DNA from: Deltaproteobacteria bacterium
GTDB lineage: Bacteria; Desulfobacterota; Syntrophia; Syntrophales; UBA2210
Reading direction: 5' to 3'
Assembly: GCA_016933215.1 (NCBI GenBank)
Contig: JAFGBH010000027.1
Location: 1-42,633 of the forward strand
Length of the DNA: 42,633 nt
Shown here piece by piece: positions 1 to 42,633 of this stretch. The position numbers and the translations under genes were made by a program. The notes beneath the pieces were generated by a model that was not told the DNA's origin, searched no databases, and saw only the letters and a program-made list of their open reading frames with translations. Position 1 is the first letter of the stretch. Each line of letters opens with the position of its first letter.

Positions 1-1
1 A

Positions 2-217
<216 letters not shown>

Positions 218-344
218 TCGCAGCATAAACTTCTTGAGGGGTTCTGAAACGCATCCTGAACTGCAAATCGGATGATCAGGAAGCGATAATCGCCACGAAT
301 TGACGGATATTTTGAACGCTCACGGAGGTTATGAGCAACATATG

Positions 345-386
345 AGGGCGGCGTTTCAATATAATCTGAAACGCCGCCCTTTCTTT
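345..386 (+). terminator. Intrinsic terminator after katG
   Basis: A perfect 14-bp inverted repeat, AGGGCGGCGTTTCA at 345-358 against TGAAACGCCGCCCT at 367-380, with an 8-nt loop and a T-rich tail to 386. This is a very stable GC-rich stem and would end the katG transcript. Confidence 0.9.
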
Positions 387-513
387 ACAGTCTGCTGTCC
401 GCAGAATTAGAATCAAAAACACAATCACCTCAAGGATTAAAACTTCCGCGTTTCTCCAGGCACACCTTTGGCAAGGTGTTTGAGGATTATCATCCGATTT
501 TTAAGTTCTGAAT

Positions 514-740
514 TGAAGAGCGATTGCATTCACCTCTACTTGCAGCGGGGTTAGCGAGCGAATAAAAAATAAATTTTTCCTTAATCCCGACAATCGGGAT
601 AAGTGAGTTAACGAATTTATTTTCTGTGTTTTCTGGCAGAAAATAAATTCTAACGTACTAAACAATCGGAGCTTCCCCGCAACTGTCGGAGCAAAAGTGG
701 AGATCCCGCTTATACGGGATTGCGGGGAGATTCAATGGGA
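514..740 (+). repeat. Dispersed intergenic repeat, copy A (interrupted)
   Basis: Plus-orientation copy of the family best seen at 15281-15391 and 26035-26141. The left part runs from GAAGAGCGATTGCATTC through TTGCAGCGGGGTTAGCGAGCG and AATAAAAAATAA to TTAATCCCG (about 577-589). The right part, ATCCCGCTTATACGGGATT followed by GCGGGGAGATTCAAT, resumes near 702. The roughly 115 bases between them are absent from the other copies and contain a 14-bp palindrome. Function unknown; the nested palindromes resemble REP-type or MITE-type elements. Confidence 0.75.
609..654. repeat. 14-bp perfect inverted repeat flanked by TAAC
   Basis: GAATTTATTTTCTG (613-626) and CAGAAAATAAATTC (637-650) are exact reverse complements around a 10-nt loop. 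TAAC occurs directly on both sides (609-612 and 651-654), like a short target-site duplication. It sits within the segment that interrupts repeat copy A, so it may be a small insertion inside a repeat. Confidence 0.65.
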
Positions 741-753
741 TTTAATTATAGTA

Positions 754-787
754 AAAAAGGGGTTGCGATTCTTCGCAACCCCTTTTT
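754..787 (-). terminator. Terminator after tRNA-Asp
   Basis: AAAAAGGGGTTGCGA pairs with TCGCAACCCCTTTTT around a very short loop. Read on the minus strand, the stem ends in a run of T a few bases downstream of the CCA end of tRNA-Asp. The A/T flanks on both sides make it potentially bidirectional. Confidence 0.85.
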
Positions 788-792
788 ATTTA

Positions 793-869
<77 letters not shown>

Positions 870-884
870 GCAAATGATATCTAA

Positions 885-960
885 TGGTAGGCGGAACAGG
901 ACTTGAACCTGTGACATCCACGGTGTAAACGTGGCGCTCTCCCAACTGAGCTACCCGCCC
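885..960 (-). tRNA. tRNA-Val (TAC)
   Basis: On the minus strand GGGCGGG pairs with TCCGCCT (two G-T pairs). The anticodon arm CCACG-TTTACAC-CGTGG gives anticodon TAC. T loop TTCAAGT, discriminator A and encoded CCA are all present. It is 76 nt long. Its own promoter lies just upstream (996-1024). Confidence 0.97.
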
Positions 961-995
961 TTATTCACTCTTTAATGATCCCGATCAAGGCGGGA

Positions 996-1024
996 AATGT
1001 AGAGAAAAAATCTCTCTTTGTCAA
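996..1024 (-). promoter_or_regulatory. Sigma70-type promoter of the tRNA-Val/tRNA-Asp pair
   Basis: On the minus strand TTGACA (1019-1024) and TACATT (996-1001) are separated by exactly 17 nt. The expected start lies about 28 nt before the mature tRNA-Val 5' end. The site falls between the lon stop codon and the tRNA, so the tRNAs can be transcribed independently of the lon operon. Confidence 0.7.
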
Positions 1025-1044
1025 GCTATATTTGAGTTTATTGC

Positions 1045-3471
1045 CTAAGCATTGACCCTTATTTCGTCGTTCTTTATAAACGCCCCGCCCATCGGCGTGT
1101 CTTCCTTTTTTACATCATTTCTTATAAGCGCCCTTTTCAGGACTTCGTCGACATTCTCCACGAATACTATTTCCATCTCTTTCATTACATTTGCAGGAAT
1201 ATCCGTAAGGTCTTTCTCGTTTTCCATCGGAATAATGACCGTTTTGATATTACCACGGTGTGCTGCCAGAAGTTTTTCTTTTAGTCCCCCTATGGGCAGT
1301 ACTCTTCCTCTCAGGGTAATCTCGCCGGTCATCGCGATATCACTTCTCACCCTTTGCCCGAGATACGCCGAAGCTATCGACGTTGCCATGGCAATGCCGG
1401 CGGAAGGACCATCCTTTGGAATCGCACCCTCGGGAACATGAACGTGTACATCAGTCTCTTTATAAAAATTTGCATCAAGTCCCAAGGCCTCCGCTCTTGA
1501 TCTCACATAGGTAAGCGCTGCCTGAGCCGATTCCTGCATCACGTCCCCGAGTTTACCCGTCAGGATCGGTTTTCCCGTTCCCTTCATAACAGATGCCTCA
1601 ATTGATAGAAGTTCTCCACCTACTTCTGTCCACGCCAGGCCTACCGTGAGCCCAACTTTATCCTTTCCTTCTGTTTCCCCAAAGCGATACTTCGGTATAC
1701 CGAGATATTTTTCGACCGACTTCAATGTTATTTTATGTCTGGTTTTTGCTCCGTCTGTGACGATTTTTCTCGCCACCTTTCTGCAAACGGAAGCTATCTC
1801 TCTTTGCAGATTCCTGACCCCCGCCTCTCTGGTATACTTTCTGATGAGAGTAAGAAGGGCTCCATCGGTAAAGTCAATATTATCAACGGTCAGGCCATTT
1901 GCATCCATCTCCTTGGCAACCAGGTATTTCTTCGCAATATTCAATTTCTCCGGTTCGGTATACCCCGCAATACGAATCACTTCCATTCTGTCCTGCAATG
2001 CAGCAGGGATCGTTTGAAGCACGTTTGCCGTGGTAATAAACATAATCTCAGAAAGATCGTAATCCACTTCAAGGTAATTGTCGTTGAAGGCAAAATTCTG
2101 TTCCGGATCGAGCACTTCAAGAAGGGCAGACGCTGGATCCCCCCTGAAGTCAGAGCTGAGCTTGTCGATTTCATCAAGACAGAAGACGGGATTGTTTGAG
2201 CCTGCTTTTTTCAGAAGCTGGACGATCTTTCCCGGCAGAGCACCTATATATGTCCTCCTGTGGCCACGTATCTCAGCCTCATCTCTAAGACCGCCCAGTG
2301 ACAACCTGACAAACTTTCTGTTTGTTGCCCGTGCAATCGACTTTGCGACCGATGTCTTTCCTACACCGGGAGGTCCCACGAGACAGAGTATGGACCCCTT
2401 CTTCTTTGTTATAAGATACTGAACCGCCAGGTACTCCAGAATCCTTTCCTTGACCTTCTTTAATCCATAGTGATCTTCTTCCAGTATCACTTCCGATTCC
2501 TTGAGGCCGTATTTATTTTCCGTCTTTTCAAACCAGGGCAGTGATAATATCCAGTCTATGTAATTTCTTACAACCGTGGCCTCTGCGGACATTGGAGCCA
2601 TCATTTTCAGTTTCTTTATCTCATGCTCTATCTTTTCATGAGCCTCATCGGACAATTTTTTTTCTTCCAGCTTCTTTTCGAGTTCCTTTATCTCGCTCTT
2701 GAATGAATCATCTTCCCCCATTTCTTTCTGAATGGCTCTCATCTGCTCGTTCAGATAGTAATCCTTCTGGGTCTTTTCCATCTGTTTCTTCACACGTTTT
2801 TTTATCCGTCCCTCAACCTCGAGTATCTCTATCTCGGACATCATGAGACTGTAGATCTTCTCAAGCCTTTCTATAACATCCGTTGTCTCGAGTATTCTCT
2901 GCTTCTCTTCCAGCTTTACGTGAAGATGCGATGCCGCAACATCGGCAAGTCTCGTCGGATCATTTGTGGCCGATATGGAACTCACCATCTCGGGTGGAAC
3001 TTTTTTGCTCAGCTTTGCATATTTTTCGAAGGCCTCGGCAATATTTCGCATGAGTGCCGATGTTTTGATCTTCAAAGTATCATCAATTTCCTCCTCAACC
3101 TTATCAACTTTCACGAGGAAAAAGTCTTCGTTTGGAATATACTCCCTTATTACGCCTCTGCTCTGCCCCTCAACAAGGGCCTTCACGGTTCCATCGGGAA
3201 GTCTGAGCAACTGGATGATGCTTCCCACGGTTCCCATGATGTATATATCCTCTTCGGAGGGATTGTCATTTTCAGCATTTCTCTGCGCTACAAGGAATAT
3301 CTCCTTCTCGTATTTCATTGCAGATTCCAGTGCGCTGATGGATTTTTCCCTCCCCACAAACAGCGGAACTATCATATAGGGAAAAACCACCACATCCCTG
3401 AGAGGAAGCAGAGGAATCGCAGATCTTTCATCATCCATTGTCTCTTCTCTATCTTTATTGAAATTAAACAT
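1045..3471 (-). CDS. lon: ATP-dependent protease Lon
   Basis: 808 residues, the normal length for LonA. The enzyme is a cytoplasmic ring-shaped protease that unfolds and degrades misfolded and regulatory proteins using ATP. An N-terminal substrate-binding domain starts at [14 protein letters not shown] coiled-coil region (about 190-290) follows, then the AAA+ module with Walker A GPPGVGKT at 366-373. The C-terminal peptidase domain has PKDGPSAG with nucleophile Ser690 and GGLKEK with Lys733, the Ser-Lys dyad. It begins 4 nt after the clpX stop and is the last gene of tig-clpP-clpX-lon. ATG at 3471 is preceded by a purine-rich stretch inside clpX; Met12 is a possible alternative start. Confidence 0.98.
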
Positions 3472-3475
3472 ATTT

Positions 3476-4765
3476 CTACCCTATTTCCTTTCGCTTACTA
3501 CTTTCCGAAGATTCAGGTATTGTTTCAAAAAGTAAAATTGGTTTTTCTTTGTTTAATACGACTTCTTCGCTGATTAAACATTCCCTGACATCTTTTCTCG
3601 AAGGAATATCGTACATGATATCGAGCATGGTGTTCTCCATGATTGACTGCAGGCCTCTCGCACCCGACTTACGTTCTGCGGAACACTTTGCAATTGCCTT
3701 CAGGGCATTGTCGGTAAAGGTAAGCTTTACATTCTCAAGTTCAAACATCTTCTTATACTGCTTCACGAGAGAGTTTTTCGGTTCAACAAGAATTTTCACA
3801 AGGTCATCTTCACTTAAATCAAAAAGAGTTCCGACAACGGGCAGCCTCCCGACAAACTCGGGGATCAATCCGTATTGTAGCAGGTCCTCGGGTTGATTTT
3901 CCGATAAAACCTCGCCAATGTTCTTTTCTTTTCTGCTCTTGATTCTGGCACCAAAACCCACTGCATTGACACCAATTCTCTTCTCGATTATCTCCCGTAA
4001 TCCGTTAAAGGCCCCCCCGCATATAAACAGTATGTTCGTGGTATCCACCTGAATAAATTCCTGTTGGGGATGTTTCCTCCCCCCTTTGGGAGGTACGTTC
4101 GCAAGCGTTCCCTCAATGATCTTGAGAAGGGCCTGCTGAACGCCTTCACCCGATACGTCTCTCGTTATTGAAGGGTTGCCCGATTTTCTCGATATTTTGT
4201 CTATCTCGTCAATATAGACGATTCCTCTCGATGCCCTTTGTACATCATAATCGGCATTCTGAAGCAGACTCAGGATGATATTCTCCACATCCTCTCCCAC
4301 ATACCCCGCTTCGGTCAATGTCGTAGCATCGGCAATAGTGAAGGGTACATTCAGCATCCTTGCAAGTGTTCGTGCCAGGAGCGTCTTTCCCGAACCGGTG
4401 GGACCGACGAGCAGAATGTTACTCTTTTGTAGCTCTATACCATCTCGGTTGACTTCCGAAAACAGCCTCTTATAGTGATTGTATACGGCAACGGAAAGTA
4501 TCTTTTTTGTTCTGTCCTGACCTACCACATACTGATCAAGAAACTTCTTTATATCCTTGGGTTCAGGTATTTCTTCTTTTGTCTCCCTTATGTCCTGAAC
4601 GTTTCCTTCCTCTTCCACGATACACCGGCAGAGCTCGATACATTCATCGCATATATAGGCAGAAGGTCCCGCAACAAGTTTCCGAACTTCATTTTGGGTC
4701 TTCCCACAAAAGGAACAAAAAAGCATGTCGTTTTCTCCCTCGCGACCTGAATTTCGTTTGTTCAT
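3476..4765 (-). CDS. clpX: ATP-dependent Clp protease ATP-binding subunit ClpX
   Basis: 429 residues. ClpX is the AAA+ unfoldase that recognises tagged proteins and feeds them into ClpP. The N-terminal zinc-binding domain has Cys17-x2-Cys20 and Cys39-x2-Cys42. The AAA+ domain has Walker A GPTGSGKT at 121-128 and a DEIDK Walker B. The RKSGARGL box lies near the C-terminus. The start at 4765 is supported by AGGAGGG about 8 nt upstream; a later Met14 would also keep the zinc site but has no better ribosome site. It lies 12 nt downstream of clpP and 4 nt upstream of lon, so it is clearly part of one operon. Confidence 0.98.
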
Positions 4766-4777
4766 TAAACGTCCCTC

Positions 4778-5374
4778 CTATCGGCTCAGCGATGACCTTT
4801 TGACTATGACCTCGTCTATTATACCATACTCCTTTGCCTGTTCGCTCGTCATGTAAAAGTCTCTGTCCGTATCTTTCTCCACCTTTTTCACAGACTGCCC
4901 CGTATGGCTTGCAAGAATCTCATTCAGTTCATTCTTCAGTCTCAAAATCTCCCTCGCTTGTATGCCCACATCGGTCGCCTGCCCCTGTGATCCCCCAAGC
5001 GGCTGATGTATAATTATTCGGGAGTTCGGCAGGGCATAGCGTTTGCTCTTTTCCCCTGCCGCAAGGAGCAAGGCCCCCATACTGGCCGCCTGTCCCATAC
5101 AAACGGTGCATACGGAGGGTTTTATGTATTGCATTGTATCATATATGGCCAGGCCGGCACTGACTATCCCGCCCGGTGTGTTGAGATAAAAGTATATATC
5201 CTTATCAGGGTCATCGGATTCGAGGTAGAGAAGTTGAGCAATAACGAGATTCGCCACCTCATCATCCACGGAAGTACCGAGAAATATGATCCTGTCCTTC
5301 AGAAGCCTTGAATAGATATCAAAGGCTCTCTCCCCCCTTCCGTCCTGTTCGATGACCATCGGAATTAGAGTCAT
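4778..5374 (-). CDS. clpP: ATP-dependent Clp protease proteolytic subunit ClpP
   Basis: 198 residues, typical of ClpP. It forms the double-heptamer serine peptidase chamber that works with ClpX. The catalytic triad is complete: Ser98 in GQAASMG, His123 in IIIHQPLGG, and Asp172 in DTDRDFYM. The start codon overlaps the tig stop (ATGA at 5371-5374), which implies translational coupling. The start agrees with family N-termini ([10 protein letters not shown]). Confidence 0.98.
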
Positions 5375-6711
5375 TTACCCGCTTCCTCCTCTTTCGTCTC
5401 CCCTTTTTTCTTCTTTATGGTCTTTATTATTGCCTTGTCCTCGATAAATTCAAGGGTCTTTTTCTCCAGGATCTCATTTTTGAGTCCCTCAATAAGATTG
5501 TTTTTTTCATAGGTTTCCTTTACCGTCTCAAAATCCCTTGCGGTTTGAGTGGCAATCTCCTTGAGGCTCTCCTCTATCTCGTTTTCTTCTACCGTAATGG
5601 ATTCCTTTTCCGCAATCTTATTTAAAAGGAGCGTCGATTTCACCATTCTTGTTGCCTGATCCTGAAATCTGTCATGTAAATTCGCGCTTATCTCCACGAC
5701 TTTGTCCGGCGCCATTCCGTTTCGTATCATCCTCTGCTGCGCATCCAGGGTCATGATATAAATCTGCCGTTCGATCCAGACGGACGGAACATCGAAATCA
5801 TTTTTTTCCAGAAGAGCATCCACTATTTTTTTTGTTACTTCGGACTTAATATTTGCCTTTTTTTCCTCTTCAATTGATTTTTTTATATCTTTTTTCAGGT
5901 CATCGAAGGACTCGTATTTTTCAAAATTTTTTATAAATTCACCGTCAAGCTCCGGCACCCTTTTCTCCCGGATATCCTTTATCGTGACGGAATAAACACC
6001 CTCCTTCCCCGAAATCTCCTTTGTGTCGAAATTGTCGGGAAATGTCATAGCGACTTTCTTCGTCTCCCCCTTTTTTAGACCCTCCAGTTTATCTTCAAAA
6101 CCGGGCATGAACATCCCTGCTCCAAGCTGAAGCATATAGTTGTTGGAAGCGAGCTCTTTCCTTTCCTTTCCATCAACGGTTACCTCAAAATCGATAATGG
6201 CGAAGTCGCCCTCTTTGAGCCCCCGTTCCTCTTTTACGTCTTCAAGTGTTGCATACATCTCTCTCAGCTGATCAAGCCTGTTGTCGACATCTTTTTTTGT
6301 TACTTTCAGTTCGGCTTTTTCTACCTCGATACCGGTATAATCCTTCGGATCAACCACCGGATGTATCTCAACGGTTGCGGTATAATTAAAACTCTGTTCT
6401 CTTTCTATGCCCTTCTGATCGATTATAGGCTGATCAATCGGCATGATATCATTTTTTTCCAGGGCCTCCAGATACGATTTGGATACCAGACTTGAGATTG
6501 CCTCGCCTTCCGCCTCATCCCGGTAATGAACCTCAAGAACCTTTCTCGGCACCTTACCAGGCCTGAATCCCTTTATCCGGGCCTTTTTGCCCACCACCAG
6601 ATAGGCCGAATCTATCTCATTTTTCACGTCTGACCAGGGTATCTCAAATGACAGCTTTTTCTTTACAGAGTTGATTTCTTCAATTTTAACTTCCGAGGTA
6701 ACTTCGCCCAC
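5371..6711 (-). CDS. tig: Trigger factor (ribosome-associated chaperone)
   Basis: 446 residues. Trigger factor binds the ribosome exit tunnel and shields nascent chains. The ribosome-docking signature GFRPGKVP is at 48-55. A central FKBP-type peptidyl-prolyl isomerase domain (about 160-250, with [10 protein letters not shown]) and a helical C-terminal substrate cradle follow. The start is GTG at 6711, with AAGGAG about 8 nt upstream. It begins 26 nt after the 3' end of tRNA-Leu with no hairpin between, so it should share the tRNA promoter at 6842-6870. It is followed by clpP with a 4-nt overlap. Confidence 0.97.
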
Positions 6712-6737
6712 AACAGAACTCCTTTTCTATGATCTAA

Positions 6738-6824
6738 TGGTGCGAGAGAGGGGAGTCGAACCCCTATCCGCTCTCGCGGGCTGGATCCTAAGTCCAGTGC
6801 GTCTTCCAGTTCCGCCACTCTCGC
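6738..6824 (-). tRNA. tRNA-Leu (TAG)
   Basis: 87 nt, a class II tRNA. On the minus strand GCGAGAG pairs with CTCTCGC. The anticodon arm CTGGA-CTTAGGA-TCCAG gives anticodon TAG. A long variable arm follows, then T loop TTCGACT, discriminator A and encoded CCA. It sits 26 nt ahead of tig on the same strand. Confidence 0.97.
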
Positions 6825-6841
6825 GTGCCACGAGTAATGTA

Positions 6842-6870
6842 AATATATTAACTGCACGGTGAATTGTCAA
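6842..6870 (-). promoter_or_regulatory. Strong sigma70 promoter for tRNA-Leu and tig-clpP-clpX-lon
   Basis: On the minus strand TTGACA (6865-6870) and TATATT (6842-6847) are spaced by 17 nt, with the expected start about 10 nt before the mature tRNA-Leu. No terminator separates tRNA-Leu from tig, so this is the best candidate promoter for the proteolysis operon too. I saw no heat-shock type motif or CIRCE-like inverted repeat here. Confidence 0.78.
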
Positions 6871-6968
6871 CCGCGAATATCCTTCACTTTCGCGACCATA
6901 CACTGTCTTAAATATATAATAATTTTAAAGCACTATAAAATAATATTCCTGCCTTCCCCGACACAAAT

Positions 6969-6993
6969 AAGGCCCTGCATTTGGCAGGGCCCT
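6969..6993 (-). terminator. Terminator after tRNA-Pro
   Basis: AAGGCCCTGC pairs with GCAGGGCCTT-type sequence (GCAGGGCCCTT on the plus strand) around ATTTG. Read on the minus strand it follows the tRNA-Pro CCA end by about 26 nt. A T-rich tract on the plus-strand side makes it potentially bidirectional. Confidence 0.7.
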
Positions 6994-7018
6994 TCTGCTT
7001 GATCGTTTCTTTTTTCAA

Positions 7019-7095
<77 letters not shown>

Positions 7096-7159
7096 ACACG
7101 TTTTTTGTGAACTATCATTATAGCTTTTTCCTGTCAAGCACCAGAAATTTATTTTACGA

Positions 7160-7729
7160 CTATTCGACAAAGAGACACTTCTTTATTCCTTCTAATTTCT
7201 TCCTCCCCACCCCCCCGTCACCTCTTAAATCATCGATATGGGAAAAGCCACCTCTTTTTTCCCTGAACTCGATTATTGCGGTGGCTGTTTTGAGTCCGAT
7301 CCCGGGGATAAGGATCAGATCCTCGACAGTAGCATCATTAATATTGATAGGCATGTCGAGGGCAAGTCTCGTCGGCACATCCATTTTTTCAATACCGACT
7401 GACGATACACCGATTACTACTTTATCACCCGTTGACAACGTGTGATCCTGACACGTTTCCTTTAAGTCCTCCGTATTTATTCGCGCTTTGTCAAGGAAAC
7501 CGGAAAGCCTCGTCCCGTGGGGAAGATAGTATATCCCGTCGTTATCTGCATCCCCTGAAAGCTCCACAATAAGGGACCCGCTGTTCCTGTCTCCAAATTC
7601 AAAAGCGGAATTTCCTCCCGAGGTCTGAAAGTACTGAAAAGTCCACCTCGCAGAATAGAGTATAAAGGCAAGGACAACGATGATAAGTGCCCCGCGAAGT
7701 TGTCCCTCTATGAGGTGATTCCTCCTCAT
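7160..7729 (-). CDS. ComEA-like helix-hairpin-helix protein
   Basis: 189 residues. One N-terminal membrane anchor (about 13-28) is followed by an extracytoplasmic region resembling the SLBB-type fold seen in ComEA proteins (about 50-125). A C-terminal helix-hairpin-helix pair is marked by [23 protein letters not shown] (142-152) and [11 protein letters not shown] (173-183). ComEA proteins bind double-stranded DNA outside the membrane during natural transformation, but many bacteria have such proteins without known competence. It overlaps the lysC stop by ATGA at 7726-7729, so it is cotranscribed with amino-acid and cofactor genes. I see no comEC nearby; the DNA-uptake role is inference. Confidence 0.8.
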
Positions 7730-8949
7730 TCTTCCTTTTCGAGACCAAAGGCATCATGAAGAACCCTGACGGCGAGTTCCGTATACTTTTCGTTGATGAC
7801 ACAGGATATCTTTATTTCCGAGGTACTGATCATCATTATATTTATACCCTCATTCGCAAGGGTGGCAAACATCTTCGAGGCAACGCCGGAATGACTTTTC
7901 ATTCCGACACCGACGATGGATATCTTGGAGATGTTTTCATCATAGTCTATCCTTTCGGCACCAATATCTTTGATCACTTCGCCGAGTATCTGCTGTACCT
8001 CCCCCATGTCCCCCTTGGGAACCGTAAAGGTCATGTCAGTGTGGCCCTCAATACTCGCATTCTGAATTATCATATCCACGATTATATTTTGGTCAGACAA
8101 GGGCATAAACAATCGAGCGGCTATTCCCGGTTCGTCCGGCACATGAATGATGGTGACCTTTGCCTGGTTTTTATCGAAGGTTACCGCTGAAACGATCTCT
8201 TTTTCCATATCTCTATCCTCTCTTGTCACTAATGTTCCCTCATCATCATTGAAAGAAGATTTAACATATAGAGGGACATTATATTTTTTTGCCAGCTCTA
8301 CGGAACGCTGCTGGAGTACCTTCGCACCAGCACTCGCCAGTTCGAGCATCTCTTCATATGATATCTTTTTCAGCTTCCGGGCCTTCGCATAGACGTGAGG
8401 ATCGGTCGTATAAACCCCGTCAACATCGGTATAGATCTCACAGAAATCGGCTTTAATCGCCGCCGCTATTGCAACGGCACTCGTATCGGACCCGCCCCTC
8501 CCAAGCGTGGTAATATTGTTGTTACTATCCACACCCTGAAAGCCAGCAACTATTACAATATTTCCATTCCGGAGTTCGTCAAAAATCAGCGTTGTATCGA
8601 TCTTCTGAATTCGTGCACTCTCGTGCATTCCGTCGGTTATTATTTTTATCTGATGCCCGAGAAAGGATTTTGCCTTATATCCCATGTTGTTGAGAACCAT
8701 TGCGAGAAGCGAAATGGAGACCTGCTCGCCCGAGGAAACAAGCATATCATACTCTCTCTTGACCTGCCTTCCGCTCGAAACCCCGGCCGCCAGTTGAATG
8801 AGCCTGTCCGTCTCCCCTGCCATTGCTGACAGTACTACGACAACATCGTTTTCCATGTCCTTTGTCTTAATCACTCTTCGTGCAACATTATGAATACGCT
8901 CCAGATCAGCGACAGAAGTGCCGCCATATTTTTGAACAATCAGAGCCAC
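7726..8949 (-). CDS. lysC: Aspartate kinase (LysC type)
   Basis: 407 residues, the length of the short aspartokinase class that often also makes an internal regulatory subunit. It phosphorylates aspartate, the first step to lysine, threonine, methionine and diaminopimelate. The kinase domain opens with [11 protein letters not shown] and contains [11 protein letters not shown] and YTDVDGVYT. Two ACT domains fill about 265-407 (one starts near [17 protein letters not shown]) and would give feedback control. The start is GTG at 8949, directly abutting the tsaE stop, with GGAGGT 9 nt upstream. A second, different aspartokinase lies at 24593-25966. Confidence 0.95.
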
Positions 8950-9438
8950 TTACAAAAGACCTCCCTCTTTAAATTTTTCTTTTATGCCAGACACCCTCTG
9001 CGATGTCCCGGCAATTTCGATATCTCTTTCACTTCCCTCTCTATAACTCAAAACGATATGTAACGCATCATCGGGAAGAATATCTTTGATTTTTTCCGCC
9101 CACTCGATAACGGCAACCCCGTCACCGAAGAAGTATTCCTCATATCCCATATCGTTTAAATCATCAGGGCCGGTCAATCGGTAGACATCAAGATGATAAA
9201 GGGTAACGTTACCGGGATACTCGTTAATCAGCGTGAAGGTCGGACTTGTTATATAATATTTTTCCGATATGCCGAGGCCCCGCGCGATACCCTGAGTAAT
9301 GGTCGTTTTTCCGGTGCCCAGTTCACCCACCAGGGCAATGACATCGCCGCGAACAAGGTTTTCGCCTATAATTCGCCCCAGAAGTAACGTATCTTCAGGA
9401 GATCTCGATATCAATTTCAAACCGCCCGCTATTTCCAT
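8950..9438 (-). CDS. tsaE: tRNA threonylcarbamoyladenosine synthesis ATPase TsaE
   Basis: 162 residues. TsaE is the P-loop ATPase that works with TsaB and TsaD to make the t6A modification at position 37 of ANN-decoding tRNAs. Walker A GELGTGKTT is at 38-46. SPTFTLINEY and LYHLDVYRL are family signatures, and VIEWAEK matches the conserved W-containing segment. It lies between acpS and lysC with the lysC start touching its stop, so all are probably one transcript. Confidence 0.95.
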   Translation of the reverse strand: MEIAGGLKLISRSPEDTLLLGRIIGENLVRGDVIALVGELGTGKTTITQGIARGLGISEKYYITSPTFTLINEYPGNVTLYHLDVYRLTGPDDLNDMGYEEYFFGDGVAVIEWAEKIKDILPDDALHIVLSYREGSERDIEIAGTSQRVSGIKEKFKEGGLL

Positions 9439-9503
9439 AAAAAAATGTTCGCCTTGCCTTTTTTCTTAGCTGCAATCGCTTGTCAAGAAACCGACATTCA
9501 GTA

Positions 9504-9902
9504 TCAGAGAGTCGCTGATTTTTCAAGGATAACAACGGCCGTGGCGAAATTATTCGTATGGGAGATGCTTACATGACATGTTATTATATTGAGAGCGTCT
9601 ATAATACCACGTACTTTCCCGTGAACCATAAGTTGCGGTCTCCCCTCTTTCGTATTGACAACCTCAATATCCCTCAGGCTCAATCCGCTAAAAAGACCCT
9701 TGCCGAGAGACTTGAGAAGGGCCTCTTTTACTGCAAACCGCGCTGCATAATGCTGAGGAGAGTGGGCCTTTCTTTCACAGTATACAATCTCGTTTTCCGA
9801 AAATACCCGTTTCAAAAAATGTCCATTCCATTTTTTGATGATCCTTTCGATCCTTGCGACCTCGACAAGGTCCGTTCCTATGCCGTGAATACTATTACGC
9901 AT
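9504..9902 (-). CDS. acpS: Holo-[acyl-carrier-protein] synthase
   Basis: 132 residues. AcpS moves the 4'-phosphopantetheine arm from CoA to apo-acyl carrier protein. GIGTDLVEV carries the Mg ligand Asp11, and ARFAVKEALLK carries Glu60; both are in the standard positions. The C-terminal VSISHT motif is present. The start overlaps the folP end by 8 nt, consistent with coupled translation. Confidence 0.96.
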   Translation of the reverse strand: MRNSIHGIGTDLVEVARIERIIKKWNGHFLKRVFSENEIVYCERKAHSPQHYAARFAVKEALLKSLGKGLFSGLSLRDIEVVNTKEGRPQLMVHGKVRGIIDALNIITCHVSISHTNNFATAVVILEKSATL

Positions 9903-11088
9903 TTTTTATCGCATCTGCCATGATTGCTACTTTTTTCATAAAACCCACATCATGGACCCTTACTACGTGTGCCCCGTTCAATATGGCAGCCGTAACCGTA
10001 GCTGCCGTTCCCTCCATCCGGTTTTCAGTTCCTCCGCCGGTGGTCTTCCCTATAAATCCTTTGCGTGACGTTCCTATCAAAATCGGCCTCCCCAAACCCT
10101 TAAATTCCTCCAGGTACTTTATAAGCCTGTTGTTGTCCTCCACTGTCTTTCCAAATCCTATACCGGGATCGATGATGATAGCATCCCTTTCTATACCCGA
10201 CGACGTTGCCTCATCGATTCTCTCTTCGAGAAACCTTGTGATATCACCCCGCAGTGAAGGGTAACTCAGATCTCCCTCCTGCATCGTCTTCGGGGTTCCC
10301 CTCATATGCATCAATATCACCGGCACCTTGCAGCGGGCCACAGTACCGGCCATCTTTTCATCACATCGCATTGCGCTGATATCATTTATAATCTCGGCAC
10401 CTGCTTCGAGTGCCATACGGGCAATTTCCGACTTCGTGGTATCTATCGATATAGGAATGGTAATACGTTTCCCCAGAGACGCAATAACGGGAATTACCCG
10501 TTTCATCTCTTCTTCAACAGATATGGGCTCTGAGCCCGGTCTCGATGATTCACCCCCGATATCGATGATATCGGCACCATCTTCTTCCATTCTGATACCG
10601 TATTCCACCGCATCTTCCACATTCGCAAAGAGACCGCCATCGGAAAAAGAATCGGGAGTCACATTTATCACGCCCATAAGAAGGGTCTTCTTCCCCATGA
10701 GAATTTCTCTTCTCGGCGTCCTCACAACAAAGCTATCCCTCGCAAGATTACCGAGAAGATTTTTCAGATCGATCGATATTCGTTTCAGGCCGAAGGGCTG
10801 TATGGAAATCTTGTCGGCAAGGGCCTCAAGCTGTTTTATTGTACCGATAATAAGTGCATCCGTTTTTTCGATGCTGCACTCGACAGAACCACGTGCAACG
10901 GCCACATCACCCCCACAAGAAAGCATCTCTTGTTTCAATATATTAGCTACTTTACACTCTATTCCTTCAAGTAATATGTTAAGGTTTCTCATCTTGGAAA
11001 TCATTGCCCTGATTCCGTAGGGATCAACGCCTACCCTCTTCAATTCTTCTTCCGCCTCGAATTTCGATCCAATGGAAAGATGTCTCAT
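9895..11088 (-). CDS. folP: Dihydropteroate synthase with N-terminal extension
   Basis: 397 residues against about 280 for the classical enzyme. The catalytic TIM barrel begins near residue 130 and shows GVINVTPDSFSDGG, IDIGGESSRPGS, SIDTTKSEIA, and DPGIGFGKT. It condenses pterin pyrophosphate with p-aminobenzoate in folate synthesis. The first 125 or so residues form a separate domain of unclear role that is also known in long FolP proteins of other anaerobes. The start at 11088 lacks a clear Shine-Dalgarno. It sits directly upstream of acpS; the glmM and cyclic-di-AMP synthase genes that often follow folP in related genomes are absent. Confidence 0.94.
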   Translation of the reverse strand: MRHLSIGSKFEAEEELKRVGVDPYGIRAMISKMRNLNILLEGIECKVANILKQEMLSCGGDVAVARGSVECSIEKTDALIIGTIKQLEALADKISIQPFGLKRISIDLKNLLGNLARDSFVVRTPRREILMGKKTLLMGVINVTPDSFSDGGLFANVEDAVEYGIRMEEDGADIIDIGGESSRPGSEPISVEEEMKRVIPVIASLGKRITIPISIDTTKSEIARMALEAGAEIINDISAMRCDEKMAGTVARCKVPVILMHMRGTPKTMQEGDLSYPSLRGDITRFLEERIDEATSSGIERDAIIIDPGIGFGKTVEDNNRLIKYLEEFKGLGRPILIGTSRKGFIGKTTGGGTENRMEGTAATVTAAILNGAHVVRVHDVGFMKKVAIMADAIKNA

Positions 11089-11234
11089 GGGGTTTTTATC
11101 TGCTTTCGATTATTTAGATTATGCATTGCCACATACAATAATACAGTGTTACCGAAATGTCTTGAGAATTATTGCAGGTATGGTGTGTCTTACACGTGAA
11201 TTGTTCTTCTTTGCGGATATAGTATTTTTCTTCG

Positions 11235-13079
11235 TTACGCCTCTACCTTTGACGCTTCCTGATTGCCCGGCTCTTCCTGCAGCGATGAATCAATTTTTCC
11301 CGAAACAATAGCATCGAGCTCGTCTGCATTTAATACTTCTTTAACGAGCAGTTCCTGGGCAAGTTTGTCAAGGATATCAATGCTCTCGGAGAGGATATTT
11401 TTCGCCCTTTCGTAGTTTTCCTTGACGATCTTGGAAATCTCGCTGTCAATCTTCTCGGCGGTTTCCTCACTGAAATTTCTATGTGTGGCGATTTCCTTCC
11501 CCAGAAATATCTGCTCATCTTTTTTCCCGTATGTGAGCGGTCCCATCTCTTGGCTCATGCCCCACTCGCATACCATTTTTCTGGCAAGCTCTGTCGCCCT
11601 TTCTATGTCGTTTCCCGCACCCGTTGTAAAATCTTTGATAATCAATTCTTCGGCAGCCCGTCCTCCGAGAAGAATAGTAATATTATCTAAAAGATACGCC
11701 TTAGGATAGGTATGTTTTTCATCGACCGGCAGCTGCTGCGTCAGGCCGAGGGCTCTCCCCCTCGGAATAATGGTCACCTTGTGGATAGGATCGGTACCGG
11801 GGATCAATTTTGCCACCAGGGCGTGCCCCGCCTCATGGTAGGCGGTGATCCTTTTCTCTTCATCGCTGATCACCATGCTCTTTCTCTCTGTCCCCATGAG
11901 CACCTTATCCTTGGCAAATTCGAAATCGGACATGGTAATATGGTTTTTATTGTATCTGGCTCCATTGAGGGCAGCCTCGTTAACGAGGTTTTCTATGTCG
12001 GCTCCCGAAAATCCCGGGGTTCCGCGTGCGATAACCGAGAGGTTCACATCATCACCCAGGGGAACTTTTTTAACATGTACCTCAAAGATCTTTTCTCTTC
12101 CCTTTACATCGGGCAGGGGAACAACGACCTGGCGGTCAAATCTTCCAGGTCTCAGAAGGGCGGGGTCAAGAACGTCGGGACGGTTTGTCGCCGACATGAT
12201 AATTACCCCCTCGTTTGATTCGAAACCGTCCATCTCCACGAGCATCTGGTTCAGTGTCTGTTCTCTCTCGTCATGGCCGCCGCCGAGACCGGCGCCACGG
12301 TGTCTCCCCACCGCGTCAAGCTCATCAATGAAGATAATACAGGGGGCATTTTTCTTTCCCTGATTAAAAAGATCCCTTACGCGCGATGCACCCACACCCA
12401 CGAACATCTCCACAAAATCTGAACCGCTGATGCTCAGAAAGGGGACCTCCGCCTCACCTGCGATTGCCCGCGCAAGGAGTGTCTTACCAGTACCCGGTTG
12501 ACCCACGAGGAGTACCCCTTTCGGGATTCTACCGCCGAGTCTCGTGAATTTCTTGGGATCTCGGAGAAACTCGACGACCTCTTCCAGTTCTGCCTTTGCC
12601 TCATCGATACCGGCAACATCATTAAAGGTAACCTTTTTCGACTTGTCGGTCATCAGCTTTGCCCTGCTTTTCCCGAAAGACATTGCCTTACCGCCTCCGG
12701 CCTGCATCTGTCTCATGAAAAATATCCACACGCCGATGAGGAGAATTATGGGAAGCCACGAGATGAGTATGGTCATATACCAGGGGTTTCCTTCGACAGG
12801 CCTGACAGAAATCCTCACCTCTTTCTCCTGCAAGAGAGGGACAAGGTTTGAATCCTGCGGTACATAAGTTTTGAAAGGCTTTCCATCGGCAAACTTGCCC
12901 TCCACATTCTCACCCTGTATCGTCACTTCATTAATCTGTCCCTTATCAATAAAATTGATAAAATCGCTGTATACGATCTCTTCCTTCCTGCTCTGGGGCT
13001 GGTTGAACATATGAAAGAGGAAGATAAAGACCAGGCTTATCACGATCCATAAGGCTATATTTTTTTGCAGTTGATTCAC
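11235..13079 (-). CDS. ftsH: ATP-dependent zinc metalloprotease FtsH
   Basis: 614 residues. FtsH is the membrane-anchored AAA+ protease that clears damaged membrane proteins and tunes lipopolysaccharide and heat-shock factors. Two transmembrane segments (about 8-25 and 102-122) flank a short periplasmic domain. The AAA+ part has [13 protein letters not shown] and the second region of homology around [17 protein letters not shown]. The zinc site is HEAGH at 415-419 with Asp491 in GNDIER. The start is GTG at 13079, with GGAG about 8 nt upstream. Neighbours tilS and folP are usual for this gene. Confidence 0.98.
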
Positions 13080-13141
13080 TTGTATGCTCCTGTTAATTTT
13101 ACGACTTCCGTCTCCTTGAAGAAACAGATCGATTTCTCATA

Positions 13142-14566
13142 TCAGATAATTTCTGCTTTTACCACTTTTTCTGTCATATCGGTAATTTTCACCCTCTGAC
13201 TCAACGCTATTTGCGGTATCCACAACACCGATTTCTCATCAGCCACGAGGGGGATATGGCCTCTTTTTCCCTTCGGAATCTTCTTATCAATAAAAATGTC
13301 GCTGAGTTTCTTCGTTCCCTCCATGCCGAAGGGCTGAATCCTGTCCCCTTCTCTGACGTTTCGTATATACATGGGTGGTACTATTTTATTGTAATCAATG
13401 AAAACCGCATTCCCCAAACTGAAGTCGATTTCATTGCCTTCGACAAATTCGAAACAAAAGCTCATCTCTGCATCGGGGACTGTAATACGACAGGGAATCT
13501 TCACCTGACAGGAAAAACCCTCTGTTGTTTCCCCTTCAAAGACATTCCGCCTGCTTTTTGCACCGGATGAATGTCTCACATCCTCATTCCGGCAAATGCT
13601 GATAGTGTCGTACTCACGACCAACAGTAACATGAAAGGGAAGGCTTAAAACACCGCTTACATTTTCTCCCTCTGCAAGGTCCATTACCGCCCTCACGTGC
13701 CGGTAGCCGATTCCCTTTTTGGATGATGTCTTATCCTCAAGAAGCTCTTTTATTATCCTCTGCCGAAGCGCCTCGTGCAGTGTAGTAAGTTTCTTTATCT
13801 CTATCCGTACCTCATTTTCATCGCGGGATATGCCCCAATCAGCAAGTATACCTTCGACGGTTTTCTGTATAAAATCGTCTTCAATTCTCAGAATAGTGGC
13901 CGTGCGGTTGATAGTATCCACAAGAGCATTATTGTAATTATCCCTCAGCTCCGGGATCATTTCATTTCTGATCCTGTTTCTCAGGAACTGGCCGCTCTCG
14001 TTTGACGCATCCCGGACAAAGCCGATCCCCTCTTTTTCAAGAAACGAAGCAATCTCACTCCTTGCCACATTGATGAGAGGCCTGATGTAGATCCCATCAC
14101 GCACGGGGAGCATACCTCTCAGTCCCTCCATACCGCTTCCCCTTAGAAATTTTATAATAACCGTCTCCGCCTGATCATCCAGATTATGCCCGAGGGCGAT
14201 CTTGTCTAAACTGTCTTCTTGGAAAATTTCCTCGAAAAATCTGTATCGCTCCTTTCGTGAAATATCCTCCAGAGATCCCTTTTCCCTCTTCCTGATATCC
14301 GGGACAGAAACTGACTTTGATCGGAAGGGAATCCCCTTCGATTTTGCTTCTTCACGAACAAAGGCCTCATCATTATCAGACGCTTCTCCCCTGATACCAT
14401 GATTCAGGTGGAGAACAGAAAGTTGAATGCCATACTCTGGCGCAATCATGATAAGGGCATTTAAAAGCGCGACGGAATCGGGCCCACCCGAAACGGCGAC
14501 ACCTACCCTGTCACCATAGCTCAGCATTCCGTGTTTTTCTATTGTCTCTCGTACCCTTTTTAGCAC
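13142..14566 (-). CDS. tilS: tRNA(Ile)-lysidine synthetase
   Basis: 474 residues. TilS converts C34 of the CAT-anticodon tRNA-Ile to lysidine, so that it reads AUA. The PP-loop SGGPDS is at 26-31, and HNLDDQAETVIIKFLRGSG is the family signature. The C-terminal TilS domain is present (IQPFGMEGTKKLSDIFIDKKIP). The start is GTG at 14566 with only a weak ribosome site. It lies 62 nt upstream of ftsH and 21 nt after gph. Confidence 0.96.
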   Translation of the reverse strand: MLKRVRETIEKHGMLSYGDRVGVAVSGGPDSVALLNALIMIAPEYGIQLSVLHLNHGIRGEASDNDEAFVREEAKSKGIPFRSKSVSVPDIRKREKGSLEDISRKERYRFFEEIFQEDSLDKIALGHNLDDQAETVIIKFLRGSGMEGLRGMLPVRDGIYIRPLINVARSEIASFLEKEGIGFVRDASNESGQFLRNRIRNEMIPELRDNYNNALVDTINRTATILRIEDDFIQKTVEGILADWGISRDENEVRIEIKKLTTLHEALRQRIIKELLEDKTSSKKGIGYRHVRAVMDLAEGENVSGVLSLPFHVTVGREYDTISICRNEDVRHSSGAKSRRNVFEGETTEGFSCQVKIPCRITVPDAEMSFCFEFVEGNEIDFSLGNAVFIDYNKIVPPMYIRNVREGDRIQPFGMEGTKKLSDIFIDKKIPKGKRGHIPLVADEKSVLWIPQIALSQRVKITDMTEKVVKAEII

Positions 14567-14587
14567 TGGATTACCGTCTCTAAAACA

Positions 14588-15244
14588 TTATGAGAAGATT
14601 TCTTTCAACTCGGCCATACTCTCACAGGTGTAATCGGGTTTATAACGAAGGAGCTTTTCTCTTTCGCTTAATCCGTTCAGAAAGGCACAGCTTGATACAC
14701 CGCTCTTTTTCGCCATCATTATATCATTCTTCCCGTCACCCACAACAACCGCCTTCTCCTTCTTTATATCGTATTGTTCAAGGAGCGAGCACACAAGGCG
14801 TGGATCGGGTTTTATATAGGGAGTGCTGCCCATTCCGATGATGTCATCAAAATACCCATCAATCTCAAGGGCCTGTGAAATATTTAAAGCAAAGCTGTGG
14901 AGTTTATTAGTAACTATACACTTTTTAATGTCTTTGAAATAGTCAAGGATCTCCCTGACCCCCGGATACAGTTCTGTCTTGTCGAGTTGGTGTTCGGAGT
15001 AATAGTCACTGAAAATCCCCAGAGCTTCATCAAATCTGTGATGATTTTCATTTCCCAAAGATCGCTCTATAAGCTTTCCGACACCATCACCCACAAAACT
15101 CAAAACGGTCTCCTTTACCAATAAAGGAATATTCAGGACCGATAAGGTATGGTTTACGGAGGAGGTAAGATCGTCACCGGTATTGACGAGCGTTCCGTCT
15201 AAATCAAACACAATGATGTCAACTTTCTTCATTCGATTTAACAT
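14588..15244 (-). CDS. gph: HAD-family phosphatase, phosphoglycolate phosphatase-like
   Basis: 218 residues. The HAD catalytic motif DLDGTLVNTGDD has nucleophile Asp14 and acid Asp16; VTNK (motif II), a Lys in motif III and GDGKNDIMMAKK (motif IV) complete the site. The cap between residues 20 and 90 is helical (C1), as in phosphoglycolate phosphatase. It would hydrolyse a small phosphorylated metabolite, and phosphoglycolate is the usual guess. It is the first gene of the minus-strand block; dispersed repeat copy B lies 37 nt upstream of its start. Confidence 0.82.
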   Translation of the reverse strand: MLNRMKKVDIIVFDLDGTLVNTGDDLTSSVNHTLSVLNIPLLVKETVLSFVGDGVGKLIERSLGNENHHRFDEALGIFSDYYSEHQLDKTELYPGVREILDYFKDIKKCIVTNKLHSFALNISQALEIDGYFDDIIGMGSTPYIKPDPRLVCSLLEQYDIKKEKAVVVGDGKNDIMMAKKSGVSSCAFLNGLSEREKLLRYKPDYTCESMAELKEIFS

Positions 15245-15280
15245 CTTACATTCTTACCTGAAAATTAATCAAATCACTCT

Positions 15281-15391
15281 ATTGAAGCTCCCCGCAATCC
15301 CGTATAAGCGGGATTAAGGAACATTTTATTTTTTATTCGCTCGCTAACCCCGCTGCAAGCAACGGGGGAATGCGCTCGCTGTTCAGTTCAG
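15281..15391 (-). repeat. Dispersed intergenic repeat, copy B (full length)
   Basis: Minus-orientation copy. In plus-strand order it reads ATTGAAGCTCCCCGC, then AATCCCGTATAAGCGGGATT (a palindrome), TTATTTTTTATTCGCTCGC, TAACCCCGCTGCAAGCAACGG, and TGCGCTCGCTGTTCAGTTC. Its reverse complement matches 26035-26141 almost base for base. It contains two internal palindromes and lies between the divergent gph and DUF2520-panB transcripts. Confidence 0.88.
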
Positions 15392-15450
15392 AATATAATG
15401 ATTGATGAAAGAATTACAAGGAACAAAAAGGAGAGGACACTTCATAGGTA

Positions 15451-15603
15451 TTGACAATATATTGACTCCTGTGATAGGCAACTCGAACCGCTTGGATCAC
15501 CTGAGCAAGGGACTGAGACGGAAAAGGTCGAAGAATTATTTTGTTATGTTTCGTTTAATATATGGCCCTTTCCGATTTCAGGCGGGAGGGCTTTTTTGTT
15601 GCT
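15451..15603 (+). promoter_or_regulatory. Structured leader of DUF2520-panB with terminator-like hairpin
   Basis: TTGACA at 15451-15456 is a possible -35 box; the -10 (around 15474) is weak. Downstream, TCGAACC (15483-15489) can pair with GGTCGA (15526-15531), leaving a bulged A, and the enclosed 36 nt can fold further (CTTG with CAAG). Next, GCCCTTTCC (15565-15573) pairs with the GGCGGGAGGGC segment (15581-15591), followed by six T (15592-15597), like an intrinsic terminator. The GGGAGGG in that 3' arm is the only Shine-Dalgarno for the ATG at 15604, so folding could block both elongation and initiation. A pantothenate-linked RNA family (pan motif) is known upstream of panB in some bacteria; I cannot confirm a match. 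Confidence 0.5.
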
Positions 15604-16491
15604 ATGAAGAGAGATTCAATTGCCATTATCGGCCTCGGCAAGGTAGGCACCGCCTTAGGGTTCTTGCTGAGGTCTGCCGGCTATGAAATTGCCGCCGTTT
15701 CCGATGTGTCCCCCGAATCACTCATAAGGGGTGTCGAATTTACCGGCGGGAAGGCCTTTGCCGACGCCTCCCAGGCAGCATCGGAAGCTGATACCATATT
15801 TATCACGACGTGGGACGATGCTATCGAGACAACCTGTGAAGAGATCTCCCAAAAAGACTCTATAAGACCGGGCGACAAAGTCGTTCATGTCAGCGGTGCG
15901 GGAGGATTGGACATTCTTGCTTCAGCACGAAAGTGCGGGGCCTGCGTCGCGAGTATTCACCCCCTCCAGTCTTTTGCCGACACAAAAAGCGCTATCGAAA
16001 ACCTTCCCGGAAGCACCTTCGGCATAACGGCAAACGATGAGATATATGACTGGGCGGTGGAGATTGTCACGGCCCTTGGAGGTACACATTTTTCCGTCGC
16101 CGAAGAAGACAAACCCCTTCACCATGCAGCGGCATGTATGGCATCAAACTATCTCGTTACCCTTATGAGCATTGTCGAACAGATATACCAATCTCTCGGC
16201 CTGAAGGAAGATACGGCAATGAAGGCTTTCTGGCCTCTGGTTAAAGGAACAATCAAAAACATTGAAAAAAAAGGCATTGCGCCGTCTCTCACGGGTCCCA
16301 TCGCCCGCGGTGATATCGGGACATTAAAAAAACATCTCAGGGTTTTTCATATCAAGCACCCTTCCCTTTTACCCCTCTATCGGGAAATGGGAATATTCAC
16401 TGCAGATATTAGTCTTCACAATAAAACCCTGTCTGAAGAAAGGGCACAGGAAATCAAAACACTTCTAAGAGAGGAACAAAACGATGAGTAA
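15604..16491 (+). CDS. Rossmann-like DUF2520 protein, possible ketopantoate-type reductase
   Basis: 295 residues from ATG 15604; the upstream ATG at 15562 lacks a ribosome site. The N-terminal NAD(P)-binding fold starts [14 protein letters not shown] with GLGKVG at 10-15. SIHPLQSF and the helical domain with [15 protein letters not shown] match DUF2520 proteins, which resemble pyrroline-carboxylate and ketopantoate reductases. It overlaps panB by 8 nt (16484-16491). This coupling suggests that it makes the reductase step after PanB (ketopantoate to pantoate), replacing PanE. That role is an inference from position and fold; no panE or panC is visible here. Confidence 0.75.
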
Positions 16492-17302
16492 ACAGGGGAA
16501 AACAAACAAGGTAACAATTTCGACAATCCGCGAAATGAAAGCAAAAGGCGAAAAGATATCAATGTTGACGGCCTATGATTATTCAACGGCCCTGGTCGTT
16601 GATGAGGCAGGAATCGACATGATTCTCATAGGGGATTCTCTCGGCATGGTAATGCTCGGGTACGACAGCACAGTCCCCGTCACCATGGAAGATATGCTCC
16701 ATCATACAAAAGCGGTATCCCGGGCAGTAGAACATGCAATGGTTATTGCTGACATGCCCTTTATGTCATACCAGTGCTCACAGGATGAGGCGATAGCAAA
16801 CGCAGGCCGCTTTCTTAAAGAAGCCGGGGCTCACGGAATAAAGCTTGAGGGCGGGAGAGAAGTGGCTGATGTCGTGAGAAGGGTAGTGTCCGCGGGAATT
16901 CCCGTCATGGGACACCTCGGGCTCACTCCCCAGTCAATCCATCAGCTCGGAGGATACAAGGTTCAGGGAAAGAAAAAAGAGGCCGCCGAAAGAATGATCG
17001 AAGATGCCAAGATACTCGAAGAAGCGGGTGCATTTTCAGTTGTTCTGGAATGTGTACCGGAAAAACTGGCTGAAGAAATAACCGCTTCTCTTGAAATTTC
17101 TACGATCGGCATCGGAGCCGGGGTTCACTGCGACGGTCAGGTGCTTGTTGTCAACGATATGCTCGGAATGTTCGAAAAATTCACGCCCAAGTTCGTGAAA
17201 AAGTACGCAAACCTGAACACCCACATGAAAGAGGCGGTCAGTCAGTACATCGACGAGGTAAAATCAGAGGTGTTTCCGGGAAAGGAGCACTCCTTTTTAT
17301 AA
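16484..17302 (+). CDS. panB: 3-methyl-2-oxobutanoate hydroxymethyltransferase
   Basis: 272 residues, the usual PanB length. It adds a one-carbon unit from methylene-tetrahydrofolate to ketoisovalerate, giving ketopantoate for pantothenate and CoA. Signatures include [47 protein letters not shown] and [19 protein letters not shown]-type ribosome site AGAGGAA lies 9 nt before the ATG. It shares the leader at 15451 with the DUF2520 gene. The folP gene at 9895 supplies the folate branch it uses, though in a separate transcript. Confidence 0.97.
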
Positions 17303-17308
17303 CGCTTA

Positions 17309-18427
17309 TTATTCTACTTTTCTAATTTCGCCTTTGAGAAAGACGGGATAATAGATACTAGTGTCCTCAAGGATTCTTTTGGAATCGGTGGAGTTTACAG
17401 CGTAGGTAAAAACGGCACCTGCACCGGTGAGTACCGGATGCGATTTGCCCGCATATATCAGTATACTGTTTTGACCCGACTCGGCCTGGACATAGAATTC
17501 TTTCAAAGGTGACCAGGGGCCGGTGATATTCTTGGCCCAGCGGTATGCGAGCGAGGGATTCAGAAGCGATACCGTTTGAATCTCCAGATACCTTTCGATT
17601 TCGGGCACGTAATTGACGGTAAATTCCATCTGCCCTTCGGCAAATAAAGGCGGGGGTATTTCTGCCAGATCGGCCTGGAGGATCCATCCTCTTTCTTTCG
17701 CCCACCACACGGGCCTTGAGAGGTCTCCCTTCAATACAGATGACACGGGCCATCGAATAAGATAAGCGTCACGTTTTTTTGAATCGGCACCGAAGGCATA
17801 GACATACTGATCAGCATGAAGAACGCAGGCCGAACCTGCGATAACACCGAACTGATTCGAGGGAGTGTCAATCCAATCTATGTGCCATTTTTCCGGATCG
17901 GCATCGGGATTGTCGATCATCACAGCCTGCCAGCCTGTCACATCAAAACCAAGTTCATTCTCGCCTTCACTGACCTCCATGAGAAATATAATGAGTGTAT
18001 CGTTTATCCTGATACCGTCTCCCGGCCAGTACCAATTGTTCTCCCCTTCTGCGAAAAAAGATGAGGGTTCGCCGTTCTTCCTGTTCCAGTAAAATTTGAC
18101 CGATGCTGTGGATGGATCATACCCCTCTTGTATGGCGATACTGTTCCGTATAATCGCCGCATCTCGACGACCGCCCGAAGAGGCCTGACTTATAAAACTG
18201 TCCCCGAAAAGCCAGAGCACCCTTCCCTTCCCGAGATCTATGGACGAGGCACCGTCACCGCCAAGCCAGTGATCGTCGTTCCTGAAAAGCCTGTCCGCCT
18301 CCGGCCATGGCTCTCCACTTATTGTAAAGGTTTCTTTTTCAAGATTGAAAAGGGGTGTTTTCAGACCGCACGAGACAAGGCACAAAAGGATCGCGAATAT
18401 CAGGCAAAATCGAAGTGTCTTACGCAT
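17309..18427 (-). CDS. Lipoprotein with DUF4185-like beta-propeller domain
   Basis: 372 residues. A signal peptide ends in lipobox LVSC with lipidated Cys20. The rest is rich in Trp and Gly with repeats of the kind WLFGDSFI, FMEVSEG-like and ITGPWSPL, resembling glycosidase-like propellers of the DUF4185 group. It would be anchored on the outside of the cytoplasmic membrane or in the outer membrane. Its substrate is unknown. The start overlaps the thioesterase stop by 8 nt, and its end converges with panB with a 6-nt gap and no clear terminator. Confidence 0.7.
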   Translation of the reverse strand: MRKTLRFCLIFAILLCLVSCGLKTPLFNLEKETFTISGEPWPEADRLFRNDDHWLGGDGASSIDLGKGRVLWLFGDSFISQASSGGRRDAAIIRNSIAIQEGYDPSTASVKFYWNRKNGEPSSFFAEGENNWYWPGDGIRINDTLIIFLMEVSEGENELGFDVTGWQAVMIDNPDADPEKWHIDWIDTPSNQFGVIAGSACVLHADQYVYAFGADSKKRDAYLIRWPVSSVLKGDLSRPVWWAKERGWILQADLAEIPPPLFAEGQMEFTVNYVPEIERYLEIQTVSLLNPSLAYRWAKNITGPWSPLKEFYVQAESGQNSILIYAGKSHPVLTGAGAVFTYAVNSTDSKRILEDTSIYYPVFLKGEIRKVE

Positions 18428-18836
18428 CTATCTTCTCTTTTTTCCTGTAGGCGAGGCCGTGGAGCAGGACTACTGTTTTCTCCGTTTTGTCCTTAATTTC
18501 TACCGAGTACGCGGCAAGCTTTCTGTCCTTTGATATCTCCCGAGCCTCCGCATAGAGGACATCACCTTCTGCCGCTTTTATGAACGAGATTGAGTTGTTC
18601 ACGGCGACAGCAATGGTTCCGTGAGAATTTGAAGCCGCGGCAAAGGCAAGATCGGCAAGTGCAAAGAGAACGCCGCCATGGACCATGTCAACGGCGTTGA
18701 GATGGTGTTCTTTTATTTTCAAGATCGCCGTTGCCCGACCGGCAGAGATCTCAAGCAGCTCAATTCCGACATACGTGGCAAATCTGTCCTTTTCAAAGTA
18801 CCTTCTCAGGGCTTCTTTATCGACCGTCTCAGGCAT
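18420..18836 (-). CDS. PaaI-type hotdog thioesterase
   Basis: 138 residues from ATG 18836 (a TTG one codon upstream is also open). A single hotdog domain carries HGGVLFALADLAFAAASNSHG, the motif of the PaaI/HGG group. These enzymes hydrolyse acyl-CoA or aryl-CoA thioesters. It lies 35 nt downstream of the AOR gene, which suggests release of CoA from an intermediate linked to aldehyde or acid metabolism, but the substrate cannot be read from sequence. Confidence 0.85.
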   Translation of the reverse strand: MPETVDKEALRRYFEKDRFATYVGIELLEISAGRATAILKIKEHHLNAVDMVHGGVLFALADLAFAAASNSHGTIAVAVNNSISFIKAAEGDVLYAEAREISKDRKLAAYSVEIKDKTEKTVVLLHGLAYRKKEKIDA

Positions 18837-18871
18837 CAAAACCGCTCACTATTATATTCGGGAATGTTTGG

Positions 18872-20644
18872 TTAGTTCTGAAAAACGCCTTCCTGTGCAA
18901 GGATTTCCTTTACATGCTCAAGTGCTTTTCGAATATACGCCTCATCCAGCTGCTTAATAGGAGAAGGTGTTTCAAATATCCTCTTGGGTATCCTCATGTC
19001 ATCGAGCTTGAAGCCTTCCCTCATTTTAAATCGATACTTCTCGACATAAATTTCCCTGCCTATCCTGTCGAGGTCAGCTTCGGACACATCAAACCCGGTA
19101 ATATTTAATAGCCGCGATACAAGTTCTGGAGAATAGATGCCGCGGGCAAAGAAACAGATAACGAGACTCGACAGTATCTGCCGCCATATTTCTTCTTCGA
19201 CCAGAATATCTACAAGATCTTCGGGGCTTTTTTCCTCTTTGGCAAGTAGCTTTTGATCAAAACTATAGCCGGCATTATCGAGGTGGCTGTGTCTCGTTCC
19301 TATAAGGGTGCCGATATGGGCTCCCGGTCCCGTGTGATAGCCCGGCATCTCATTACCGCCAAAGGCAAGCGCAAAATCCTCTCCCCCGTAAATCGAGATG
19401 GTATGTTCTATGCCTCGTGCCAGTGCCGTATAAAATTCATTCGGTTGTTCGATTATGTTTCGTAGCGCCGTGATATACGATTGGACATCTCCCCATCCAA
19501 GCTTGACATCGAGTGTTTCTTTTTCCGATATGATGCCCTTTTCCTGTGCCTCCGTCGCCCATGCCAGAACGACTCCGGCACTCATCGCGTCAATTCCCCA
19601 AGCCTCAACACGATCCATCAATCTCAAATAATCTTTCGCACTGTTCATACCGAGCATTGTGCCCAGGGCATAGATTGGTTCATAATCGTAGGAGATCATC
19701 GTCGTCTTATAGAAATAGGCCTCATCTTCATAGGGTTCCCGGAGCGCTGCAATGTGTATGCATCCTACGGGGCAGTTCGAACAGGCCAGCCGTCTGCCCA
19801 GGTAGTGCTCTGCCAATGATTCACCCGAAATCACCTCTGCCTTTTCAAATTGTGCCTCTTTGAGGTTTCTCGTCGGCAGGCCCCCGAATTCATTCAGGGG
19901 GAGCACATTTTCAGGCGTTCCAAGATCATGATATTTTTTCATGACCGGGGATTTAACCGCCGAATTGTAGATCTCGTTGTAGGCCTTGCGATACTGTTTC
20001 ATATCGACAACGGGAAGGGAAGATTTTCCGGAAACAACAACGGCCTTGAGTTTCTTGCTCCCGAATACCGCGCCCAGCCCCAGCCTTCCGAAATGTCGAT
20101 AGGTCTCCGATATCACCGATGCATACGAAATGAGCTTTTCTCCCGCTTTTCCGATGCGCATAATTGTCCTGAGCCCAGCACCTGTCTCATTCTCCCTTAT
20201 CACACGGCCAGAGGAAAAGCTGCCCATTCCCCACAGTGTGGTGGCATCCCGAAAGTGAACCTGTTTATTGTCAATGGAAATATAGATCGGGATATCGCTC
20301 GTGCCCTTTATAACAATCGCCCCATAACCCGCCATGCGAATGGCGACTGCACTTCTGCCGCCGCAGTGGCTCTCACCGAGATTTCCCGTGTGAGGTGATT
20401 TGAACATTGCAACCGTTTTTGATGCCAGCGGAAACAGCGCTGTGAGTGGTCCGACTGTAAATATGATGGGGTTTTCGGGACCGTGAGGATCACAGTCCTC
20501 GGGACATTCTTCATGAAGCAGCTTGATTGCCGCACCCGTCCCCCCGAGATACCTTTCAAAAATATCGTCTCTTCTTTTAACTTCAAAAGTTCTCTTTGAA
20601 AGGTCAATATAAAGAACGTTTGAAAGGGGATCATTTACTTGCAT
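18872..20644 (-). CDS. Aldehyde:ferredoxin oxidoreductase (tungsten)
   Basis: 590 residues from ATG 20644, chosen over an upstream start because AGGAGAT lies 7 nt before it. AOR family enzymes oxidise aldehydes to acids, or run in reverse, using a tungsten bis-pterin site. The three clustered iron-sulfur ligands are Cys288, Cys291 and Cys295 in CSNCPVGC, and the fourth is Cys497 in LVICFFARG. Pterin-binding segments include ESHCGGR and HSHLDNAGYSFD. The start lies 14 nt inside the ferredoxin gene, so the two are translationally coupled. Product specificity (simple aldehydes versus aromatic acyl compounds) is not determined. Confidence 0.92.
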   Translation of the reverse strand: MQVNDPLSNVLYIDLSKRTFEVKRRDDIFERYLGGTGAAIKLLHEECPEDCDPHGPENPIIFTVGPLTALFPLASKTVAMFKSPHTGNLGESHCGGRSAVAIRMAGYGAIVIKGTSDIPIYISIDNKQVHFRDATTLWGMGSFSSGRVIRENETGAGLRTIMRIGKAGEKLISYASVISETYRHFGRLGLGAVFGSKKLKAVVVSGKSSLPVVDMKQYRKAYNEIYNSAVKSPVMKKYHDLGTPENVLPLNEFGGLPTRNLKEAQFEKAEVISGESLAEHYLGRRLACSNCPVGCIHIAALREPYEDEAYFYKTTMISYDYEPIYALGTMLGMNSAKDYLRLMDRVEAWGIDAMSAGVVLAWATEAQEKGIISEKETLDVKLGWGDVQSYITALRNIIEQPNEFYTALARGIEHTISIYGGEDFALAFGGNEMPGYHTGPGAHIGTLIGTRHSHLDNAGYSFDQKLLAKEEKSPEDLVDILVEEEIWRQILSSLVICFFARGIYSPELVSRLLNITGFDVSEADLDRIGREIYVEKYRFKMREGFKLDDMRIPKRIFETPSPIKQLDEAYIRKALEHVKEILAQEGVFQN

Positions 20645-21050
20645 GCTCGATCTCCTTTTTCTTTTCCATTCCAAGAACACCATGGGGACAGAAATTTACG
20701 CAGAAACCGCAGTGGATACAGATCATCGGTTTATTGATTTCATCGTCCCAGTATATTGCACCGATTACACAGGCTTCACGGCAATGCCCGCAACCTATGC
20801 ACTTTTCCAGATCGACATGAACCCCTCCACCTTCTCTCGGTGTCAGGGCATCGGTGGGACATACTTTCGCGCAGGGAGGATTTTCACAGGCCCGGCAGAC
20901 TATGACAGAAAATCCCCGTTCCATTCCACCGATGGACTTCACTCCTATGCATGATTTGGCCAGTCCGGCCTCGTTTTGTCTTCTTGAACAGGCAAACATG
21001 CACAGCTGGCATCCCACACATTTTTCTGTTTCTAATACTGCCAGTCTCAT
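20631..21050 (-). CDS. Four-cluster 4Fe-4S ferredoxin-like electron carrier
   Basis: 139 residues from ATG 21050, preceded by AGAGGG; an upstream ATG at 21107 has no ribosome site. Four cysteine groups are visible: CVGCQLCMFAC, CRACENPPCAKVC, CIGCGHCREAC, and CIHCGFCVNFC. They give 16 Cys, enough for four [4Fe-4S] clusters, as in HycB-type subunits. It precedes and overlaps the AOR gene and is its probable electron acceptor or a fixed subunit. No signal peptide, so it is cytoplasmic. Confidence 0.93.
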   Translation of the reverse strand: MRLAVLETEKCVGCQLCMFACSRRQNEAGLAKSCIGVKSIGGMERGFSVIVCRACENPPCAKVCPTDALTPREGGGVHVDLEKCIGCGHCREACVIGAIYWDDEINKPMICIHCGFCVNFCPHGVLGMEKKKEIEHASK

Positions 21051-21248
21051 TGGTGTTTCCCTCTTTTCCTGGTTAGGATAGTACGATACTTTACCCATGG
21101 GCTGCAAGGGCTATATTGTCAACATGGAGAGGGTAGTATCCGATTCACGCACGACTGGATTAATAGAATGACGGCGAGCTGATCATTGGGAAATGAGAAT
21201 ACAATATGATTCTAAGTCATTATTGTAATTAATAAAACAGTATAAAAA

Positions 21249-21629
21249 TTAAATAAATTCTACCTTTTCCGCTGCCGATGCTACTATAAATGCCCGTTCG
21301 TTATTACCCGTTAGATCGGCTGGTGTCATGAGGAACCCCGGGCGATCAGGTGAATATCCTAAAGTATATCCTATTATTTCTTCTCCATCCACAAACCTGA
21401 CCCTTATTTTTCTTCCCGCTCCCGCAATATCATCAACATACCTCTTCACGTGTTCTCTGTTGCCCAATAAATCCTTGACAAAAAAAACTGCCTTGAGGTT
21501 TTCGATATAAATTTCCGGGTGTTCTCCATCAGGTGTTTGAAGATTAAAACTGGATTTGTTGGGAAAAAAGTTGTTCGTTTGGCCTTTCAACACGGTACCG
21601 TCTTTAAACCTTACCACGACCTTGTTCAT
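21249..21629 (-). CDS. Small two-lobed protein, DUF6982-like
   Basis: 126 residues with a strong ribosome site (GAGGAGGGGG) before ATG 21629. It consists of two similar halves: KVVVRFKDGTVLKG (2-16) with FFPNKSSFNLQTPDG, and KIRVRFVDGEEIIG with PGFLMTPADLTGNNE. Both halves predict short beta barrels. I recognise the same two-lobed pattern at the N-terminus of the ATPase at 26732 (see findings). No catalytic residues, signal peptide or membrane segment. It stands alone, flanked by AT-rich DNA. Function unknown; proteins of this type occur in many copies in myxobacterial and deltaproteobacterial genomes. Confidence 0.7.
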   Translation of the reverse strand: MNKVVVRFKDGTVLKGQTNNFFPNKSSFNLQTPDGEHPEIYIENLKAVFFVKDLLGNREHVKRYVDDIAGAGRKIRVRFVDGEEIIGYTLGYSPDRPGFLMTPADLTGNNERAFIVASAAEKVEFI

Positions 21630-22036
21630 ATCTACCCCCTCCTCTCAGATGTGAACTCCTCCATACACCCTGCTATCGACTTTTTTCTATTTACTATTTT
21701 TTTTACCAAAAGGCCAATTTTTCTTCCTGTACTCTTGATTTTCTTATTTCCCCAATTTTCACACCATTTCAATCCGTAGTTAATAAGGTTAGGATCAAGC
21801 TATCATTATAAAATATATTTATTATCCGGGAACGCTTATTCTTTATTTGAATTTGACGTATGCTTATTTACTGCGTATAAAACGGAGCAAGAAATACGGT
21901 CGCTGTTTCTGTCCGGCTCTGTGAACGGGTTTTTTGCTTTGTTGGAATTCGATTCTCAGGGATGCGGTCGCACCCGGTCCCTGCCCATTGTGGCAGGTTC
22001 GGACATGTTACGAAAACCACTCTCAGGAGGAATTCA
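21630..22036. other. Gene-free interval with yedE promoter and leader
   Basis: 21640-21850 is strongly AT-rich with no recognisable gene. From about 21955 composition shifts abruptly to G+C rich. The interval contains the promoter at 21853-21881 and a leader of about 150 nt that can form two overlapping hairpins (21957-21983 and 21981-21996). Confidence 0.7.
21853..21881 (+). promoter_or_regulatory. Sigma70-type promoter of yedE-tusA
   Basis: TTGACG (21853-21858) and TATAAA (21876-21881) are spaced 17 nt apart. The predicted start near 21888 gives a 5' leader of about 150 nt before the yedE ATG. The promoter lies in AT-rich DNA just before the composition step. Confidence 0.7.
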
Positions 22037-23131
22037 ATGAGGGGAATGAAAAACATCTTTGCGGGGCGTTGGGGTATCATCGGCGTCGGCATCATTATCG
22101 GCATTCTCGCACCGCTCTTACAGAAACTGGGGAATCCCGGCAATATGGGTATTTGCGTCGCCTGCTTCGAGAGGGATATTGCCGGTGCCCTTGGTCTGCA
22201 CCGGGCCGCGGTGGTGCAGTACATCCGTCCCGAAATCATCGGTTTCGTCGTCGGATCGTTGATCGCCGCGTACCTGTTCAAGGAATTCCGTCCCCGCCTG
22301 GGTTCGGCGCCGATCGTGCGCTTCTTCCTTGGTGTCTTTGCCATGATCGGAGCGCTCGTGTTTCTGGGTTGCCCCTGGCGGGCGGCGCTGAGGTTGGCGG
22401 GCGGCGACGGGAACGCCATTCTCGGTTTGTTGGGTCTCATCTTCGGCATCTGGATCGGGACCCTGTTTCTGAAGGGCGGATACACCCTGGGACGGACGCA
22501 ACCGACGCAATCTGCCGCCGGATGGATGCTCCCCCTGCTCATGGTGGGGTTGCTCTTGCTTCTCCTTGTTTTTCCCCAGATCGAGGGGAAGGAGAAAAGC
22601 GGGGTTCTGTTTTACAGTCTCAAGGGACCTGGTTCCATGTACGCCCCCTTGGTGATTTCTCTCATCGTGGGCCTTTTTATCGGCTTTCTCGCCCAGCGGA
22701 GCCGCTTCTGCACGATGGGCGCCATCCGTGATTTCGTTCTCTTCCGCCAGATGCATCTCCTGTCGGGATTCATCGCCTTGATCGTCACCGCCTTCATCGT
22801 CAACTTCATCCTCGGTCAGTTCAAGCCGGGATTTGCGGGGCAGCCCGTCGCCCACATGATACACATATGGAATTTCGCTGGAATGGCGCTGTCGGGCTTG
22901 GCGTTCTGTCTTGCCGGTGGATGTCCCGGACGCCAGCTCTTCCTCTCCGGGGAGGGCGACGGTGACGCTGCGGTCTTTGTGATCGGCATGATCGTCGGTG
23001 CTGGGATCGCCCACAATTTCGGCTTGGCCAGTTCACCGGCCGGTGTCGGCCCTTATAGTATACCTGCCGTTATTATCGGCATTGCGGTGTGCCTGTTCAT
23101 CGGATTTACCATGAGAAAAAGAATTGCATAA
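22037..23131 (+). CDS. yedE: YedE/YeeE-family membrane transporter (sulfur or selenium)
   Basis: 364 residues from ATG 22037, with AGGAGG 6 nt upstream; the frame is open further 5' but has no ribosome site there. About nine or ten transmembrane helices. Family cysteine motifs are present: GICVACFERD, FLGCPWR, RSRFCTMGAIRDF, and AGGCPGRQ. YeeE relatives import thiosulfate by relaying it along cysteines, while the YedE branch resembled here is associated with selenium genes. The adjacent tusA gene supports delivery of a sulfur- or selenium-bearing group to the carrier. The gene is much richer in G+C than its neighbours and may be acquired. Sulfur versus selenium is not resolved. Confidence 0.88.
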   Translation: MRGMKNIFAGRWGIIGVGIIIGILAPLLQKLGNPGNMGICVACFERDIAGALGLHRAAVVQYIRPEIIGFVVGSLIAAYLFKEFRPRLGSAPIVRFFLGVFAMIGALVFLGCPWRAALRLAGGDGNAILGLLGLIFGIWIGTLFLKGGYTLGRTQPTQSAAGWMLPLLMVGLLLLLLVFPQIEGKEKSGVLFYSLKGPGSMYAPLVISLIVGLFIGFLAQRSRFCTMGAIRDFVLFRQMHLLSGFIALIVTAFIVNFILGQFKPGFAGQPVAHMIHIWNFAGMALSGLAFCLAGGCPGRQLFLSGEGDGDAAVFVIGMIVGAGIAHNFGLASSPAGVGPYSIPAVIIGIAVCLFIGFTMRKRIA

Positions 23132-23146
23132 AAGGAGGAGTGAACC

Positions 23147-23365
23147 ATGTCGAAAACGGTAGATGCGCGAGGACTTTCCTGCCCCCAGCCGGTCCTAATG
23201 ACGCTTGACGAAATCAAGGCGGGCGGGGCGGATGAAATCATCGTCCTGGTTGACAGCGACGCTTCAAAGGAAAATGTCTCCCGGGCCGCAGAGGGCAAAG
23301 GATGGGAGGTTGCCACTATCACCGAGGAAACTTCTGAGTATCACATTACGATCAAAAAAGGTTGA
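23147..23365 (+). CDS. tusA: TusA-family sulfur carrier protein
   Basis: 72 residues, one domain. The persulfide-forming Cys12 lies in LSCPQPVLMT, the CPxP signature of TusA/SirA proteins. GGAGG sits 7 nt before the ATG, and the gene lies 15 nt after yedE, so the two form an operon. It would accept sulfur (or a selenium equivalent) imported by the YedE protein and pass it to tRNA thiolation, molybdenum/tungsten cofactor or other pathways. The nearby tungsten AOR is one possible indirect customer. Confidence 0.93.
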   Translation: MSKTVDARGLSCPQPVLMTLDEIKAGGADEIIVLVDSDASKENVSRAAEGKGWEVATITEETSEYHITIKKG

Positions 23366-23654
23366 CACTTATGTCAGTATTTGGCTTCTTAATAATTTAC
23401 ATTGAAGATTTTAAGTCGCAATGGTGAATTCTTACAAATAACTGATTCTGAAGATTAGCAGGCGTTATAACGAATAAGCATCATGCTAAAGAATTAGGGA
23501 AACGTTTTACTTAATTATTGGAAAGGCTCCATCTATATGGCCAAGAAATCATACTGCATCAGGTCAGCTCGGTAATCAGGATAAAGAGATGTAATTTCTT
23601 CAGGCATATTGTAGAATTGCCGAATCCAACAACAAACAATCCGGAGGTTATAAA

Positions 23655-24446
23655 GTGCATCCCCTTATAGATGAAAACATGGTCAAGGTTCTCCGTTCCA
23701 CTGGAAATACGAGCGAGAATCTGCCCAACCGCGTGGAAGTTCTGGAGGCCTATAAACTCCCCTATGACCGAAGGGCTGAAAACGTAATCATTACCGGGTG
23801 CCAGATCCTAGGAGCTATGCCCCAGGTTCTACAAAAGTTAATCCGCATACTGGACCGTGGCGGCATCACCTATACTTTTCTCTCAAAAGAATATTGCTGC
23901 GGGAATAATCTCTACCGTCCGGCGATCAAAGAAAGGGATGAGGAAGCAATGGCCGAATGCCGGTCGCTTTCCAGAGAGTTCGTTGGATTGAATATTGAAA
24001 AAGCAAAAGAACTGGGGGCTAAGCGGCTTATCATTTTTTGCTCCCCCTGTTATCCTATATACAAGCATGCATTCCCGGAGGAAGAGATTATTTTCTATCC
24101 TCAGGTGATGAATGAAATGATCGACACGATGAAATGGGATAAAAAGATAGACTATTATGCTGGATGTTACCGGCTCCACAAGAAGTTCTCACCGGTACCC
24201 ATGGATTTAAAATCGACCAATTCTATTTTTAGCAAGATAAACGGGCTGTCCATAAACCGGATCAGTGCGCCGGCCTGTTGTTACACTCTCGACGGATTAA
24301 ACCATATGATCGAAAATGTGGAAACGAATTGCATGGTTCATGTCTGTACGGGATGTTACTTTCAAGCGTTACTCAACATGCCGGCGGACAGAGATGTAAA
24401 AATTCTGATGCTTCCTGAATTTATCGACATGGTGCAAGGAGATTAA
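23655..24446 (+). CDS. CCG-domain Fe-S protein (HdrB-like)
   Basis: 263 residues from GTG 23655, with GGAGGT 7 nt upstream. Two complete cysteine-rich CCG modules are present: Cys49, Cys81-Cys82-Gly, Cys129-x2-Cys132; and Cys171, Cys208-Cys209, Cys231-x2-Cys234. Such modules bind non-cubane [4Fe-4S] clusters in heterodisulfide reductase HdrB and related oxidoreductases (GlpC, LutA, SdhE). There is no ferredoxin domain and no HdrA or HdrC partner next to it. It may act as a thiol-disulfide or CoB-S-S-CoM-like redox subunit with a partner elsewhere. A terminator is not seen. Confidence 0.85.
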   Translation: MHPLIDENMVKVLRSTGNTSENLPNRVEVLEAYKLPYDRRAENVIITGCQILGAMPQVLQKLIRILDRGGITYTFLSKEYCCGNNLYRPAIKERDEEAMAECRSLSREFVGLNIEKAKELGAKRLIIFCSPCYPIYKHAFPEEEIIFYPQVMNEMIDTMKWDKKIDYYAGCYRLHKKFSPVPMDLKSTNSIFSKINGLSINRISAPACCYTLDGLNHMIENVETNCMVHVCTGCYFQALLNMPADRDVKILMLPEFIDMVQGD

Positions 24447-24473
24447 ACTCCAATTTTTTAACGACCTTGTGAA

Positions 24474-24520
24474 GCTCACCGCCCACAGGGCGGGGCTTCC
24501 CGGGAAGGAAGCCGAAGGAG
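24474..24520. repeat. Tandem hairpins after the CCG gene
   Basis: CCGCCC (24479-24484) pairs with GGGCGG (24488-24493). GGCTTCC (24494-24500) pairs with GGAAGCC (24507-24513). Together with the copy C repeat at 24550 they fill the space between the convergent CCG and aspartate kinase genes and could end both transcripts. There is no T tract typical of an intrinsic terminator. Confidence 0.55.
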
Positions 24521-24549
24521 AATAATATATTTCTTTTTAATTGCGCCCC

Positions 24550-24590
24550 TTGACCCCGCCGCAATCAGCGGGGAATGCGCTCGCTTTTCA
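24550..24590 (-). repeat. Dispersed intergenic repeat, copy C (half)
   Basis: TGACCCCGCCGCAATCAGCG then GGGAATGCGCTCGCTTTTCA. It matches the outer half of copy B in the same orientation, with the stem CCCCGC-to-GCGGGG kept. It ends 2 bases before the aspartate kinase stop codon. Confidence 0.75.
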
Positions 24591-24592
24591 TT

Positions 24593-25966
24593 TCAATCAA
24601 ACATATCCGGATCGGGCTCCCTGAAGAATGCCTCGTGCAGTCTGGCAATGACTGAAGAAACATCGGATTCGTCAACCACAAATGTCAGACTGATCGGTGA
24701 CGCGCCCTGCGAGACCATATAAACGTTTACATCTTCCAGATTCTGAAACACGACCGGCGCAAAATCCCGTGTGGTACGGATATTTTCACCGACCAGAGAA
24801 ATGGTGGCCTTTTCTCTTGCAATATTTACCGTTCCAAACCGCGTCAGTTCATCTATAGCGTGCTCCATATCCTCTGAAGCGCTGACCGCCATCGCAATAC
24901 CTACTCCGGCAGTTGTCACGACACAGGGTATAATCCCCTCCCTTTCAAGGATATCGAAAACCGATCTTAGAAAAGCGGCCGGATCAACCTGAGAGTCCGA
25001 AACAATATTCATGATACACACCGGCATTCCGTATGCGATGGACTTGACAATATTTGTTTCCTTGTTCGCGTGCGCCGTTATTGTTGTGCCCCCGGCATCC
25101 GGCTGTCTGGAGTTGTAGATGTTAACCGGTATATCCTTCCGGCATGCAGGCTCAATAGTACAAGGGTGCAGGACCTTTGCTCCGAAAAAGGTCAGCTCCG
25201 ATGCTTCTTCAAAAGAAACGTTTTTAGCGGTGCGTGCCCCCGCGAAGATGCACGGGTCGGCCGTCATAATGCCATTCACATCTTTCCATATCTCTATCTT
25301 CGAAACATCAAGCGCGGCGCCTGCAAGCGCGGCGGTAAAGTCTGAGCCCTCAAATCCCAGAGTGGTTGTGTCTCCGCTACGCGTGGAACCGATAAATCCC
25401 TGCGTAACAGGCACATGGCCGGATTCGACCAGCGGAAGCACCTTCTCCTGAATACCACGAAAGGTAAGCTCATCTATAGGCCTGGCCCTGGTAAATCTTT
25501 CATCCGTAATAATAAACTCCCGCGCGTCCAGCCATCGGGCATTGATACCACGGTTCTGAAGAGTGGACGCGATTATTGTGGTAGCCACCAGTTCGCCATA
25601 CGAAAGAATCCTGTCCTGACTGCGTGGCGTAAGCTCCCGCAGTACAGATAAGCCTCCCAGCAATCGCTGAAGTTCCTCGAAATATCTCTCAAGGGTTGTC
25701 CGGGTCTCACTTTTCTCAAAATCAGGCATGAGGCCTCGTGCCATATCAAAATGATATTCGCGAATTTCATTCAGACGCAAAAGGGCCTTTTCATCCATCC
25801 CATCCGCCGAGAGTCTCGCAATATCCAGCAGTTTCCGCGTTGTCTTGCCCATGGCGGAATTGATCACTACAGGCTGTTGCTCAAGCCGGGATTTTATGAT
25901 TCCGACAATCCTCTCAATGGAAGGGATATCCTCAATTGAGGTGCCTCCAAATTTCATAACGATCAT
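24593..25966 (-). CDS. Aspartate kinase, second type
   Basis: 457 residues from ATG 25966; a TTG nine codons upstream is open but not needed. The kinase domain opens with MKFGGTSIED and carries SYGELVAT, GFEGSDFTAAL, IWKDVNGIMTADP and FGAKVLHP. The C-terminal ACT pair starts near IMNIVSDSQVDPAAF and AREKATISLVGENI. It is nearer to the E. coli LysC/ThrA class than to the 407-residue enzyme at 7726, and the two are not recent duplicates. Such paralogues normally differ in feedback by threonine, lysine or both. Repeat copies C and D flank it in inverted orientation. Confidence 0.92.
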   Translation of the reverse strand: MIVMKFGGTSIEDIPSIERIVGIIKSRLEQQPVVINSAMGKTTRKLLDIARLSADGMDEKALLRLNEIREYHFDMARGLMPDFEKSETRTTLERYFEELQRLLGGLSVLRELTPRSQDRILSYGELVATTIIASTLQNRGINARWLDAREFIITDERFTRARPIDELTFRGIQEKVLPLVESGHVPVTQGFIGSTRSGDTTTLGFEGSDFTAALAGAALDVSKIEIWKDVNGIMTADPCIFAGARTAKNVSFEEASELTFFGAKVLHPCTIEPACRKDIPVNIYNSRQPDAGGTTITAHANKETNIVKSIAYGMPVCIMNIVSDSQVDPAAFLRSVFDILEREGIIPCVVTTAGVGIAMAVSASEDMEHAIDELTRFGTVNIAREKATISLVGENIRTTRDFAPVVFQNLEDVNVYMVSQGASPISLTFVVDESDVSSVIARLHEAFFREPDPDMFD

Positions 25967-25998
25967 AGTTTTTCTCAACCTTCTCTTCGACAAACATT

Positions 25999-26040
25999 CA
26001 GTTCGAGGGAAAAGCCGACTTCCCGGAACCCATCGAACTG
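25999..26040. repeat. Inverted repeat ahead of aspartate kinase
   Basis: CAGTTCGA (25999-26006) and TCGAACTG (26033-26040) are perfect reverse complements, with GGGAA/TTCCC (26007-26011, 26020-26024) nested inside. It lies within the leader of the minus-strand aspartate kinase gene and abuts repeat copy D. Confidence 0.6.
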
Positions 26041-26141
26041 AACAGCGAGCGCATTCCCCGTTGCTTGCAGCGGGGTTACTGAGCTAATAAAAAATAACCT
26101 TTCCTTAATCCCGCTTATACGGGATTGCTGGGAGCTTCAAT
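26035..26141 (+). repeat. Dispersed intergenic repeat, copy D (full length)
   Basis: GAACTGAACAGCGAGCGCAT, CCCGTTGCTTGCAGCGGGG, AATAAAAAATAA, TTCCTTAATCCCGCTTATAC and GGGATTGCTGGGAGCTTCAA occur in this order. It is nearly the exact reverse complement of copy B, differing mainly at 26079-26100. Confidence 0.88.
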
Positions 26142-26248
26142 ATTGACACCCTATGTTAGTTGCTGCTTATCGTCTATAAAAAAGCATCAGTAATTTCAAT
26201 AAATATCCTTTAGAAACTTAGGATGGCTATTATTTATTGACCGGGAGC

Positions 26249-26320
26249 GCACCCGCAAGCCCCGCCTTGTAAGCGGGGAGCGTCACTGAAGCCATGCCGG
26301 AGCATGGATATGCAGGCGGA
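26249..26320. repeat. Second hairpin cluster
   Basis: CCCCGC (26260-26265) pairs with GCGGGG (26273-26278), and CCATGC (26292-26297) pairs with GCATGG (26302-26307). It resembles the hairpin cluster at 24474-24520 more than the main repeat. Whether it is a distinct REP-like element is unclear. Confidence 0.5.
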
Positions 26321-26731
26321 GCATGTCATTCAATTTTCTGCTTATTTTTCCTGGAATAAAGGGCAGGCTTGAATACTGGTCTCATAGATTTTTCTATCAA
26401 AAATTTTTTCACATACCACACCGGTTTTCACCATTAAAAACATAACAAACATATACTGAGAGTCTTAACTCCCTCATTGTAATCGTTTTCACTATTAAAG
26501 TGTAACGCTTGACATTTTTTTTACACCGGCGAACTGGTAAAAAATTCATTAACAGGGCGGAGAAAGGTTCTATTTTTGGGCTCAAAATCAATCGGCAGTA
26601 AAATACTGCGAAAAAGAAACTACATTTTCAACTTCATACATCGATCGAAAAAGAGCAAACCATTCGAAAGAATGGAACAAAAAGAGACATTACTTACCCT
26701 CGCAAACGTATCATTTATGAGAGGTGATGTC

Positions 26732-29020
26732 ATGAAGGGCCAGGAAGTAATAGTAGAGTTATTAAATGGTCGGTGGGAAAGGGGTGCACTCAGCCATCCT
26801 TTTGAGCCGAACATGAATAACATAGACTTGAAGTTAAGCGGAAATGGTGAACGTATAACATATGCCATGTCGGATGTCTGTTGCATACACATGGTACCCG
26901 AAACTAAACTGATACCAACTTTTCGCGATGGATCGTGGGTTCCAAAAGAAATAACAACTGTCGCTGACACTACATACCATGCGTATATCATTGGCAAGGG
27001 ACACTGTGAAACAGGATTTTACGCCTACAATGCAAACAGTAACGGCCAGGGAGAACTCAAGCTTATCTTTTTCAACTTTTTGGGTGTTAAGTCTCCCGAT
27101 ACTGATGAGATCAACAAAATAATCCTGCAGCAGGAACAGTCCGCTCCAAATGTCACCACAAACGAAATCACACATGAAGAGCAGGATGATAGCAACAGAA
27201 ACACAAGCAACAACACGGCGGAAGTTGTCTCACCTGACAATATTGCAGACAAGAATTACGCAAATGGCGACGGGGTCCTATCACGGCAGAAAATTGGTGA
27301 AATCCTGATAGAATCAAAACTGATTACAGTGGAACAGCTTGAAGCGGCACTCAGTGTACAAAAAAGATCACGATCGAGGAAAAAACTGGGCGAAATTCTC
27401 TTAGACAAAGACCTGATATCAGAAGAACAACTGCTTAAGGCTTTAGCACAAAAGTTTCAGCTAACGTTCGTCGATCTCGATAATATCGTTCCAAACGCAG
27501 AAGCCTTGAATTCCTTGCCCGGATATTTAGTTCATAATATGCAGGTGTTCCCCATTGATATCAATGATAATCATATATTAATCGCCACTTCAAAACCGAA
27601 TGATTTACAAGTAGAAGATGTCCTGAAATTTTACACGAAACGCAATGTTAAATTAGTCGTCGCCTCTTCACGCCAGATCTCGGAAGCCATAGCGAGTCAC
27701 TACAGACTTAACAATAAAAACTCCAAGAAATTTGATCAGATCATTAGTGAAATGACGTCTGATTCTGACACTATTATTGAAGAAGAATTAGAGGAAGAAA
27801 ACGCAGATCAATTCAGCGAAGCAGATTCTCATATCATTACGCTGGTAAACAAAATCCTGAAAGAGGCTTATTACGAGGGGGCCTCCGATATCCATATTGA
27901 ACCCGGCATAAAAAGAGAACCCACACAGATCAGATATCGCATTGACGGCAATTGCAAAACAGCTCATAGAATATTATCGACATACAAACATGGTATTGTA
28001 TCAAGAATCAAGGTTCTTTCACGCCTGGACATTTCTGAACGCCGCAGACCTCAAAGCGGAAAAATGGCCTTACGGCATGGGAACCAGAAAGTAGAATACA
28101 GAGTTGAGGTAACACCAACAACTGCAGGCAACGAAGATGTGGTTTTAAGGATACTCCCCTCATCCCAGAAGTTCAGCCTCGATGATCTAGGCTTTACGGA
28201 AAACAATTTCAAATCATTCAAAAATATTATCTCAAAACCGTATGGCATCTTTTTGTGCGTGGGACCAACCGGATCCGGTAAAACGACCACGCTCCATGCC
28301 GCACTTGCCTACCTTAATACACCAGAGCGCAAGATATGGACCGCCGAGGATCCAGTAGAAATAACACAGAGAGGATTGAGACAGGTTCAGGTCAATTACA
28401 AAATAGGTTTTACTTTTTCGGAAGCCCTCCGCTCCTTTCTGCGATCCGATCCGGATATCATTATGATAGGCGAAATGCGTGATGTGGAAACGGCAAAAAT
28501 CGCTATTGAAGCATCACTGACGGGACACCTGGTTTTATCGACGCTGCATACCAACAGCGCACCTGAAACATTGATTCGCCTCATAGAAATGGGCATGGAA
28601 CCATTTAACTTTGCCGATGCAATCCTGGGAGTGAATGCCCAGCGCCTCGCCCTGCGGTTGTGCGACAATTGCAAGGAAGAATATCATCCCGACATCAAGG
28701 AATACGAAAGTGTGGTAAAGGCCTACGATCCATATTGGTTTTCACAGCACCATCTCCCTCCCTATTCAGAAGACCTGACCCTTATGAGAAAAAAAGGGTG
28801 CGAGAAGTGTTATGGAACGGGATATAGGAAACGTATTGCCCTTCATGAATTAATGCCGGCAACAAAAAGTATTAAAAAAGCAATTGTCGATAATATCCCC
28901 GCTAATGAGTTGAGAGACCTGGCAATTAGTGAAGGCATGAGGACCCTGAGAATGGACGGGATTCAAAAAGTGTTTCAGGGATTAACGGATTTAGAGCAGG
29001 TCTGTAGGGTCACCTTTTAG
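26732..29020 (+). CDS. PilB/GspE-family secretion ATPase with unusual N-terminal domain
   Basis: 762 residues from ATG 26732, chosen because GAGAGGTGAT lies just upstream; a TTG frame extends to 26576. Residues 1-120 form a two-lobed beta domain like the protein at 21249. A polar, Asn/Asp-rich linker (121-182) follows. Residues 183-330 form an MshEN-like domain with two helical motifs, KIGEILIESKLI and KLGEILLDKDLI. In this type the motif binds c-di-GMP, but here the usual Arg and Gly positions are changed. The ATPase core has Walker A GPTGSGKT at 511-518, GEMRD, and a zinc site of two CxxC pairs. It would power type IV pilus or type II secretion assembly. No pilM-Q, gspF or pilin gene is adjacent. 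It ends directly against a PilZ gene on the other strand. Confidence 0.9.
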   Translation: MKGQEVIVELLNGRWERGALSHPFEPNMNNIDLKLSGNGERITYAMSDVCCIHMVPETKLIPTFRDGSWVPKEITTVADTTYHAYIIGKGHCETGFYAYNANSNGQGELKLIFFNFLGVKSPDTDEINKIILQQEQSAPNVTTNEITHEEQDDSNRNTSNNTAEVVSPDNIADKNYANGDGVLSRQKIGEILIESKLITVEQLEAALSVQKRSRSRKKLGEILLDKDLISEEQLLKALAQKFQLTFVDLDNIVPNAEALNSLPGYLVHNMQVFPIDINDNHILIATSKPNDLQVEDVLKFYTKRNVKLVVASSRQISEAIASHYRLNNKNSKKFDQIISEMTSDSDTIIEEELEEENADQFSEADSHIITLVNKILKEAYYEGASDIHIEPGIKREPTQIRYRIDGNCKTAHRILSTYKHGIVSRIKVLSRLDISERRRPQSGKMALRHGNQKVEYRVEVTPTTAGNEDVVLRILPSSQKFSLDDLGFTENNFKSFKNIISKPYGIFLCVGPTGSGKTTTLHAALAYLNTPERKIWTAEDPVEITQRGLRQVQVNYKIGFTFSEALRSFLRSDPDIIMIGEMRDVETAKIAIEASLTGHLVLSTLHTNSAPETLIRLIEMGMEPFNFADAILGVNAQRLALRLCDNCKEEYHPDIKEYESVVKAYDPYWFSQHHLPPYSEDLTLMRKKGCEKCYGTGYRKRIALHELMPATKSIKKAIVDNIPANELRDLAISEGMRTLRMDGIQKVFQGLTDLEQVCRVTF

Positions 29021-29617
29021 TTAGGGAGAATCGCTCAAGGTATAAAGGGGTATTTCCTCGAGGAATTTTAAGGCAAGGTGCTCGGGACCGTCCATGCCTT
29101 TGATAATCCACTTTCGAAGTATCCTGGCATTGACTCGCATACTGCTACTGCGAACCTCAATATCGAGGGTTATTTCATCATTGATTCCTTCCGATAATCT
29201 CTTACCGGGCTTTTGAATCAGATGAATACCGCCGGCCGAAATATCGACAATCCGAAGTTCCTCACCATCTAAAAAGACCTTGCAGGGGGTCGGCGGGTTT
29301 ATCCTTGGGTACATCCTGAGTTCACATTTCTTTTCTCCACTCATCCTTTTCGCAATAACGGCAGGTACACCCCTCCCCTTCGTCTCATAGCCTTCCTGTA
29401 ATTCAGCCACTTCAGCCGAAAAACCGTACCGCTCTGATCCCTTGTCATGAGTAACGTATGTTATAAGAATATGTTTATTGAGAAAGCTCCTGTCGAGTGG
29501 CGGGAAGGTCTGGAGAAGAACAACCGTTTCATCCTTCGCATCCAGAATAAAGGAACCCTTTATCGCTCCGGTGTCGAGAACGATATCAACAGCACAATTT
29601 ATTTCAAGCTCATTCAA
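29021..29617 (-). CDS. PilZ-domain protein (c-di-GMP receptor candidate)
   Basis: 198 residues from TTG 29617, with GAGGAG 8 nt upstream. The N-terminal half resembles a YcgR-N type flagellar brake domain (LNKHILITYVTHDKGSERYGF). The C-terminal PilZ domain has RMYPR (Arg101 and Arg105, the RxxxR switch) and DISAGG (125-130, the DxSxxG motif), the full c-di-GMP site. It converges on the ATPase gene, with stops touching at 29018-29023. The pair may be functionally linked through c-di-GMP, but they are not one transcript. An acceptable promoter lies at 29661-29688. Confidence 0.88.
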   Translation of the reverse strand: MNELEINCAVDIVLDTGAIKGSFILDAKDETVVLLQTFPPLDRSFLNKHILITYVTHDKGSERYGFSAEVAELQEGYETKGRGVPAVIAKRMSGEKKCELRMYPRINPPTPCKVFLDGEELRIVDISAGGIHLIQKPGKRLSEGINDEITLDIEVRSSSMRVNARILRKWIIKGMDGPEHLALKFLEEIPLYTLSDSP

Positions 29618-29660
29618 AGCCTATTCTCCTCTTTGAAGAGAACCGCCTATTAGAGTGCGA

Positions 29661-29688
29661 CAGGATAAACGACCTGTTCCAAATGTCA
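29661..29688 (-). promoter_or_regulatory. Possible promoter of the PilZ gene
   Basis: On the minus strand TTGACA (29683-29688) and TATCCT (29661-29666), spacing 16 nt. It lies 44 nt upstream of the predicted TTG start. Confidence 0.5.
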
Positions 29689-29741
29689 AATTTTATAATA
29701 TCTCTGGGCAATATTGCCTCGAAATTACCCTCTCGTAAAAT

Positions 29742-30899
29742 TTAGAGCTTCGGCTCAAATCTTATTTCCAGTGTGTATGTTTCACCTTTCTTTATAACGG
29801 GATCATCGGGATCGGAAGTGAATGTTTCAAAGCCTTCTTCTGTCTCTGCCACAACATGATAAGTTTCAACAGGCAGGCTTATTTCGTAATCTCCACCATC
29901 TGCTATGTTTAACATAACAATCTCAATTTGTGTTGTTCCTATTCCCCCTTCACACTCTGTTGACTGTCTGACGCTAATCGACACAGAGGTATCTTCGTTT
30001 CCCGGATCAACGTCTTCTACCTCACATTTGAGTATTCCTTCTTCTCCTGATGTGGATGTGAGGGCCATATCCTCATCGCCATATTCGGAATTAGGCTCCA
30101 CCTCAATGTATTTGCACTTGGGGGCATACCCTTCCTTGTATGCAACAAGGTTATAGATGTTAGGTTCCACAAACAATCGATAGTCTCCGTTTTCGTCGGT
30201 GACGGTCGATGCCTGAACAATCATGTCACCGTCATAAAACTGTGCACTTACCAAAGCCCCCATAAGCCCGAGACCTTCATTGTCGGTAACGGTGCCGGAA
30301 ATTGTCGCAACGGTGGTTCCGATCACCTTGATAACTGGTTTGAGAATCCACTTTCCACTGTTACCAGCCTTCACGACCGAACGTGACGCATCAAAATCAA
30401 GAATCAGTTCGGTTGTCTGATTTTCATAAATTTCAAAACCGGACACCAGCTTGATGCCCGTCTGACTGCCGCTCGGAACCTTCAGTTCATGAGGATTGTC
30501 CTCATCGTCAACGATAACGATATAATTTGCATAGGGATGACTATCACGTGCTTCCGTCCCGATGATGAGTCTCATCTGCGTATAGCGACCTGCATCAAGA
30601 TCGGTAACGCCCAATTGTGCCTGGACTCCATTCACAAGCTCCAGCAGATTATAGGTGCGCTTCGGTTCTGCCACGGTGTACCAGTTGTTTTCCTCTTCAT
30701 CATTCTCATCATCGAGGCATACCTGAACTTCCTCTATTGTTACATAGACAGCTTGATAGTCATTCGTTGCAGCATCGGTGAGTTTCAAAGCGAGAGATCC
30801 GGCTGCAGATGAACTTTCGTCATCGCCTCCACCGCAGGCAGTCAACGACATCATAAAACAAACCAAAAAAACTATTACTATGAATTTTAATCGTTTCAT
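29742..30899 (-). CDS. DUF4382 lipoprotein with carboxypeptidase-like repeat domain
   Basis: 385 residues. Signal peptide with lipobox LTAC, lipidated Cys22, then a Gly/Asp-rich tether. Residues about 35-195 match the DUF4382 domain: LALKLTDAA, VYVTIEEVQV, LLELVNG, and LPAGRYTQ-like LDAGRYTQMRLIIG. A CarboxypepD_reg-like beta sandwich follows (GTVTDNEGLGLMGALVSAQ, with TVTDENGDYRLFV). It is exported and lipid anchored; DUF4382 proteins have no established role. The start has GAGGGTATGAG before the ATG. The gene stands alone. Confidence 0.83.
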   Translation of the reverse strand: MKRLKFIVIVFLVCFMMSLTACGGGDDESSSAAGSLALKLTDAATNDYQAVYVTIEEVQVCLDDENDEEENNWYTVAEPKRTYNLLELVNGVQAQLGVTDLDAGRYTQMRLIIGTEARDSHPYANYIVIVDDEDNPHELKVPSGSQTGIKLVSGFEIYENQTTELILDFDASRSVVKAGNSGKWILKPVIKVIGTTVATISGTVTDNEGLGLMGALVSAQFYDGDMIVQASTVTDENGDYRLFVEPNIYNLVAYKEGYAPKCKYIEVEPNSEYGDEDMALTSTSGEEGILKCEVEDVDPGNEDTSVSISVRQSTECEGGIGTTQIEIVMLNIADGGDYEISLPVETYHVVAETEEGFETFTSDPDDPVIKKGETYTLEIRFEPKL

Positions 30900-31037
30900 C
30901 TCATACCCTCTACTTTATTTGATAATATCAATTCTACTTACCTGATATTATGATATTTCTCTGTGAAATGTCTCACGTTCGTCCTGTGAAACACATTATT
31001 GCCCCCCTGCAGGGTTTTCAGGTTTTCGCCACCCTTT

Positions 31038-31430
31038 TCATATCGGATGGTGCGGATCAAATATCTCCTTTATTTTTATCACGCCGTTTTTGTAAAGCTC
31101 ATCAAAAACGGATTTTTTCTTCAAAGCAGAGAGTAACGTCACTTTTTTTACAAGATAGTCTTCCAGGACGAGAAGAATTGTTAATCCAACTGCATAATAA
31201 AGTATAAAGAAGAATTCACCCATTACGAGGAGGAAAATGACGACACCTATAATTGTAAAGGGGTGTGAAAAAATATAAACGGTGGTATGTAATAGTTTTA
31301 TAAAGGGGTTTTCTGAAAGCCTGGCATATGTGCGAAGCGATGAGCTTTTGTCAACATCGATCGTAATTTCCCCGTTTTTGAGTCGATCGATAACTAATTT
31401 ATACAGCGATGGTCCCTTGTCTTCTGCCAT
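31038..31430 (-). CDS. Small membrane protein of unknown function
   Basis: 130 residues with GAGGGT before the ATG at 31430. A cytoplasmic N-terminus (about 50 residues, with a basic and polar start) is followed by two closely spaced transmembrane segments (about 56-74 and 76-92) and a polar C-terminal tail with KKKSVFDELYKNGVI. I recognise no family. It lies between the DUF4382 lipoprotein and the acyl-CoA operon terminator; no co-transcription with either is evident. Confidence 0.6.
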   Translation of the reverse strand: MAEDKGPSLYKLVIDRLKNGEITIDVDKSSSLRTYARLSENPFIKLLHTTVYIFSHPFTIIGVVIFLLVMGEFFFILYYAVGLTILLVLEDYLVKKVTLLSALKKKSVFDELYKNGVIKIKEIFDPHHPI

Positions 31431-31546
31431 TTTATTTTTACCCTCTCGTCTTTATACAAACGGTTTTTCCAAGTATCAAAAAATCATCGCGCAGAGTAAC
31501 TCCATCATATTTATATAACACACTATGAATGAAAAGTTGACTAATA

Positions 31547-31576
31547 AAAAAGCCCCGATCTTTGAACCGGGGCTTT
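31547..31576 (-). terminator. Terminator of the acyl-CoA operon
   Basis: AAAGCCCCG and CGGGGCTTT form a 9-bp stem with a 10-nt loop. Read on the minus strand it ends in a T run (31543-31550 complement), 24 nt beyond the acyl-CoA dehydrogenase stop. Confidence 0.88.
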
Positions 31577-31599
31577 CCGAGATCCCAAGGAATCTCAGC

Positions 31600-33408
31600 T
31601 TAGTCGGCAAAATATTCGGACTTCATATCTATGGTCAGTCCGTCGCCGCTTCTTTTGAGTCTCGATGCAAGGCCTTGAATCTTTGGCAACTCGTATTCGA
31701 AAAAATAGCGGAATGTATAGAGCTTTCCCTTATAAAAATCAGCATCCTGCGAAGAGGGATTCCCTGTGAGCGCCTTTTTCGCAACCATGGCCTGAAGCAA
31801 CCACTGCCACGCGATGGCAATAATACCGAATAATTCAAGATACAGCGTTGCATCGGCCAGGAACAGCTCTATCTTTCCTTCGAGTGCCATACCGGTGAGA
31901 ACCTGAGTAACCTCCTTCAATTCCTCCAGGGCATCCTGAAGTGCCTCGGCACAGGAGGCAAATTCATCGATGGATTTCCCTTCCGAAATAGCCTTCTCAA
32001 CTTCTTCAAGGAAGAGGAAAAGCGCCTTTCCGTTTTTCATGACCACTTTTCTTCCCAGAAGGTCCATCCCCTGTATTCCCGTGGTTCCCTCGTGGATGGC
32101 ATGAATCCTCACATCACGATAGTACTGTTCAAGGGGGAATTCGTCGCAATATCCGTAGCCACCGAGGCACTGAAGTCCCTGGCTCGTTGAAAGAATGCCC
32201 ATCTCCGATGGATAGGTCTTTACAATTGGCGTCAATACCTCAAGAAGGAGTTCGTATCGTTCTCTCTCCTCACCTTCGAGTACTGCAATGAGATCGACAT
32301 ACTTTGCACAGTTGAAAATCAGTGAGAGGGAACCTTCCACGACAGCCTTCTGAAAGAGAAGCATCCTTTTCACATCGGCATGCTCTATAATCGGTATCTG
32401 CGGTTCATTGGGATCTTTGGAGGTTATTTTTCTACCCTGTGGCCGTTCCATCGCATATTCGAGGGCCGCATAATACGCCGCTGACGCTATGGCCGCCGCA
32501 CCCATTCCCACCTCGATCCTCGCCTCGTTCATCATCTGGAACATACACCTGATACCCTTGTGAGGCTCACCAACTAGCCAGCCGTGGCAGTTATTGTCAT
32601 CTCCGAGCACGAGCTGCGTGATCGGTGCACCACGGTATCCCAATTTATGATAGATGCCGGTGCAAATTACGTCGTTAGCCACAAGTTCCGAATTCTCGTC
32701 GTAGCGCCTGTTGGGAACGAGAAAAAGTGATATCCCTCGTATCCCGGGAGGCGCGCCCTCGATACGCGCCAGAAGCAGATTGACAACGTTTTCTATCCCC
32801 TCATATTCCGCACAGGAGATAAATATCTTCTGACCTTTGATTTTGTAATAGCCCTCTTCCGTCGGGTAGGCGGTCGTTGATATATCTGTCAGGGAAGAAC
32901 CCGCCTGTGGTTCCGTCAAGGCCATGGTACCCTGCCACGTCCCGTCAAACATCTTGGGCACATACCTGTCGATAAGCTCCTGAGAACCGAAGGACGTTAC
33001 AAGGTGCGCCGCGCCGGTGGTCAGGAAGGGGTAAACACAGGCCGAGTAATTTGCCGCTGCGAAGATTCCCCTGAAGGCCGTCATAACCGTGTTCGGTATC
33101 TGCTGCCCTCCCAGTTCATAGGCGGTATGGGCTCCTATCCATCCTCCCTCGCCACAGGCCTCCATGACCTCTTTCACGACGGGATGCACAATCACTTTCC
33201 CGTTCTTGAATTCCGGCTGGTTCTTATCCATATCTGAAAATGCCGGGAAGAGGATGTCCTTACCCATCTTCATCGCCGTATCCAGAACCATATCGAATAT
33301 TTCCCTGCTGTGATCCTGAAAGAAAGGATATTGTGTCAGTGATTCCGTATCGAACATCTCATAGATCAAAAACTCCAAGTTTCTCATACTGATGAATTTT
33401 CCCGCCAT
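31600..33408 (-). CDS. Acyl-CoA dehydrogenase, long (C-terminal extended) type
   Basis: 602 residues from ATG 33408, with GGAGG 7 nt upstream; TTG two codons earlier is too close to the ribosome site. This length belongs to the FadE-like group with an added C-terminal helical domain (residues about 480-602). FAD/substrate segments include MALTEPQAGSSLTDI and GQKIFISCAEY. The base Glu440 lies in IHEGTTGIQGMDLLGRK. It would oxidise an acyl-CoA at the alpha-beta position with an electron-transfer flavoprotein as acceptor. It is third in an operon behind a CoA ligase-like subunit and a crotonase. Confidence 0.93.
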   Translation of the reverse strand: MAGKFISMRNLEFLIYEMFDTESLTQYPFFQDHSREIFDMVLDTAMKMGKDILFPAFSDMDKNQPEFKNGKVIVHPVVKEVMEACGEGGWIGAHTAYELGGQQIPNTVMTAFRGIFAAANYSACVYPFLTTGAAHLVTSFGSQELIDRYVPKMFDGTWQGTMALTEPQAGSSLTDISTTAYPTEEGYYKIKGQKIFISCAEYEGIENVVNLLLARIEGAPPGIRGISLFLVPNRRYDENSELVANDVICTGIYHKLGYRGAPITQLVLGDDNNCHGWLVGEPHKGIRCMFQMMNEARIEVGMGAAAIASAAYYAALEYAMERPQGRKITSKDPNEPQIPIIEHADVKRMLLFQKAVVEGSLSLIFNCAKYVDLIAVLEGEERERYELLLEVLTPIVKTYPSEMGILSTSQGLQCLGGYGYCDEFPLEQYYRDVRIHAIHEGTTGIQGMDLLGRKVVMKNGKALFLFLEEVEKAISEGKSIDEFASCAEALQDALEELKEVTQVLTGMALEGKIELFLADATLYLELFGIIAIAWQWLLQAMVAKKALTGNPSSQDADFYKGKLYTFRYFFEYELPKIQGLASRLKRSGDGLTIDMKSEYFAD

Positions 33409-33462
33409 GAACAATCCTCCTTTTTCGTCTTATCTCTCTGGACAGAACCCTTACTTAGGAAA

Positions 33463-34233
33463 CTACTTGGTGTTCGTTCCGATACCCTCTCCGGATACGA
33501 GCTGCGCTATCGTCATCGCCTGGTTGCGATCCTCAAGCCGAATTGCATCCTCGAGACTCATCCCCCCCGTGTTCCGGTCAAGGGCCTCTTTCGTAAGCCG
33601 TAATCCAAGCGGTGATTTGGTCGCCAGATTCTGGGCTATAGCCATTGCCTCCTTCATCAGTTGCTCCTGCTCCACCACTGCCTGCACAAAACCGATCCTG
33701 AGCGCCTCCTGTGCGTCCATAAAATCGCCGGTAAGGAGATAGCGTGCCGCATTTCCTGTTCCAACGGTCCTCGGCAAAAGCCATGATGATCCCATGTCGG
33801 CACCGCCAAAACCGAGATTGATATAAGCCGCCTGAAATCTCGTCTTCGGCGTGGCAAGCCGGATATCACAGGCTATAGCAATAGAAAATCCCGCTCCAAC
33901 CGAAACGCCGTTGATTGCACCGACGATGGGCTGCGGACACTGTCTCATGAAGAGGATAAAATCTGAATATAAACGCTGATTCTCGTAGGCTGACTTGGGG
34001 GAATAGTCCCGATTTACTATTTCGGGATCCCTGATATCGAGGCCGGCACTGAAGGCCCTCCCCGCACCGGTCATAACAATTACCCTCGTCTCGAGATCAT
34101 CGAATCGCTCCTTCAGGAAATGACGGAACTCGTCCCGCATCTTAAAGTTGATTGCATTCAGACTCTCGGGACGATTCAGTGTCAGAATACCGACGGGACC
34201 TTCTCTTCTGAATTCTATCGTTTCGTATTCCAC
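33463..34233 (-). CDS. Enoyl-CoA hydratase/isomerase family (crotonase) protein
   Basis: 256 residues from GTG 34233, preceded closely by GGAGGG. Crotonase fold with oxyanion-hole segments AFSAGLDIRD and GVSVGAGFS. At the two positions of the classical hydratase glutamates it has Ser117 (GAGFS) and Tyr137 (AAYINLG). Asp146 in GGADMGSSWLLPR aligns with the catalytic Asp of dienoyl-CoA isomerase type enzymes. The call 'hydratase' is therefore uncertain; an isomerase, dehalogenase-like or hydrolase reaction is possible. It lies 54 nt upstream of the acyl-CoA dehydrogenase and 29 nt downstream of the CoA ligase-like gene. Confidence 0.88.
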   Translation of the reverse strand: MEYETIEFRREGPVGILTLNRPESLNAINFKMRDEFRHFLKERFDDLETRVIVMTGAGRAFSAGLDIRDPEIVNRDYSPKSAYENQRLYSDFILFMRQCPQPIVGAINGVSVGAGFSIAIACDIRLATPKTRFQAAYINLGFGGADMGSSWLLPRTVGTGNAARYLLTGDFMDAQEALRIGFVQAVVEQEQLMKEAMAIAQNLATKSPLGLRLTKEALDRNTGGMSLEDAIRLEDRNQAMTIAQLVSGEGIGTNTK

Positions 34234-34262
34234 TTCTCCCTCCTTATTTATCAGTTAGGTAA

Positions 34263-35702
34263 CTATAACCTTTTTTTCCAGTATTCACTCATCAGGCGGA
34301 GTATTTCCGCAATATCATCGAGGCGATTGTATATCCTGAAATTTTTCGCGTTCAGGTCATGAATCACCTGACTCTCCCAGGGAGAGAAATTGCTTCCCAC
34401 CAGGACCGGCATCTCGGTTTCATCCTCTAATTTACCATATCCCTCTATGACCTGTTTTTCTATCTCGGCGTAGAATCTCATCTCATCCGGTGTATCTTCG
34501 CTATGCATCCCCGGTCTGCCGAAACCGTGCAATATTAAAGCATCGACTTCGCCTGAGGATAATACTTCCCTTCCGATATTTACAATACCCTCAATGGAAA
34601 AATTGAAGCCTGCGGCGCCGATATCGACGGGATTTTTCGTGGATGCGCGAAGGGGCATTCCGAGGTTTCTCAGTTTTTTCTGCACCTCTCTCCCCAGTTC
34701 GGGAACGGCCAATCCCTTTTCCTCAATCATATCGGATAGTGCAACCCCCCAGGAACCTCCCACGGTTACGATGCCTACCCTTCTGCCTCTCATGGGAGGA
34801 CGCTCGACAAGGGCATGAGCGACGGGGACCATAAGCTCCATGGTCGGAGAAACCACCACACCGGCCTGATGAAAGAAGGCCTGAAATATCTCGTTCTTTC
34901 CCGAAAGCGCTCCCGTGTGAGAGTGTGCGGCTCGTGCGCTCCCTTCTGTCCTTCCGGCTTTATATACGACGACGGGTTTTATTTTGGCCACCTTTTCAAT
35001 GACCTTCATGAAGCGGTCTCCGTCCCGGATAGTCTCAAGATACATGAGGATGCCACTCACCTCATTATCACGGCCGAAGTGTTCGAGAAAATCCGTTACG
35101 GTGAGATCACATTCGTTCCCGGTATGTATGAATTTTCCCACTCCCATTCCGCGAAAGAATGACGAGGCGAGCAAATCATAAAATGCGTATCCACCCTGAC
35201 AGGCACCGGCAAGTTTTGTGGGAAGAAGATGCTCGGCAGGTGAGGCCGCGGCATTAAAATGTGCATGCAGATTAAAGGTTCCGCTCACATTGGGACCGAT
35301 AAGCCGCATACCGAATGAATGGGCCAGGGAGGCGAGACCTTTTTCTCGCTCCTTCCCCCCATCGACGGCTTCACCGAAACCGGCGGTTATGATGGTGACG
35401 CCTTTGACCCCCTTTTTCCCCCAGGCGGTGATTACTTCTTCAATTGATTGTTCAGGAACGGCAATGATGGCGAGATCAACGGGATCCTTAATTTCCCCTA
35501 CATTACTAAAAGCAGGAATTCCGTAAACTGTATCTGCCTTGGGATTCACCGGATATATCCTGCCCGGATAGTTCCAGGTCCGGAGACTCCCCATCATAAA
35601 CTGCCCCCAGGAACCTGGCTTTTCGCTCGCACCGATGACCGCGACAGATTCGGGATTCAAGAATACATCGAGATCAAAGACTCCTTTCATGAATCGCCCC
35701 AT
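34263..35702 (-). CDS. Acyl-CoA synthetase (NDP-forming) alpha-subunit-like protein
   Basis: 479 residues; ATG 35702, with Met5 as an alternative. The CoA-binding Rossmann part (1-130; VAVIGASEKPGSWG, RIYPVNPKA) is followed by two CoA-ligase domains. The phosphohistidine candidate His262 lies in SHTGALSG. The usual GPNCxG is GPNVSG, and the SQSG segment reads CQGG. No ATP-grasp beta domain follows in the protein or as a gene next door, so either a partner elsewhere supplies nucleotide binding or it is a non-classical member. It is first in the operon, as expected for an enzyme that activates an acid or conserves energy from its CoA thioester. Confidence 0.85.
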   Translation of the reverse strand: MGRFMKGVFDLDVFLNPESVAVIGASEKPGSWGQFMMGSLRTWNYPGRIYPVNPKADTVYGIPAFSNVGEIKDPVDLAIIAVPEQSIEEVITAWGKKGVKGVTIITAGFGEAVDGGKEREKGLASLAHSFGMRLIGPNVSGTFNLHAHFNAAASPAEHLLPTKLAGACQGGYAFYDLLASSFFRGMGVGKFIHTGNECDLTVTDFLEHFGRDNEVSGILMYLETIRDGDRFMKVIEKVAKIKPVVVYKAGRTEGSARAAHSHTGALSGKNEIFQAFFHQAGVVVSPTMELMVPVAHALVERPPMRGRRVGIVTVGGSWGVALSDMIEEKGLAVPELGREVQKKLRNLGMPLRASTKNPVDIGAAGFNFSIEGIVNIGREVLSSGEVDALILHGFGRPGMHSEDTPDEMRFYAEIEKQVIEGYGKLEDETEMPVLVGSNFSPWESQVIHDLNAKNFRIYNRLDDIAEILRLMSEYWKKRL

Positions 35703-35783
35703 TCATTATGATAGCTTCAGCGAAACTCCGCAGATGAATATACCCCCCATGGATAGGAAAAATCAGGTATTTCTTTACCAGAC

Positions 35784-35801
35784 ATTGACACATGAGTCAA
35801 T
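35784..35801. promoter_or_regulatory. Operator-like palindrome in divergent promoters
   Basis: ATTGACACATGAGTCAAT: perfect 6-bp arms ATTGAC and GTCAAT around six bases. On the minus strand TTGACT (35795-35800) is 17 nt from TAAAGA (35772-35777), facing the acyl-CoA operon. On the plus strand TTGACA (35785-35790) is 16 nt from TACTAT (35807-35812), facing the cupin gene. Each arm doubles as a -35 element. This fits a site for a TetR- or GntR-type repressor, but no such gene is in the window. Confidence 0.5.
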
Positions 35802-35815
35802 TTTTATACTATTGA

Positions 35816-35865
35816 ATTGAACAGAGATCTCTAACCCCACTGATTGCGGCGGAGAAATTCAATTA
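35816..35865 (+). repeat. Degenerate dispersed repeat, copy E
   Basis: GAATTGAACAGAG followed by CCCCACTGATTGCGGCGGAG and AAATTCAATT. The core is the reverse complement of copy C with a few changes. It lies between the divergent acyl-CoA and cupin promoters. Confidence 0.55.
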
Positions 35866-35868
35866 TAA

Positions 35869-35897
35869 TTGACATTGGAGGCTTCATATTTTAAAAG
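35869..35897 (+). promoter_or_regulatory. Possible second promoter of the cupin gene
   Basis: TTGACA (35869-35874) and TAAAAG (35892-35897) spaced 17 nt, 39 nt upstream of the ATG. Confidence 0.5.
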
Positions 35898-35936
35898 ATT
35901 TTGTGACGTAAAAAAGTCCGGAGAAAGGGAAATATC

Positions 35937-36272
35937 ATGAAGATAGTACGGCTGAATGAAATGGAAGGAAGAAACAATTTGATGGCCGGTGGCATGGTGA
36001 AGTTCGTTCATTCCGACCATATGACAGTTGCCTCATGGACCTTCGGGGCCGGATCGATTTTCAAGGAACACAACCATCCCCATGAACAGATATTAAATCT
36101 CCTTGAGGGTACGATCGAGTTTACCGTTGATGAAGATACACAAATAATAGAGGCGCCGGCAGCTGTCGTGATTCCCCCCGATGCCATCCACTCGGGAAAG
36201 ACCATCACGGCATGCGCGCTTATAGATGTTTTCTATCCCGTACGGGAGGACTTTGCCTCCCTGGACAGATAA
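35937..36272 (+). CDS. Cupin-domain protein
   Basis: 111 residues, one conserved beta-barrel cupin domain. The metal ligands of motif 1 are visible in KEHNHPHEQI (His, His, Glu pattern); motif 2 is VVIPPDAIHSG with His. Small cupins of this kind bind a metal and act as isomerases, dioxygenases or sensors; no substrate can be named. The start follows AAGGGAAATATC. It is divergent from the acyl-CoA operon and shares its control region, and it precedes adk with 82 nt between. Confidence 0.85.
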   Translation: MKIVRLNEMEGRNNLMAGGMVKFVHSDHMTVASWTFGAGSIFKEHNHPHEQILNLLEGTIEFTVDEDTQIIEAPAAVVIPPDAIHSGKTITACALIDVFYPVREDFASLDR

Positions 36273-36280
36273 CTTTATCC

Positions 36281-36309
36281 TTGCCATAAACGGTATTTTT
36301 TCCTATAAG
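36281..36309 (+). promoter_or_regulatory. Sigma70-type promoter of adk
   Basis: TTGCCA (36281-36286) and TATAAG (36304-36309) with a 17-nt spacer, placing the start about 40 nt before the adk ATG. Confidence 0.65.
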
Positions 36310-36354
36310 GGCGTTGCCTCAACAAGCTAAAAATTCATGAAAGGATGGAAGATA

Positions 36355-37026
36355 ATGAATATTTTGATTTTTGGACCGAACGGAAGCGGCAAAGGCACTC
36401 AGGGTGCCATCGTACAGAAAAAGTACAATGTTCCCCATATAGAAACAGGGGTTATATTCAGAGAAAATATCTCAAAGGGAACGGATCTCGGCACGAAGGC
36501 AAAGGAATTCATCAACAAGGGCGAACTCGTACCCGACGACATCACAATCCCGATGATATTGAACCGCCTGAAAGAAGATGACTGCAAAGAGGGATGGCTT
36601 TTAGACGGCTTCCCGCGGAACCTTGCACAGGCGGAGGCAATGTATGAAGCCCTCCAGAAGGAAAATATGCCCCTCGATTATGTCATAGAAATCGAACTGG
36701 ACAGAGATACGTCAAAGAAGAGGATTATGGGAAGACGTCTCTGTGTCAATGACAACAATCACCCGAACAACATCTATATCGATGCCATAAAGCCCGCAGA
36801 AAAAGACGGCGAGTTCGTCTGCAGGGTCTGCGGGGGCGCACTTACCACACGCTCGGACGACCAGGATGAAGCTGCAATCGATAAGCGACACGGAATTTAT
36901 TACGATACCGAAACGGGAACCATGGCAGGCGTCAACTACTTCAAGGAAAGAGTTACGGTCATTGGAGTGGACGGGCTTCCTGGAGTAAAAGAGGTTTCCG
37001 AAGATCTCTTGAAAAAATTAGGATAA
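36355..37026 (+). CDS. adk: Adenylate kinase
   Basis: 223 residues from ATG 36355; an ATG six codons upstream is also in frame but the family N-terminus is MNILIFGPNGSGKGT. The enzyme interconverts AMP, ADP and ATP. P-loop GPNGSGKGT, AMP-binding ETGVIFRENI and LDGFPRNLAQAE are standard. The lid is long, with Cys-x2-Asp (LCVND) and Cys-x2-Cys (VCRVCGG), which looks like a metal-binding lid with an Asp in place of one Cys in the first pair. A strong terminator follows at 37053-37084. Confidence 0.95.
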   Translation: MNILIFGPNGSGKGTQGAIVQKKYNVPHIETGVIFRENISKGTDLGTKAKEFINKGELVPDDITIPMILNRLKEDDCKEGWLLDGFPRNLAQAEAMYEALQKENMPLDYVIEIELDRDTSKKRIMGRRLCVNDNNHPNNIYIDAIKPAEKDGEFVCRVCGGALTTRSDDQDEAAIDKRHGIYYDTETGTMAGVNYFKERVTVIGVDGLPGVKEVSEDLLKKLG

Positions 37027-37052
37027 AAAAAGATCCATGATAACAGCATATG

Positions 37053-37084
37053 AAAGCCTTCCCCTTCGGTGGGAAGGCTTTTTA
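37053..37084 (+). terminator. Intrinsic terminator after adk
   Basis: AAAGCCTTCCC pairs with GGGAAGGCTTT around CTTCGGT, followed by TTTTT. An 11-bp stem with a classic loop, 26 nt after the adk stop. The next gene, lepA, starts only 18 nt beyond it, so lepA needs its own promoter or readthrough. Confidence 0.92.
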
Positions 37085-37101
37085 CTTAGTAGATTATCAG
37101 T

Positions 37102-38898
37102 ATGAATACTATTCGTAATTTCAGCATAATAGCCCATATAGACCACGGCAAATCAACGCTCGCGGACCGCCTGATTCAGTATACGGGCATCGTGGAGGAG
37201 CGAAATATGAAGGATCAGATGCTCGACAGTATGGATATCGAGAGGGAACGAGGTATCACGATCAAGAGTCAGGCGATTACCCTCCCCTACCGGGCAAGGA
37301 ACGGCCGGGACTATATGCTGAACCTCATCGATACTCCCGGTCACGTGGATTTTTCATACGAGGTTTCCCGCTCCCTTGCGTCGTGCGAAGGTGTTCTTCT
37401 CCTGATCGACGCTGCACAGGGTGTACAGGCACAGACTGTGGCAAATCTCTACATGGCAATGGAACACGACCTGGAAATTATACCCGTTATCAACAAGATC
37501 GACCTTCCTTCGGCTGACATTGAACGGGTCATGGAACAGATCGACTCTGAACTCGGGCTCGATCCCTATTCAGCCCTTACCTGTTCGGCAAAGGAAGGAA
37601 CGGGTATCGAAGATATCCTCGAAGCGATTGTAGAAAAAATCCCCCCGCCTGAGGGCTCCTCATCGAATCCTCTTGCCGCACTTATATTTGACGCCCAATA
37701 TGATTCCTTTCGCGGTACGATTATACACTGCCGCATCTTTGAAGGAAAAATCAAAGGAGGCGATATCATACGATTCATGCATAACGAAACGACATATCGC
37801 GTCGAAGAGGTAGGACATTTCGCACTGGATCGCGAGAAGAAGAGTCATCTCGCCGCCGGCGATGTAGGATACATCATTGCGGGAGTAAAAACCGTCTCCG
37901 ACGTCACTATCGGTGACACGATAACACTGGAGAAAAGTCCCAGAAACAAGCCCCTGCCCGGCTTCAAGGATGTTAAACCGGTAGTCTTCGCATCAATTTA
38001 TCCAATCGCTTCCGATGATTATGAAGAGTTGGCGGTCTCGCTCGAAAAATTCAAGCTTAACGACGCATCGTTTATTTATGAAAAAGACTCCTCCGTTGCC
38101 TTAGGTCAGGGATTCCGCTGCGGTTTCCTCGGACTCCTTCATCTCGATATCGTGCAGGAGAGGCTAGAAAGAGAATATGATCTTTCCATCATCCTTTCGG
38201 TTCCGAGTGTTAAATACCGGTTTACCCTCGAAGGCGGAGAGATCGAGTACATCGATAATCCCATTCGATATCCCGAACCTTCGAAAATACAAATGAGTGA
38301 AGAGCCCTATATCCGTGCTACCATGCTGTTCCCGGAAAAATATATGGGTTCCGTTATGAAGCTCTGTATGGAAAAGAGGGGAGAAAATTCGATCGTACAC
38401 TACCCGAGTCCGGGACGCATCGAACTGATATTCGAGATGCCCCTGGCCGAAGTAATCACCGATTTTTATGACCGCCTGAAAACAATTACCCAGGGATACG
38501 GGTCCTTTGATTATGACTTTCTCGACTACCGTGAAAGCAAACTTATTCTTCTGGATATCCTTGTCAACGGCGAAAGGGTTGACGCACTTTCCCAGATTGT
38601 CCACCGGGGCAAGGCACGGGAACGAGGAGTACATGCCTGTGAGAGATTAAAAGACGAAATTCCCCGTCAGATGTTCAAAATAGCAATTCAGGGCGCGATA
38701 GGGGGCGAGATTATATCGCGCACCACCATTTCGCCCTATCGCAAAGACGTCACGGCAAAGTGCTACGGTGGCGACATCACTCGAAAAAGAAAACTCCTTG
38801 AAAAGCAGAAGAAGGGTAAAAAGCGGATGAAGATGGTAGGCTCGGTAGCAATACCCCAAAGCGCCTTCATCGCTGTGCTTAAATCCGATAATGAATAA
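37102..38898 (+). CDS. lepA: Elongation factor 4 (back-translocating GTPase)
   Basis: 598 residues, the usual LepA length. The ribosome-binding GTPase opens with NFSIIAHIDHGKSTLADRL, and has RGITIKSQ, DTPGHVDF and NKIDLP. The LepA-specific C-terminal domain ends KKGKKRMKMVGSVAIPQSAFIAVL. It acts on stalled or mis-translocated ribosomes. The ATG at 37102 has only a weak ribosome site and follows the adk terminator closely. It overlaps hemW by 8 nt. Confidence 0.98.
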   Translation: MNTIRNFSIIAHIDHGKSTLADRLIQYTGIVEERNMKDQMLDSMDIERERGITIKSQAITLPYRARNGRDYMLNLIDTPGHVDFSYEVSRSLASCEGVLLLIDAAQGVQAQTVANLYMAMEHDLEIIPVINKIDLPSADIERVMEQIDSELGLDPYSALTCSAKEGTGIEDILEAIVEKIPPPEGSSSNPLAALIFDAQYDSFRGTIIHCRIFEGKIKGGDIIRFMHNETTYRVEEVGHFALDREKKSHLAAGDVGYIIAGVKTVSDVTIGDTITLEKSPRNKPLPGFKDVKPVVFASIYPIASDDYEELAVSLEKFKLNDASFIYEKDSSVALGQGFRCGFLGLLHLDIVQERLEREYDLSIILSVPSVKYRFTLEGGEIEYIDNPIRYPEPSKIQMSEEPYIRATMLFPEKYMGSVMKLCMEKRGENSIVHYPSPGRIELIFEMPLAEVITDFYDRLKTITQGYGSFDYDFLDYRESKLILLDILVNGERVDALSQIVHRGKARERGVHACERLKDEIPRQMFKIAIQGAIGGEIISRTTISPYRKDVTAKCYGGDITRKRKLLEKQKKGKKRMKMVGSVAIPQSAFIAVLKSDNE

Positions 38899-40042
38899 AG
38901 ATCAATTAGTAAACACCAGCATTATGATACCCGGTCTCTATATTCATATCCCCTTCTGCCTCTCAAAATGTCATTACTGTAATTTCTATTCCGAGACATC
39001 ACTGAAGGACCTTTCCTCATATACCCAGGCACTTGTCGGAGAAATGGCCCTCTATAAGCAGCACTTCAAGAAATTCGATACGGTCTATTTCGGCGGAGGA
39101 ACTCCGTCAATTCTGAAGGCCGAAGAGGTAGCGGATATTTTGAGATCAATCAAACACTACTTTTCCCTCTCGGACGACAGTGAGATCACGATCGAGGCAA
39201 ATCCCGGAGACCTCCATCCTGAGTTCCTCAAATCGCTCCGCGATGAGGGAGTCAACCGCCTTAATATAGGCGTTCAGTCATTTGACGACGATATACTTGA
39301 TTTTCTCGGGCGGAGGCATTCATCCCGTGATGCGGTCCATGCAATAGAAACTACCTATAACGAGGGTTTCACCAATACAGGCCTCGACCTGATATACGGA
39401 ATCCCCGGCCAGAACATGAAGGAATGGATGGAGACGCTTGCGATGGCGGTTTCTTTCAAACCGGAGCATATCTCCTGTTATCAACTGACGATCGAAGCAA
39501 ACACACAGATAGGAAAACGACTGGGCAGGGGCGAGATTACACTCCCCGACGAGGACCTGCAGTATGACTTTTTCATGAAAACATCAGAAAGTCTCGAGGA
39601 TGAGGGCTACATCCACTATGAAATATCAAACTTCGCGCGAGAGACCAAGTTTATCTCACGACATAACAGCAAGTATTGGAACCACACGCCCTATCTCGGA
39701 CTGGGTCCCTCGGCCCATTCATTTTCAGGGAACACACGCTGGTGGAACCACGCTTCCACTGATCGTTACCTTGACAATATAAAAAAAGGAAAGTCTCCCC
39801 TTGAAGACACCGAGAACCTCGATATAAAAAGCTTGAGGATGGAGGCCTTTTTCCTCGGTTTGCGCACCGCGAAAGGGATAAACCTGCAGGATTTCAACAA
39901 CCGGTTTAATTATGATCTCGTGGCTGAAAAGGGGGACGTGCTCGCGAAACTCGAGGGAAGCGGACTGATTGAAATCGCAGACGGGCATATCGTGCCGACT
40001 CGCAGCGGCTTCGCCCTTGCCGACAGCCTCGCACTGATATAA
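38891..40042 (+). CDS. hemW: Radical SAM heme chaperone HemW-like
   Basis: 383 residues. Radical SAM motif CLSKCHYC gives Cys23, Cys27 and Cys30. GLYIHIPFC, FGGGTPS, EANPGDL, NIGVQSFDD and the C-terminal HemN-type domain are present. Family members were once called anaerobic coproporphyrinogen oxidases; this length and motif set fits HemW, which inserts heme. The gene starts inside the lepA end, a lepA-hemW arrangement common in bacteria. Met12 is an alternative start nearer to the family N-terminus. Confidence 0.92.
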   Translation: MNKDQLVNTSIMIPGLYIHIPFCLSKCHYCNFYSETSLKDLSSYTQALVGEMALYKQHFKKFDTVYFGGGTPSILKAEEVADILRSIKHYFSLSDDSEITIEANPGDLHPEFLKSLRDEGVNRLNIGVQSFDDDILDFLGRRHSSRDAVHAIETTYNEGFTNTGLDLIYGIPGQNMKEWMETLAMAVSFKPEHISCYQLTIEANTQIGKRLGRGEITLPDEDLQYDFFMKTSESLEDEGYIHYEISNFARETKFISRHNSKYWNHTPYLGLGPSAHSFSGNTRWWNHASTDRYLDNIKKGKSPLEDTENLDIKSLRMEAFFLGLRTAKGINLQDFNNRFNYDLVAEKGDVLAKLEGSGLIEIADGHIVPTRSGFALADSLALI

Positions 40043-40105
40043 AACAACCCTATTCCAGTACATCACGGAAGTTTCCTTATTCTCATAAATTGGTGCGTTT
40101 TTCCT

Positions 40106-40134
40106 TTGACATTGAAGGTTCGATGGATTATTGA
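40106..40134 (+). promoter_or_regulatory. Promoter of the antiporter cassette
   Basis: TTGACA (40106-40111) and TATTGA (40129-40134) with a 17-nt spacer, after hemW. A small hairpin AGAGTG/CACTCT (40155-40174) lies in the leader before the 39-codon gene at 40200. Confidence 0.6.
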
Positions 40135-40199
40135 TTACGGGATTTTTCTTCATGTTAGAGTGGGTTTTTTCACTCTCATGCATTCTGGGGGAATTATAT

Positions 40200-40319
40200 A
40201 TGGAAGACGAGAAGATGGAACTGTCGCATGAACCGGTTCCTGGATATAGAAAGATATTTTTTATCACTCTAGCAGCAGCCGTTTTATACTTGGCAATAAT
40301 CCTGATTAATACGATCTAA
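40200..40319 (+). CDS. Small single-helix membrane protein (39 aa)
   Basis: 39 residues from ATG 40200, with GGGGG 8 nt upstream. The N-terminal part is acidic and ends EPVPGYRKI, then one transmembrane helix (FFITLAAAVLYLAIILI). An in-frame ATG 23 codons upstream extends it but has no ribosome site. It is likely an accessory subunit of the membrane cassette that follows; function unknown. Between it and the next gene (40320-40414) only a short hairpin (GTGACT/AGTCAC) is seen. Confidence 0.6.
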   Translation: MEDEKMELSHEPVPGYRKIFFITLAAAVLYLAIILINTI

Positions 40320-40414
40320 CGAACATATATGTGACTTTCTTCCGGCGGAATATAGTCACGCAAGGTTAAACTCTGCAATTGTTGTTTGATAACCTCATAT
40401 AAAAGGAATTTAGC

Positions 40415-40666
40415 ATGGAGAAAGAAAAGGAATATTTATTCGACAAGCCCAAAAATGTGAAGCGTCTCTTGGGGATCTTTTACTCTATTCTCGTGCTCCT
40501 TCTGGCAGGAGATTTTTTCATCCATAAACACGCTGATTTCGGATGGGAAGGATGGCCCGAATTTTTCGCCGTTTACGGATTTGTGGCCTGTGTTGCGCTG
40601 GTACTTGCCGCGAAATATATTTTACGCCCTATCATGAAACGACGGGAGGATTACTATAATGATTAA
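40415..40666 (+). CDS. Small two-helix membrane protein
   Basis: 83 residues with AAGGA about 9 nt before ATG 40415. Charged N-terminus, two transmembrane segments (about 18-36 and 49-69), and a basic and acidic C-terminal tail RPIMKRREDYYND. It overlaps the MrpD-like gene by 8 nt, so the two are translationally coupled and probably form one complex. I recognise no named family. Confidence 0.7.
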   Translation: MEKEKEYLFDKPKNVKRLLGIFYSILVLLLAGDFFIHKHADFGWEGWPEFFAVYGFVACVALVLAAKYILRPIMKRREDYYND

Positions 40667-42440
40667 TGCTGTTCCTCCCGGTCTTATATTTATTGTCGGC
40701 GCTCTTTTGATTCCGCTCTTTCGGAACAGAACGATGAAGAGCGTCTATCTCCTGATCCTTCCCATAGCGAGCTTTATCAATCTCATCAGTATACCCGAGG
40801 GCTCCCATTTCGTGGTGCCCTTTCTCGAATACGATCTTACTTTTGCCCGTATTGACAGACTGAGCCTTATTTTCGGTTATGTCTTTCATTTAATATCTCT
40901 CATAACGATTATCTATGCCCTCCACGTAAAGGACAACCTTCAGCACGTGGCCGGCTTTGTTTATGGGGGAGCCGCACTCGGAGTAACCTTTGCAGGCGAT
41001 TTGTTTTCCCTCTTTATATTCTGGGAAATGCTGACAGTTGGTTCCGTCTTTCTTATCTGGGCAAACAGGACAAAAAAATCTCTCGACGCCGGATTCAGGT
41101 ATGCCCTTTATCATGTGATTGGGGGACTCATTCTCCTCGCCGGAATTCTCCTTCACGTCCACAGCACAGGCTCCATAGAATTCTCATTTATAGGCCTGGA
41201 AAATGGTAATTTGGGTTCCTATCTTATATTCCTCGGTTTCGGTATAAACTGTGCATGGCCCCTATTACACCCCTGGCTGACTGATGCATATCCAGAGGCT
41301 ACCATTACGGGCGTGATATTCTTGAGTGCTTTTACAACAAAGACGGCGGTATACGTGCTCGCACGGGCCTTCCCCGGAACGGCAATCCTCATATGGATCG
41401 GCGCCCTCATGACCATGTTTCCCATCTTCTATGCGGTTATAGAAAACGATTTACGAAGGGTCCTCGCATATAGTCTCATTAACCAGGTGGGCTTTATGGT
41501 CTGCGGAATAGGAATAGGAACAGAACTGGCTGTAAACGGGGCAGTGGCTCACGCTTTCAACGATATTATCTTTAAGGCCCTTCTCTTTATGTCGGTGGGC
41601 GCCGTCATGTACCGCACCGGCAAAGTGAACGCCACCGATCTTGGCGGACTGTACAAATCCATGCCGCTGACCTGCATATTCTGTATCGTCGGGGCCGCGT
41701 CAATTTCCGCCTTTCCTCTCTTCAGCGGGTTTGTCAGCAAATCGATGGTAATGAGCGCCGCATCACATGGCGGAATGAGCATCATATGGTTCATGCTCCT
41801 CTTTGCTTCAGCCGGCGTATTCCATCACGCGGGAATCAAGATTCCCTTTTTCGCATTCTTCTCACACGATTCTGGCATACGGACAAAGGAAGCGCCCCCT
41901 AACATGTTGATAGCAATGGGAATCGCGGCGTTTCTGTGCATCTTTATCGGCACATTCCCCTCCCTCTCTGTCTATCCCTTACTTCCCTACACGGTCAATT
42001 ATGAACCGTACACCGCATCTCATGTCATGGCGCAGACACAGCTTCTTTTCTTCTCGGCCCTTGCATTTACGCTTCTTCTCTTATCGGGAATCTACCCCTC
42101 TGAAATGCGTGCGATCAATTTAGATGCCGATTGGTTCTACAGGAAGGGATCGAGGCTTGTCATTTTTATAATAACGGGAATCGCCAGTGGTATCGCCAGA
42201 TTTTTCGACTATCTCTTCATTCAGCGTCTTCCCAGAATCCTTTCCGCCTTCAGCAAAAATCCGATCTCTGGACTCATACAGGGATATATGAAAATCGATG
42301 CGAGAAGTAACCCCTCTTCCTCATATACCAAAAGAGAGGCAAAGCCCGAACTCGTTAATATTATGCCGGCAGGTATACCCGTGCTGATTGCGGTTATCTT
42401 TCTCTATCTCCTGGCGTTCATATTCATTCAGTGGGGATAG
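40659..42440 (+). CDS. MrpD/NuoL-like proton or sodium antiporter subunit
   Basis: 593 residues, about 14 or more transmembrane helices. The proton-conducting domain carries Glu123 in FWEML (TM5), Lys228 in SAFTTKTAVYVL (TM8), and a late lysine in FVSKSMV. At the TM7 position where MrpD, NuoL and NuoM have a key Lys, the sequence reads FGINCAWPLLHPWL, giving Asn197. The partners MrpA-C and E-G or NuoK-type subunits are absent; only two small membrane proteins precede it. It may translocate H+ or Na+ together with an electron-transfer complex encoded elsewhere. Function is inferred from family only. Confidence 0.85.
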   Translation: MINAVPPGLIFIVGALLIPLFRNRTMKSVYLLILPIASFINLISIPEGSHFVVPFLEYDLTFARIDRLSLIFGYVFHLISLITIIYALHVKDNLQHVAGFVYGGAALGVTFAGDLFSLFIFWEMLTVGSVFLIWANRTKKSLDAGFRYALYHVIGGLILLAGILLHVHSTGSIEFSFIGLENGNLGSYLIFLGFGINCAWPLLHPWLTDAYPEATITGVIFLSAFTTKTAVYVLARAFPGTAILIWIGALMTMFPIFYAVIENDLRRVLAYSLINQVGFMVCGIGIGTELAVNGAVAHAFNDIIFKALLFMSVGAVMYRTGKVNATDLGGLYKSMPLTCIFCIVGAASISAFPLFSGFVSKSMVMSAASHGGMSIIWFMLLFASAGVFHHAGIKIPFFAFFSHDSGIRTKEAPPNMLIAMGIAAFLCIFIGTFPSLSVYPLLPYTVNYEPYTASHVMAQTQLLFFSALAFTLLLLSGIYPSEMRAINLDADWFYRKGSRLVIFIITGIASGIARFFDYLFIQRLPRILSAFSKNPISGLIQGYMKIDARSNPSSSYTKREAKPELVNIMPAGIPVLIAVIFLYLLAFIFIQWG

Positions 42441-42526
42441 CGGGATATAAAATGTCTTTAATAAATGTGCCTTAGATCATTATATTAAAGTATCATATAA
42501 GTGTTTTAAAATTGCTTCAAATGCAC

Positions 42527-42560
42527 AAAAAGCCTGGCAGATATATCTGCCAGGCTTTTT
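42527..42560. terminator. Bidirectional terminator
   Basis: AAAAAGCCTGGCAGA pairs with TCTGCCAGGCTTTTT around TATA. A and T tracts on both sides suit termination of the plus-strand antiporter cassette and of the minus-strand tRNA that follows. Confidence 0.9.
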
Positions 42561-42568
42561 CTTTTTAA

Positions 42569-42633
42569 TGGTGGCGGTGCAGGGACTTGAACCCCGGACA
42601 CTACGGATATGAGCCGTATGCTCTAACCTGCTG
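42569..42633 (-). tRNA. tRNA with CAT anticodon (partial, Met or Ile2)
   Basis: 65 nt at the window edge; the 5' acceptor strand and start of the D arm are outside. On the minus strand the anticodon arm TACGG-CTCATAT-CCGTA gives CAT. T loop TTCAAGT, discriminator A and encoded CCA are present. Without the acceptor and D arm, elongator Met and the TilS-modified tRNA-Ile cannot be told apart firmly. Confidence 0.9.

Follow-up and report, generated by a model that had tools for sequence, protein, structure and literature searches.

A predicted single-hairpin form of the pan RNA and a proposed transcription attenuator in the leader of a DUF2520-panB operon

The pan motif RNA (RF01749) was listed in 2010 with its status as a switch left open (Weinberg et al. 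2010, PMC2864571). A tandem arrangement was described for most of the known members, a wording that already implied single copies in 2010, and the discoverers proposed a protein-binding motif with the tandem copies suggesting a dimeric protein (PMC2864571). No paper on a pan ligand or a pan riboswitch and no later functional study was found in the literature searched. The window, the whole stretch of 42,633 nucleotides that was analysed, carries a leader that shares with the pan motif RNA the stem with two conserved bulged A residues, the GGAUC...GGAC core and the placement 5′ of panB, panC or panD operons. From its sequence the leader is assigned as an uncatalogued single-hairpin form of the pan RNA before a pantothenate (vitamin B5) operon, and what is new is the described single-hairpin architecture throughout the order rather than the notion that single copies exist.

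The Rfam search of the leader at the gathering cut-off gives no match. A permissive search of 451 nt places pan RF01749 at 15428-15525 with 18.4 bits and E 1.1 over 4227 families, and the search with the pan covariance model suggested in an earlier note on this DNA returns a match containing both bulged A residues but falling under the gathering cut-off of 36.2 bits, which is set for a two-hairpin model. Only pan had been singled out beforehand, so the probability that matters is 1.1/4227, or about 3e-4, and not the E of 1.1. In the Rfam pan alignment the two bulged A residues of the motif correspond to A15496 and A15518, and across 60 leaders both show little or no variation. Model R1 gives 41.6 bits on the window (E 9.5e-10) with the next best match at 12 bits, a score that arises partly by construction since R1 is built from the alignment of 60 hairpins that includes the window. 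A second pan copy in the same genome is located 5′ of panC-panD and scores 29.3 bits, also under the 36.2-bit cut-off. PyrR (RF00515), ncr1575 and other sub-threshold Rfam matches are rejected as being far below cut-off and in the wrong context.

The anatomy of the leader (Table 1) is fixed across the order, with a TTGAC(A) promoter followed by one pan hairpin, which a linker of about 34 nt separates from a strong terminator and then the start codon. In virtually every leader of the order the TTGAC(A) element lies about 35-44 nt 5′ of the pan hairpin, and TGNTA(G/A) follows ~15 nt 3′ of it. The −10-like TGNTAG is unlike TATAAT and is found at a fixed distance to TTGACA, 5′ of both pan operons across the order. 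The transcript is predicted to start at about 15484-15487, a few bases 5′ of the single hairpin. At the other end of the leader the terminator finishes 6 nt from the ATG at 15604, and the GGGAGGG in its 3′ arm is the sole good Shine-Dalgarno of the window leader, 13 nt from the same ATG. A 94-codon open frame (15402-15686, +) spans the whole leader in another frame and shows no sign of being a gene.

Table 1. Positions of the leader elements and downstream genes in the window
Feature	Position	Strand	Basis or remark
−35 box TTGACA	15451..15456	+	TTGAC(A) common to essentially all leaders of the order
−10-like element TGATAG	15472..15477	+	order consensus TGNTAG
Single pan-motif hairpin	15488..15521	+	Rfam pan 18.4 bits; model R1 41.6 bits; covariation in 60 leaders
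Pan hairpin pairs	15488-15490/15519-15521, 15491-15495/15513-15517, 15497-15498/15511-15512	+	bulged A15496 and A15518
Proposed antiterminator 5′ strand (pan 3′ arm and flank)	15513..15529	+	duplex with 15564-15581, 16 pairs, −21.6 kcal/mol
Proposed antiterminator 3′ strand (terminator 5′ arm and loop)	15564..15581	+	duplex and prefix folds
Intrinsic terminator	15564..15597	+	hairpin 15564-15592, six T 15592-15597; −14.2 kcal/mol
Shine-Dalgarno-like GGGAGGG in terminator 3′ arm	15584..15590	+	sequence; not universal in relatives
Rossmann-like/DUF2520 protein gene	15604..16491	+	PF10728 119.2 bits
panB, ketopantoate hydroxymethyltransferase	16484..17302	+	PF02548 415.4 bits; TIGR00222 360.5 bits

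Three of these elements had been picked out in the earlier note and hold up, namely the −35 box, the terminator-like hairpin with six T before the start codon, an equivalent of which is present in 59 of the 63 leaders scanned in the order, and the only good Shine-Dalgarno lying in the 3′ arm of that hairpin. The bulged-A stem it had drawn (15483-15489 with 15526-15531, UCGAACC/GGUCGA) is present as sequence but is not conserved; its 5′ half falls at or before the predicted transcript start and is absent from relatives, and the stem is rejected, the conserved one being instead 15488-15498 with 15511-15521.

The stability of the whole leader is not unusual compared with chance (z −0.96, and −0.60 in a second computation), so that folding energy alone is no proof of structure beyond chance, and it is the comparative evidence that provides it. 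Pan hits occur in 39 of the 41 genomes of the order, often two in each, with none of the 41 above the Rfam cut-off, which explains why genomes of the order are without pan annotation. The fetched loci lie 5′ of DUF2520-panB or panC-panD in 64 of 69 cases. Across the 60 aligned hairpins 97.4% of cells are paired and four pairs are changed on both sides, with compensatory changes at the outer stem, mid-stem and helix end; this set was first gathered by structure model, giving a slight lean to structure, and includes nearly every leader of both operons. The covariation score is reached by 0 of 500 shuffles and a slide of one column halves the pairing. Compensatory change in homologous leaders was the earlier note's own test of its proposal. 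Such change is present, and together with the real terminator and the pathway-specific gene context it supports a pan-type cis-regulatory leader 5′ of DUF2520-panB. Within the phylum of the window R1 matches at E <= 0.001 in 156 of 395 sampled genomes.

None of the 64 leaders examined in the order has a second bulged hairpin upstream, and the idea of a hidden tandem copy is rejected on this count. The conserved promoter fills the place that the would-be upstream hairpin would take. Five loci (L082, L088, L108, L136 and L139) pass the two-hairpin Rfam model though R1 shows one copy, meaning that single R1 copies outside the order are not proof of a single-hairpin form.

Among all hairpins a terminator is located within 130 nt of 148/184, with a median linker of 34 nt, and is absent within 130 nt for the other 36/184. 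The pan 3′ arm and its flank are complementary to the terminator 5′ arm and loop, with CUGAGA/UUUCAG, CGGAAA/UUUCCG and GGUC/GGCC contributing to the 16 pairs of the window. As a strand is shared by both pairings, the long-range duplex on the one hand and the pan hairpin with the terminator on the other are predicted to exclude each other. The cognate duplex of the window at −21.6 kcal/mol is better than those with all 120 background terminators, which were drawn from the window and the fetched loci. Over 148 loci the cognate duplex has a mean z of −1.8 compared with dinucleotide shuffles, and 0 of 2000 partner permutations are as good as the cognate pairing, a test that shared base composition and descent could aid. 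In the minimum-energy fold of the RNA ending before the terminator 3′ arm, at least six duplex pairs are present in 73% of leaders compared with 31% with foreign terminators. Prefix folds of the growing window transcript pass from the pan hairpin to the long duplex and then to the pan hairpin together with the terminator. Within one gene class the edge of the cognate partner is small (−17.1 versus −16.4 and −13.8 versus −12.0), panB hairpin arms pair no worse with the terminators of panC leaders, and a good duplex is missing from about ten leaders.

The pattern CCGCYTGGATCC-N3-25-GGACYGRGACGG was scanned without gene reference over one genome per species (84,980 species) and gives at least 120 stretches. 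Among the matches listed, 111 of 120 stretches are placed 5′ of DUF2520, panB, panC or panD as assigned by BLAST. The other nine comprise panB or panC shortened by contig ends (L098, L151 and probably L160), a contig end (L111), one BioY operon (L088) and four SIS/HPS-RraA/PanE-like operons (L143 being partly masked). The titles among the matches listed, which are those given to MAGs by their submitters, include Deltaproteobacteria, Desulfobacterota, Nitrospinota, Acidobacteria, Myxococcales, Binatia, Dadabacteria, Methylomirabilis, Clostridia and Chloroflexi. In L088, a Clostridia record, the pan hairpin (6201-6235, −) lies 5′ of genes (3960-5973, −) for a BioY-family protein, an ECF transporter S-component and a type III pantothenate kinase, an operon that adds pantothenate uptake and phosphorylation to the pan gene list.

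A link between DUF2520 proteins and PanG-type ketopantoate reductase has been made in the literature (PMC4572677). The DUF2520 product of the window is possibly an enzyme of this type, in which case DUF2520-panB would form a two-step pantoate module, an assignment tempered by three ApbA_C proteins that are also encoded in the genome. In other genomes of the phylum a pan hairpin is found 5′ of an operon in which the gene for an HPS(HUMPS)-RraA fusion stands together with genes for a SIS protein and a PanE-like reductase (L081:2728-5587 +, L153, L076, L143 and L206-L229). Of the 395 phylum genomes sampled, 24 carry the fusion; they come from five families and 13 genera, and an R1 pan hairpin is upstream of it in 18 of the 24 (one weak, L226), with a divergent hairpin recognised by eye in L228. 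No panB is present in any of the 24 fusion genomes compared with 343/395 in the phylum sample overall, which makes the operon a candidate non-orthologous replacement of PanB; panC is kept in 24 of 25 genomes checked. It is conjectured that HPS and its SIS partner release formaldehyde and that the RraA-like aldolase joins it to ketoisovalerate. The five fusion families may descend from few events. No account of the HPS-RraA fusion as a PanB replacement was found in the literature searched, and the pan RNA served here as a pathway flag pointing to an operon that is a candidate to fill a gap in vitamin B5 synthesis.

The leader is proposed, with a probability of roughly 0.7, to be a transcription attenuator based on the single pan-motif hairpin. 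A signal of pantothenate/CoA sufficiency would stabilise the pan hairpin, allowing the terminator to form and turning DUF2520-panB off, whereas with the signal absent the emerging terminator 5′ arm would capture the pan 3′ arm, block the terminator and leave the operon on. The second copy 5′ of panC-panD would couple the rest of the pathway. The gene list is in keeping with feedback by pantothenate/CoA status. The pan motif would in this way gain a concrete expression platform and a predicted polarity, and the minimal single-hairpin form, with its clean gene list, is simple enough to assay.

The nature of the sensor divides the readings. One version of the attenuator explanation, with the sensor specified, has the 34-nt hairpin itself binding pantothenate, pantoate, phosphopantetheine or CoA and thereby favouring the terminator. 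Its near-invariant sequence over records titled from many phyla, the pathway-pure gene context, the switching platform and the want of an obvious universal protein partner bring this version close to an even chance, set against the great simplicity that an aptamer of one helix and a variable loop would have, the preference of the discoverers for a protein (PMC2864571) and a literature searched that holds no ligand. The inference of the earlier note that the leader senses pantothenate, CoA or a precursor is unproven. A second reading is a protein-dependent attenuator, in which a pathway protein or a dedicated regulator would act on the bulged hairpin in the manner of PyrR and favour the terminator. 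Helices with a bulged A are common protein sites, which speaks for this reading together with the tandem copies of other lineages. PanB is an unlikely binder of the pan hairpin and is rejected as a general RNA-binding regulator, as genomes that lack panB retain pan hairpins, and DUF2520 is missing from some of the controlled operons. A protein partner is plausible at somewhat less than an even chance. More tentative, and on balance doubtful, is the fuller proposal that the 34-nt helix with two bulged A residues is a complete metabolite aptamer for a compound of the pantothenate/CoA pathway, acting as an OFF switch via terminator and antiterminator in the order and perhaps by Shine-Dalgarno occlusion elsewhere, with a regulon of panB, panC, panD, a PanG-like reductase, the ECF transporter with pantothenate kinase, and the SIS/HPS-RraA/PanE-like operon standing in for PanB.

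Control at the level of translation only, with the buried Shine-Dalgarno as target and a terminator-like hairpin that does not terminate, is unlikely. It would account for the burial of the sole good Shine-Dalgarno, seen in this leader and those of its close relatives, and for hairpins that adjoin the start codon in L090 and L138, but the whole order retains the T run, and a separate Shine-Dalgarno lies 3′ of the T run in many panC and DUF2520 leaders. Of the dual control of transcription and translation envisaged in the earlier note, control by a buried Shine-Dalgarno is at most lineage-specific, such burial not being universal among relatives. In L090, L138, L095, L226 and L228 the pan hairpin is placed directly against the Shine-Dalgarno or start codon with no terminator between, as if the hairpin itself blocked ribosomes. 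In L122, L123, L133 and L083, which are Acidobacteria- and Terriglobia-type records, a stretch able to pair with the pan 3′ arm overlaps an anti-Shine-Dalgarno sequence; the overlap has p 0.01 in L122 and 0.03 in L083 and is not significant in most other Acidobacteria-titled loci, statistics that are weak and suggestive of a translational version of the switch in these loci. That the leader is a chance hairpin beside an ordinary terminator, as the unexceptional folding energy and the sub-cut-off Rfam hit might imply, is contradicted by the covariation, by the invariant bulges, by an unchanged location across about 40 genomes and by a gene-blind pattern that recovers the hairpin before the same genes, and can practically be set aside.

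Compared with the pan motif RNA of the Rfam model, the leader differs in having one hairpin in place of the tandem, a promoter directly upstream, a terminator/antiterminator arrangement, DUF2520 as the first gene and a score that stays under the cut-off in each of the order's 41 genomes. The PyrR-type attenuators (RF00515) resemble it only in the way they would work, with a bulged hairpin 5′ of a biosynthetic operon whose stabilisation would permit the terminator; the RF00515 match has 19 bits compared with a cut-off of 54 bits, the downstream genes are pan and not pyr genes, and no protein is known. Metabolite riboswitches with terminator platforms differ in that their sensors are multi-helix or pseudoknotted, whereas the candidate sensor here is a single helix with a variable loop and no ligand shown; the likeness, again only of working, lies in a sensor with terminator and an antiterminator that are predicted to be mutually exclusive folds, placed before the genes of one pathway.
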